From Clostridiales bacterium (GTDB lineage: Bacteria; Bacillota; Clostridia; Lachnospirales; WRAX01), in assembly GCA_031265685.1 (NCBI GenBank), contig JAISCI010000014.1:1-47249 (forward strand): a stretch of DNA of 47,249 nt, in the 5' to 3' direction. Shown in pieces: positions 1 through 47,249 of the stretch. Position 1 is the first letter of the stretch. Every line of letters starts with the position of its first letter. A program made the translations under genes and the position numbers. Under the pieces are notes generated by a model. That model did no database searches. It had not been told where the DNA came from and was given only the letters and a program-made list of their open reading frames with translations.

Positions 1-25
1 CGGACGATGAAGAAGATGGCTTGAT

Positions 26-115
26 GAATTTTGCGTGATGGAATTTCGCGTGGTTCGAAGCATTATCGTGTGGTTCAAACGATAATGCGATGCGAAATTC
101 GTCCAAGCAAAATTC
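26..115. repeat. Triple-nested short palindrome (locus 1)
   Basis: Three inverted-repeat pairs lie one inside another: GAATTTTGC (26-34) with GCAAAATTC (107-115), GAATTTCGC (41-49) with GCGAAATTC (92-100), and GCATTATCG (60-68) with CGATAATGC (80-88). All 9-bp arms pair perfectly and are separated by short TG-rich spacers (GTGATG, GTGGTTC). This is the first of about sixteen loci of one repeat family. It lies downstream of the metA stop codon. Confidence 0.85.
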
Positions 116-205
116 AGATATTGTCTAAGACAACATCAAACGTCGGTCAACGACGGGAAATCAGCCGAAAAGACATCGATTCCATCTATAAATACAGGTT
201 TAAGT

Positions 206-1144
206 TCAAGAGCCGGATCGCAGGCGGGGGGGGGGCGCCGGGCACAAGTCGTAGGGGGTTTCCTGATATACGCAGTAATTCAGCCAATTGCTGAACAGCA
301 GACTGCTGTGCGCCCTCCATCTGACTACCGGTTCGCGGGACGGGTCGTTCCCCTCGAAATAGCCTTTGGGCACGGCGACCGGCGCGCCCTTCGCGATATC
401 CCGCTCGTATTCCTTTTTCAGCGTATCCGGGTCGTATTCCGAATGCCCCGTCACGAATATCCGCCGGCAGCCCTCGTCGGCGGCGATATACAGCCCGGCT
501 TCGGGCGATACGGCTACGACCGAAAGCCCCGGAATGTCCGCGGCGTTCTCCTCGGCGACGCCTGTGTGGCGCGAGTGCGGCGCCATGAAAACATCGTCGA
601 ACCCGCGCGTCAGATCGCACGGCGTCACGACTCGATGCTCGAAAACGCCGAACATCTTCGCGGGGAGCGGGCGCTTGTTCACGCCGTAATGATAATACAG
701 CGCCGCCTGGGCGCCCCAGCAGATGTGCAGCGAACTGGTCACGTTCGCGCGGCTCCACTCGAACACCGCGCACAGCTCGTCCCAGTAGGACACTTCCTCG
801 AAAGGCAGCAGCTCTACGGGGGCGCCAGTCACGATAAGCCCGTCGAACCGCTCGCCGCGCACGTCCGAGAATACTTTATAGAACGCCGACAAATATTCCG
901 CCGGCGTGTGTTTCGATACGTGGCTCTCGGTGTGCAGCAAGGTTATATCGGTCTGCAGCGGCGTGTTGCCGAGCAGCCGCAGCAGCTGCACCTCCGTTTC
1001 TATCTTGTTCGGCATAAGATTGAGTATCGCTATCTTAAGCGGGCGAATATCCTGATGAAAGGCGCGGTATTCACCCATGGCGAACACACCTTCCCGCAGG
1101 AGGATCTCTTTTGCCGGGAGATTGTCCGGTACCTTAATCGGCAT
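206..1144 (-). CDS. metA: Homoserine O-acetyltransferase (MetA family)
   Basis: Activates homoserine for methionine synthesis in the cytoplasm. The 312-residue protein has the family's usual length. The catalytic Cys142 is in HICWGAQ and the His/Glu pair in VTGHSEYD (His234, Glu236). Position 111 is Glu ([13 protein letters not shown]). In characterised MetA enzymes Glu111 goes with acetyl-CoA use and Gly with succinyl-CoA, so acetylation is inferred despite the usual name homoserine O-succinyltransferase. The ATG at 1144 follows AAAGGAG. The last dozen codons ([12 protein letters not shown]) lie beyond the conserved fold and contain a run of ten C on the coding strand (226-235), a slippage-prone tail. 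A promoter and a palindrome lie just upstream. The gene is divergent from the S8 protease. Confidence 0.93.
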
Positions 1145-1174
1145 TATATTCCGCTCCTTTCACAAAGGTTACTG

Positions 1175-1197
1175 CTGTTTCAGGATTTCTGAAACAG
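1175..1197. promoter_or_regulatory. Perfect inverted repeat in the metA leader
   Basis: CTGTTTCAG (1175-1183) and CTGAAACAG (1189-1197) form 9-bp perfect arms around a 5-nt loop. The repeat lies between the metA promoter and its ribosome binding site, so it would be in the metA 5' leader. It could be a repressor operator or an RNA hairpin. I do not see a SAM riboswitch or T-box here. Confidence 0.55.
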
Positions 1198-1214
1198 GTT
1201 AACGCGTAACTGTA

Positions 1215-1243
1215 ATTATCGCAAATACTCGGCGATTTTGCAA
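1215..1243 (-). promoter_or_regulatory. SigA-type promoter for metA
   Basis: On the minus strand TTGCAA (1238-1243) and GATAAT (1215-1220) are separated by exactly 17 nt, and the metA start is about 70 nt downstream. The spacing and -10 box are close to consensus. Confidence 0.65.
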
Positions 1244-1278
1244 GCGTTTTTATGATAAATAACGCGGAGGTGATTTTA

Positions 1279-4200
1279 GTGGCGGAAGAGTTCGCCAGCC
1301 AGAAAATAGACCCGATGCTCGGCCTTGCCGTCTATATGAACGAGACGGAGCGCGCCCTTAGTCCGGACATGAGCGCGGGATACAGCCCGACGGCCAAGCT
1401 GTGGCGTCTGATCATCAAATACAACGGCGACATAAGCGGCCTGGCCGAGCGTTACTCCGCGAAGGTGGAACCGCTGACCGACACATACGCCATAGTGATA
1501 ATCGACGAGCGCTACATCAACTCGCTGGCCGCCGAGAACGAGGTCGAGTACATCGAGAAGCCCCGCGGCCTGGAGCTGAATATAAACGTATCCCGGTGGG
1601 AGACATGCGCGTATCAGGCCAACACCTATCCCCAGTACGGCCTGCGGGGCGCGGGGATAGCCGTGGCGGTCATCGATTCGGGTATCAATTACATGCACCC
1701 GGACTTCCGCGACGCGAACGGCAAAACGCGGATCCTTCGCGTATGGGATCGGTCGCTCGACGGAGTCAAGCCCGAGGGGTTCCTGCACGGGGCGGAATTC
1801 ACCGACGACGACATTAACCGCGCCATAGACGCCGAAAACGACGCGGAACGCTATCAGATCGTTCCGCACCGCGACGACAACGGCCACGGCACCCACATCG
1901 CCAGTATAGCGGCGGGCAACGGTCTGGCTTCCGGCGGCGAATATCAGGGCGTGGCGCCCGAAGCGTCTTTAATCATCGTCAAGGTGAACAACGTCGTCGC
2001 GGACGGTTATCCCCCGTCCACGACGGATATAATGTACGGCCTTAAATACGTCATAGAGACCGCCGAGCGGCTTCAGATGCCCGTCGCGATAAATATCAGC
2101 AACGGTTCGCTGATCGGCGCGCACGACGGCACTAGCCTTTTCGAGATGTACGTCCGCGAGATGGCTTCGCGCTGGCGGACATCCGTAGCGGTCGCGGCGG
2201 GCAACGAGGGAGCGAAAGGGCGGCACGTCAGCGGCAACGTAAACAGTCAGCGCTCCGTGCGCTTCTCCGTGAACGAACATGTCAGCTCGATCAGCCTGGA
2301 CATATGGAAAGCTCAGTCGGATTTCTTCTCGATAGAGCTGATCAATCCGCGCGGTCTTTCGACGGGCATTATACCGTATCAGGAGGGCACCCACAGGTAT
2401 CAGATAGGGAACGACAGCATTTTCGTCGTGTTCCGCAAGGCCACGCCCTATTCTACGAAGGAGGACATAACCGTCGAGATACTGAACAACTCCGGAGCGC
2501 CGAACGAGGGCATATGGGCGATCTCCTTCAGTTACGACCAGGTGATCGACGGCTCGTATCAGATATGGATCACCTCGCGCGAGAACAGCGTGTCGTTCCT
2601 CACCCCGGATACGGATTGGACGATAACGATACCCGCCACGGTCGAGAACGTAATCTCCGTCGGCGGATACGACCCTCTGACGGGGCGGCCATGCGGCTTC
2701 TCGGGCAGGGGGTTCCACTTCGACGGCCTGTTCATAAAGCCGGATCTGTGCGCCCCCGCCGAGAACATAACCGCCGCCGCGAACAACGGCGCGGGTTACA
2801 CCGCCATGACGGGAACGAGTATGGCCGCTCCGTTTGTGGCCGGGGCCTGCGCGCTGCTCATGGAATGGGGGATAGTCCGGGGCAACGATCAGTTCATGTA
2901 CGGCCTGAAGCTGCGCAGTTATCTGTGCGCCGGGGCGAGGCGCGAGAACGGCGCGTCCTACCCGAACACGACGTGGGGGTACGGCCGCCTGTGCGTGCTT
3001 AACAGCCTGCAGATACTGACGGGCGCGTACCAGCCCTACGCGATGGCTTTCGCGCCCGGCGAGCTGACCGCGGCGCGTCTCGATGAGGTTCCGGAAGAAG
3101 CCCCCGCCCCGGCGGACGAGTACGGCGCGCCGCCCGACGGCTTTCTGGCGGAGTTCAACCCAGGATTGTCGGCTGACGAGATCGAGCGGCGCGTCGTCAG
3201 CGACGACTACCTCGATTACTTCATATCCGACGACAGGCATCTGCGCGAGGTGATCGAGTCCGGCGCCGACATAGCGATAAGCTCGGTCAACTCGCGCAAC
3301 GTGGTGTCGGCGCATATCAGGGAGAGGGAAGCGCCCGGCATACTCTCCCGCGTGTCGGTCTATACCACGCTGGCCAGCGCCATTCTCTATTCGCCGCTGG
3401 ATTTCGACAGCCTCATCGAGACGAACGTTATCCCGATCCAGAACAACCCGAATATCGACCTGCTCGGCAACGGCGTGCTGATCGGCTTCCTCGATTCGGG
3501 CATAGACATAACGCACCCGGCGTTCGTGTATGAGGACGGCACGTCCAAGATAATGTACCTGTGGGATCAGACCAGAACCGGGGGGAACCGCCCCGCCGGG
3601 TTCGGCTACGGCGGCGAGTTCACGCGGGAGGATCTGAACGCTTACATCGCGGAGCCGGCCGGCCAGGCGCCGGGCTTCGACGCCGACGGCCACGGCACGT
3701 TTATATCGGGCGTGGCGTGCGGCCGCGAGCGCGGCCAATATCAAGGCGTAGCCCCGAACGCGCAGATCATCTTTGTCAAGCTGAAGCCCGCCAAAAACAA
3801 CATGCGCGAGTCGTGTATGCTGTTCGATAAAAGCGTCGTCGCGTATGAGGAGATGGACGTCCTTTCCGGGCTGGCCTATATGACGGCGCGCGCGGCGGAG
3901 CTGGGTATGCCGCTATCGGTCTGCATATCCCTCGGCTCGGTTATGTCCGGTCACGACGGGCTGAGCACCGCCGCGCTGTCCGCCGTCAGCAAGAAGCAGA
4001 TGACGCTCGTCTGCGCGGCGGGCAACGAGGGCAACGCCCGCGGCCACGCCTACGGCAAACTGGACGTCACCGGAGACGTCTACGAGGTGGAGCTGAACGT
4101 GGCGCGGGGCGAACTGGGACTGTGCGCGTTTATCTGGAGTTACGCGCCCGACAGGATCCTGCTCGACATAACGACGCCTTCCGGCGAGATCATAGCTTAC

Positions 4201-4902
4201 GGATCCGCGGCGAGCCTTTCTACGACCGAATACCGGCTCGTGTTCTATCAGTCGCGCGTATGGATCTCGTACCTGATCCCGACGGAAGTTTCGGGAGACA
4301 TGGCGATCATTCTTCGGATCATGGATCCCGAGCCGGGCATCTGGCGTCTGAACATACGCGGCGAGGATATCATAAACGGCGGCGTTCACATATGGATCAG
4401 CCCCAGAGCGTGGCGCAAGGCCGACACCTACCTGATTCAGTCCGCCCCGTCCTGCACGACGGACGAACCGGGCAACGCCGTTACGATGATTACGGTGGGC
4501 GCGTACAATTCCATCGATCAGAACCTCTACGTGGAGTCGAGCGTCGGCCCGACGCGCCGCGGGGCGACCAAGCCGGATCTGCTGGCGCCGGGCGTGCGCG
4601 TCTCCGGCCCCATGCCGGGAGGGGCGCACGGCGCGATGAGCGGCACCTCCGTCGCGGCGGCGCACGTGGCGGGCGCTGCTGCGCTGCTGCTGGAATGGGG
4701 GGCGGTGCGCGGCAACTACGACGAGATGAACACCCAGTCGGTTAAGTATATGCTGATAAACGGCGCGCGCCGCTCGACGGGCATAACGTACCCGAACAAC
4801 CGGTACGGGTACGGGCAGCTGGATTTGTTCAATACATTCAAAAAGATGAGCGTTTTGCCGCCGAATATTGATTACAGTTATAACATAAATTTGGCGGAGT
4901 GA
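1279..4902 (+). CDS. Tandem S8 (subtilisin-like) protease, Csp type
   Basis: The 1,207-residue protein is two complete S8 subtilases joined head to tail. Unit 1 has Asp133 (VIDSG), His203 (GHGTH) and Ser514 (GTSMAAP). Unit 2 has Asp739 (FLDSG), His805 (GHGTF) and Ser1124 (GTSVAAA). There is no signal peptide. Large inserts between His and Ser resemble the jelly-roll insert of Csp germination proteases, which process the spore cortex hydrolase SleC. I infer a Csp-like role, but a general intracellular protease is possible. In the best known fused example (CspBA of Clostridioides difficile) one half has lost its triad; here both look intact. I chose GTG 1279 over ATG 1252 because GGAGGTGATT (1266-1275) ends three bases before it. 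The gene is divergent from metA. Confidence 0.85.
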   Translation: MAEEFASQKIDPMLGLAVYMNETERALSPDMSAGYSPTAKLWRLIIKYNGDISGLAERYSAKVEPLTDTYAIVIIDERYINSLAAENEVEYIEKPRGLELNINVSRWETCAYQANTYPQYGLRGAGIAVAVIDSGINYMHPDFRDANGKTRILRVWDRSLDGVKPEGFLHGAEFTDDDINRAIDAENDAERYQIVPHRDDNGHGTHIASIAAGNGLASGGEYQGVAPEASLIIVKVNNVVADGYPPSTTDIMYGLKYVIETAERLQMPVAINISNGSLIGAHDGTSLFEMYVREMASRWRTSVAVAAGNEGAKGRHVSGNVNSQRSVRFSVNEHVSSISLDIWKAQSDFFSIELINPRGLSTGIIPYQEGTHRYQIGNDSIFVVFRKATPYSTKEDITVEILNNSGAPNEGIWAISFSYDQVIDGSYQIWITSRENSVSFLTPDTDWTITIPATVENVISVGGYDPLTGRPCGFSGRGFHFDGLFIKPDLCAPAENITAAANNGAGYTAMTGTSMAAPFVAGACALLMEWGIVRGNDQFMYGLKLRSYLCAGARRENGASYPNTTWGYGRLCVLNSLQILTGAYQPYAMAFAPGELTAARLDEVPEEAPAPADEYGAPPDGFLAEFNPGLSADEIERRVVSDDYLDYFISDDRHLREVIESGADIAISSVNSRNVVSAHIREREAPGILSRVSVYTTLASAILYSPLDFDSLIETNVIPIQNNPNIDLLGNGVLIGFLDSGIDITHPAFVYEDGTSKIMYLWDQTRTGGNRPAGFGYGGEFTREDLNAYIAEPAGQAPGFDADGHGTFISGVACGRERGQYQGVAPNAQIIFVKLKPAKNNMRESCMLFDKSVVAYEEMDVLSGLAYMTARAAELGMPLSVCISLGSVMSGHDGLSTAALSAVSKKQMTLVCAAGNEGNARGHAYGKLDVTGDVYEVELNVARGELGLCAFIWSYAPDRILLDITTPSGEIIAYGSAASLSTTEYRLVFYQSRVWISYLIPTEVSGDMAIILRIMDPEPGIWRLNIRGEDIINGGVHIWISPRAWRKADTYLIQSAPSCTTDEPGNAVTMITVGAYNSIDQNLYVESSVGPTRRGATKPDLLAPGVRVSGPMPGGAHGAMSGTSVAAAHVAGAAALLLEWGAVRGNYDEMNTQSVKYMLINGARRSTGITYPNNRYGYGQLDLFNTFKKMSVLPPNIDYSYNINLAE

Positions 4903-4911
4903 GACAAGGAC

Positions 4912-4957
4912 GGGACGCGGAAGACCGGATCCGGCGGGATTCGGCCTTCCGTGTCCC
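4912..4957. terminator. Long hairpin after the S8 protease
   Basis: Arms 4912-4932 and 4937-4957 are 21 nt each and pair at 18 positions plus G-T wobbles around a 4-nt loop (GGCG). They begin ten bases after the protease stop. A short T-run (GATTTT) follows. It could be a terminator or another mobile palindrome. Confidence 0.6.
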
Positions 4958-5129
4958 GATTTTCGCGAGTACGAGCCGTGAGCGCAAGCACGCTCGTTTC
5001 ATAAACTCCCCGCAATATCCAAGAGAAAGGACGATCCGCGGCAAGCGCCTTCCCGGCGTTAGCGCGGCGGGGAATACCGGCACGGCGCAGAACGCCTCCG
5101 AGCGGGACCACTCCCGGTTTATCGGCTTC

Positions 5130-5313
5130 GCGCCCGCCGACGAACCAAAAGCGGCTGTCGAGGTGGTCATTGTTGTTCTCAAACTCTTTAATGTCCCTCT
5201 TGCGGAAATATTCCGTCAAGGTGGAATCAAAGGGCATTGCGGTGTGTCTAATCATTTCGTGCCGTTTTATTTCTGTCCATGACATACGTTTCAGTTGATT
5301 GCCTGTAACAGGG
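5130..5313 (-). pseudogene. Probable remnant of a group II intron-encoded protein
   Basis: Read on the minus strand from 5313, one open stretch gives WILTDPVTGNQLKR, then MSWTEIKRHEMIRHTAMPFD and LTEYFRKRDIKEFE. This resembles, from memory, the segment before the HNH zinc region of some group II intron reverse transcriptases (W..IKRH..I....PFD..L.EYF.KR). The similarity stops near 5140. The HNH part and the whole reverse transcriptase domain are missing. It follows the SpoVG remnant immediately on the same strand. The assignment is tentative. Confidence 0.35.
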
Positions 5314-5317
5314 TCGG

Positions 5318-5829
5318 TTAGAATCCATCTGCAGGCAGGTCTTTTTTGGCCTGAAGCTCCTTATACGCGCCGAGAACCTCCTTGTTGACCTCTTTGCGAA
5401 GCTCGCTGTTAATCGGGAAAGCGATGTCGCGGTACTCGTCGTTTTTGTCCTTGTTTTGCGGCATATTGACGAACAGGCCGTTCTTGCCCGAAACCACGCG
5501 GATTCCGCTGATGGCCACAAGGGTTTCGATACCGACGTTGGCGAACGCCACAGTGTTCCCTTGCGGTTTGTTAATGGGATAGACCTTGACGGAGAGCCTG
5601 TCGCCCGGCTCCATGTTTACGGGCGCGGCGACGCTTCTGCCGATGTTCTTCCCGTCCGCGCCGCGAGTGGGTTCGTCGTATTCCGCGAGAACCGCGTTGT
5701 TAAGCTCCTTGCGGAGGTCGCTGTTGACGGGAAACGCGATGTCGTGAAAATCGCCGTTCTTGTCCTTGGACTGCGGCATTGTCACGAACAAATCGGCGGC
5801 GGAGGTAATAATATTTACCCCTCCGACCT
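5318..5829 (-). pseudogene. Double SpoVG-domain protein, 5' end lost
   Basis: SpoVG is a small DNA/RNA-binding regulator. This frame holds the C-terminal half of one SpoVG domain (ADLFVTMPQSKD...DIAFPVN) followed by a complete second one (VKVYPINKPQGNT...GLFVNMPQNKD...DIAFPINSELRKE). Its stop is at 5318. The frame is open upstream only to about 5829 and then enters a repeat arm and the end of a 279-bp palindromic element carrying an in-frame TAG. The expected first 30 or so residues are absent on the far side of the element. I see no usable start codon with a ribosome binding site, so the gene is probably inactive. Double SpoVG proteins occur in Clostridia, often near mobile DNA (general recollection). 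Confidence 0.7.
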
Positions 5830-6198
5830 GATGAATTTGCGTGGGTCCCTAAGCACCCGCATAATTTTGAGAATATGAGAATTTTAGGCCTTAGAAATGG
5901 CGTGTATACTGGGTTTGCTCTTATTCTCAAAATTATTTGGTATTTTGAGAATATGAAAACGGCTATTTTAAGAATGGCGCAAATACGCCATGCTTTCTTA
6001 TTCTCAAAACTCTCTTATTCTCAAAATTACCCGGAGTTTTGAGAATAAGAGCAAATCCGCATGGGTACTGGATTTGAGGCCCCTAAAATTCTCATATTCT
6101 CAAAATTATCGGAGTGCTTAGGGATGGACACGCTCAAACCGACGCTCTAAGTCTAACATAGAGCCTCTGAATTTCGCTTGAACCAAGCAAAATTCATC
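5830..6198. repeat. Outer palindrome arms enclosing the 279-bp element
   Basis: GATGAATTTGC (5830-5840) on the left and GCAAAATTCATC (6187-6198) on the right are complementary except for one T. They therefore bracket the 279-bp element, and also GAATTTCGC (6169-6177), which pairs with GCAAAATTC (6187-6195) to make a 27-bp hairpin of the common family. Confidence 0.6.
5846..6124. mobile_element. 279-bp MITE-like element with about 44-bp terminal inverted repeats
   Basis: The ends TCCCTAAGCAC (5846-5856) and GTGCTTAGGGA (6114-6124) are exact inverted repeats. After a 4-nt mismatch the inversion continues with ATAATTTTGAGAATATGAG and onward to about 5890 and 6079. Inside lie further nested inverted repeats (TTTGCTCTTATTCTCAAAA with its complement, and ATTTTGAGAATA copies). 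There is no ORF. The element cuts the 5' end of the SpoVG-like gene. Its A+T content is well above that of the flanks. Confidence 0.8.
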
Positions 6199-6426
6199 GA
6201 TAGTATCGATACCCTATGCCAGCTCATGTCAATCCGTTGTGGGTCAGCAGGATTTCGGGTTGTAGTTTGTTTTGCTCGTTGGTGTAGGAGGACTGCACGA
6301 AATCAGACTGCCGGTAATCTCCTGCTTACCGCCAAGGGTCGGAATCTGACTCATACCCTTTTCATCACCACGTGGTCGGTGTATTGGTTACTCAATTTTG
6401 AGTAACCAAGGGCTTCGCTCAAAGAT
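6199..6426. other. Non-coding stretch with a perfect palindrome
   Basis: I recognise no gene here. The notable structure is GGTTACTCAA (6386-6395) and TTGAGTAACC (6398-6407), a perfect 10-bp inverted repeat around TT. On the minus strand a short frame of about 36 codons (MSQIPTLGGKQEITGS...) exists but resembles nothing I know. Confidence 0.5.
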
Positions 6427-6515
6427 GAATTTTGCTTGGTTCGAAGCATTTTCGCGTGGGTGAATTTTGCGTGAACCAAGCAAAATTCTGTCATGCGAAA
6501 ATGCGATGCGAACTT
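6427..6515. repeat. Nested palindrome (locus 3)
   Basis: GAATTTTGC (6462-6470) pairs with GCAAAATTC (6480-6488). This sits inside GCATTTTCGC (6446-6455) with GCGAAAATGC (6495-6504). The outer GAATTTTGC (6427-6435) faces a degenerate GCGAACTTTTC. It lies just downstream of the PIN gene stop. Confidence 0.8.
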
Positions 6516-6530
6516 TTCCCAGTCTCTGCA

Positions 6531-6926
6531 TTATTGCGCCCAGTTAACGACACGCAGACCGTCTTGCTGTCGAAGTGGCGCGTGTTGTTCGTTATCAGCG
6601 TGTGGACCCCGCGACACGACCTGCGCCGCAATCAGAAGATCCGCGTCGTCCATTGGACGGCCTTGCTTCTTGCGCCGCACGTATATTTGAGCCGCTGTGT
6701 CCATATCGGACGGTGTAAGCTTGTCAACTCTCCAAATCCCGCATAAGCGATTTAACGACGTCAACTTCGTCGTGGCGTTAGCTGAAATAAGCCCGCGTTT
6801 AATCTCATAATACACAATCAGCGGGATTACAATAGCGTCGTTATCCGATGACTCGCAACGATTCATAATGCTTTCGTTACCGCGAAGGACATAAGATACT
6901 ATGTTCGTATCCAGCGCGAAAATCAT
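6531..6926 (-). CDS. PIN-domain VapC-like toxin, 3' part scrambled
   Basis: VapC-family PIN proteins are Mg2+-dependent endoribonucleases. The 131 residues begin MIFALDTNIVSYVL with the first PIN acidic residue, and DDADLLIAA holds the distal acidic patch. The residues after VVSRG read PHADNEQHAPLRQQ in this frame. The adjacent frame reads VHTLITNNTRHF, the expected conserved end, and the normal frame then returns at DGLRVVNWAQ. Two compensating frameshifts (an extra G in the G-run near 6618, a lost base about 45 nt on) explain this, so the protein is probably inactive or the sequence has errors. The start at 6926 has GGTGGA upstream and overlaps the holin stop by ATGA. I see no antitoxin gene. 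Confidence 0.7.
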   Translation of the reverse strand: MIFALDTNIVSYVLRGNESIMNRCESSDNDAIVIPLIVYYEIKRGLISANATTKLTSLNRLCGIWRVDKLTPSDMDTAAQIYVRRKKQGRPMDDADLLIAAQVVSRGPHADNEQHAPLRQQDGLRVVNWAQ

Positions 6927-6937
6927 AGATCCACCTC

Positions 6938-6979
6938 TGACTTTTGCGTGGTTCGAGCAAAATTCGACGGGCAAAATTC
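6938..6979. repeat. Short palindrome in the holin 3' end (locus 4)
   Basis: GACTTTTGC (6938-6946) faces GCAAAATTC (6957-6965), and a second GCAAAATTC follows at 6971-6979. The unit is translated in the holin frame as the tail DEFCPSNFARTTQKSEV. Confidence 0.65.
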
Positions 6980-7234
6980 ATCTGGAGCGGCAGTCAGAGC
7001 TCCGGCGACGCTCCTTGTCAGATCATTGACGGCGGCTTCGATGGCCGCGTCGTCGATCTGGAATCCTTTTTCAGACAAATAATTGAGTACGTATCGTTTC
7101 TTTTCGGCTCCCTGCCCGGGACCGCTGAAAATTTGCTCGGCGGCCCCTACCGCGATCCGGATGTAATCAAGCGTCCGCGTCAGTTTGTCGGCGTCGGCCC
7201 GCGCTTTGACCGCGGGAACAACGAACGCCGTCAA

Positions 7235-7263
7235 AGAATTTTGCTTGATTCACGCAAAATTCT
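7235..7263. repeat. Single 29-bp palindromic unit inside the holin gene (locus 5)
   Basis: AGAATTTTGC (7235-7244) and GCAAAATTCT (7254-7263) are perfect 10-bp arms around a 9-nt loop. It is the cleanest single unit in the window. In the holin frame it reads QNFA-stop-IKQNS. Confidence 0.9.
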
Positions 7264-7406
7264 GAGCCACGATAAGAGTAATCGCCGCCTGAAAGATAGG
7301 CGTCAGGTCTAACATAAAACCACTCCTGTTACTATATATTTAGTGGTTAATCCCCCGGCAAGCCAGCCGTGGGTTAACCCAACTCATGCCTAAGCGCCAT
7401 GCCGCA

Positions 7407-7435
7407 TTTATAACACGCCGGATGCGTTGTGTCAA
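7407..7435 (-). promoter_or_regulatory. SigA-type promoter for the holin/PIN pair
   Basis: On the minus strand TTGACA (7430-7435) is followed after 17 nt by TATAAA (7407-7412). The -35 is perfect and the spacing optimal. It faces the LLH holin and the PIN gene about 90 nt downstream. Confidence 0.7.
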
Positions 7436-7602
7436 CACACCTTAATTTAACGTCTGTTTCATAAACGCTCAAAGCTCCTCATCGCCCCGGCGGGGATCCC
7501 CGCGAATAGTAGGATAGCGAAGTGAATTGCCGTAAATTACATCTTTTCGCCGCTTCAGTACATGAAATCATTGAAATATGCATGGATTTAGCAATCGATG
7601 TA
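7436..7602. other. Intergenic region between divergent promoters
   Basis: I see no gene. A palindrome CGGGGATCCCCG occurs near 7493-7504. The stretch separates the minus-strand holin promoter from the plus-strand promoter at 7603. Confidence 0.4.
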
Positions 7603-7611
7603 TGCTATAAT
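7603..7611 (+). promoter_or_regulatory. Extended -10 promoter upstream of the diguanylate cyclase
   Basis: TGCTATAAT (7603-7611) is an extended -10 box (TGnTATAAT). The -35 position holds only TGGATT. If it is used, the cyclase mRNA has a leader of about 300 nt that includes the nested palindrome at 7760-7848. Confidence 0.5.
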
Positions 7612-7759
7612 ACGTGTTTTTTCTCGAGGCGACGCCCCTGTGTCCGAGGAAATGATCCTCTTTGCCTGTCGGTTAGCGCGCTTAACTTTTTAAGATTTAC
7701 GCCGATATATTCCCCGAGGGAACAATATGAATTTTCGCGCGGCCGATTTTTGCGCGACA

Positions 7760-7848
7760 GAAGTTTGCGTGAATTGAAGCATTATCGCTTGATGGAATTT
7801 TGCGGGTTTAGGCAAAATTCGTTCAAACGATAATGCGATGCAAACTTC
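7760..7848. repeat. Triple-nested palindrome (locus 6)
   Basis: GAATTTTGC (7795-7803) with GCAAAATTC (7812-7820) lies inside GCATTATCG (7779-7787) with CGATAATGC (7828-7836). These lie inside GAAGTTTGC (7760-7768) with GCAAACTTC (7840-7848). All arms are perfect. The order of unit types differs from locus 1, where GCATTATCG is innermost. Looser related arms extend to about 7726 and 7890. Confidence 0.85.
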
Positions 7849-7917
7849 GTCCACGCGATAACGCGACGCAAGATTCCGCCGCGCGCAATTCCTTCCGAAA
7901 CTAAAGGGTGTGATAGG

Positions 7918-8955
7918 CTGCGCAAATTTATAACCAAAAAAGAGTACATTGTGGTACTGCTGATGCTGATTCTGTATGTCGCCGCAAGCGCCCTCTCAAC
8001 CTACGCGGTTCAGGAAACGAGGGGGATTTCCCGCCTGACGGTCAATGTCGCCGAGCTGTCCGGGGCGCTGCTGCGGATCAAGGCCGGCGAGAACGGCGGC
8101 GAACCTTGGGAGACGGTTGATCGCTGCGTGAAGTCTCTTGTCACCGGCGAGGCGGACGGGTCGCTCTCGCTCATGAGGGGTCCCGTGTTCGAGGAGACCA
8201 TACCCCGCCTGAGCGGCGACTGGGAGATATTCAAAGTGGCCGCTTTGAACGCCGGATCCGAGCGGGACGACGAGTTCCGTCAGCGGCTGGCGCTGCTCGC
8301 GAAAGACGCCGAGACGCTGCTCGCGGAGACGGCAAAGTATTCAAATACGAGCGCGCGCGGCGCTTCGGATTATATCCAGCTTATCAACCTTGTTTTCATA
8401 ATTTGGGTGCTGATCTGTTCGGCGTATTACGTGGCGTCGCTCAGCGTGAAACAGCGCGCCGGTGATCTCAGCGCCTTGGCGTATATCGACTCGCTGACCC
8501 GCATCCCGAACCGGGCGGATTGCGAGCGCGCGCTGAACGAGTACCGGGAGAATCCTCCGGATAAGACGATCGGCGTTATGATGTTCGATATGAACAGCCT
8601 GAAAGCGGCAAACGACGCTCTCGGTCACAGTGGCGGCGACCGGCTTATCGTCGAATTCGGCAGGATACTGGCGGAAGCCGCCCACGGGAGCGGTTCTGTC
8701 TGGCGCTACGGCGGCGACGAGTTTCTGGCGCTCTTCGCGGGGGACATTCCCGCGGACGCGGACAGCTTTCTGCGGATGGTAAACGAAAAGACGGTTTCCT
8801 ACAACTTATTGCATATCGACGCCCGCGAGCGGATCACTTTCGCCCAGGGCTTCTCGAGGGGCAACCCCAAGGAGCGCGGGATAGACAAGCTGATCCACGA
8901 CGCGGACCGCCAGATGTATGAACGGAAGCGGGAAATGAAGGATTTGCGGGATTAG
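7918..8955 (+). CDS. Membrane diguanylate cyclase (GGDEF)
   Basis: Makes cyclic di-GMP from two GTP. About 345 residues: an N-terminal membrane anchor, a roughly 120-residue extracytoplasmic stretch, a second helix (YIQLINLVFIIWVLICSAYY), then a GGDEF domain with the metal/GTP region MMFDMNSLKAANDALGH and an intact RYGGDEF. No RxxD inhibitory site is visible before the motif. Start: no ATG, GTG or TTG lies in frame between the ribosome binding site AAAGGGTG (7904) and GTG 7951. Starting at 7951 would remove the positive N-terminus. CTG 7918, about seven bases after AAAGGGTG, gives (M)RKFITKKEYIVVLLM, a normal anchor, so I chose it with reserve. It precedes a phosphodiesterase gene. Confidence 0.85.
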   Translation: MRKFITKKEYIVVLLMLILYVAASALSTYAVQETRGISRLTVNVAELSGALLRIKAGENGGEPWETVDRCVKSLVTGEADGSLSLMRGPVFEETIPRLSGDWEIFKVAALNAGSERDDEFRQRLALLAKDAETLLAETAKYSNTSARGASDYIQLINLVFIIWVLICSAYYVASLSVKQRAGDLSALAYIDSLTRIPNRADCERALNEYRENPPDKTIGVMMFDMNSLKAANDALGHSGGDRLIVEFGRILAEAAHGSGSVWRYGGDEFLALFAGDIPADADSFLRMVNEKTVSYNLLHIDARERITFAQGFSRGNPKERGIDKLIHDADRQMYERKREMKDLRD

Positions 8956-8977
8956 GACTAATCTCCGTTCAGAGAAT

Positions 8978-9228
8978 AGAAAAGATTTTTCGAGTCAGCG
9001 GCAAGGAAGTTCGCGCGGCAGAATTTCGCGTCGCGTTTTCGCTTGGACGAATTTTGCTTGGTTCTAAGAAATTTCGCGTGGATGAATTTTGCTTGGTTCA
9101 CACAAAATTCTGTCAAGTGAAATTTCGACGCAAAATTCTGCCGAGCGAAAATGCTTCAAACCAAGCGAAATTCACCCACGCAAACTTCCGACCCGCGCGG
9201 ACGCGCGTCGCTTTGAAAAATCTTTTCT
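8978..9228. repeat. 251-bp multiply nested palindrome between cyclase and phosphodiesterase genes
   Basis: The outermost arms AGAAAAGATTTTTC (8978-8991) and GAAAAATCTTTTCT (9215-9228) are perfect 14-bp inverted repeats. Inside them are many family arms in mirror order: GAAGTTCGC with GCAAACTTC, AGAATTTCGC with GCGAAATTC, GTTTTCGCTTGG with GAGCGAAAATGC, and two GAATTTTGC units with matching CAAAATTC copies. There is no ORF of interest. A transcript crossing from the cyclase to the phosphodiesterase would fold into a very long imperfect hairpin. Confidence 0.8.
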
Positions 9229-9271
9229 CCCGGTTACACGGAGATTGGTATAAGACGGCGGGTGAAAAGCG

Positions 9272-10765
9272 ATGTCAAGGATTAAACGCGTTCTGTACGC
9301 GATAGTACTCATAATATTCACGGCGCTGGTGGTTTCGTACGTGGCGGTAAGCGCCGAGCCGACACTGGCCCAGTCCTTCGCGATAACTATGTCCGTAATC
9401 CTGTTCGCGTTCTTTATGCTGTGTCTTATCATCGCGCTGGATATAGTCAACGACAGGGAGAAGACCCGCGAACTGGACAAAGCGACGGCGCGCGACCCCC
9501 TGACCGGGCTTGGCAACGACTCCTCGATGGAACGCGGGATTAGCGCTTTCCTCACGAAGAACCGTCCTTCCAGATACAGTCTGGTATGCCTTGATATAGC
9601 TGAGTTCCATCGGTTCAACGTTATGTTCGGGTACGCGGCGGGCGATTATCTGCTTAAAATCATCGCGGACGTGCTGCGCGCGGATTATCGCTGCGCGGTC
9701 CGGAGCTTCGGCGACGTGTTCCTGTTTCTGGACGAAACGTCCTCGGTTATGATCGAAGGGCTGAAGTATAAGCTCTACGACGCTATCGAGAGCGACTTGG
9801 GACGGCAGTATGTTCAGGTTATATCGTTTAAGTTCGGCGTGTGCCCGCTGGGCGACTTCTGCAAGCCGTACCGGCTCATCCGTGACAATGTTATGTTCGC
9901 GCTCAAATACGCGAAGAAGAATCCAAAACAGAACGCTTTCGCGTTCTACAACAGCGAGTTGCAGAAGGAATCGGTGCTCCAGAAAGACATCGAGATGAAC
10001 ATGCTCCACGCGCTGTCCAAGGAGGAATTCCAGCTTTATATCCAGCCTAAATGCAACTTGCTGACGGGCGAATGCGGGGGCGGAGAGGCCCTCGTGCGCT
10101 GGTCCAGCGACCAGCTCGGCTTCGTCACGCCGAACAAGTTCATCCCGCTGTTCGAGAAGAACGGCTTTATCGTGGAGATAGACTTCTTCATTCTCACGAG
10201 TGTCTTCAATATGATCGAGACGCATATCGCGCGCGGGATGAGACTGCTGCCGATCTCCGTAAACCAGAGCAAGATTACGATCAGCTTCCCCAACTATCTG
10301 GAGCGGCTGCGGAATCTCGCCAAGAAATATCACGTGCCGCTGTCGCTGATCTCGATCGAGATAACCGAATCGGCGATGGAAGCCAACTACGAGACGGTCG
10401 TCTCCGCCATATACGAGATACGTGAGATGGGCTTCCGTATCGACATGGACGACTTTGGCAGCGGGTACAGCTCGCTCAATACTTTGCGGGAGATACCCGT
10501 GGATACGCTGAAGATTGACAGGGAATTCCTGAACGAGGCCGACACGAGCGAGCGGAGCAAGGCGATAATCAAGAACATAATCAATCTCTCGAAAGATCTG
10601 GGCATAAGCGTCGTGTGCGAGGGTGTGGAGACGGGAGTGCAGTACGATTTCCTGAGGAGTATCTCGTGCGACTACGCGCAGGGGTACTACTACGCCCGGC
10701 CAATGACCACGAACGACTACGAAAACCGGTTTGTTATCGACTCTGAAGTGGAGATTATTGATTGA
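9272..10765 (+). CDS. Cyclic di-GMP phosphodiesterase (degenerate GGDEF plus EAL)
   Basis: Hydrolyses c-di-GMP. The 497 residues start with two membrane helices (about 5-25 and 38-60), followed by a GGDEF-like domain whose signature has become RSFGDVF, so it should not synthesise c-di-GMP. The EAL domain is intact: GGEALVRW, ISVNQS, IEITESAM, DDFGSGYSSL, LKIDREF and EGVET. These supply the metal ligands and catalytic Glu/Lys. The ATG at 9272 has GGTGA upstream. The neighbour upstream is a cyclase, so the pair probably sets a local c-di-GMP pool. A strong terminator follows. A GTP-sensing regulatory role for the degenerate GGDEF is possible by analogy with known composite proteins. Confidence 0.92.
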   Translation: MSRIKRVLYAIVLIIFTALVVSYVAVSAEPTLAQSFAITMSVILFAFFMLCLIIALDIVNDREKTRELDKATARDPLTGLGNDSSMERGISAFLTKNRPSRYSLVCLDIAEFHRFNVMFGYAAGDYLLKIIADVLRADYRCAVRSFGDVFLFLDETSSVMIEGLKYKLYDAIESDLGRQYVQVISFKFGVCPLGDFCKPYRLIRDNVMFALKYAKKNPKQNAFAFYNSELQKESVLQKDIEMNMLHALSKEEFQLYIQPKCNLLTGECGGGEALVRWSSDQLGFVTPNKFIPLFEKNGFIVEIDFFILTSVFNMIETHIARGMRLLPISVNQSKITISFPNYLERLRNLAKKYHVPLSLISIEITESAMEANYETVVSAIYEIREMGFRIDMDDFGSGYSSLNTLREIPVDTLKIDREFLNEADTSERSKAIIKNIINLSKDLGISVVCEGVETGVQYDFLRSISCDYAQGYYYARPMTTNDYENRFVIDSEVEIID

Positions 10766-10796
10766 TACTGTTTCAGCTTGGATATTGACATTATAA

Positions 10797-10834
10797 GGCC
10801 CCGAGCGGTCCCCGGTGTCGGGGGCCGTTTTTTT
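10797..10834 (+). terminator. Rho-independent terminator after the phosphodiesterase gene
   Basis: GGCCCCGA (10797-10804) pairs with TCGGGGGCC (10818-10826, one bulged G), followed by seven T (10828-10834). It ends the c-di-GMP unit before the mraZ promoter. Confidence 0.85.
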
Positions 10835-10858
10835 GTCCTCAAAAAAATAAATTCCCCC

Positions 10859-10887
10859 TTGCAATACTAAACTCAGTCTGCTATGAT
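10859..10887 (+). promoter_or_regulatory. SigA-type promoter for mraZ
   Basis: TTGCAA (10859-10864) and TATGAT (10882-10887) are spaced by 17 nt. Downstream, AGTGGTTTTTGG and GGCGGAACGCGGGTG (10934-10962) contain TGG/GGTG repeats of the kind MraZ binds in autoregulation; this last point is only suggestive. Confidence 0.7.
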
Positions 10888-10966
10888 GTGAAATGAAGTT
10901 ATGATACGGTTTTAAGTAAGTGAAATGATGTAAAGTGGTTTTTGGCGGCGGAACGCGGGTGAACGG

Positions 10967-11395
10967 ATGTTTCTGGGAAGGACGCAGCACTCAATTGATA
11001 CCAAGGGACGCTGGATCGTGCCCAGCAAGCTCCGCGCCGATCTGGGCGGCTTGTTTTACGTTACTTTCGGATTCGATGGCTGCCTGTATGTATATCCCCG
11101 CGCCGAATGGGAAAAGATGGCCGAAAAGACTCAGGCGATTCCCACCTCGGACAAGGAAGGCCGCAAGTTCCTCCGCTCGTTCTTCGGGGAAGCGATGGAG
11201 GCCGCCCCCGACGGCCAATGGCGCATACTAATAAGCGAACGTCTCCGCGAATACGCGAAGATCGACAAGGAAGTTTACCTGATAGGCGTAGGCTCCAAAC
11301 TGGAACTCTGGTCAAAAGAAGTATACGACTCCGCCGCCGACTTGGAAGTAGTCGGCGACGACATACTATCAAAAATGGCGGACTTGGGTATCTAA
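10967..11395 (+). CDS. mraZ: Transcriptional regulator MraZ
   Basis: First gene of the division and cell wall (dcw) cluster. A DNA-binding repressor of its own operon that forms rings of AbrB-like subunits. The 142 residues match the family's length, begin MFLGRTQHSIDTKGRWIVPSK and contain two SpoVT/AbrB-like halves (about 5-50 and 77-120, the latter with DGQWRILISERLREYA). The ATG follows GGGTGAACGG. The dedicated promoter is just upstream and rsmH follows after about 120 bp. Confidence 0.95.
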   Translation: MFLGRTQHSIDTKGRWIVPSKLRADLGGLFYVTFGFDGCLYVYPRAEWEKMAEKTQAIPTSDKEGRKFLRSFFGEAMEAAPDGQWRILISERLREYAKIDKEVYLIGVGSKLELWSKEVYDSAADLEVVGDDILSKMADLGI

Positions 11396-11518
11396 CCGCG
11401 GCTGATCTTGGCTCTCGGTTTTTCTAGCTTCCAGCTTCTTGTTTATAGCTTCTGGACTCTGGATTCCTGCGCCCTTTGGATTGTCGAAATATGACTGAGT
11501 ACGCGAGTGGTGTCGAAT
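11396..11518. other. mraZ-rsmH spacer
   Basis: No gene. Purine/pyrimidine-skewed words such as GCTTCCAGCTTCTTGTTTATAGCTTC (two parts, 11428-11453) resemble one arm of the large hairpin at 45952-46057, whose arm also reads GCTTCTTGTTT followed by TAGCTTC. I see no terminator. Confidence 0.35.
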
Positions 11519-12454
11519 ATGACGGAATATTCGCATAAAACCGTATTGCGGGACGAAACGTTGGATCTGCTCCAAGTGCGCGGCGAAGGTCTATGGATCG
11601 ACGCGACTGTGGGCGGCGCGGGCCATTCGCGGCTCATCGCCGAGCGGATGGCGCCGGACGGCCGCCTGCTGTGTATCGACAGGGACGTGGAGGCGATCGC
11701 CGCCGCGCAGAGGGCGCTGTCGGGCTTTGCCGCGGTATCTTTCGTCAAGGGGAATTTCGCGGATATAAAGGATATTCTGCGGTGCGTAGGCGAGAGCGGC
11801 GCGGAAGGCGTCGTCGCCGACCTGGGCGTGTCGAGCCATCAGTTGGACGAGCCTGAGCGCGGTTTTTCGTACATGCGCGACTCGCGGCTGGACATGCGCA
11901 TGGACAGATCCGCAAGCCTGACAGCCTACGACATAGTTAACGGCTATCCCCGCGACCGGCTCGAGCGCGTGCTGCTTGAACTGGGCGAGGAGCGCTGGGC
12001 GAAACGTATAGCGGATTTCATCGCCGCCAGAAGGGCGGACAAGCCCATAGAGACTACTCTGGAGCTGGTCGGCGCCGTCAAGGCGGCCGTGCCGAAGGGC
12101 GCGAGGGAGACAGGCCATCACCCCGCTAAGAAAACGTTTATGGCTATCCGGTACGAAACGAACGGCGAAATAAGCATGCTTCCCGGGGCCGTCCGGGATA
12201 TGGCGGAGATACTGCGGCCCGGCGGCAGACTGTGCGTCATAACGTTCAACGGGCTGGAGGATCGGATCGTGAAGTCGGTATTCCGCGAACTGGCGAATCC
12301 ATGCGTCTGCCCGCCGGATTTTCCGCAATGCGTATGCGGCAGGACGCCGACGGCGCGTATCATAACGACGAAGCCGGTGCTGCCGTCTCAGGCCGAAATT
12401 GCGGACAACCCCAGGGCCAGAAGCGCGAAGCTGCGGGCCGCGGAACGGATATAG
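11519..12454 (+). CDS. rsmH: 16S rRNA (cytosine1402-N4)-methyltransferase
   Basis: RsmH (MraW) methylates C1402 of 16S rRNA at the decoding site using SAM. The SAM-binding motif DATVGGAGHS follows the typical N-terminus HKTVLRDETLDLL. Further family motifs are LGVSSHQLD, ERGFSYM, DMRMD, HPAKKTFMAIR and GGRLCVITFNGLEDRIVK. From ATG 11519 it is 311 residues, the usual length. A GTG four codons upstream (11507) is an alternative and neither has a strong ribosome binding site. It is followed by ftsL, the standard dcw order. Confidence 0.94.
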   Translation: MTEYSHKTVLRDETLDLLQVRGEGLWIDATVGGAGHSRLIAERMAPDGRLLCIDRDVEAIAAAQRALSGFAAVSFVKGNFADIKDILRCVGESGAEGVVADLGVSSHQLDEPERGFSYMRDSRLDMRMDRSASLTAYDIVNGYPRDRLERVLLELGEERWAKRIADFIAARRADKPIETTLELVGAVKAAVPKGARETGHHPAKKTFMAIRYETNGEISMLPGAVRDMAEILRPGGRLCVITFNGLEDRIVKSVFRELANPCVCPPDFPQCVCGRTPTARIITTKPVLPSQAEIADNPRARSAKLRAAERI

Positions 12455-12503
12455 CGCTAATTCCATTGAAGTGAGGTAGTATAGTATAGGAAGGTGATCT
12501 CTA

Positions 12504-13046
12504 GTGGCGAGGACTACGGGAACGACGCGGAGCGGCGAAACGACGGCAAGGCGGCCCGCGCGGACGGCATACGAATACAGCAGGTCGGCCACGGCGGCGG
12601 ACCCCGCATACATGGAACCGGCGGAACTGCCGGATTATCAACCCAAACGTCCCGAACCGGCGCCGGACGAACGGACGCGCCGGAAACGCCGCGAGGAGAT
12701 AAAACGGCGCGGCAAGCCCGTCTACGAGACGGAATCCCGCCCCGAGCGCAAGCTCTCGGCGACGGCGCTTATAACGGTGTCGCTCGCGCTGGTTGGGACG
12801 CTGTGCTACACGGCTTCGTTCGGATTGTGTCAGTCGGCGGAGGCCGAGGGGTATAAGCTGCAAAACAGGCTCGAGCAGGCGCGTGAGGCCAATATAGAGG
12901 AAGAAGCCGCCCTGGCCCAGAGTTACGACCTGGAGCGAGTCCGCGCGATAGCGGCGGCGAAGGGCATGGGCAAGCCGCTCGAGCATCAGAAAATATATAT
13001 CGACGTCCCTGAGACGGACTACTTTATAGCCGGCGCGGGCAAATGA
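12504..13046 (+). CDS. FtsL-like septum protein
   Basis: Bitopic division protein that links FtsB/DivIC and activates septal wall synthesis. The 180 residues comprise a long charged cytoplasmic N-terminus (1-95), one membrane helix (ALITVSLALVGTLCYTASF, about 93-111), a coiled coil (YKLQNRLEQAREANIEEE) and a DLERVRAIAAAKGMGKP tail typical of FtsL. Assignment rests on topology and position between rsmH and the PBP, as the family diverges in sequence. GTG 12504 follows AAGGTGATC. Its stop overlaps the next ATG (ATGA). The N-terminus is longer than in most FtsL proteins. Confidence 0.8.
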   Translation: MARTTGTTRSGETTARRPARTAYEYSRSATAADPAYMEPAELPDYQPKRPEPAPDERTRRKRREEIKRRGKPVYETESRPERKLSATALITVSLALVGTLCYTASFGLCQSAEAEGYKLQNRLEQAREANIEEEAALAQSYDLERVRAIAAAKGMGKPLEHQKIYIDVPETDYFIAGAGK

Positions 13047-15433
13047 CGGCGGAAAGAGGGCGGCCGTCAGCCGGGCGGAAAGAGTCGGCCCGCCGGAATA
13101 AGGAGAAAAAGCGTGAGTTCCGGCTGGCCCAGCTGCGCAGGATAGCCGAGCGCGGGAGCAAGGGCAAGCTCGGCGTAATGGTCGGCTTCCTGATAACGGC
13201 CATGGCCGCGCTGGCGCTCGTGGTTCTGGGGATAAAGCTGCTGTTCGGCGAGGAATATCAAAACCGCGCGCTGACGCAGCTTATCAACCGGTCCGTGGCC
13301 GGGGGCAGGGTTATCGAGCCGAACCGCGGCGCGATCGTCGATCGGTCGATGTCGGCACTGGCGCAGAGCTATATGGTATACGACGCGATCATGGACGTCC
13401 GCAACCTGATAAACGCCAGTCCGGCGCGGCAGACGCGCACGGTCAACCGGCTGGCCGAGATAACCGGCTTGCCCGAGCGGGCGCTCTGGCGGTACCTGAA
13501 CGTCGGTTCGGCGGACGACGACGGGCGCAAGCCCGTGCCCGAGCAGGACACGCACTACCGCAGGGCGGCGCTGGGGCTGACATACGCGCAGTCGCGCGCG
13601 ATAGCCGACGACGGCGTGATACAGAACATAACGACCGAGGCCCGCAGCGTCCGGGAATACATGTATGACGATTTAGCGGCGGATGTGATCGGCTTCAAAA
13701 CGGCGGCGGACGCTTTCGGGATAGAGCGGCAGTACGACGAGTATCTGGCGGGGACGACGGGGCGGATATACCGCGTGTACGGCGGGGACGACAGTTTCAT
13801 CTCGGGCGGCGTAGTAACTGAGAGGGCGAGCGTCAAGAACGGCTCGACCGTCGTCACGACGCTCGATCTGCGCGTACAGCGCATAGCCGAGGACGCCGTA
13901 AAGAAATACGCCGCCCTCGAGGACGCGGAGAACACGGCGGTTATCGTTATGGACCCCTCGACCGGGGAAATACTGGCGATGGCCGAATATCCGTCGTTTA
14001 ACCTCAATATGGCTACGCGGGCCGAAGGCGTGAACGATCCGGAGACGGCGGCGAAACTGGCCGGACTCTCCGGGCCGGAGCTGAACGACGGTCTGCATAA
14101 GCAATGGACGAACTACAACATAACCGACACGTTCGAGCCGGGTTCGACGTTCAAGCCCGTTACCGTCGCGGCGGGGCTGGAGGAGAACATCGTAACGCCC
14201 GAATCCGCGTTTTATTGCCCGGGCTATAGGCAGATCGGCGGGTACACGATCCATTGCCACCTGCTCTCCGGGCATGGCGGCGAGAATCTGGAGGCCGCGC
14301 TGTACAACTCGTGCAACGTCGCGATGATGGACATATCCGGCATGGAGGGGCGATCCATATTCTACAAGTATCAGCGCGGTTTCGGCTTCGGCGAGAAGAC
14401 GGGAGTAGACCTGCCGCTCGAGGAGTCGGCGGCGGCGCTGCTGCACAGCGAGACAGGGCTTAACGCCTCCGAGCTGGCTACGGCCAGTTTCGGCCAGCGG
14501 TTCAACGCGACTCCGCTGCAGATCATAACGTCATTTTCGGCGATCATCAACGGCGGGAACCTGATGCGCCCGTATGTGGTGTCGAAGGTGATAGCCGAGG
14601 ACGGGACGGTCGAGTTTGAGAACACGCCGACCGTGGCGCGGCGGGTCATATCGAAGGAGACGAGCGACTGGCTGCGCGTATCTCTCGAGAGCGTTATAAC
14701 GAGGGGCACGGGCAAAAAGGCGGCCATACCGGGCTACGCCATCGGCGGCAAGACGGGTACGGGCGAACAGGGTATAGCGGGCACCGAGGATTTTCATTAC
14801 ACTATGTCCATAGAAACGTACTTCCCGGTGGACAATCCCCGGTACGCGGTGCTGGCGGTAATCAACAGGCCCGCCAGCGATACGGCTTCGCCGGGTCCTA
14901 TGTCGAAGGAGATAATGCAAAACATTATAAACGTCATGAACCTGCCGCCGGATCGCGGAGAGGAAGCGCCCGCGGACGAGAGGCCGGCAGCCGGGGCTTA
15001 CGTCGGGCGGGGGCTTGCCGAGGTGTCGGCAGAGCTGGCGGCGCTTGGGCTTAACGCCGAGTTGATCGGCCCGGCGGGCGATACGGTTACGATGCAGTTC
15101 CCGCAGACGGGCGCGCCGATGGATCCGGGCGCGACGGTTGTGCTGACGATCGGCTTCGCCGGGGAGGGCGCGGAGACCGTTCCGATCCCGAACGTAGTCG
15201 GCATGAGCGAGGAGGAAGCGATCGCCGCGCTGACGGCGAGCGGTCTGATACCCGCGGTATGGAGGGAGACGCCGCCGGAAATAAGTGAAACCGCCGAACA
15301 GCCGGAATCGCCCGAAGCGAGCGGGGAGACGCCCCCGCGCGAAGCGGTTACGGCGCAGTCGCCCGGACAGATCGGCTCGGAAGTCGTCAAAGGGACGACG
15401 GTGCGGATTACGGTAGGGATACCGGAAAATTGA
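13043..15433 (+). CDS. Class B penicillin-binding protein with PASTA domains (SpoVD/PBP2B type)
   Basis: Transpeptidase that cross-links septal or spore cortex peptidoglycan. The 796 residues have a basic N-terminus, a membrane helix (LGVMVGFLITAMAALALVVL), a dimerisation domain and the transpeptidase domain with SxxK at Ser368-Lys371 (GSTFKP), SxN at Ser423 (SCN) and KTG at Lys570 (GGKTGTG). Two C-terminal PASTA domains follow (about 650-710 and 714-795, the second with a Pro/Glu-rich insert). Two PASTA domains fit PBP2B, while SpoVD usually has one, so I do not choose between spoVD and pbpB. It overlaps ftsL by four bases. Downstream mraY and murF of the usual cluster are absent; a surface protein gene follows. 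Confidence 0.92.
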   Translation: MTAERGRPSAGRKESARRNKEKKREFRLAQLRRIAERGSKGKLGVMVGFLITAMAALALVVLGIKLLFGEEYQNRALTQLINRSVAGGRVIEPNRGAIVDRSMSALAQSYMVYDAIMDVRNLINASPARQTRTVNRLAEITGLPERALWRYLNVGSADDDGRKPVPEQDTHYRRAALGLTYAQSRAIADDGVIQNITTEARSVREYMYDDLAADVIGFKTAADAFGIERQYDEYLAGTTGRIYRVYGGDDSFISGGVVTERASVKNGSTVVTTLDLRVQRIAEDAVKKYAALEDAENTAVIVMDPSTGEILAMAEYPSFNLNMATRAEGVNDPETAAKLAGLSGPELNDGLHKQWTNYNITDTFEPGSTFKPVTVAAGLEENIVTPESAFYCPGYRQIGGYTIHCHLLSGHGGENLEAALYNSCNVAMMDISGMEGRSIFYKYQRGFGFGEKTGVDLPLEESAAALLHSETGLNASELATASFGQRFNATPLQIITSFSAIINGGNLMRPYVVSKVIAEDGTVEFENTPTVARRVISKETSDWLRVSLESVITRGTGKKAAIPGYAIGGKTGTGEQGIAGTEDFHYTMSIETYFPVDNPRYAVLAVINRPASDTASPGPMSKEIMQNIINVMNLPPDRGEEAPADERPAAGAYVGRGLAEVSAELAALGLNAELIGPAGDTVTMQFPQTGAPMDPGATVVLTIGFAGEGAETVPIPNVVGMSEEEAIAALTASGLIPAVWRETPPEISETAEQPESPEASGETPPREAVTAQSPGQIGSEVVKGTTVRITVGIPEN

Positions 15434-15465
15434 GCGCGGACGCCGTCGAAACCGCCAATTTTTCA

Positions 15466-15494
15466 TTGACAAACAGTTACGGCGGCGATATACT
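15466..15494 (+). promoter_or_regulatory. Near-consensus promoter of the giant surface protein gene
   Basis: TTGACA (15466-15471), 17 nt, TATACT (15489-15494). It is the best promoter in the window and begins about 30 nt after the PBP stop, so the giant gene is likely transcribed strongly and apart from the dcw genes. Confidence 0.85.
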
Positions 15495-15573
15495 GTATTT
15501 TACATTTAATTCCTTAACGCGGCGTCAAAGAGAGAGGAAAAGGGCTGACTTGGCGAAAAACGGAGGTCTGTTT

Positions 15574-18500
15574 ATGAAGAAGAAGCGGGGAAGGTTAATA
15601 GCGGGGCTTATGGCCTTCGTAGTCGTGTTCGGCAGCGCCGTTTTCAACGGATTGACACTGGGCGCCAGCCATAGTATCGAGGGCAATATTTTTGACCTTG
15701 ACGAGACCGACCTTAGCGCCGCTAACCCGCGCGATACGCTCGCCCTTATCAAGTCGTTCTACGGCGGCGGCAGCGGCAGCGAGGGGCGCGAACTGTCGTC
15801 TGAAAACCAAATTACATACAGCGCTTCGCCGACCGAGGCGTACTCCGGGGAGATAATACAATTCAGCGTTTCGGCGGAGGTTTCGAGCCAGACTACGGGT
15901 TATTTCAACAACTGCGTCGTTCTGACCCTGCCGCGCGGCATCGACATATCGTCGATCAGCGAGAACGGCGTCTCGATGTCTCTTGACGATTACGGCGATT
16001 GGGATGTCTACATGATAGACGGGTATTCCGCCGGCGCCGGCGAACCCGATTACAGCCAGGGTTATATCCTCGTGTTGAAGATAAACGACGCGATGGCTGT
16101 AAGCGAACTGGCGGAAGGCGGCGGCGAGATAAATTTCAGTTTTATCGCGCGTTTCCCGTCCGAAACCACGCCCGACAAGCACACGACCGATGGTCTGCGG
16201 GCTTATTTCGTGACCGACGAGCGTGATAACGGCACGGGCGATTACATAACCCCGCCCGGATATATCGTGAGCGCTCCGTTCGGCCTTACAGTGAACGCGC
16301 GCGGCGGCATCCGCGTTGAAAAGACCGCGGCGGTGTATGGCGACGGCAAGCAGTACCGCCGTTATGTGGATACCGACGGCGAGACGTATTATGAGGTGAC
16401 TTACTCGATCGGCGCACTGCGCTTCGAGGACGACAGCCCGGGTGCCTCGACGCTGCCCGTCCGCGCGCCCGGCGCGCGGCTCGTTAAGGAATACACGCTG
16501 AGGGACGCGGATTTCAGTATAGACGACAAGCAGCCCGTATCCGTGACGACCGCGGACGCGGACGGCGATGCTTCTGGTACCAGTTCCGTCGAATGGACGC
16601 TCGTCACGGACGACTTCACCGATATAACCGGTATCAGCTATGGCTCCGGCACTCAGTACCAGCTGAAAACGCCTCGGACCGTCAGCGTGGTCTACAGGGC
16701 GGACGACTTCGAGACCGGCGGCAAGCTGAGGAACACTGTCACAGGTTTCGGCACATTCTACGATGATGAGGATATACCGGAGTCAACCGATACGATAGAG
16801 ATCAACCTGCCGAAGCCCGGCGGCGACGATTACGGGTTCTCGGTGAGGAAAGAAACAGCGCCTGATACGGTCGGCGGTCAGAACGTGACTTGGGCGGATC
16901 CCGCGAACGAGTCTCTCGATCTCTCTTTCGATATCACGCTGACTAACACCGGCGCGCTGCCCGTGGAGGCGCAAGCCAGCGACGACAGTCTGTTCGTCTA
17001 TCTCGGAGGCACGGACGACGACATAAAGGGCGTACTGCCCGACAGGTGGTCGGGCAAGGGAAGCACGGCGACTTGGGAAGCCGGGGCCGCCGGCAATACG
17101 GGGAATTACACGATCAAATCGGTGGCTGGCCCGCCCGGTCTTGTGACCGATCCTCTGACGGGCGGCGTCTCCGTGACTATACCGGCGCACTCCAGCGTGA
17201 CGTACCGCCTGACGGTGACATTGCCCGCGCAGACCGTCGAGCAGGCGAACGTTAACGAGCTGAGGGACGATCAGGGGAACGAGTGGGGGGATTTGACCGG
17301 TCTTGTCGGCGGCGTCGAGAATACCGTCTACGCCAGGTTCAGGCCGCAGGGCGAGTCGGACTGGACGGAGATGGACGACAGCGCGTGGTTCTACGTGGGC
17401 TACGATCCGATCTTCCCGGCAGATCTGACAAAGACCTCCGGTGACGGCGCGGTCAGCGCGGGTTCGCTGCGCGGCGGCCGCGACCTGACGTTCACGCTCA
17501 CATACGAAAACACGACGGGCTGCGAGCTGGACGACGTGACGATAACCGACGACGGCATAATCTTCGAGACGGATGCCGCCGCCGGAGACGCTTATGAGTT
17601 CGTGAGCGTCGCGGCGGACGTGGACGGGCAAACGGGCGGCGGCTCGTTCAGCAAAAAGGATGAAGACGGATTTATATGGAAATGGAGAGATAACTACCCG
17701 GGGAAGGTGCCCAAGGGGCAGAAGATAACCTTCGATATGACCGTCAATGTAACGCGCGGCGCGGGTTCAACCTACGCGCGGATCACGAACCGGGCTGGCG
17801 CGGTTTCGGAATACGGCGGCTACAAGGGCGAGGAAGACGCCGACGCCGACGTCGTGGTCAACACCGACGTGAACATCGAGCCGACAAAAACGGTAGACTG
17901 GGTTAAAATACCATTGCTGACCGAGGAAGACCCCGCTTCCGCCGGCGCGGCGGATTCAAGCAAAGCCGGCGACTGGGGCGTGCCACCGGAAGGTCTTTCG
18001 CGTAACGGGCTTCCCGATCTGTACGGCGTGTACGCGGACGGATGGGTTCTTACATATAAATTCGAGATTGCCAATGCGTCGGCGGATAAGACGATAAACG
18101 CCTTCCGAGTGGCGGAGCGGCTGACGGGTGAAGAATCAAATCTCCGCTTCTCTACTGATGAGAACGGCGGATCGGTTTCAGTGGACGGTTTCGTCGATTG
18201 GGATAACGTTATCATGCGGTTGCGGTCGCCGGATGACGATAACTGGGAGCCTGTCAGAACCGTACCGCCAACGGCTGATTCTACTGGCGCGCGGAGGATT
18301 GAGTATGAGTTTGATGCGAAGACGGGATACGCCGGGTTGCTTCCGGGCGAGACAGTAACCGTCTACATGGAACTGCCGCTTTTGAAGCTGACTCTGCCCG
18401 CGAAGGCGTATAAGCGTATCGACAACGACGCCCGCGTTACGTATACGACGACCGACGCCGACGGCTGGAGCGGCGAGGTGCAGACGAATATAGCGTCCAC

Positions 18501-21500
18501 GGAGGTTGTGGACCATACGATCAGCTCGGATCCTAAAAAGGACGGCAGATCGGTTGGGAGCGGCGGCTGGGAATTCACGGTTACGCCCGTGGTGACGTCG
18601 AACGTGGCGCTGGAGACGGTGGTGATCAGCGACCCCGGTACCCTGAACTCCAACGGCAGTGTCGCCGACGCTTGGATCAGCTCGATCACCATACCCGAGT
18701 TCGCGGTGCTGAAGGAAAGCGGCGTTACGGGAACAATCAAGTATAAGCTGAACGATTCTTCGCCGGTTCTCAGTCCTTTGACGGCGGACGTCATAGGCAA
18801 CGGAACCACCGACAAGTTCACGGGCATTGAGATAACTTTCAGTAATTTCCCCGCCACCGTTCCGGGCGACAGAACGCTGGAGGAGATTACATTCGGCGTT
18901 GGCTTCAACGGCGCCGCGCCCGCTAATTCCGGAAGCTGGAACATCTCCAACACGGCGACCATAACGGCGACGCCGAGCAAGACAGTCGGAGAGGACACGA
19001 GCGTATCGACGGCGATACTGCCGAGTAAGACGGATGGTCCCACTACGAAACTCGAGAAGACGGCGAATACGTCCGAGATAGATTTCGGCAACATCAACAA
19101 TGGCGCGTCAACCGGGACGGATAACACCATCGAATACACGCTGAGTTACGCCAACGGTCAGGCGGCGGTCAACTACGGCGTTATCAACGAGCGCTTTATC
19201 AGGTTCTATAACGGCGCGGGCGGGCTGATTGACCCGTCTGGGCTTAAGTATCAGATTGAGTCGATTGAGGTTGCGGCGTATAACAGCTGGTACATTGACA
19301 GTAGCGTAAATAAGGAATACAGTCTGCCGATCAGACTGTATCTGGATGATTCACCCAGCGCGCTCTCTCATGCCAGCGTAGCTACGTTACCGAGTGATTC
19401 GGGAAAGAGTACGATGGATGTTTACTCGTATACCTTGCCCAACGCGAAGCCGGAGAAATTTACCGTTCTTATAAGCGCCGCGAGTCCGGAGGGCGGCGTG
19501 AGCAAAGAAATACCAGTACCGCCGGGCGCTATGGTTTCCGTCAAGTTCACGGTGCGCTTTCTGCGTGACGGGGATGGTCTGGCGTCTGACGCCAGGTCAC
19601 TGGTAAACTACGCCAGCGCGGGGTACCGGAGCGACGACAGCGATATAGGGCATAGGCAGGGCGACAACGAGGCCAGTTGCTCAACGGATATCCAGCCGCG
19701 CGCGGAGGCTGGAATAGATAAAACGATTCGCAATCCCGCCGGAGGTTACTCCGACGATGGCGTGACGGTCTCGATGACCGATATGCTGAAACCCGAGGGC
19801 GCGAGCGTCGCGTACCGGCTGGTCGCGGAGAACAAGTCCGACGTTACCGGCCGGATGACGATAACCGACTCGCCCAGCGTCGCCGGCTCGTCCAGGCCGG
19901 TCAACGGCTACATGCGGATCAAGTCCGTGACGATTGAAGCGAAGTGGGCGGCGGGCGCGGAATTCCGCGCGACGGCGAACGGCAGGGACGTAACCGCGTC
20001 CTTCACACCGTCCGCGGACAGAACGGCGTATACGCCGCAAGCCGGCGTTTTCGCGGATTCGTTCAGCTTTGTAATACCCGCCGTGCCGAAAGACGGTACC
20101 GTGACGGTATACGCCGAGTACGCGGCGCGCGCCGAGATGCCGGGCGGCGTCCCCGAGGGCATTACGGCGATACGCAACAAAGCGGTCGTAACGGTAACGG
20201 TTTCGGGGGCTGATCCCGCCGCCGGCGAGGATACCGTATCCTCCGTCATCACGACGGAAGACATACCGGCGTTTGACCCGAAGTTCTCGAAGAACGCCGA
20301 TCCCGGGCGGATCAACTTGGCGACGCTCGAGAGCGCGGCGAACGTAAAGTTCACGATAGACAAGCTTGGCCACGGACCCAAGTCCGGCGGCGAGATGACC
20401 GACTACGAGCTTATCGACGAAGGAATAACCGTATACGACGCTGTTAATAAAAGACTATACACCGCGAGCGAGTCCGCCGGATACGTAACCGTGAACAGTA
20501 TCGTCTTCCCGGCGCACGGCGTAACGGGGCTTCACCTCACGCTGCGGTACCGTTATATTGATACGGCGGGCGCGGTTTTATGGGACGATTGGCCCGAGAC
20601 GTGGGACGCGGACGACGAAACGGTGATCACTCTGAGCGGAGGGCTGCGCCTGCTCGGATTCAGCGCCAGTGCGTCTGAGCTTCCGGCGGACTTCTGTGAC
20701 AAGTATGTGGAGATATACGCGACGATAAGGCCCTACACGGGCTTCGGCTGGGATGTGGACTGGAACGACCTGCCGTACTCGCCGAACGCCGTTTTCACGG
20801 TCGATAACCACGCGGAGCAATCCGCGAAAACGCCGAACAGTCCGCAAGGCGTAAGGCAGGAGGCCGACGCGACGATCGTCGTGCGCAAGTCCAACCAGCC
20901 GACCTCGAACCTCAGCAAGACGGCGGACAAGGCGACCATCGACGCCATGGAATGGTTCTCGAACGCTTCCACGCCTATTAAATACACGCTGACGGGCGTG
21001 CGCAACGACACGGCGAACGAGATTGAGAAAATTGAGGTACAGGACTCGAACCCGGCGGAGACCGCGCCGGGAGACCAGCCGGACGGCGTGATCTTTGTTA
21101 AGCAGGACGGAACGCATCTCCATCTGCCGTACCGTATCACGGCCGTGACGGTTCGGAACGACGACCCGTCCGTATCCCTCGGGAGTCTGGAAATATGGGT
21201 CAAGCCGGGGGACGGCGGGTTTACGCAAATGTTGTGGGAAGGAAACGCCGCGGTCCGGGAGTGGCCGGCGCTGAGCAAGCACAGGAATTTCACGCTGGAA
21301 TTCCGGAACGTTCCGCCGGGCTTCCGCGCGACGATAGAATACACCGTCGTTCTGGAGAGGCCGACAGACTCCGCTCTGGTGAAAGACCTCGCGGACGTCG
21401 TAGGCGTGTCGAACCACGCGGAGGTACGGTACTATTCAAACGGCAGGGTGATAGCGTCGGGCGTTGCGGATCACGAGGTTCCGATCGTGAAGCCGGTGTA

Positions 21501-23604
21501 CCGCTGGCAGCTTCAGAAACATGTCAAGGCTGGCGCGGCGAGCAGCGCCAACGCCAACCCGTGGCAGACGCACGCCGTCGTCTCCAGGAGTGACACGGAG
21601 GTGACATGGCGCGTCATCCTCGCGAACAACGACCCCGCCACGGACGGAAAACCCGGCATTCTACTCCCGCTTATTGAGGACTACCTGCCGTACATGTTCG
21701 AGAGCGCCGGGCAGGTCACGCCCGTCTCGTTCCGCGCCGGCACGTATCAGACGGGCGCCATGGGCATTATCACAGGCATAACGGGGGAATCGCTGGATAA
21801 TTGTATCACGCTGGCTCCGGAGGAATATACTGACGCGTTGGGGCGAAACCGCGTCAAGCTGTCCTGGCAGTACGGGGCGGACGACTCGAGCGTCGCGCTC
21901 AGATACGGCGAGGCGCTTGAGATAGTTTTTACGACCAGTCTCGCGCTGGTCGGCGAAGGGTACGTCGCGTGGGAGAACTGGCTGGCCGGCGGTGAGCCGA
22001 ACATCGCTTACGCCCGTTCCCGCGTGGACGCGGCGGTTCAGCTGACCGCTTCGGCGTCGGTCAACGTGCCGGATATCGGAACGACCAAGCTTCGCCAGCT
22101 CGTCATGGGCAGCCTGGACGGCGAGTACCGGACGTATCACGGCGAAAATCCGGCTGACGTCGGCCAGACCGCTCCGGGCGGAACGTCGAATATAAAGGTT
22201 CAGTTCCGAAACAATACGACGGAACCCGTCAGCCGTTTCGTGATCGGCGACTTGCTGACGTTCAAGGACGCGACCGGCCAGCTGGTGGCGAACGGTCGCG
22301 TGAGTAACGAGTGGAGCGCGACGCTGAAGGGGATCGGCGCCGTGACGCGCTACACAAGCGGCATCTCCTGGACTCCGACGAGTACGCCGCAACCCGTCGC
22401 CGCCGGGTACAAGGTATACGTATCCGAAGCGAAAACTGGGGAGCAGGTAAAGGACTTCATCACAGCGGCGCAGAACGCGCAGACGGGTGTTTCCGTCGCT
22501 GGTCTGACGGCTACCGGAGTAGACGGCACGGATAATATCGTCGTAACGAACGGAACCACGGTCACTACGTGGAGACCGTACGATCCCGCGGCGGATAACT
22601 CTAGTTACCACTCGTACGGCATCGTGTTCGATTTGGGCGCGGCTCCGCTCGGCGAGGGTGGCACGCTGGAATATACTTTCCAGCTGCTTTCTCCGGTCGC
22701 ATCGCCGGAGTACAATCTGGTAACTTGGAACCGCGTCGCCGTCATGACCGACGGGGGCGGCAGCGCGTATGAGCCTAATAAAGTCGGCCTCACCCTGCGC
22801 GAGCGCGCGGATTACAGCGTGGGCGACTACGTATGGTGGGACCGGAACAGGGACGGCATACAGAACGAGGGTTCCGGATACGGAATCGACGGCGTGCTCG
22901 TGGTGCTGCTTAAGGACGGCGAGTACTACGCCAGCACGACCACCAGCTCCGGAGGGTACTATATCTTCGAGCATCTGCCAGCCGGGAGGTATGAGATCGG
23001 TTTCCGGCTGCATTCGGCTTACATCGGTTGGACGACGCTTCGGAGCGGCGGCGACAGCGGTCGTGACAGCGACGCCGGGGGGGCGCGGACGGTAACCGTT
23101 GACGGCGTGAACTATACGTTCGCGATGACCGGGCAGATCACGCTCGGTCCGCTGAACCCGCGCGATTTGAGCTGGGACGCGGGGATGATCAGGGCATCCG
23201 ACGGCGGGGGCGGCAACAATACTACTCCGCCCGGCGGCGGAGATTATCCGCGAGTATCGCCGTCGTCTCCGCCGAGGCCGTCAGCTTCAGCCAGACCGCC
23301 TTCGCCGCCGAGATCGTCGCAGTCGTCGCCGCCGATTGTAATATCGCCGGAGCCTTCGCCGGCCGGCGCGCCCAGTCCTTCCCCGAAGTATTCGGTACCG
23401 CCGCCGCCGGCTACGCCCAGTCCGACGCCGCCTTATGTTGCTCTGTCGCCGGAACCGCCGCCGAAGGACATCCCGATAACGAGCGACTCCGGCAGCCTGT
23501 CGATGGTGTGGGTGGTATCCGCCGCGCTTGTTACGCTGGTGCTGGTCAAGGTGGAGATGGACGACAGTTTGGCGCGATCGCGGAAACGCCGCAAAACAAA
23601 GTAA
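15574..23604 (+). CDS. Giant multi-module surface protein (DUF11/SdrD-B like)
   Basis: Predicted 2,676-residue exported protein. Start ATG 15574 follows CGGAGG and gives MKKKRGRLIAGLMAFVVVF, a signal peptide. About ten modules of 150-220 residues follow. Many open with a K-T/N-A signature (EKTAAVYGD, RKETAPD, PTKTVDW, EKTANTSEID, SKNADPGRI, SKTADKATI) and contain NTG-type beta-sandwich motifs as in DUF11 and isopeptide-bearing adhesin domains. Residues about 2413-2540 form an SdrD B-like calcium-binding domain (VGDYVWWDRNRDGIQNEG). A Pro/Ser-rich wall-spanning linker, one membrane helix (about 2642-2660) and a basic tail end the protein. No LPXTG sortase signal is visible, so anchoring is by the helix. 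Function (adhesin or cell coat) is inferred. Confidence 0.88.
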   Translation: MKKKRGRLIAGLMAFVVVFGSAVFNGLTLGASHSIEGNIFDLDETDLSAANPRDTLALIKSFYGGGSGSEGRELSSENQITYSASPTEAYSGEIIQFSVSAEVSSQTTGYFNNCVVLTLPRGIDISSISENGVSMSLDDYGDWDVYMIDGYSAGAGEPDYSQGYILVLKINDAMAVSELAEGGGEINFSFIARFPSETTPDKHTTDGLRAYFVTDERDNGTGDYITPPGYIVSAPFGLTVNARGGIRVEKTAAVYGDGKQYRRYVDTDGETYYEVTYSIGALRFEDDSPGASTLPVRAPGARLVKEYTLRDADFSIDDKQPVSVTTADADGDASGTSSVEWTLVTDDFTDITGISYGSGTQYQLKTPRTVSVVYRADDFETGGKLRNTVTGFGTFYDDEDIPESTDTIEINLPKPGGDDYGFSVRKETAPDTVGGQNVTWADPANESLDLSFDITLTNTGALPVEAQASDDSLFVYLGGTDDDIKGVLPDRWSGKGSTATWEAGAAGNTGNYTIKSVAGPPGLVTDPLTGGVSVTIPAHSSVTYRLTVTLPAQTVEQANVNELRDDQGNEWGDLTGLVGGVENTVYARFRPQGESDWTEMDDSAWFYVGYDPIFPADLTKTSGDGAVSAGSLRGGRDLTFTLTYENTTGCELDDVTITDDGIIFETDAAAGDAYEFVSVAADVDGQTGGGSFSKKDEDGFIWKWRDNYPGKVPKGQKITFDMTVNVTRGAGSTYARITNRAGAVSEYGGYKGEEDADADVVVNTDVNIEPTKTVDWVKIPLLTEEDPASAGAADSSKAGDWGVPPEGLSRNGLPDLYGVYADGWVLTYKFEIANASADKTINAFRVAERLTGEESNLRFSTDENGGSVSVDGFVDWDNVIMRLRSPDDDNWEPVRTVPPTADSTGARRIEYEFDAKTGYAGLLPGETVTVYMELPLLKLTLPAKAYKRIDNDARVTYTTTDADGWSGEVQTNIASTEVVDHTISSDPKKDGRSVGSGGWEFTVTPVVTSNVALETVVISDPGTLNSNGSVADAWISSITIPEFAVLKESGVTGTIKYKLNDSSPVLSPLTADVIGNGTTDKFTGIEITFSNFPATVPGDRTLEEITFGVGFNGAAPANSGSWNISNTATITATPSKTVGEDTSVSTAILPSKTDGPTTKLEKTANTSEIDFGNINNGASTGTDNTIEYTLSYANGQAAVNYGVINERFIRFYNGAGGLIDPSGLKYQIESIEVAAYNSWYIDSSVNKEYSLPIRLYLDDSPSALSHASVATLPSDSGKSTMDVYSYTLPNAKPEKFTVLISAASPEGGVSKEIPVPPGAMVSVKFTVRFLRDGDGLASDARSLVNYASAGYRSDDSDIGHRQGDNEASCSTDIQPRAEAGIDKTIRNPAGGYSDDGVTVSMTDMLKPEGASVAYRLVAENKSDVTGRMTITDSPSVAGSSRPVNGYMRIKSVTIEAKWAAGAEFRATANGRDVTASFTPSADRTAYTPQAGVFADSFSFVIPAVPKDGTVTVYAEYAARAEMPGGVPEGITAIRNKAVVTVTVSGADPAAGEDTVSSVITTEDIPAFDPKFSKNADPGRINLATLESAANVKFTIDKLGHGPKSGGEMTDYELIDEGITVYDAVNKRLYTASESAGYVTVNSIVFPAHGVTGLHLTLRYRYIDTAGAVLWDDWPETWDADDETVITLSGGLRLLGFSASASELPADFCDKYVEIYATIRPYTGFGWDVDWNDLPYSPNAVFTVDNHAEQSAKTPNSPQGVRQEADATIVVRKSNQPTSNLSKTADKATIDAMEWFSNASTPIKYTLTGVRNDTANEIEKIEVQDSNPAETAPGDQPDGVIFVKQDGTHLHLPYRITAVTVRNDDPSVSLGSLEIWVKPGDGGFTQMLWEGNAAVREWPALSKHRNFTLEFRNVPPGFRATIEYTVVLERPTDSALVKDLADVVGVSNHAEVRYYSNGRVIASGVADHEVPIVKPVYRWQLQKHVKAGAASSANANPWQTHAVVSRSDTEVTWRVILANNDPATDGKPGILLPLIEDYLPYMFESAGQVTPVSFRAGTYQTGAMGIITGITGESLDNCITLAPEEYTDALGRNRVKLSWQYGADDSSVALRYGEALEIVFTTSLALVGEGYVAWENWLAGGEPNIAYARSRVDAAVQLTASASVNVPDIGTTKLRQLVMGSLDGEYRTYHGENPADVGQTAPGGTSNIKVQFRNNTTEPVSRFVIGDLLTFKDATGQLVANGRVSNEWSATLKGIGAVTRYTSGISWTPTSTPQPVAAGYKVYVSEAKTGEQVKDFITAAQNAQTGVSVAGLTATGVDGTDNIVVTNGTTVTTWRPYDPAADNSSYHSYGIVFDLGAAPLGEGGTLEYTFQLLSPVASPEYNLVTWNRVAVMTDGGGSAYEPNKVGLTLRERADYSVGDYVWWDRNRDGIQNEGSGYGIDGVLVVLLKDGEYYASTTTSSGGYYIFEHLPAGRYEIGFRLHSAYIGWTTLRSGGDSGRDSDAGGARTVTVDGVNYTFAMTGQITLGPLNPRDLSWDAGMIRASDGGGGNNTTPPGGGDYPRVSPSSPPRPSASARPPSPPRSSQSSPPIVISPEPSPAGAPSPSPKYSVPPPPATPSPTPPYVALSPEPPPKDIPITSDSGSLSMVWVVSAALVTLVLVKVEMDDSLARSRKRRKTK

Positions 23605-23615
23605 AACAGCCGCAT

Positions 23616-23642
23616 GAATTTTCGCGGATTCAGGCGAAAATT
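23616..23642. repeat. Short palindrome after the giant gene (locus 8)
   Basis: AATTTTCGC (23617-23625) and GCGAAAATT (23634-23642) are perfect arms around GGATTCAG. The unit is almost identical to that at 45380-45405 and starts twelve bases after the stop codon. It may serve as a 3' stem. Confidence 0.75.
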
Positions 23643-23648
23643 ACCGTT

Positions 23649-23680
23649 TTGCGTTTTCGTCCCGCGTGGCGATATATAAT
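23649..23680 (+). promoter_or_regulatory. Possible promoter of the GH18 gene
   Basis: TTGCGT (23649-23654) lies 18 nt before TATATA (23673-23678), which overlaps TATAAT (23675-23680). A weak but plausible SigA promoter; the transcript would begin just before the palindrome at 23697. Confidence 0.4.
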
Positions 23681-23696
23681 AGACTAATAGATCAAA

Positions 23697-23726
23697 AGAC
23701 AAAAGCCGGTATACCGGCTTTTGTCT
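23697..23726. promoter_or_regulatory. Perfect 30-bp palindrome in the GH18 leader
   Basis: AGACAAAAGCCGGTA and TACCGGCTTTTGTCT are exact complements with no loop. The palindrome ends seven bases before the GGAGG of the GH18 gene. It could terminate the upstream transcript in both directions, act as an operator, or sequester nothing and insulate. T-runs are embedded in the stem. Confidence 0.6.
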
Positions 23727-23744
23727 TATACCCGGAGGTTAGCG

Positions 23745-25493
23745 ATGAATTCAGGCAAGTCACGGCTGGGCGGGGTTATCTTCATAGCGGGGTTTGTCTT
23801 GCTGATCGGCGCGATGAGCGTTGTGTTCTATCTGATCGACAGGGGCAAGCCGTCGAATGAGACCGCGCCGTACTATGAATACTATAAGGATCGCTCGCCG
23901 GAGCGCGTCTACGCGGTGCGCGGCGATAAGCTGATGAACCTGGAGCAGGATCCGCTCGTGGTAGGCGGCGAGCTGTACTTCCCGTTCAGCTTCGTCAAAG
24001 AACATATCGACAGGAACGCCTTCTGGGACGCGTCCGCCGGACGGCTCATCATAACGACCGCCGACGAAGTGTCGCGGTTCACGCCGGACAGCCGCGCGTA
24101 TACCGTCAACGACGCCGAGCGCCGCCTGGCCTCCCCGATCATAGAAAAGGGAGTAACGGCTTACCTCCCGGCTGGACTGGTTGAGACGCTGTACGGCGTT
24201 TCGGCTAGTTTCGCCGAGGAGTACAAGCTCGCCGTCGTCGATTTCCCCGAGGATGAGAAGCTGGTTTACACGACGCCGGAAGGCGCGGCCCTCCGGTTCG
24301 AGCCGGACATAAAAAGCCCAATCGAGACGGCGCTTTCCGCCGGGCAGCGCTTGCTGGGCTTCGGCGAGACAGACGGGTTTCTCCGCGCGAGGACGTCCGA
24401 GGGGCTTGTCGGGTATGTCAAGGCGGAAGAGACGGCGTTCGCCGAAAAGATCGGGCGCGCCGCGGAGTCTCCGGACAAACGACCGTCCTATGTTCCGACC
24501 GGTAAGATCAATATGGTGTGGGATCTGATCGCGTCGAAGGCGGCGAGCGGCGACGAGAGCCGACGCGCCGTCCTCAAGAACGCCGACGTCGTTTCACCCA
24601 CGTGGTTCTCGTTCGACGGCGAGCGGCTGACGGGCGAGATCATCAGCATAGCGGACAAGGGCTACGTCGATTGGGCCAAGGCGAACGGTTGCGCCGTCTG
24701 GGGGCTGATCAGCGATAATTTCGACGGAGCCGTAGCGCACGCGGTTCTCGCCGATTCCGACCGCCGCAAATATGTCGTCGATCAGTTGATCGCGCTCGCC
24801 TCCGAGCTGGGTCTGGATGGCGTAAACATCGACTTCGAGGCCGTCCGCGCCGCCGACGCCGATTACTTCATTCAGTTCCTGCGGGAGCTGTATCCGATAG
24901 CGCGGCTGAATCAGCTCGTGGTGTCCGTGGACACATACGTGCCCGCCGCGCACAACCTGTACTACAGCCGCGACCGTATCTCCGAGGCGTGCGACTTTAT
25001 CATCATCATGGGCTACGACGAGTACTACGCCGGATCGGACACGCCGGGTCCGGTGGCGTCGATTGGTTTCGTCGAGAAAGGCGTGGCGGATACGCTTTCC
25101 GAGGCGCCGCCCGAAAAGGTCATGCTGGGCGTGCCGTACTTCACGCGCATATGGAAGGAAACGGAAGACGCGATGGGCTTCGTCTCGCTTTCGAGCGAAG
25201 CGGCGTCCTCGGAGGAGACGCGGCGGCGCTTCGAGCAAAACGGCGCGGTGTTCACATGGCACGACTCGCTCGGTTTGTATTACGCGACGTATGACGCGCT
25301 GGAGGACGGACGGAAGGTCACCTACGAGGTGTGGATCGAGGACGCGAGATCGCTCGGCGAGAAACTGAAAATCGCGCGAGAGAGAGATTTGGCCGGAATA
25401 GCGGGCTGGTGCGCCAACTGGCTGCGGACCGACGGAGAGCGCGAGTTCGTGTCGCTGGCCGGGGACTTCATGGACGCCTACGCGAGCGAATAA
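23745..25493 (+). CDS. GH18 glycoside hydrolase with SH3 domain (YaaH/SleL-like)
   Basis: Likely hydrolyses N-acetylglucosaminyl bonds of peptidoglycan or spore cortex fragments. The 582 residues have an uncleaved signal anchor (GVIFIAGFVLLIGAMSVVFY), a copper amine oxidase N-like domain (about 65-165, VVGGELYFPFSFV..HID), a bacterial SH3 domain (about 175-235) and a GH18 barrel with the DxxDxDxE motif DGVNIDFE (catalytic Glu365) and the substrate motif MGYDEYY. ATG 23745 follows GGAGGTTAGCG. This domain order is common in Clostridia near sporulation genes. It may have its own promoter; a polysaccharide deacetylase gene is close by. Confidence 0.9.
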   Translation: MNSGKSRLGGVIFIAGFVLLIGAMSVVFYLIDRGKPSNETAPYYEYYKDRSPERVYAVRGDKLMNLEQDPLVVGGELYFPFSFVKEHIDRNAFWDASAGRLIITTADEVSRFTPDSRAYTVNDAERRLASPIIEKGVTAYLPAGLVETLYGVSASFAEEYKLAVVDFPEDEKLVYTTPEGAALRFEPDIKSPIETALSAGQRLLGFGETDGFLRARTSEGLVGYVKAEETAFAEKIGRAAESPDKRPSYVPTGKINMVWDLIASKAASGDESRRAVLKNADVVSPTWFSFDGERLTGEIISIADKGYVDWAKANGCAVWGLISDNFDGAVAHAVLADSDRRKYVVDQLIALASELGLDGVNIDFEAVRAADADYFIQFLRELYPIARLNQLVVSVDTYVPAAHNLYYSRDRISEACDFIIIMGYDEYYAGSDTPGPVASIGFVEKGVADTLSEAPPEKVMLGVPYFTRIWKETEDAMGFVSLSSEAASSEETRRRFEQNGAVFTWHDSLGLYYATYDALEDGRKVTYEVWIEDARSLGEKLKIARERDLAGIAGWCANWLRTDGEREFVSLAGDFMDAYASE

Positions 25494-25563
25494 TTCACCT
25501 GTTTTTGCGGAAGCTATATATATTGATTGCCGTATAATCAGTATAGGCGGGGTGATTTATTAC

Positions 25564-25734
25564 ATGGCGTCCAAGGATTTCAAGGAAATAAAAAAAGATT
25601 TCGCGCTGGCGGACGTGCCGGGTAAGATTGATGTTTACATCAACGCGGAGGGCCTGACGCAGGAGCAGTACAAGGAACTGCTGCGCATGTTTCCGCTGGA
25701 TCAGCTGGGGCAGCTCGAGGAGGCGTTAGGATGA
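25564..25734 (+). CDS. Small conserved-looking protein of unknown function
   Basis: The 56 residues (MASKDFKEIKKDFALADVPG, then KIDVYINAEGLTQEQYKELL and on) are soluble and mostly helical. I do not recognise a family. Support for coding comes from GGGGTGAT seven bases before ATG 25564 and from the ATGA overlap of its stop with the deacetylase start, which implies translational coupling. A TATAAT at 25533-25538 upstream may be a -10 box. Confidence 0.65.
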   Translation: MASKDFKEIKKDFALADVPGKIDVYINAEGLTQEQYKELLRMFPLDQLGQLEEALG

Positions 25735-26585
25735 AGTTTTTCGCGAAAGCGGCGGCTTTTCTCGTGACTCTGCTGGTTGCCACCGACGGCGCGTTCGCCG
25801 CGTCTCCGCTCACGACGCTCATACCCGACAGCGCGAGCGTACCGATCATCATGTACCACCGGATAACGCCGAAGCGGAGCGAGCTGAACACATGGGCGAT
25901 CACGCCGGAAGAGTTCGAGAGCGACCTGAAGTTCTTTTCGGACAACGGGTTTTCGACGGTGTTCATGTCCGACCTCGTCAGTTTCGTCCAAGGTACAGGT
26001 TCGTTGCCCGATAAACCGCTCGTCATCACGTTCGACGACGGCGATTCAAGCGTGCTTACCCGGGCGCTCCCGCTGCTCGAAAAGTACGACATGAGGGCGG
26101 TTTTCGCCGTAGTCGGCAGTATCACCGACGAATACTCGACATGGGATCCAGGCGCGCGCAAGCCTCATCTCGCGTGGGACGAGGTGAACCAGTTAATCTC
26201 GACCGGGCGTTTCGAGGTACAGAATCACAGTTACGCTCTGCACAGCAGCATCGGCCCGACGCGGCGGCTTAAGGGGGAGAGTGACGAGCGCCTGTCCGCG
26301 CGTCTCTCCGGAGATTGGCTGCAAGCGTCGGGAAGGATCAAGGATATGACGGGTACCGTCCCGACGACTTACGTGTACCCATACGGCTCGAAGAGCGACT
26401 TTACAGACCGGCTCGCGAAGCGGCTGGGGTTCGCTGCCACTCTCACCTGCGCCGACCATGTCAACCTGATCACGCGCGGCGACTCGGACTGCCTGATAGG
26501 GTTGGGCCGAACGAACCGCCCGCACGGCAAAGCCACCGAAACTGTGTGCGGGAAATTTCTGAACACGACACGAGCGGATACATGA
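25731..26585 (+). CDS. Polysaccharide deacetylase (NodB/CE4 family), exported
   Basis: Removes acetyl groups from N-acetylated polysaccharides such as peptidoglycan; in spore formers PdaA-like enzymes make muramic delta-lactam. 284 residues with a signal peptide (MKFFAKAAAFLVTLLVATDG..AFA). NodB motifs: TFDDGD (catalytic Asp and first metal Asp), NHSYALH (metal histidines) and YVYPYGSKS (motif 3). The substrate loop IIMYHRIT precedes the domain, as in other MYHxI deacetylases. Translationally coupled to the small ORF before it. The terminator follows directly. Confidence 0.92.
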   Translation: MKFFAKAAAFLVTLLVATDGAFAASPLTTLIPDSASVPIIMYHRITPKRSELNTWAITPEEFESDLKFFSDNGFSTVFMSDLVSFVQGTGSLPDKPLVITFDDGDSSVLTRALPLLEKYDMRAVFAVVGSITDEYSTWDPGARKPHLAWDEVNQLISTGRFEVQNHSYALHSSIGPTRRLKGESDERLSARLSGDWLQASGRIKDMTGTVPTTYVYPYGSKSDFTDRLAKRLGFAATLTCADHVNLITRGDSDCLIGLGRTNRPHGKATETVCGKFLNTTRADT

Positions 26586-26588
26586 GCG

Positions 26589-26624
26589 AAGCCGCGAACC
26601 TTGATTGCAGGGTTCGCGGCTTTT
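26589..26624 (+). terminator. Rho-independent terminator after the deacetylase gene
   Basis: AAGCCGCGAACC (26589-26600) pairs exactly with GGTTCGCGGCTT (26611-26622) and ends in TTTT. It starts three bases after the stop codon. Confidence 0.88.
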
Positions 26625-27277
26625 GCCGCTTTGGGGCGCTGCGTACGATTTGCTCATGTTGTATTTGCCAACTGAAAAATCCGCCAGCCAAGCAAAAAAC
26701 ATTGTGATCCGGCGAACTGTGAGCAACGGGCGGCGGATCTTAATTATAATGGATGGCGGAAATTTCAATTAACAAATACATCCGCCGCGAAAGAAACTGA
26801 AAAGGCTGTGAAAGCCGCCTGTGACGCTGAAAATTTGCGCATCAAGGACTGTCGCAACAGTGTGTATACGTCAAGCGAACTTCGTCCATGTGAAAATTCA
26901 TGACGACCGATTTCAATTATATTGCCATGGTGGTTTTCGGGTAGAAATACACACGGCGTATAACATGTTTCCCCCTATTTTAGACCGCGCCCAAAACCGC
27001 CTAACCAGGCGGTTACAATGCTGATATTTTCTTCAATATCCAAATTTCGAGCAGTAAGATGAAAATTCGTCGCGTATCACACCATCGCCGCGCCTGAAAA
27101 CCACACAGCTATCGTTCATATTCTGGCACCCTACCGTGCGCGGGATTGATGCCGCCGAATATCACAAACTAATGGCAAATCACCCCTTACAAACCTTGTC
27201 CCGGACCCGCAAAAAAATTATAGCATATCGCCGCGAAATAGTGTAGAATACATTCTAATAGAAAAGAGGTCTATTCT
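26625..27277. other. 653-bp intergenic region with hairpins but no gene
   Basis: No coding frame is convincing. Visible structure: CGGCGGAT (26731-26738) with ATCCGCCG (26780-26787); a half unit of the palindrome family near 26873-26900; and AACCGCCT (26995-27002) with AGGCGGTT (27007-27014), which on the minus strand is followed by TTGGG and resembles a terminator. The last 40 bases hold TAGAAT (27242) and the leader of the SEC-C gene. It is lower in GC than its neighbours and could hold an unrecognised RNA. Confidence 0.45.
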
Positions 27278-27784
27278 ATGGGTCTATACGAGAATTGGGC
27301 AAAACGCGCCTACACCCCCGACGGACGCCCGAACGAGCGCCATTGGAAAGCGTATCGCAGCCAGGAGCGCGAAGCCTTCCGACGGATACTCGCGGAGAGG
27401 ACCGAGCGCTTCGAGGGGACGATCGCCGCCCTGGCTGAAAAGTACGGGCTGTCCGAAACGGCTATGATCGGCTTTATCGACGGCGTCAACGAAGTCATAG
27501 ATCCGGCGCAGGAGCTTTCCTCCATCGAGGACGGCGGCGCGGAGGTCTCTTTCGCTCTTGATTTTGAAAAGCTCTACAAGCGCATGGTCGAGCTTAAAGC
27601 CGAGTACCTGTACACGCTGCCCGAATGGGGCAATATCTTCGACGGCGATACGCGCGCGCGGCTGTTTGCCGAGCAGAAATCGTCAAAAACCGTCGCGCGC
27701 GCGGAACCTCGCATCGGGCGCAACGATCCCTGCCCGTGCGGCAGCGGGCGCAAGTATAAGCAATGCTGCGGCAAGGCGTCGTGA
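27278..27784 (+). CDS. SEC-C motif protein
   Basis: The 168-residue protein ends in a SEC-C zinc-binding motif ([20 protein letters not shown]), the domain known from the SecA C-terminus and many small proteins. The N-terminal 130 residues are helical ([20 protein letters not shown]) and match a clostridial SEC-C protein type of unknown role. ATG 27278 has AGAGG seven bases upstream. The stop overlaps the GTG of the next gene (GTGA), so it heads an operon with the Sua5 gene. Confidence 0.88.
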
Positions 27785-28728
27785 CGGTATCCGCGGCTGT
27801 GTCTGAGACTATATTCTTAGAACGCGCCGCCAGTATAATCCGGAGCGGCGGTCTCGTCGCTTTCCCGACCGAAACGGTCTATGGCCTGGGCGCGGACGCC
27901 CTCAACCCGGACGCCGCGCGGAGAATCTACGCCGCGAAAGGCCGCCCGTCCGACAATCCGCTGATCGTGCATATCGCCGATCCGGGCGACATCGCCCCGC
28001 TGACGGAGCGTGTAACGCCCGCCGCCGAAAAATTGATAAATATGTTTTGGCCGGGTCCGCTTACGGTAATACTTAAGAAGACAAAGCTCGTACCCGACGA
28101 GACGACGGGCGGGCTTGATACCGTGGCCGTCCGGATGCCGGATCACCCGGCGGCTCTCGGACTGATCCGACTCTCGGGCGTTCCGGTAGCCGCGCCGTCG
28201 GCGAATATCTCCGGGCGGCCTTCGCCGACTCGGGCGGAACATGTCGCCGCGGATCTGGGCGGCGTGATCGACATGATCATGGACGGCGGGGAATGCCGCG
28301 TCGGGCTGGAGTCCACCGTGGCCGACTGTACGGGCGATGTTCCCGTAATCCTGCGTCCCGGCGCCATAACCGCCGAAATGATCGGCGCCGCCCCGGGAGC
28401 ACATGGCGATGTCCGGCGCTCCCCTGGGACGCGCTACAGGCATTATTCGCCGCTCGCTCCGATAATCGTAACGGACGCCCCGCCGAGGGAGCTATCCGAG
28501 GCGGACGGCGCGCTCTGTTTCGACGACACCCGCTCGGAGTACTGCGGCGGCGCGGTCGTTTCGCTGGGCGCGCGGAGCGACGCGGCCCAGGCTATGCGGA
28601 ACTTCTTCGCGGCGCTCCGCTCCTTCGACGCTTCCGGCGTCAGATTGATATACGCCGAGACTCCGCCGGATACGCCGGATTTCGCCGCGCTGCGGGACCG
28701 GCTGTTCCGGGCCGCTATGCCGCTATGA
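27781..28728 (+). CDS. sua5: L-threonylcarbamoyladenylate synthase (Sua5/YwlC)
   Basis: Makes threonylcarbamoyl-AMP from threonine, bicarbonate and ATP for the t6A37 modification of ANN-decoding tRNAs. The YrdC domain (1-200) shows [47 protein letters not shown] and the [11 protein letters not shown] linker, followed by the C-terminal Sua5 domain, so it is the long form (315 residues). GTG 27781 overlaps the SEC-C stop; an upstream TTG at 27763 is less likely. The stop TGA is also the first bases of a GAATTTGCC palindrome array. Gene order with the YwlE and RpiB genes matches Bacillus. Confidence 0.93.
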
Positions 28729-28806
28729 ATTTGCCGCTGAATTTGCCGCTGAATTTGCCGGGTTCAGGGCAAATTCGTTCAGGGCAAATTCCGTATTGAA
28801 TTTGCC
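28727..28806. repeat. GAATTTGCC palindrome array (locus 9)
   Basis: Three direct copies of GAATTTGCC (28727-28735, 28739-28747, 28751-28759) are answered by two inverted copies GGCAAATTC (28768-28776, 28783-28791). A further direct copy lies at 28798-28806. It looks like nested units of a GC-richer subtype, one partner missing. The array begins inside the sua5 stop codon. Confidence 0.8.
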
Positions 28807-28997
28807 GGGGCGGGGCGCGGTTTCTACGCCCCCCCCCCAGAAAAAAGTTAGCGCCCAAGCCGTGCGCTTTACGCGGCGCAGGCGGGCGGCTTTGCGGCGT
28901 TTCAGCGCCGGGGTTTCGCTTCTGAAAACGATTAACGACGAAACAAATAGGGTTTGCCGCGGAAACGCCGCGAAGCTTGTGATGGGGGTGAAATAAT
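28807..28997. other. sua5-ywlE spacer with C10 tract
   Basis: Contains ten C in a row (28829-28838) followed by AGAAAAAAG, and the ribosome binding site GGGGGTG of the next gene. No gene or clear promoter seen. Confidence 0.5.
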
Positions 28998-29438
28998 GTG
29001 ACGAAAGTATTATTCGTCTGCACGGGGAACACATGCCGCAGCGCCATGGCGAAAGCGATAGCCGACGACCGCTTTCGGAGGCTGGGTCTGCCCTATGGGG
29101 CGGATTCGCGCGGGATAAACGTGCTCGCGCCGAGCCGGGCCAGCGAAAACGCCGTGCGCGCGCTTTCCCTGCTGTACAAAATAGATCTGTCGCCGCATAT
29201 ATCGCGCCAGTTGAGCGAGGGCGACATGCGCGGAGCCGATCTGGTTCTGACGATGACGCGGAGCCAGAAAGACTACCTGACGATGGTCTACGGGCCGCGC
29301 GCCGAAAAAGCCCGCACTCTCGCGGAGTTCGCCGGGGCGGGGCGGGACGTCGCCGATCCCTACGGCGGCGATATCGCCGTATACCAGCGGTGCGCGTCCA
29401 CTATAGCCGACATGATAGAGCGGGGGTTCAGGGAATGA
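28998..29438 (+). CDS. Low-molecular-weight phosphatase, YwlE-like (protein arginine phosphatase)
   Basis: The fold is that of low-molecular-weight tyrosine phosphatases. The P-loop CTGNTCRSAM has CX5R, and the general acid is in DPYGG. The loop carries Thr (CTGNTCRS) where tyrosine phosphatases have Ile/Leu. In YwlE of Bacillus that Thr selects phosphoarginine, so a role reversing McsB arginine phosphorylation is inferred. 146 residues, normal length. GTG 28998 is preceded by GGGGGTGAAATAAT. The stop overlaps the rpiB start (ATGA). No mcsB/clpC genes are in the window. Confidence 0.9.
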   Translation: MTKVLFVCTGNTCRSAMAKAIADDRFRRLGLPYGADSRGINVLAPSRASENAVRALSLLYKIDLSPHISRQLSEGDMRGADLVLTMTRSQKDYLTMVYGPRAEKARTLAEFAGAGRDVADPYGGDIAVYQRCASTIADMIERGFRE

Positions 29439-29884
29439 TCGCGATAGCCAGCGATACCGCCGGACTCGGGCTGAAAGCCGATATTATCGGCTTGCTCGGG
29501 GAACTCGGCGTTGAGTACAAGGATTTGGGCGTGTACGGGACCGATCCGCCCGGCGCCGATTACCCCGACTACGGTCAGAAGGCAGCGCGCGCGGTTCTCT
29601 CCGGCGAATGCGACCGCGGCGTAATCATATGCGGAACGGGAGTGGGCATATCGATCGCCGCGAACCGCTTCCCGGGGATACGCGCGGCGCTGTGCGGCGA
29701 CGTGTTCACCGCGAAAGCCTGCCGTCAGCACAACGACGCAAACATACTGGCGCTGGGCGCGCGCGTGGTCGGACCCGGCCTGGCGCGGGAGATAACGTCG
29801 GCTTTCCTCGGAACGCCGTTCTCGGGCGAGGAGCGCCACGCGCGGCGCGTTAAAAAGATTGAGGTAAACGCCGATGACAGATGA
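29435..29884 (+). CDS. rpiB: Ribose-5-phosphate isomerase B family
   Basis: Interconverts ribose- and ribulose-5-phosphate (or allose phosphates). The 149 residues contain the active-site Cys in ICGTGVGISIAANRFPGIRA and the His of CRQHNDANILALGARV. One difference from the usual SDHAG near the N-terminus: here it is SDTAGLGLK, so the conserved His is Thr, which could alter phosphate binding or specificity. The ATG overlaps the phosphatase stop, and the stop overlaps the next gene by 11 bp, so it is translationally coupled on both sides. Confidence 0.92.
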   Translation: MIAIASDTAGLGLKADIIGLLGELGVEYKDLGVYGTDPPGADYPDYGQKAARAVLSGECDRGVIICGTGVGISIAANRFPGIRAALCGDVFTAKACRQHNDANILALGARVVGPGLAREITSAFLGTPFSGEERHARRVKKIEVNADDR

Positions 29885-30908
29885 GATCTCGCATAACTAC
29901 CTGCTCTATATCGCCGCGTTCGCGTGCGCTTTCGCGGTTTCGCTGCTGCTTACGCCCGTTACGAAGCGTATAGCGGCGCACTTCGGCGCGATCGACTATC
30001 CGCGTTCGCGCGGGATGCACAAAGAACCCGTGCCGCGCATGGGCGGAATGGCTATCGTCGTCAGCTTCCTGCTGACCATGCTCGTGCTTACGCCGTTCGT
30101 TGAGGACCTGCGCACGCGGCAGTTCGCCGGGTTCGCGTGCGGCGCGGTCATAATCTTCCTGCTCGGCATGGCCGACGACGTTTATACGCTTGGCGCAAAG
30201 CCTAAACTGTGCGTTCAGGTGATCGCCGCGGTCGTCGCCGTCGCCAGCGGGATCAGGATCAACACGTCGTTCCTGCCGTTCTACGGAATACTGCAGCCGT
30301 TTGAGATACCGATAACCGTCGTCTGGATAGTGGGTCTGACGAATGCCGTCAACCTGATCGACGGCCTGGACGGTCTGGCGGCGGGTGTCAGCTCGATCGG
30401 CTCGCTGTGCATAATGGCGCTGTGCTTCCTCTCGGGCGGAGAGATGGCGCTGGTGTTCTCAGTTACGCTGACCGGGGCGACGCTGGGTTTCCTGCCACGC
30501 AACTTCAACCCCGCCGAGGTGATCATGGGAGACACCGGCTCGACGTTTCTCGGGTACGTGCTGGCGGTGTCTTCGATAATCGGGGTGTTTAAGTACTACA
30601 CCCTGCTTTCCGTCGTTATCGCGCTGCTGGCGCTGGCGCTGCCGATCTTTGACACCGCCTTCGCGATGACGCGCCGCGCGATAAAGGGCAAGCCGATCAT
30701 GTCTCCGGACAGGGGGCATCTGCACCACCGTCTGATCGACTCGGGCATGTCCCCGAAGACGGCGGTCGTGTTGCTGTGGGCGGTATCGGCGCTCTCCGCC
30801 GTAATCGCGATACTGATAGCGGCGCGGGACTACCGCGCGGTGATAATCGTCCTCGCGGCGCTCGCGCTCCTGTCTCTCATGGTCTTTTTGTATAGAAGGA
30901 GGTTATGA
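29874..30908 (+). CDS. tagO: Undecaprenyl-phosphate GlcNAc-1-phosphate transferase (TagO/WecA type)
   Basis: Transfers a GlcNAc-1-phosphate to the lipid carrier, the first step of teichoic acid or other wall glycan synthesis. 344 residues and about ten membrane helices. Family motifs: MHKEPVPRMGG, MADDVYTLGAKPKL (Mg2+ Asp pair), NAVNLIDGLDGLAAG, MGDTGSTFLGY and RGHLHHRL. The Gly-Asp-rich loops are cytoplasmic. ATG 29874 overlaps rpiB. The final codons contain GAAGGAGG, the ribosome binding site for the thioesterase gene. Confidence 0.92.
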   Translation: MTDEISHNYLLYIAAFACAFAVSLLLTPVTKRIAAHFGAIDYPRSRGMHKEPVPRMGGMAIVVSFLLTMLVLTPFVEDLRTRQFAGFACGAVIIFLLGMADDVYTLGAKPKLCVQVIAAVVAVASGIRINTSFLPFYGILQPFEIPITVVWIVGLTNAVNLIDGLDGLAAGVSSIGSLCIMALCFLSGGEMALVFSVTLTGATLGFLPRNFNPAEVIMGDTGSTFLGYVLAVSSIIGVFKYYTLLSVVIALLALALPIFDTAFAMTRRAIKGKPIMSPDRGHLHHRLIDSGMSPKTAVVLLWAVSALSAVIAILIAARDYRAVIIVLAALALLSLMVFLYRRRL

Positions 30909-30960
30909 CACGGTATATAAATCGGAATTCAGAATAGACTACGCCGGGACGGGTCCGGAT

Positions 30961-31683
30961 TTGAGGGCCGGGGCGGCGCAGCTTATCGCCATAGCGCAGG
31001 AGGCGGGTATGCGGCATATGTCCGAAACACCGTACTCGATGAGCGCTCTGCTTTCGGCCGGATTCGGCTGGGTGATACTGGCCGGGCGGTACGTGTTCGG
31101 CCGGCGCCCCGCCTACGGCGAGACCGTAGCCGCCGAAACCAGCCAGTCCGAACCGAAAGGTTTCCTCACAAACCGCAATTACCGTATCACGGACGCTTTG
31201 GGCGGGACGGTCATGACGGGGATAGTGTCGTGCGTGTACACTGATCTGTCGGCCAGAAAACCCGTCCGCGTACCGCCGGAACAGCGCGAGGCGTTCGGTT
31301 CGGAGCCGCCGCTGATCCCCGCCGATTATAAAATACCGGATATGCCCGGCGAACGGACAGAGACGGAGTTCGCCGCCGCGCGGCGGGATACGGATACTAA
31401 CGGCCACGTCAACAACATAAAGTATATCGAATGGGCGCTGGATCAAATACCCAAAGATGTCTATCTCTCCCGGAACGCGCGTGAATTGCGCGCGGTATAT
31501 AAAAAGGAGTGCGCCGCGGGCGCCCCCGTCCGGATAGAGACGGGCCGTATCGAGGACGCGAAGGAATTTTGCGTGAACGAATTTCGCTTGAACCACGCGA
31601 AATTCCATCAAGCAACATTCTATGTCTCCGATATATACGCGGCCGGCGAGCTTTCGGCAAGGGTATACACGGAATGGGAATGA
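30961..31683 (+). CDS. Acyl-ACP thioesterase, with 5' frameshift and an in-frame palindrome insert
   Basis: Releases fatty acids from acyl carrier protein. Two hot-dog halves: the first about 30913-31290 (MSETPYSMSALLSAGFGWVI, FLTNRNYRI), the second with RRDTDTNGHVNNIKYIEWAL. Homology starts at 30913 (VYKSEFRIDYAG) but no start codon is in that frame. The natural ATG 30905, just after GAAGGAGG, is one base out of frame. A lost G in CACGGTAT would explain this, so the stated start (TTG 30961) is only formal and the gene may be broken. Near the 3' end, 57 bp of nested palindrome (31564-31620) adds KEFCVNEFRLNHAKFHQAT between ..RIEDA and FYVSDIYAAGE without disturbing the frame. Confidence 0.75.
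   Translation: MRAGAAQLIAIAQEAGMRHMSETPYSMSALLSAGFGWVILAGRYVFGRRPAYGETVAAETSQSEPKGFLTNRNYRITDALGGTVMTGIVSCVYTDLSARKPVRVPPEQREAFGSEPPLIPADYKIPDMPGERTETEFAAARRDTDTNGHVNNIKYIEWALDQIPKDVYLSRNARELRAVYKKECAAGAPVRIETGRIEDAKEFCVNEFRLNHAKFHQATFYVSDIYAAGELSARVYTEWE
31564..31620. repeat. In-frame double palindrome inside the thioesterase gene (locus 10)
   Basis: GAATTTTGC (31564-31572) faces GCAACATTC (31612-31620, one mismatch), enclosing GAATTTCGC (31579-31587) and GCGAAATTC (31597-31605), both perfect. It is 57 bp, exactly 19 codons, with no stop in the thioesterase frame. Confidence 0.88.
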
Positions 31684-31684
31684 C

Positions 31685-31861
31685 ATGGAGATAGCCCCGG
31701 GAATGGTGGTTACGTCTAAAAAGCCGCATCCTTGCGGCTCGCGCGAGTGGCTGCTGCTGCGCGTCGGCGCGGACGTAAAGCTGCGCTGCGTCGTCTGCGG
31801 CCGCGAGGTCTGGACTACGCGCGTCAAATTTGAGAAGATGATAAAGGGTATAAAGGAGTGA
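31685..31861 (+). CDS. DUF951 small zinc-ribbon-like protein
   Basis: The 58 residues match DUF951: GMVVTSKKPHPCGSREWLLL, LRCVVCGREVW and RVKFEKMIK. Two Cys pairs suggest a metal site. The family's role is unknown. ATG 31685 overlaps the thioesterase stop region (TGACATGGAG) and the gene ends seven bases before the phosphohexomutase start. Confidence 0.85.
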   Translation: MEIAPGMVVTSKKPHPCGSREWLLLRVGADVKLRCVVCGREVWTTRVKFEKMIKGIKE

Positions 31862-31867
31862 GGCCGC

Positions 31868-33604
31868 GTGGATTATATGCGCAATTACAACGACTGGCTC
31901 ACGGGAGAGCATTTCGACGACGACACAAGGCGCGAGCTTGCCGGCATAGCGGACGACGGCAAGGAGATCCGCGAGCGATTCTATAAGTCTCTGGAGTTCG
32001 GGACGGGCGGCCTGCGCGGCATAATCGGCGCAGGAACGAACCGCATGAACATCTATACCGTCCGCCGGGCCACGCAAGGGCTTTCCAACTACATACTGAA
32101 GAGCGGGTCGGAAAACGCGGCTAAAGGCGTCGTAATCGCGTTCGACTCGCGGCGCTATTCCGCCGAGTTCGCGAGGCAATCCGCGCTGGTGCTGGCCGGG
32201 AACGGCATAAAGGCGTATATCTTCCCGTCGCTGCGGCCCACGCCCGAGCTGTCGTTCGCGATACGTTCTCTGGGGTGCGTGTCGGGCATAGTCATAACAG
32301 CCAGCCACAACCCGCGGGAATACAACGGGTACAAGTGTTATTGGGAGGACGGCGCGCAGATACCGTTCCCGCGCGACGCCGAGGTGACGGCCGAGGTCGA
32401 GTCCGTCAAGGATTACAGCATGATCCGGCTCGCGGACGAGGATGAAGCCGCCGCCGCCGGTCTGTATAACGTCGTCGGCGAGGACGTGGACGACGCTTTC
32501 CTCGCCGAGGTCGCCGCCGCGTCCCTCAACCCGGACGCGATCCGCGAGGCCGCCCCGGATTTCCGCATTGTGTACACGCCGCTGTACGGCGCGGGTTCCG
32601 TACCCGTTCAGCGGGCTCTGCGGGGCGCGGGCTTCACGAACGTCTACGCCGTACCCGAGCAGGAGTTCCCCGACCCGGACTTCCCGACAGTCAGCTACCC
32701 CAACCCGGAGGATCCGAAAGCGTTCAGGCTGGCGCTGGCCTTGGCCGACGAGAAAAACGCCGATTTGGTGCTGGCGACCGATCCCGACTGCGACCGCGTC
32801 GGCGTCGTAACGCGCGGCGAGGGCGGGAAGTATTTTCTGCTTTCGGGCAATATGACGGGTGCGCTTCTGACCGAGTACATCCTGTCGCAAAAGGCCGCGC
32901 GAGGCGGGATAGACGGCGACTCCGTCGTAATCTCGACGATCGTCTCCACGAAGCTGACGCGGGCCATTGCCGAGTTCTACGGCGCCCAGTATATGGAGAC
33001 GCTGACAGGCTTCAAATATATCGGCGAAAAAATCAAGGAGTTTGAGCGGGGCGGCGGCAAGCTGAAATTCGTTTTCGGCTTCGAGGAGTCCTACGGATAT
33101 CTCCCCGGAACATACGCGCGCGACAAGGACGCCGTGGCGGCGTGCCTGCTCGTCGCGGAGATGGCCGCTTATTACAAGCTGCGCGGCATGACGCTGTTCG
33201 GCGCGCTGACCGCGCTGTACGAAAAGTACGGCTTCTACCGCGAAGCGATCGAGTCGGTAACCCTGCCGGGCATCGACGGCATCGATCGCATGAGGGCGAT
33301 CATGGAGCGCCTTCGCGCGAACCCGCCCAGGGAAGCCGCCGGAATCGCCGTCGTCCGCGTGTCGGACTACAAAACGTCCTCGGCGGCGGATCTGCTTACC
33401 GGCGTGTCCGCGCCGACCGGGCTGCCCGTTTCGGACGTGTTGCTGTACGATCTGGCGGACGGCGGATGGTTCTGCGTGCGACCGTCGGGCACGGAGCCGA
33501 AGATCAAGATATATTGCGCCGTCAAAGGCGCGAGCGCCGAGGACGCCGAAACGAAACTGTCGGCGCTCGGTAAGGCGGCTTCTTCCATCGTAGGCGGCGA
33601 ATAA
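31868..33604 (+). CDS. Phosphoglucomutase/phosphomannomutase family protein
   Basis: Alpha-D-phosphohexomutase, probably glucose-1-P/glucose-6-P, feeding UDP-glucose or glycogen synthesis; glycogen branching enzyme lies elsewhere in the window. 578 residues, the length of Firmicute PgcA enzymes. Motifs: GTGGLRG, phosphoserine loop TASHNPREYNG (Ser146), metal loop DPDCDRVG, sugar loop GFEESYGY and phosphate loop RPSGTEPKIKIY. GTG 31868 follows AAGGAGTGAGGCC. It lies in the long operon-like run with DUF951 before and a lipoprotein after it. Confidence 0.92.
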   Translation: MDYMRNYNDWLTGEHFDDDTRRELAGIADDGKEIRERFYKSLEFGTGGLRGIIGAGTNRMNIYTVRRATQGLSNYILKSGSENAAKGVVIAFDSRRYSAEFARQSALVLAGNGIKAYIFPSLRPTPELSFAIRSLGCVSGIVITASHNPREYNGYKCYWEDGAQIPFPRDAEVTAEVESVKDYSMIRLADEDEAAAAGLYNVVGEDVDDAFLAEVAAASLNPDAIREAAPDFRIVYTPLYGAGSVPVQRALRGAGFTNVYAVPEQEFPDPDFPTVSYPNPEDPKAFRLALALADEKNADLVLATDPDCDRVGVVTRGEGGKYFLLSGNMTGALLTEYILSQKAARGGIDGDSVVISTIVSTKLTRAIAEFYGAQYMETLTGFKYIGEKIKEFERGGGKLKFVFGFEESYGYLPGTYARDKDAVAACLLVAEMAAYYKLRGMTLFGALTALYEKYGFYREAIESVTLPGIDGIDRMRAIMERLRANPPREAAGIAVVRVSDYKTSSAADLLTGVSAPTGLPVSDVLLYDLADGGWFCVRPSGTEPKIKIYCAVKGASAEDAETKLSALGKAASSIVGGE

Positions 33605-33623
33605 CGGAAAGGTGATATACCAG

Positions 33624-34142
33624 ATGAAGAGACTACTCGCGATACTGCTCTGCCTGCTGCTGGCGGCGTGCGGGGCTGCCGCTCCGGACGCCGCGGCGAC
33701 GACGGCGCCGGTCGTAACCGCCGCCCTGACGGCAGCCCCCGCCGAACCGACGGAGGAAACGCCCGAACCCGCCGAAATAACGATAAGCTGCTCCATCCTG
33801 CTGGATAATATGGACAAGCTCGACCCGGAAAAGGCCGAGCTTGTGCCGGACGACGGATACATTCTGCCGACAGTAATACTCGACATGACCGGGGACACGG
33901 TCTTCGACGCGCTCCGCGCCGTCACGATGCTTTCCGGGATACACCTGGATTTCAGCGAAACGGCGGGCATGGCCTACGTCAAAGGTATCGGCAACTTATA
34001 CGAGTTTGACGCGGGCGAGCGCTCGGGATGGATATTCAAAGTGAACGGCGAGATGGCGGCGGTTTCGGCGTCGGACTATATAATCCAGCCCGGCGACATT
34101 ATCGAGTGGTTCTATTCGCTCGATTGGGGCGATGATGTGTGA
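33624..34142 (+). CDS. DUF4430 lipoprotein
   Basis: 172 residues. Signal MKRLLAILLCLLLAAC with lipobox LAAC gives a lipid-anchored surface protein. An Ala/Pro/Thr-rich linker (20-50) leads to a DUF4430 domain (TVFDALRAVTMLSG, GWIFKVNGE, VSASDYIIQPGDIIEWFY), related to the transcobalamin-like fold. Such proteins often sit near cobalamin or surface-binding systems; the ligand is unknown. ATG 33624 was chosen over GTG 33612 because AAAGGTGAT is correctly spaced and the lipoprotein signal starts there. The stop overlaps the next gene. Confidence 0.85.
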   Translation: MKRLLAILLCLLLAACGAAAPDAAATTAPVVTAALTAAPAEPTEETPEPAEITISCSILLDNMDKLDPEKAELVPDDGYILPTVILDMTGDTVFDALRAVTMLSGIHLDFSETAGMAYVKGIGNLYEFDAGERSGWIFKVNGEMAAVSASDYIIQPGDIIEWFYSLDWGDDV

Positions 34143-34404
34143 CAGGAGCGGCTATGACTTTTTTCAGAACCGGGGCTGCGAGTTCTTTCCGTGTCACGCG
34201 GACGCGGCGGATATAAACTGTCTGTTCTGTTTCTGCCCGCTGTACTGCCTGGGCGAACGGTGCGGCGGGGATTTCGCGTACACCGCCGGCGGCGCGAAGG
34301 ACTGCTCGGCCTGCGTAAAGCCGCACGCCGCGGACGGCTACGCGTTTGTTATGTCGAGGATTTACGAAGTAATGGGGATGGCGGCCAATACTAATTCCAC
34401 ATAA
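34132..34404 (+). CDS. Cysteine-rich small domain protein
   Basis: 90 residues with eleven Cys in the pattern of the family called cysteine-rich small domain: YDFFQNRGCEFFPCH, INCLFCFCPLYCLGERCGG and KDCSACVKPH. Metal binding is likely. The family is often found near cobalamin biosynthesis genes and here it overlaps a DUF4430 gene by 11 bp. The last five codons (NTNST) and the TAA come from the terminal repeat of a MITE that begins at 34388, so the element has replaced the original end. ATG 34135 is an equal start choice. Confidence 0.85.
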   Translation: MMCDRSGYDFFQNRGCEFFPCHADAADINCLFCFCPLYCLGERCGGDFAYTAGGAKDCSACVKPHAADGYAFVMSRIYEVMGMAANTNST

Positions 34405-34560
34405 GATTTGCGCCGAATATTTTTCGAGTTCGCGTGTCGGAAGTTTGCTTGGACGAATTTTGCTTGGATGAATTTTGCTTGGTTCACGCAAAATTCTGTC
34501 ACGCAAAATTCTAGGCGCGAACCGAAAAATATTCGGCGTCCTTTAGAGTGGAATTAGTAT
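34388..34560. mobile_element. 173-bp MITE-like element A
   Basis: Termini ATACTAATTCCAC (34388-34400) and GTGGAATTAGTAT (34548-34560) are perfect 13-bp inverted repeats. The inversion resumes at GCGCCGAATATTTTTCG with CGAAAAATATTCGGCG. The core is GAATTTTGC twice and GCAAAATTC twice, nested. If TA is the target duplication, the element proper starts with CTAATTCC, as expected for IS630/Tc1-type MITEs. A second copy is at 39544-39727. Confidence 0.85.
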
Positions 34561-34587
34561 GAAAATCACTGACTGGAGGACAGCGGC

Positions 34588-35082
34588 GTGAATCGTCATA
34601 TTCTTTCGATCCTGGTCGAGAATCAGCCCGGAGTCCTCAGCAGGGTGACCGGGCTTTTCAGCCGCCGGAGCTACAATATTGACTCGCTGTCCGTCAGCGT
34701 CGCGGAAAGCGACGATGTGTCGCGGGTTACGGTAGTCGTGACGGGCGACGACGGGATAATCGACCAGATAACGCGTCAATTGGAAAAACTGATCGACGTG
34801 CGCGACGTGACGGAGCTTACCGCCGATTCCAGTGTCTACCGCGAGCTGGCGCTTGTGAAAGTGTCCGCCGAGGCGAGCGTCCGCCCCGAAATTATGGTGC
34901 TGTCAAACATTTTCGCGGCAAAGGTAATCGACGTCGCCGGCGGCGCGATGACCGTGGAGATAACCGGGTCGCAGGGTAAGATAGACGCCTTTCTGGAGCA
35001 AGTGTCGCCGTACGGCGTGCTGGAAATGGCGCGGACGGGCCTTACCGGGCTGCCGCGCGGAGGGAAACGGGCGATTCGATGA
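34588..35082 (+). CDS. ilvN: Acetolactate synthase small (regulatory) subunit
   Basis: Regulates the first common step of branched-chain amino acid synthesis by valine binding. 164 residues: an N-terminal ACT domain (HILSILVENQPGVLSRVTGL, FSRRSYNIDSLSV) and the C-terminal ALS_ss domain (ELALVKVSAEASVRPEIMVL). GTG 34588 follows CTGGAGGACAGC. No large subunit gene is adjacent. The stop overlaps the next gene (ATGA). The MITE directly upstream may have replaced or separated the original promoter. Confidence 0.94.
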   Translation: MNRHILSILVENQPGVLSRVTGLFSRRSYNIDSLSVSVAESDDVSRVTVVVTGDDGIIDQITRQLEKLIDVRDVTELTADSSVYRELALVKVSAEASVRPEIMVLSNIFAAKVIDVAGGAMTVEITGSQGKIDAFLEQVSPYGVLEMARTGLTGLPRGGKRAIR

Positions 35083-36653
35083 CCAAGCGCGTAGAAATCT
35101 ATGATTCCACGCTCCGCGACGGCGCGCAGGCCGTCGGGATAAGCTTCTCGGCGGGGGACAAGCTGAAAATAGCTAAGGCGCTGGCCGGCTTCGGCGTGGA
35201 CTACGTCGAGGGCGGCAATCCGTTCGCGTCCAAGGCCGACGCGGAGTTTTTTCGGGCCGCCCGAAGTCTCGAGCTTGGCCGGACACGGCTCGCGGCGTTC
35301 GGGGCGACGCGGAGGAGGGGCGTTTCCGCCGGGGAGGACCCGTCGGTCCGCGCGCTGCTGGACGCGGATACGCCGGTTTGCGCCGTATTCGGCAAGGCTT
35401 GGGATTTCCACGCCGTGGCCGTCCTCGGCGCGGGGCTGGATGAAAATCTGACGATGATCGCGGATACGGTCGCGTTCCTCAAGTCGCGGGGCAAAACCGT
35501 AGTATTCGACGCGGAGCATTTTTTCGACGGATACAAGGATAATCCGGAATACGCGCTCCGGACGGTCCGCTCGGCGGCGGGCGCCGGCGCGGACGTCGTC
35601 TGCCTGTGCGATACCAACGGCGGCGCTTTCCCGGACGAAACCGCGGAGATGACGGCGGCGGCCGTACGCGCGCTTCCGGGCGCGGTCGTCGGAATCCACG
35701 CGCACAACGACGGCGGCATGGCCGTCGCGAACTCGGTCATGGCGGTGGAAGCGGGGGCGCGTCAGGTTCAGGGTACGTTCACGGGCTTCGGCGAACGCTG
35801 CGGCAACGCGTCTCTGTCGCAGGTCATCGCGAATCTGCAGCTGAAGCGCGGCTGTCGGCTGGTTCCGGACGCCAGCCTGCCGCTTCTGACGCAGACGGCC
35901 CGTTTCGTGGCGGAGGTCGCGAACGTGGCGCTTTCGGGGCGCGAGCCGTTCGTGGGGAGGCACGCCTTTTCCCATAAAGCCGGTATGCATATCGACGGCG
36001 TGCGCAAGAATCCGCGCAGCTTCGAGCATGTCCCGCCGGAAGCCGTCGGCAACGAGCGGCGGCTTCTCACGAGCGAATCGTCCGGGCGCAGCGCCGTTCT
36101 GCCGCGCGTGCTCCGGGTATGCCCGTCCGCGACGCGCGAGTCTCCGGAAACCGAGGCTGTTCTTCGCCGCCTCAAGGAACTGACGGGCGACGGCTACCAA
36201 TTCGAGGGCGCGGAAGCGACGTTCGAGCTGGTCGCGCGCAAGACGCTGGGACTGTACCGCCCGTTTTTTGAGGTGCGGAATTTCAAGGTGATTACGGAGC
36301 AGCTGCCGGACGGGCGCGGAGCCTCGGTCGCCACGATCAAGATAGCGGTTGATGGCCGCGAGGAAATCACCGCCGACGAGGGCGAGGGTCCCGTCAACGC
36401 GCTGGACAAGGCGCTCCGCAAAGCTCTCGGCGTGTTCTACCCGTCGCTGGGCGGTATGCGCCTTACGGATTACAAGGTGCGCGTTCTGGACGGCTCGGAC
36501 GCGACGGCGGCGAAAGTCCGCGTATTGATAGAATCCGCCGACGGCGCGGACAGCTGGACTACGGTGGGCGTGTCGAAGGATATTATCGAGGCGAGCCTGA
36601 TCGCGCTGGTGGATTCGGTCGAGTATAAATTGATGAAGGAGACGGGCGGGTAA
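35079..36653 (+). CDS. cimA: Citramalate synthase-like protein (CimA family)
   Basis: Condenses pyruvate with acetyl-CoA to (R)-citramalate, giving 2-oxobutyrate for isoleucine without threonine. 524 residues: a DRE-TIM barrel with EIYDSTLRDGAQAVG, VVGIHAHNDGGMAVANS (metal His pair) and GTFTGFGERCGNASL, then the HAFSHKAGMHIDGVRKN segment and a LeuA-type dimer domain (about 400-515). The length and motif GAQ fit the clostridial CimA type (TIGR00977) better than 2-isopropylmalate synthase, but substrate is inferred. Translationally coupled to ilvN, which supports isoleucine synthesis. Confidence 0.88.
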   Translation: MTKRVEIYDSTLRDGAQAVGISFSAGDKLKIAKALAGFGVDYVEGGNPFASKADAEFFRAARSLELGRTRLAAFGATRRRGVSAGEDPSVRALLDADTPVCAVFGKAWDFHAVAVLGAGLDENLTMIADTVAFLKSRGKTVVFDAEHFFDGYKDNPEYALRTVRSAAGAGADVVCLCDTNGGAFPDETAEMTAAAVRALPGAVVGIHAHNDGGMAVANSVMAVEAGARQVQGTFTGFGERCGNASLSQVIANLQLKRGCRLVPDASLPLLTQTARFVAEVANVALSGREPFVGRHAFSHKAGMHIDGVRKNPRSFEHVPPEAVGNERRLLTSESSGRSAVLPRVLRVCPSATRESPETEAVLRRLKELTGDGYQFEGAEATFELVARKTLGLYRPFFEVRNFKVITEQLPDGRGASVATIKIAVDGREEITADEGEGPVNALDKALRKALGVFYPSLGGMRLTDYKVRVLDGSDATAAKVRVLIESADGADSWTTVGVSKDIIEASLIALVDSVEYKLMKETGG

Positions 36654-36729
36654 AACGCGTCTAATTTGCCGGTTCGGATTCGCGCCGGCCGATCGGGGAC
36701 GACGCGGGAACGGCCGCGGAGGCGGACGC

Positions 36730-36767
36730 AAAAATCCCCCGCTTCCCGGCGGAAGAGAGGGATTTTT
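36730..36767. terminator. Bidirectional terminator between cimA and flagellin genes
   Basis: AAAAATCCC (36730-36738) and GGGATTTTT (36759-36767) enclose CTTCC-CGGC-GGAAG. A-run and T-run on both sides suit the convergent genes, and the flagellin stop lies 5 bp away. Confidence 0.85.
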
Positions 36768-36771
36768 ATCA

Positions 36772-37623
36772 TTAGCCCAGAAGCTTCAGAATCGACTGCG
36801 GAGCCTGGTTCGCCTGGGCGAGTATGCTTGTCGCGGCTTGCTGCAGTACGTTCGCTTTCGTCAGATTCATCATTTCTTTCGCCATGTCGGTGTCGCGGAT
36901 ACGCGATTCGGACGCGGAAAGATTCTCGCCGGAGGTTTGCAGATTGTTGATGGTATGCTCCAGCCGGTTCTGGACGGCGCCGAGCTTCGCGCGCTCGTTG
37001 GTGACGGTGGCGACGGCCTCGTCAACGGTGCTGAGAAGCGCGGATATGCTGCTGGACGTCGCGCCGGCGGAGCCGATCGCGGAGGCGAGACTGGCGATGC
37101 CAAGGCCCTCCGCGGTCAGCGTGCCTATCGAGAATCCTATCTGCTGCGACGCGTTCGCGCCTACCTGGAGGTGCAGCTCGTCGCCCCCGGTCCCGTAGGC
37201 GCCGGTCGCCAGCGTCTTGGTGTTAAACTGAGTGCGCGTCGCCATGTCGGTTATTTCGCTCGTCAGCTGGCTGATCTCGTTCGCTATCTTGCCGCGGTCC
37301 TCGGCGGTGTTGGTGTCGTTCGCCGCCTGCACGGTAAGCTCGCGGATACGCTGCGTCATCGAGCCGATCTCCTGCATGGATCCTTCGGCGGTCTGTATCA
37401 ACGAAATGCCGTCCTGGGCGTTCTTCGCGGCCATGTCGAGACCGCGCACTTGGGCGCGCATTTTTTCGGAAATCGCGAGACCCGCCGCGTCGTCGGCGGC
37501 GGAATTGATCCTCATGCCGCTGGAAAGCCTCTGCGAAGCCTTCGACTGGGCGTTCCCGACCGCTCCGAGGTTGCGGTGGGCGTTAAGCGCCAGAATGTTG
37601 GTGTTAACAACCATGTTGGACAT
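36772..37623 (-). CDS. Flagellin
   Basis: 283-residue filament subunit exported by the flagellar type III system. Conserved D0/D1 N-terminus (VVNTNILALNAHRNLG, SSGMRINSAADDAAGLAIS) and C-terminus (NRLEHTINNLQTSGENLSAS, RDTDMAKEMMNLTKANVLQQ, AQANQAPQSILKLLG) flank a short variable middle (about 140-190). It is typical of a compact Firmicute Hag. ATG 37623 follows AGGGAGGAG. I searched for a SigD promoter and found no convincing TAAA-15-GCCGATAT. No other flagellar gene is near. Convergent with cimA. Confidence 0.95.
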   Translation of the reverse strand: MSNMVVNTNILALNAHRNLGAVGNAQSKASQRLSSGMRINSAADDAAGLAISEKMRAQVRGLDMAAKNAQDGISLIQTAEGSMQEIGSMTQRIRELTVQAANDTNTAEDRGKIANEISQLTSEITDMATRTQFNTKTLATGAYGTGGDELHLQVGANASQQIGFSIGTLTAEGLGIASLASAIGSAGATSSSISALLSTVDEAVATVTNERAKLGAVQNRLEHTINNLQTSGENLSASESRIRDTDMAKEMMNLTKANVLQQAATSILAQANQAPQSILKLLG

Positions 37624-37940
37624 AATTATCTCCTCCCTGAGATAAGATCTTGAAATAAAGCCATACTGTTCCGGAATTCAGGTTGACGGCAGTATCAGCG
37701 GCGTATGCCGATAAATGTAGTATACGGAGGAAAACGCAATTTATTAAAAAAGTCGCGTCTCGGCGGGGCGTACCGGCGCCTTAAAAAAACCAACTTTATT
37801 CGCAAAAAAACTCATTGTATTTTGGAGCTGAACAGGCGAAAATATGGTCGTAAAAATACCCTTTCCAAAAAGGCGGCGCCAAGCGCCGGTTAAACGAGCC
37901 GGCCTGCTTTGCCAAACGATTCCGGCGGGTCGGGCAAGGT

Positions 37941-37998
37941 AATTTTCGCCTGAACCATGGAAGTTTGCGGATCCAAGCAAACTTCCGTTGCGAAAATT
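37941..37998. repeat. Double nested palindrome (locus 13)
   Basis: GGAAGTTTGC (37959-37968) with GCAAACTTCC (37977-37986), perfect, lies inside AATTTTCGC (37941-37949) with GCGAAAATT (37990-37998), perfect. It precedes a terminator hairpin and the sensor kinase gene. Confidence 0.85.
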
Positions 37999-38009
37999 CT
38001 TGCGGAGCA

Positions 38010-38044
38010 AACCCCGGCGAGGGTCTTTCTTGCCGGGGTTTTTT
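38010..38044 (+). terminator. Rho-independent terminator upstream of the sensor kinase
   Basis: AACCCCGGC (38010-38018) pairs exactly with GCCGGGGTT (38032-38040) and runs into TTTTTT. No recognised gene lies directly upstream on this strand, so it ends an unknown transcript or acts as an attenuator in the kinase leader, whose start is 34 nt further on. Confidence 0.8.
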
Positions 38045-38077
38045 CGGTTAGGCGTGAGCCGGAACGGAGGGCGCGCG

Positions 38078-39529
38078 GTGGGCGGCGTCAATATTGTCGA
38101 AAAGAGCCTGATACGCTCGATTTCCTTGCGCAGGCGGCTGATACTTGTTTTCGGCGCGGTTATCGCCGCGCTGCTTCTTTTCGTTTTCCTTCTCATCCTC
38201 ACATTCTATAACTATTCGCGGCAGTACAACGATATAGTGCTCTCGGCGGCGCGCGCGAACAGTTACTCGAACGTGTTCAAGGTCGAGATGGACAGCCTGA
38301 TGTACAATGTCGTGGCGGGGTACAGGGAATTCGGCGACGGCGAGCAGTACCGCATGATCGAGAACCTCGGGGGCGAACTGCGCGGTCTGATGGGCAGGTC
38401 CTCCGACGGCGCCGAGACGATCGAGCTGGACATAATCCTTCGCACGCTCGAGACGCTCCGCAAATATGTCGATCTGACGGGAGAGCAGATCGCCCGCGAC
38501 GAGCCTGTCGCGGCGGAAATGGTGACGCTGGATCAGATTTCCTCGATCACTACGCTCATAAATCAGGAGATTCAGGATTATCTGGTTCTGAAAATCCACG
38601 CGATGGAAAAGGCGAATCAGGATTTGCAGCGCGGCCTGCTCTTCTGGGTCGTCGTAATCCTCGTTGTTACGGTCGCGCTGATCGCCGCGGCCGCGCTTCT
38701 CACGGTGTATATCTCCAACTCCGTGTCTGATCCGGTAAAGAAACTGATAGAGATGTCGATGGCGGTGTCGGCCGGGGATTTTTCCACGCGCGTGATCGAC
38801 GGCAACCGCGACGAGATAGCCAGGCTGAGCGATTCTTTTAACGAGATGACAGAGCGCGTGTCCGAGCTTATCGACCGCGTGCGCGAAGAGCAGGCGAAAC
38901 TTCGCGACGCCGAGTTCCGCCTGCTTTCCGCGCAAATAAACCCGCACTTCCTGTACAACACATTGGAGACGATCGTATGGATGGCCGAGTCGCGCCAGAA
39001 CGACAAGGTCATCGCCGTCACGAAGGCGCTCTCTAATTTTTTCCGCAAGAGTCTCGCGGGCGGCCGGGACATCGCCACAGTCGCCGAGGAGATAGAGCAG
39101 GTGGAGAGCTACCTGCTGATCCAGCAAATGCGCTACAGCGACACGATGACGTACTCGATACGCGTGGACACGGCCGCGGCGGATTGTCTCGTGCCGAAGC
39201 TGACGCTTCAGCCGATCGTGGAGAACGCTCTGTATCATGGGCTGAAAAACAAGCGCGGCGGCGGGATTATTGAGATAACCGCCGAAGCCGGGGAAGACGC
39301 CGCGATTATAACCGTGCGCGACACCGGCGCCGGAATGACGCGGGAGCGTCTGGCGGCGCTGCGCAGGCGCGTGGACAGCCCGCCCGAATCGGCGGACGTG
39401 GACGGCATCGGTTTGGCTAATGTGAGCGGCCGGCTGCGGCTGGGATTCGGCGAGGGGTACGGCGTCGCCGTGGACAGCGAGTACGGGGCGGGAACCACGG
39501 TGAGAATCAGGGTTCCGAGGAAAGGTTGA
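38078..39529 (+). CDS. Sensor histidine kinase, LytS/YesM type (HisKA_7TM-less, HAMP)
   Basis: 483 residues. Two membrane helices (about 20-43 and 190-212) enclose an extracellular sensor domain of about 145 residues. Then HAMP (SVSDPVKKLIEMSMAVSAGD), a coiled coil, the His_kinase phosphoacceptor in SAQINPHFLYNTLE (His290) and an HATPase domain with QPIVENALYHG, DTGAGM and GIGLANV. YesM-type kinases usually sense carbohydrates or act with an AraC-type regulator. No response regulator is adjacent, so the kinase is an orphan here. GTG 38078 follows GGAGG by seven bases; the longer open frame from 37988 crosses the terminator and is unlikely. Confidence 0.9.
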   Translation: MGGVNIVEKSLIRSISLRRRLILVFGAVIAALLLFVFLLILTFYNYSRQYNDIVLSAARANSYSNVFKVEMDSLMYNVVAGYREFGDGEQYRMIENLGGELRGLMGRSSDGAETIELDIILRTLETLRKYVDLTGEQIARDEPVAAEMVTLDQISSITTLINQEIQDYLVLKIHAMEKANQDLQRGLLFWVVVILVVTVALIAAAALLTVYISNSVSDPVKKLIEMSMAVSAGDFSTRVIDGNRDEIARLSDSFNEMTERVSELIDRVREEQAKLRDAEFRLLSAQINPHFLYNTLETIVWMAESRQNDKVIAVTKALSNFFRKSLAGGRDIATVAEEIEQVESYLLIQQMRYSDTMTYSIRVDTAAADCLVPKLTLQPIVENALYHGLKNKRGGGIIEITAEAGEDAAIITVRDTGAGMTRERLAALRRRVDSPPESADVDGIGLANVSGRLRLGFGEGYGVAVDSEYGAGTTVRIRVPRKG

Positions 39530-39543
39530 TGCCCGAAAGCGTC

Positions 39544-39727
39544 ATACTAATTCCACTTAGCTTGTGCCAAATACTTTTTCGAGCTTGCCGTGTCCGCGCG
39601 GTTCTGAATTTTGCTTGGATGAATTTTGCTTGGATGAATTTTGCTTGGTTTACGCAAAATTCTGTCACGCAAAATTCCAGGCGCGGACCGAAAAAATATT
39701 CGGCGTCCTTTTGAGTGGAATTAGTAT
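39544..39727. mobile_element. 184-bp MITE-like element B
   Basis: Same 13-bp termini as element A (39544-39556 and 39715-39727), same second inverted block (CGAAAAAATATTCGGCG near the right end) and same core with GAATTTTGC three times and GCAAAATTC twice. The two copies differ mainly in the left arm. The right end touches the amidase stop codon: the final A of its TGA is the first element base read on the minus strand. Confidence 0.85.
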
Positions 39728-40389
39728 CAGATTGCCGCCGCGATCTTCTCGAACAGCGACCGCACCTGATCCGCCGTCGCGATACGTTTGCCGTCGATAA
39801 CGTCCTGCCACAGGCCCGGGCTGTTCAGGCCGATCTTCTCGGCGACAAGCTCCACCAGCGGCTTCGGTTTCACGACGCGCGCTATGATTTTATCCTTGAG
39901 CGCTGTCCACGCCGCCGGATTCTTGACGTAATACAGAGGGCAGCTCTTGCCGCTCACGTCGTAATGGCGCAGGACGGCCGCGCGCGGATCGAATCCCCGG
40001 CGGACGCATATATCGCTGACAAGCCATATGAGCGATTCCATCGTTATGTCGCTGAACTTGCCCGTGGCGTCCGGATGGCATGTCTCGACGCCTATGTAGC
40101 GATGGTTGTTCGTCTTTGCCATGGCGTCCCACTGCGCGCCGTAACTCTTGCCCGCGTGATTCGCCAGCTCGGTCTCCGGGATACAGCGCAGTATCTCGCC
40201 TTTCAGTCCGACTATGTAGTGCGCGGACGCGCGTCCGCCTGCCGCGCCGGCCTCAAAGTAGTTGCGGTTCGCCTCCGCGCTGCTGCCCGGATTACCCACA
40301 TAATGGATCACCACTCCAACGGGCTTGATCGCGGTGCCCGGCCGGCCGTGCGCCGCCCCCGGAGTCAGCAGTCTGTCGGTGATTGTCAT
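39727..40389 (-). CDS. N-acetylmuramoyl-L-alanine amidase (phage-type endolysin)
   Basis: Cuts the amide between muramic acid and the stem peptide. 220 residues from ATG 40389, chosen since AAAGGATGAG is eight bases before it; ATG 40398 lies inside the binding site. Amidase_2 domain with zinc ligands in VVIHYVGNPG, ASAHYIVG and LRHYDVSGKSCP (His and Cys). A short C-terminal module (ELVAEKIGLNSPGLWQDVID) probably binds the wall. No signal peptide, so release depends on the three holins encoded directly upstream on the same strand. Confidence 0.9.
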   Translation of the reverse strand: MTITDRLLTPGAAHGRPGTAIKPVGVVIHYVGNPGSSAEANRNYFEAGAAGGRASAHYIVGLKGEILRCIPETELANHAGKSYGAQWDAMAKTNNHRYIGVETCHPDATGKFSDITMESLIWLVSDICVRRGFDPRAAVLRHYDVSGKSCPLYYVKNPAAWTALKDKIIARVVKPKPLVELVAEKIGLNSPGLWQDVIDGKRIATADQVRSLFEKIAAAI

Positions 40390-40405
40390 CGTTCTCATCC
40401 TTTCG

Positions 40406-40621
40406 CTATTTACCGGCGAGGCTCAAAACCGCCGACACGATCCAATTGAGGATATGCGGTCCGGCCCAGCCGCTCAGCCCCGCGAGCACGAAAGCCGTGC
40501 CGGTCTCCCAGAAAAATATGTCGGCCAGTAACTGCGTCAGCGGACCGACCGCCGCCGCCACGGCGATCTCCATAAAGAATTTGAACGCGCCGGCCGGTTT
40601 CGCAAACAGCTTGCTTGCCAC
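40406..40621 (-). CDS. Small holin 1 of the lysis cassette
   Basis: 71 residues with two predicted membrane helices (about 14-36 and 42-66). It shares the signature VLAGLSGWAGPHILNW with the two following genes. The topology and the Gly-rich SGWAGP turn resemble LydA/superfamily III phage holins. GTG 40621 has GGTGGA upstream and almost abuts the stop of holin 2. It directly precedes the amidase gene. Confidence 0.75.
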   Translation of the reverse strand: MASKLFAKPAGAFKFFMEIAVAAAVGPLTQLLADIFFWETGTAFVLAGLSGWAGPHILNWIVSAVLSLAGK

Positions 40622-40623
40622 TA

Positions 40624-40845
40624 TTATCCACCCTCTCCTTTGTCAAAGTTGCCTTCTCTCCGCTTCAATACCACCGCCAGGACCCAATCGAGCGACAGCG
40701 GCGCCGACCATCCGGCCAGGCACGCGATTACGAAGCCCAGCGTCGGCTCCCATCGGAGCCATTCGGCCAACGCGCGCGTGAAGAGGGCAAAGAGTGCCGC
40801 CGCGGTGATATCAGCGACGAGCGTCAAGTCTTGTTTTCTGCTCAT
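40624..40845 (-). CDS. Small holin 2 of the lysis cassette
   Basis: 73 residues, two helices, signature VIACLAGWSAPLSLDW, diverged from holins 1 and 3 but colinear with them. A charged C-terminus (KRREGNFDKGEGG) would be cytoplasmic. ATG 40845 follows GGAGTGAC and overlaps the stop of holin 3 (ATGA). Confidence 0.72.
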   Translation of the reverse strand: MSRKQDLTLVADITAAALFALFTRALAEWLRWEPTLGFVIACLAGWSAPLSLDWVLAVVLKRREGNFDKGEGG

Positions 40846-41186
40846 TTGTCACTCCCATCCTCCCCGCCGTCCGCTTTCGCGTCTTCCTTTTTGCGGTTGT
40901 CAAGGTCGATGCCCGTGTGCTTCGCGATAACTTTTGTAATCAGGTTAAGCGAGTGCGGCCCGGCCCATCCGCTCAATCCGGCGAACAAGTAGGCCAAGTT
41001 GCTGTCCCATTGAAAGTATTTTGCGAGAAACCTCATCAGTAAGCCTACAAACACGGCAATTATGATCTCTCCCGCGACGTACCCCATATTGAACGGTTCA
41101 CCGTTCTTATGGTTGATAACGCGCGCCAGAGCGCCCATCGCCGCGGTAACAACAGTGATACACCACTCCGACAACTCGACTGGCAT
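40842..41186 (-). CDS. Larger holin 3 of the lysis cassette
   Basis: 114 residues: an N-terminal helix (ITVVTAAMGALARVIN), a NHKNGEPF loop, two more helices and the signature YLFAGLSGWAGPHSLN, ending in an acidic-basic tail (RKKEDAKADGGEDGSDK). The layout matches LydA-like holins best of the three. ATG 41186 follows GGAGGCGGC. First gene of the cassette. Confidence 0.8.
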   Translation of the reverse strand: MPVELSEWCITVVTAAMGALARVINHKNGEPFNMGYVAGEIIIAVFVGLLMRFLAKYFQWDSNLAYLFAGLSGWAGPHSLNLITKVIAKHTGIDLDNRKKEDAKADGGEDGSDK

Positions 41187-41206
41187 TATTTGCCGCCTCC
41201 GCTATT

Positions 41207-41224
41207 AAGTCAAGTACTCGACTT
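41207..41224. promoter_or_regulatory. 18-bp palindrome upstream of the lysis cassette
   Basis: AAGTCAAGT and ACTCGACTT form an inverted repeat with one mismatch, about 20 bp before the first holin gene. An operator is possible. I see no clear promoter beside it. Confidence 0.4.
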
Positions 41225-41272
41225 GCATTAACAGGATATGCGGGGTTCGGGAAAATGACACGGCGGGGAACG

Positions 41273-41299
41273 GAACTTTGCATGAACCAAGCAAAATCC
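41273..41299. repeat. Degenerate palindrome unit (locus 14)
   Basis: GAACTTTGC (41273-41281) faces GCAAAATCC (41291-41299) across ATGAACCAA, with two mismatches. It lies between the lysis cassette and the branching enzyme promoter. Confidence 0.5.
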
Positions 41300-41329
41300 C
41301 CGGAACGCCGCGCCGCGGCGCTAAACAAT

Positions 41330-41358
41330 TTGACACAAGACGCCGGAGGGTATATTAT
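41330..41358 (+). promoter_or_regulatory. SigA promoter of the branching enzyme gene
   Basis: TTGACA (41330-41335), 17 nt, TATTAT (41353-41358). The GTG start lies 34 nt downstream. Confidence 0.8.
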
Positions 41359-41391
41359 ATAAGGAAAGCGTACACTGGGAGGATAACGCGA

Positions 41392-43386
41392 GTGGGATAC
41401 AAAATTCTGGAGCTTGACCCTTGGCTCTCGTCTTTCGAGGGGGATATTAACCTGCGGATGGACCGGCTAGACCGCCTCAAATCGCGCCTGATCCCCCGGG
41501 GCGGCGGCATAACCGGCTTCGCCAACGGACATCTGTATTACGGGTTTTTCCGCGACGGCGAGAACGGATATATTTACCGCGAGTGGGCGCCCTCGGCTCA
41601 CCAGCTCTGGCTGATCGGCGATTTCAACAATTGGGACAGACGCGCGACGCCGCTCTCCAAAATCGACGGCGAAACATGGGAGGTACGCTTTACGTCCGAG
41701 AGGGACCTGCACGGGTCGCTCGTTAAAGTCGTCGTGAAGGGCGACAACGGAACGCGCGAACGCGTGCCGCTGTTTATCCGCCGCGCGGTATACGATAAGG
41801 CGATAAACGGCTACAACGGCCAGATCTGGCTGCCGAGGAAAGATTTCGAGTGGACGGACTCCGCGTTCGATCCCGCCGCAACCGAGCCGCCGCTGATCTA
41901 CGAGGCGCATGTAGGCATGGCTACCGAGGAATACCGCGTAGGTACTTACGCCGAGTTCGCCGGGCGCGCGCTGCCGTGGATTAAGGATCTGGGTTACAAC
42001 ACCGTTCAGCTGATGGCGATCGCCGAGCACCCGTACTACGGTTCGTTCGGATATCACGTCTCCAACTTTTTCGCGCCGTCGTCGCGCTTCGGCACGCCCG
42101 AAGAACTGAAAGCGATGATCAACACGGCGCACGGCATGGGTATCCGCGTGCTGATGGACATAGTGCACTCGCACGCCGTCAGGAACTTCGACGACGGGAT
42201 CAACGAGTTCGACGGCACCGTGTGGCAGTTCTTCCATTCCGGCGGCAAGGGCGAGCACCCCGCGTGGGATTCCAAGGTGTTCGACTACGGCAAGCCCGGC
42301 GTTCTGCACTTCCTGCTCTCAAACGTCAAGTACTGGCTCGAGGAGTTCCATTTCGACGGTTTCCGCTGCGACGGCGTGACGAGTATGCTCTACCACCACC
42401 ACGGCTTGGGCGAAAATTTTGATAACTACAGTAAATATTTCAGCATGGCGACCGACCTGGACGCCGTAAACTACCTCCAGCTGGCGAGCGAGCTGGCGAA
42501 GGCGGTCCGCCCGGGAGCGGTCATGATCGCGGAGGACATGAGCGGCATGCCCGGCATGTGCCTGCCCGTCGAGTACGGCGGCATCGGTTTTGACTACCGT
42601 CTGGCGATGGGTATGCCCGACTATTTCATCCGAACGCTGAAGGAGCGGCGCGACGAGGACTGGGACATAACGAAGCTCTGGTGGGAGCTGACCACGCGCC
42701 GTCCGGGCGAAAAAGCCGTCGGCTACTGCGAGTCGCACGATCAGGCGCTGGTCGGCGACAAGACGATCATGTTCTGGCTGGCCGATCAGGAGATGTACTG
42801 GCATATGGACGCCGGCGGCCAGTCTCTGGCGATCGACCGCGCCATAGCGCTGCACAAGATGATCCGGTTTATAACGCTTACCGCGGCGGGCGAGGGGTAC
42901 CTCAATTTCATGGGCAACGAGTTCGGTCATCCCGAGTGGATCGATTTCCCGCGCGAGGGCAACGGCTGGAACTATCATTACGCGCGCCGCCAATGGAGCC
43001 TGGCCGTTAACCCGAATCTCCGCTACAAGCAGCTACTGGACTTCGACAGGGCGATGATAGCGCTCGCCAAGGCGGGGCGTATACTGGAGCGCGACTGCGC
43101 GCGTCTCGTCTATCAGAACAACGACGAGAAGATACTCTCTTATGTCAAGGGGGAATACCTCTTTGTGTTTAACTTCCACCCGATCGCCAGTTATCCGAAG
43201 CTGCGGATCGCCATGGGCGAGCGCGGCGCTTACGCGCCGGTTTTTACGACCGACGCGCCTGAGTTCGGCGGGTTTGGCCGCGTGCTGACGACGGGAGAAT
43301 ACAGGACTATCGACTTCAACGGCGCGGACTGCCTGTCTCTGTACGTGCCCGCGAGGACGGCTGTCGCGCTTAAAAAGACGCGGTGA
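41392..43386 (+). CDS. glgB: 1,4-alpha-glucan branching enzyme, eukaryote-like GH13 type
   Basis: Creates alpha-1,6 branches in glycogen. 664 residues: CBM48-like N-domain (YREWAPSAHQLWLIGDFNNW), GH13 barrel with DIVHSHAV, GFRCDGVTSMLYHH (nucleophile Asp327), MIAEDMSG (acid Glu381) and ESHDQ (Asp450), then a beta domain. LYHHHGL and GNEFGHPEWIDFPREGNGWN resemble eukaryotic glycogen branching enzymes (GH13_8) more than the E. coli GlgB type (GH13_9). GTG 41392 follows GGGAGGATAACGCGA; the frame open from 41278 is upstream of the promoter. No glgA, glgC or glgP genes are adjacent. Confidence 0.9.
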   Translation: MGYKILELDPWLSSFEGDINLRMDRLDRLKSRLIPRGGGITGFANGHLYYGFFRDGENGYIYREWAPSAHQLWLIGDFNNWDRRATPLSKIDGETWEVRFTSERDLHGSLVKVVVKGDNGTRERVPLFIRRAVYDKAINGYNGQIWLPRKDFEWTDSAFDPAATEPPLIYEAHVGMATEEYRVGTYAEFAGRALPWIKDLGYNTVQLMAIAEHPYYGSFGYHVSNFFAPSSRFGTPEELKAMINTAHGMGIRVLMDIVHSHAVRNFDDGINEFDGTVWQFFHSGGKGEHPAWDSKVFDYGKPGVLHFLLSNVKYWLEEFHFDGFRCDGVTSMLYHHHGLGENFDNYSKYFSMATDLDAVNYLQLASELAKAVRPGAVMIAEDMSGMPGMCLPVEYGGIGFDYRLAMGMPDYFIRTLKERRDEDWDITKLWWELTTRRPGEKAVGYCESHDQALVGDKTIMFWLADQEMYWHMDAGGQSLAIDRAIALHKMIRFITLTAAGEGYLNFMGNEFGHPEWIDFPREGNGWNYHYARRQWSLAVNPNLRYKQLLDFDRAMIALAKAGRILERDCARLVYQNNDEKILSYVKGEYLFVFNFHPIASYPKLRIAMGERGAYAPVFTTDAPEFGGFGRVLTTGEYRTIDFNGADCLSLYVPARTAVALKKTR

Positions 43387-43390
43387 TATT

Positions 43391-43410
43391 GTTTCCATAA
43401 TAATGGAAAC
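43391..43410. promoter_or_regulatory. Hairpin over the glgB-glmU-like junction
   Basis: GTTTCCAT (43391-43398) and ATGGAAAC (43403-43410) are perfect arms around AATA, beginning 4 nt after the branching enzyme stop. It could stabilise the mRNA end or hide ATG 43403. Confidence 0.4.
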
Positions 43411-43435
43411 AGCAGACGGGAGGCTTAAGCTGGGA

Positions 43436-44404
43436 ATGAAAAAATACGTCATCCACATCCCCGACGAAAAGGCGGCGGAGTTCGCCCTTATCCCTATCCT
43501 CGGCTCGCCCGCCGCAGCGTTCTTCGCTGGAGCGCTGGGCGCGGGGGACATAGTAGGCTTCTACGCGCCCGCCGCCGCCGCGGGAGACGCGATCGCCAGG
43601 GACACAAACCTGCGGCCGCTCGGCAAGGATGAATTCGAGGCTCTCTGCGGCGAGGCCGAAGTTATCGTGCCGCGGGGCTATATCCCGGGGTCGTCCGAAA
43701 CCGCCCGGCTGAACTATGTAAGCGCGGCTGACCGGGCGCGAACGGCTATGGCGCTGAAGCGCTCGATCAACGCGGGACACATGTCGCGCGGCGTATTCAT
43801 CGTGGACCCCGAGTCCGCGTACATAGGCCCTTTAGTCACGATAGAGTCCGGAGCGGCGGTCTGGCCGGGCAATATCCTCGAGGGCCGGACGTCCGTCGGC
43901 GCGGAGACGGAGCTGGGCGCGGGCAACCGTATTAAAGACAGCGTGATCGGCGCCGGTTGCTTCATACAGTATACCGTCATAACGGATTCGCGCGTCGGCG
44001 ACGGCGTCAGAATCGGGCCGTTCTGCCATATCCGCCCCGGCTCGGACATATCGGGCGGCGTTAAAATCGGCGATTTTGTAGAGGTGAAGAACTCCGCGCT
44101 CGGGCGGGGTACGAAGGTGCCGCACCTGTCCTATGTCGGCGATTCGGACGTGGGCGAGCGCGTCAACTTTGGCTGCGGCTGCGTCACGGTCAACTACGAC
44201 GGGAAGAACAAGGAGCGCACAAAAGTCGGCGACGGCGTATTCATCGGCTGCAACGCGAACCTGATCGCGCCGGTCCGCGTCGGCGACGGCGGGTACATCG
44301 CCGCCGGATCGACGATAACCGACGACGTTCCGGGCGGCGGCTTCGCGATAGCGCGGGCGCGTCAGCGCAATAAAGAGGGATGGACGCCGCCGTGGGAGAG
44401 ATGA
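43436..44404 (+). CDS. Stand-alone GlmU-type acetyltransferase (left-handed beta-helix)
   Basis: 322 residues. The C-terminal 220 resemble the acetyltransferase half of GlmU: hexapeptide repeats (VTIESGAAVWPGNILEG, VGDGVRIGPFCHIRPG), VEVKNSALGRGTKVPHLSYV (catalytic His), GDSDVGERVNFGCGCVTVNY and VFIGCNANLIAPV. The pyrophosphorylase half is absent, and about 100 N-terminal residues have no Rossmann motif. It should acetylate glucosamine-1-phosphate or a related sugar. ATG 43436 was preferred to ATG 43403, which is inside a hairpin; GGGAGG is 12 bases upstream. It is followed by overlapping nth. Confidence 0.85.
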   Translation: MKKYVIHIPDEKAAEFALIPILGSPAAAFFAGALGAGDIVGFYAPAAAAGDAIARDTNLRPLGKDEFEALCGEAEVIVPRGYIPGSSETARLNYVSAADRARTAMALKRSINAGHMSRGVFIVDPESAYIGPLVTIESGAAVWPGNILEGRTSVGAETELGAGNRIKDSVIGAGCFIQYTVITDSRVGDGVRIGPFCHIRPGSDISGGVKIGDFVEVKNSALGRGTKVPHLSYVGDSDVGERVNFGCGCVTVNYDGKNKERTKVGDGVFIGCNANLIAPVRVGDGGYIAAGSTITDDVPGGGFAIARARQRNKEGWTPPWER

Positions 44405-45057
44405 GCGGCCGGGCGGAGCGGGTCGCGCGGCGGCTCGCGGAGATGTATCCGTACGACGGCAAGTGCTTCCTGAGCTTCGGCTCGCCGTGGCAGCTGATGG
44501 CGGCGACGATCCTCTCCGCGCAATGCACCGACGCTCGCGTAAACGCCGTCACCGCCGAACTGTTCGCCAAGTACCCGACGGCGGACGCGCTGCTCGCCGC
44601 CGAACTCGCCGACGTGGAGCGGATCGTCCGCCCGGCGGGATTCTACCACGCGAAGGCGCGTAACCTGATAGCGTCCGCGCGAAGGCTTGCCGAGGACTTC
44701 GGCGGCGAGATGCCCTCCGACGTAGAGACGCTCACCACTTTTCCCGGGGTAGGCCGCAAAACCGCGAACGTCGTGCGCTCGCATGTTTTCGCGCTGCCGT
44801 CCATCGTCGTTGATACGCACGTGAAGCGCGTATCATACCGTCTTGGTCTCACGGACAGCGACGACCCGGCGCGGATCGAGCGCGACCTGTCGCTCATCCT
44901 CCCCGAGGAGCTGTGGTGTTCGTTTAACCCGCTCGTGATAACGCACGGGCGGGCTGTTTGCCGCGCCATCCGGGCGGATTGCGCGGGATGCGGGCTGTCG
45001 GATCTGTGCGGGAAGCGCGTCGCGGTTCCTCGGCATACTAGCTTAATCCGCCGATAG
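44401..45057 (+). CDS. nth: Endonuclease III
   Basis: DNA glycosylase/AP lyase for oxidised pyrimidines. 218 residues from ATG 44401, which overlaps the previous stop (ATGA); ATG 44380 is an alternative. Helix-hairpin-helix FPGVGRKTANVV with the catalytic Lys120, catalytic Asp138 in VVDTHVKRVS, and a complete 4Fe-4S loop C-X6-C-X2-C-X5-C (CRAIRADCAGCGLSDLC). LSAQCTDARVN is also typical. Usual length; ordinary gene. Confidence 0.95.
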   Translation: MSGRAERVARRLAEMYPYDGKCFLSFGSPWQLMAATILSAQCTDARVNAVTAELFAKYPTADALLAAELADVERIVRPAGFYHAKARNLIASARRLAEDFGGEMPSDVETLTTFPGVGRKTANVVRSHVFALPSIVVDTHVKRVSYRLGLTDSDDPARIERDLSLILPEELWCSFNPLVITHGRAVCRAIRADCAGCGLSDLCGKRVAVPRHTSLIRR

Positions 45058-45379
45058 CCGCCTGACCTCCGCCCGCTGACGCCGATACGCGCGCGGAGGA
45101 CGCTTCCGGGGCGACTGTAACGGACGGATACATACAGTTCCTCGGGCGCGCTGGTCAACCAGACGGAGAGCCATAACGTACTAACAATAAGCATAGCATG
45201 CGAACTGCGCTTCTAGCGGCGCGTTCAACACCTCAGAGTTCTTTCTGGGCGCGGCGGCCGACACCGCCGTCAATTTCCCGAAGGGACCGCGTCCTTCTCG
45301 GCCCGGAGAACCTGAGCGACCGCGTCATGGCGGTTATGACAAACGCCGTCAATACGACGGTCCGCGGGGGTTACGAATG
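45058..45379 (+). pseudogene. Decayed coding remnant, family not recognised
   Basis: Fragments of plausible protein occur in different frames: ALVNQTESHNVLTISIACEL (about 45150-45207), FNTSEFFLGAAADTAVNFPK (about 45226-45285) and LSDRVMAVMTNAVNTTVRGG (about 45310-45375). Codon-like GC pattern and shifting frames suggest a gene broken by several frameshifts. The final TGA lies at the start of a palindrome unit. I cannot name the parent gene. Confidence 0.35.
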
Positions 45380-45405
45380 AATTTTCGCGGATTCACGCGA
45401 AAATT
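45380..45405. repeat. Short palindrome (locus 15)
   Basis: AATTTTCGC (45380-45388) and GCGAAAATT (45397-45405), perfect arms around GGATTCAC. Nearly identical to 23617-23642. The A of the preceding TGA begins the unit. Confidence 0.8.
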
Positions 45406-45593
45406 ACCCCAGAGAGCGCCCCGTTCTTCGATTTTTATGGATCGCGCGTTCTATTCCGCGTCCTATAGTAAATATGACGAAAATATAATGCTCGGCAAGA
45501 GGGTTTCTGTGAAAAAGATAACATATAAAAAAATTAAAAGAAACACTTGATTATCTATAGTCACATATGTTATTATATAAGGGAAGGAAATTT

Positions 45594-45710
45594 GTGAAAA
45601 TAGGCTGGATTTCAGAAGCGGCGGTTGCGGCCCATTATGGATTCTGCGTGAATCTCACAAAATCCGGATGTGCCGGAAGATTTATACCGTTAAGTTTTCT
45701 GGTTGCCTGA
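45594..45710 (+). CDS. Possible 38-residue small protein
   Basis: GTG 45594 follows GGGAAGGAAATTT, and upstream in an AT-rich stretch lies a promoter-like TTGATT followed by TATTAT near 45571. The product starts MKIGWISEAAVAAHYGFC and ends PLSFLVA. Part of it (FCVNLTK) is encoded by a degenerate palindrome unit (GATTCTGCGTGAATC). No family recognised; it may not be translated. Confidence 0.3.
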   Translation: MKIGWISEAAVAAHYGFCVNLTKSGCAGRFIPLSFLVA

Positions 45711-45712
45711 CG

Positions 45713-45738
45713 GAATTTTGCGGCATCAGGCAAAATTT
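45713..45738. repeat. Short palindrome (locus 16)
   Basis: GAATTTTGC (45713-45721) faces GCAAAATTT (45730-45738) with one terminal mismatch, loop GGCATCAG. Confidence 0.7.
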
Positions 45739-45945
45739 ATTTTCGGCAATTTCCTCCTTGCGGGCCGTCGGGATTATTCGGCGGCGATTGGACGATCGAT
45801 TCTTGGCGGGCACACTCGGGGCGCGTTGCGCTTTTCGGCGTTTGCCGCGGCGAGACCCCCCCTTGGCGTGGAAAACCCCAAGGCGCAGGCTAGTGCGGTC
45901 GGCGTGTCAGCGGGAGAAGCGATTTGTCCGTGACAGTTTTCTTGC
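45739..45945. other. Intergenic DNA without a recognisable gene
   Basis: A frame runs from 45668 to 46219 but its product is basic, low in complexity and crosses repeats. I see no ribosome binding site or family and treat the stretch as non-coding. Confidence 0.45.
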
Positions 45946-46057
45946 GATTATGCTTTTCGCGGTTACGCTTCTTGTGGTTATGTTCTTTGCGGTTATGCTT
46001 CTTGCGGTTTCAGGCAAGAAGCTAAAGGCAAGAAACAAGAAGCAAAAGGCGAAAAGC
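45946..46057. repeat. Tandem 15-bp repeat forming one arm of a 106-bp hairpin
   Basis: Four 15-nt units on the theme GGTTATGCTTCTTGC (45946-46005) form the left arm. The right arm (46014-46057) is its imperfect complement: GCTTTTCGC (45952-45960) pairs with GCGAAAAGC (46049-46057), and GCTTCTTGC (45997-46005) pairs with GCAAGAAGC (46014-46022). The loop is GGTTTCAG. Confidence 0.7.
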
Positions 46058-46278
46058 GGTGAACCTTGGGCGCCACGGTGTCCGGCCGATCGGTTTGTCC
46101 TTCGGCGGGTTCTGTCGTCTGCGCGGAAAACGCGCGGACATGAATCAAGCCCGGTTGCGTTGGTTAGATTTTCCGGAGCGCGGCGGCGGGCTAATACATC
46201 TAAAGGAGTGATAGGCTGATCGGTTAGCAAGGGAACTGTTACATAAACGTCGTAAAACTGAATAGAGACAAAAGTATT

Positions 46279-46335
46279 GGCAATTCCGCCGCGTTAGTTC
46301 GCGGAGGACCGACCGCCGGGTTAGGCGGCCTTGCC
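46279..46335 (+). promoter_or_regulatory. Possible structured RNA leader (three-stem fold)
   Basis: Closing stem GGCAA (46279-46283) with TTGCC (46331-46335) encloses two hairpins: CCGCG (46289-46293) with CGCGG (46300-46304), extended by TCC/GGA, and CCGCC (46313-46317) with GGCGG (46324-46328). Both loops contain GTTA. It lies 46 nt upstream of a secreted protein gene. It does not match the c-di-GMP-I/II, cobalamin, SAM or T-box consensus I know. Confidence 0.4.
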
Positions 46336-46380
46336 GTCTGATCCGGAAAATCAATTTTTTCAGGAAGGCGAGGAAATACA

Positions 46381-47249
46381 ATGAAAAAACGCGTTTTGGC
46401 GCTGTTGACCCTGGTGTTCGCTTTCTCCATGGCCATCGGCGTTGCAACCGTTTGTGCCGCACCCAGTTTGCAAGACGCGGTCGGCAAAGGTAGCCTCACC
46501 ATCAACTACACGCCGAGCGATACGTTCTACAAAACGGGTGTGGAGGACATTGGGTGGGAGTTGTACGAAGCTCTTCCCAAGACCGACTTCGGTTACGGCC
46601 TGACCGCGTACCTCAACGACACCGTGAGTAGCGGTGAAGGTCTAGTATACGGCGAGCTTGACGCAAACCGGATAACGTGGATTGGACAGGAAGACCTGAG
46701 CACTCTCACGGGAGACACGTTTCCGCTGGGCGAGATACCCGACGGCGTCGAAGGTGTCCCGGCGGATGGCGACGTCATCACGCTCTGGGCGGGCAAGCCC
46801 GGCACCCCCGCCGATAAATTCATCGGCGGTGCCAAGGTATCCTACCCACAGAGGCCGACACTGACCGGCGCAGAGGTTTCTGGCTCCGCAACAGCGAGCA
46901 GTGTGACGCTGAGCGTGGAGGCGATACTCCCGAACGCAGAAGAAATTGAGGTATACAACTCCACTACAAAGCTCTCCTCAGATATAACCGGATCCGACGG
47001 CGACTACACCGTGAAGGTTAGCGGCACATTCGCCCATGGCGATGTGCTGACCGTTAAGGTGAAGGACAAGGATGGCGCGAGTGACCTGGATGGGTACGAG
47101 GATCAAGAGGTGACTCTTGAGATTAAGTACACCGCCACCGTAAACGCGACTCTTGACGGCGATCCTTACACCGTCCCGGTATTCACCATCGGCGACGATA
47201 AACTGCCGAACGGCAGCAAGTTCGTCAAAGATAGGAAGAGATCAATACT
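46381..47249 (+). CDS. Secreted surface protein, cut off by the window end
   Basis: The open frame runs from ATG 46381 (after GGCGAGGAAATACA) to the end of the window, 289 residues so far. Signal peptide MKKRVLALLTLVFAFSMAIG with cleavage near VCAAPS. The mature part is rich in Thr, Ser, Asp and Gly with repeating beta-strand segments (GSATASSVTLSVEAILPNAE, DYTVKVSGTFAHGDVLTVKV), like Ig-like bacterial surface domains. No named family recognised. Codons are somewhat less GC-biased than in the housekeeping genes. It could be a cell-wall or S-layer-associated adhesin. Confidence 0.8.
   Translation, partial: MKKRVLALLTLVFAFSMAIGVATVCAAPSLQDAVGKGSLTINYTPSDTFYKTGVEDIGWELYEALPKTDFGYGLTAYLNDTVSSGEGLVYGELDANRITWIGQEDLSTLTGDTFPLGEIPDGVEGVPADGDVITLWAGKPGTPADKFIGGAKVSYPQRPTLTGAEVSGSATASSVTLSVEAILPNAEEIEVYNSTTKLSSDITGSDGDYTVKVSGTFAHGDVLTVKVKDKDGASDLDGYEDQEVTLEIKYTATVNATLDGDPYTVPVFTIGDDKLPNGSKFVKDRKRSI

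Follow-up and report, generated by a model that had tools for sequence, protein, structure and literature searches.

The window, a 47,249-nt stretch of DNA from a Clostridiales bacterium (GCA_031265685.1, contig JAISCI010000014.1), contains a gene for an acyl-ACP thioesterase, and inside this gene lies a nested palindrome. Intergenic members of the same repeat family are also found in the window. The features are given below with their strand and basis.

30910..31683, plus strand: gene for a FatA/FatB-like acyl-ACP thioesterase with a double hotdog fold; both Pfam Acyl-ACP_TE domains (N and C), Foldseek
31564..31620, plus strand: in-frame nested palindrome of 57 nt (19 codons), encoding EFCVNEFRLNHAKFHQATF; sequence, ssDNA folding, absence from homologues, AlphaFold disorder
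31564..31578, plus strand: left outer arm GAATTTTGCGTGAAC, one 15-nt step, the modal spacing of same-direction units
31579..31605, no strand: inner hairpin of 27 nt, GAATTTCGC-TTGAACCAC-GCGAAATTC; core pattern and folding
31606..31620, minus strand: right outer arm CATCAAGCAACATTC, one 15-nt step; modal spacing
6160..6504, no strand: two intergenic family members, 6160-6200 and 6417-6504; sequence
6936..7275, no strand: two intergenic family members, 6936-6967 and 7228-7275; sequence
7779..7836, no strand: intergenic family member, 26-nt core class; core pattern
9035..9155, no strand: intergenic long multi-layer palindrome, arms 9003-9075 / 9084-9156; sequence and folding
34439..34511, no strand: intergenic family member, nested layers; sequence
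39606..39678, no strand: intergenic family member, nested layers; sequence
45701..45737, no strand: intergenic family member, 26-nt core class; core pattern

Both acyl-ACP thioesterase domains of Pfam (N and C) are recognized in the gene product, and the Foldseek matches of its model in the PDB are FatA and bacterial acyl-ACP thioesterases. An AAGGAGG ribosome-binding site is located at 30896-30902 and an ACG codon at 30910, 7 nt downstream, while no in-frame ATG, GTG or TTG is present at the expected start. The first canonical in-frame start is TTG 30961, the use of which would cost the first β-strand. A preliminary description of this DNA had reported a frameshift in the 5' part of the gene. 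This was not borne out, as the frame is open through the ribosome-binding site, homology begins at VYKSEFRIDY, and what the gene really lacks is a canonical start codon. Judged from the sequence, the ACG may serve as a weak start codon, or it may have arisen by mutation or by an error in the sequence.

The 57 nt at 31564-31620 read GAATTTTGCGTGAAC-GAATTTCGCTTGAACCACGCGAAATTC-CATCAAGCAACATTC and are built in two layers, a 27-nt hairpin within 15-nt arms. When we folded them as single-stranded DNA, they formed one nested hairpin of -15.1 kcal/mol (z = -5.05), and none of 200 shuffles was as stable. The gene frame is stop-free across all 57 nt, and the encoded peptide, EFCVNEFRLNHAKFHQATF, is flanked by ..RIEDAK and YVSDIY. 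The preliminary description had recognized an in-frame 57-bp nested palindrome of exactly 19 codons without a stop inside the thioesterase, and the two layers, the significant hairpin, the membership in a repeat family and the open frame are in agreement with it. Its codon boundary (RIEDA / FYVSDIYAAGE) was off by one residue. Since the unit measures 27+30n nt, the length of exactly 19 codons follows from the unit as such and is by itself no evidence of selection.

The stretch from YKKEC to VYTEW was compared with that of 80 homologues from named genomes. It comprises 60 residues in the window's thioesterase and 35-50 residues in 79 of the homologues, all of which are at least 10 residues shorter at the insert region. 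The closest homologue has 42 residues in this stretch, and subtraction of the 19 inserted residues leaves 41 here, within the normal range. Seven thioesterases from the same genome family show a gap at the insert position. The homologues compared are all from outside the genus, with identities of at most ~36-39%, and the absence of the insert was seen at the protein level. The lone long homologue (61 residues; L161, from a spirochaete) carries, in the same turn, an unrelated loop rich in Ala and Gly, indicating that length changes are tolerated there. The AlphaFold model, based on a 41-sequence alignment, has a mean pLDDT of 91.9, and its only segment with pLDDT below 50 is residues 224-235, within the insert (residues 222-240), which sits between the last two strands at a β-hairpin turn. 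A gap of insert length and a surface loop were both among the checks proposed in the preliminary description, and none of the homologues compared has a conserved aligned segment at this position.

The palindrome belongs to a high-copy family. The core pattern AATTTYGC-N6..16-GCRAAATT has at least 231 exact matches in the 2.2-Mb genome. The reversed control gave 0 matches, and 15 same-family relatives had 0-2 each; in the window, 8 exact matches were found versus 0 expected. This genome has 71 sites with the 27-nt form, which was found neither in 294 other genomes of the order nor in viral contigs. For a stricter two-layer form, genome_contigs (~85,000 species) gave no match, although this collection may lack the records closest to the window's genome. 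No Rfam family matched in the window. The host is a Clostridia genome of 59% GC, and its relatives of the same family (Defluviitaleaceae / Clostridiales MAGs) presumably come from termite guts. Family elements also lie at contig starts (window 26-118; G000 C5:30-53; C13:17-40), suggesting that assembly breaks may fall in repeats and that the copy number is possibly underestimated.

We then examined the distribution of the elements in a 737-kb sample, which consists of 40 stretches and the window and corresponds to about one third of the genome; its genes were predicted with a simple script based on codon usage. Among 155 element loci, 140 were intergenic, 1 was at a gene edge and 14 were in frame inside ORFs; because the stretches were picked partly for good matches, the in-gene fraction is an estimate, and ORF-based detection is biased toward in-frame copies. 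The density over the 737 kb was 0.024 per kb of CDS versus 0.95 per kb of non-CDS (binomial p = 6e-81). Per kb of spacer it was ~1.3 in convergent, ~1.1 in co-directional and ~0.8 in divergent gaps.

The repeat unit is a palindrome of 27 nt (or 26 nt) with the form GAATTTTGC-loop-GCAAAATTC. The half-units GAATTTTGC are ordered >>><<<; the modal step on either side is 15 nt, and at the centre the spacing is 18 or 17 nt. Single units thus measure 26-27 nt and elements of the main class 27+30n nt, and most arrays have one or two layers. Because of the 15-nt step on each side, nesting usually preserves the frame, and the element is readable in most frames, with the peptides EFC.N.AKF and ILRE..KI both present. 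Deviating array spacings of 16, 28 and 35 nt, together with the 26-nt core, which is not a multiple of 3, indicate that frame preservation is a tendency and not a rule. When we compared 23 nested joints, opposite arms of the same layer shared variants (0.60 mismatches per 9 versus 1.20 for random pairs), and spacers were alike along an arm and unlike across the palindrome (1.39 of 6 versus 3.78). This pattern fits insertion of a whole palindrome into the asymmetric loop of an older one, and it disfavours a simple tandem duplication of one arm, because opposite arms would then not co-vary. An HAD-like hydrolase gene (L081:1228-1971; G000 C127) carries a long nested array, NDFCATEFCVTEFCMNQAEFEQAEFEQAKFTQAKF, whose spacers differ between the arms; identical neighbouring units within an arm of this array suggest that tandem duplication may contribute.

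In-frame copies were also found in other, unrelated proteins, as a genome-wide search proposed in the preliminary description was expected to reveal. The hosts identified by Pfam include RsmA, Mfd, AroB-AroA, the HAD hydrolase, aconitase, an ABC ATPase, ScpB and IlvE, and further hosts are a pyruvyl transferase, a helicase and a GyrI-like protein; one of the coding matches, the degenerate one at L067:16448, may be due to chance. RsmA has 61 residues where aligned homologues have 17-20, giving ~41-44 extra residues, and this gap recurs in the comparison with a homologue of solved structure (query 86/131, chain 91/94). Mfd has 70 residues where its nearest relatives have 49-53, and its insert peptide is NEFRVNQAKFPDEFRANQAKF. 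The copies lie at the N-terminus of aconitase, in the linkers of the double ABC ATPase and of HisA-HisIE, and at the C-termini of ScpB (L072:18994-19590) and IlvE (L076:14613-15710), where the element encodes the tail and supplies or adjoins the stop codon. HisA and HisI-HisE form one ORF (L087:12886-14274; G000 C19) with the linker GGILPEPAKFRPEPAKFWPESAKFRQE, in which a unit of the 26-nt class is repeated three times in tandem with a period of ~21 nt, and from the sequence a gene fusion through the repeat is possible. AroB and AroA are fused in one ORF (L070:1856-4150; G000 C1), with the family element within the AroB part.

Based on these observations, we consider it likely that the palindrome at 31564-31620 belongs to a MITE-like selfish repeat, which is lineage-specific, forms hairpins and is present in high copy number, and that this copy is translated into a disordered surface loop of 19 residues. 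The proposal that a repeat unit was inserted in frame and added a peptide segment is supported by the homologue gap, the other coding copies and the predicted disordered loop, which all agree. We infer that the repeat is mobile, that it nests by insertion into loops, that the insert is translated in the proteins, and that the thioesterase retains its activity despite the insert. New units would insert into the loops of old ones and produce nested arrays that grow by ~15 nt per side, a net growth of ~30 nt or 10 codons per nesting. Insertions in coding regions would mostly be removed by selection, and copies would pile up in spacers, while copies of 27+30n nt, keeping the frame and being stop-free in most frames, would survive in genes as a minority, in proteins that tolerate a flexible loop, linker or tail. 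The thioesterase copy would have landed in the turn of the last β-hairpin, to be read there as a disordered surface loop, and the in-gene copies in general probably add a floppy peptide loop to ordinary proteins. The search for a mobilizing enzyme covered the Y1 transposase and reverse transcriptase. Y1 (RAYT) transposase (PF01797) is absent from the 91%-complete genome, with positive controls, and was rejected as the mobilizer. The sole reverse transcriptase ORF of the genome (L206:481-1452; G000 C53) is truncated, has the appearance of a group II intron type and has no Rfam match nearby; neither search identified a mobilizing enzyme.

Here, we need to consider other explanations. If the thioesterase were a decaying pseudogene, the insert would be neutral debris and no modified enzyme would be made, as the ACG at the expected start might suggest. 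However, the frame is open over 260 residues, the family-invariant residues are retained in the family alignment, and the model is confident across the whole fold, so that we regard this as somewhat unlikely; in addition, the in-frame copies in the core genes mfd and rsmA make the phenomenon independent of the thioesterase gene. The palindromes might instead be selected functional sites for regulator binding, termination or nucleoid organization, with the coding copies as by-products, and both the complementarity kept between same-layer arms and the mostly intergenic location are consistent with such a role. On the contrary, the roughly even density across the three gap orientations argues against terminators or promoters, the 27-nt form is found in no relative among the 294 genomes of the order, Rfam gave no match, and the copies in unrelated genes add loops without a common role, which leaves this explanation quite improbable.

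It might also be that the inserts are transcribed and then skipped by the ribosome (translational bypassing), adding no residues. Hairpin elements of a comparable kind lie within genes here, and such bypassing has been reported for the palindromic elements of Magnusiomyces mitochondria, as cited in PMC6649704. Under bypassing, stops or a length that is not a multiple of three would do no harm, whereas each of the 14 coding copies is stop-free and in frame, an argument that the ORF-based detection weakens somewhat. We also looked for elements splitting a gene out of frame, and in 4 tight same-strand gaps with an element the flanking proteins were unrelated and no single gene had been split. We therefore give bypassing very little weight. 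An ancestral, lineage-specific thioesterase loop that is palindromic by chance would be favoured by the small number of close homologues available, but it is scarcely credible given a 57-nt copy with 93% identity outside called genes (C66:1399-1455) and hundreds of family members dispersed in the genome.

The selfish palindrome proposed here resembles the Rickettsia palindromic elements (RPE; Ogata et al. 2000, 2002) in being palindromic and multi-copy, and in lying both in spacers and in frame within unrelated genes, where the host protein tolerates the peptide. The parallel drawn in the preliminary description thus holds. RPE are ~150 bp long and nearly half intragenic according to a review (PMC10969869), whereas the present elements measure 27+30n nt, are nested in 15-nt steps, are about 9% intragenic, and reside in a Clostridia host of 59% GC. 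The best reading is a MITE-like selfish palindrome that works like RPE but would form a separate family, set apart by host and unit size. As for the target-site duplication expected of a MITE, a 3-bp duplication was found at 0 of the 23 nested joints, a test that concerned this length and these joints. Short hairpin-forming palindromes of Volvox carteri organelle DNA (PMC2670323) are also high in copy number and often inserted into one another to form larger nested elements, but they are only intergenic and intronic, whereas the present family also occurs in frame in genes. REP/REPIN with RAYT (PMC3116915, PMC3733652) are 20-40 bp palindromes of high copy number and mostly extragenic location; the present family differs by its 15-nt nested layers, its in-frame coding copies and the lack of a Y1 transposase. 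The coding palindromes of Nematomorpha mitochondria (PMC6649704) are likewise inverted repeats within protein genes, but they are long perfect repeats of up to 284 bp, actively kept perfect, with no dispersed sequence family.

Coding palindromes in bacteria were known before mainly from Rickettsia. The title of Ogata 2002 calls them a feature unique to Rickettsia, and the 2024 review (PMC10969869) treats them in other prokaryotes as only conceivable. The present family provides an independent case in Clostridia with core genes (mfd, rsmA, aroB) as hosts and a simple quantized architecture, through which it can be tested how selfish DNA enters proteins unbroken and how nested palindromes grow. 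As a tentative extension, a self-nesting selfish palindrome with a net step of ~30 bp and mostly stop-free frames, whose insertion and growth in genes stay in frame, might have a unit length suited to coding DNA, and it could perhaps steadily provide the core enzymes of a Clostridia lineage with new flexible loops and linkers, or even bring about gene fusions such as hisA-hisIE.

The window also contains a separate AT-rich repeat family, CTTATTCTCAAAATTA, at 5846-6129, with direct and inverted copies in one spacer, and its arms at 5846-5888 and 6082-6124 are 93% complementary.
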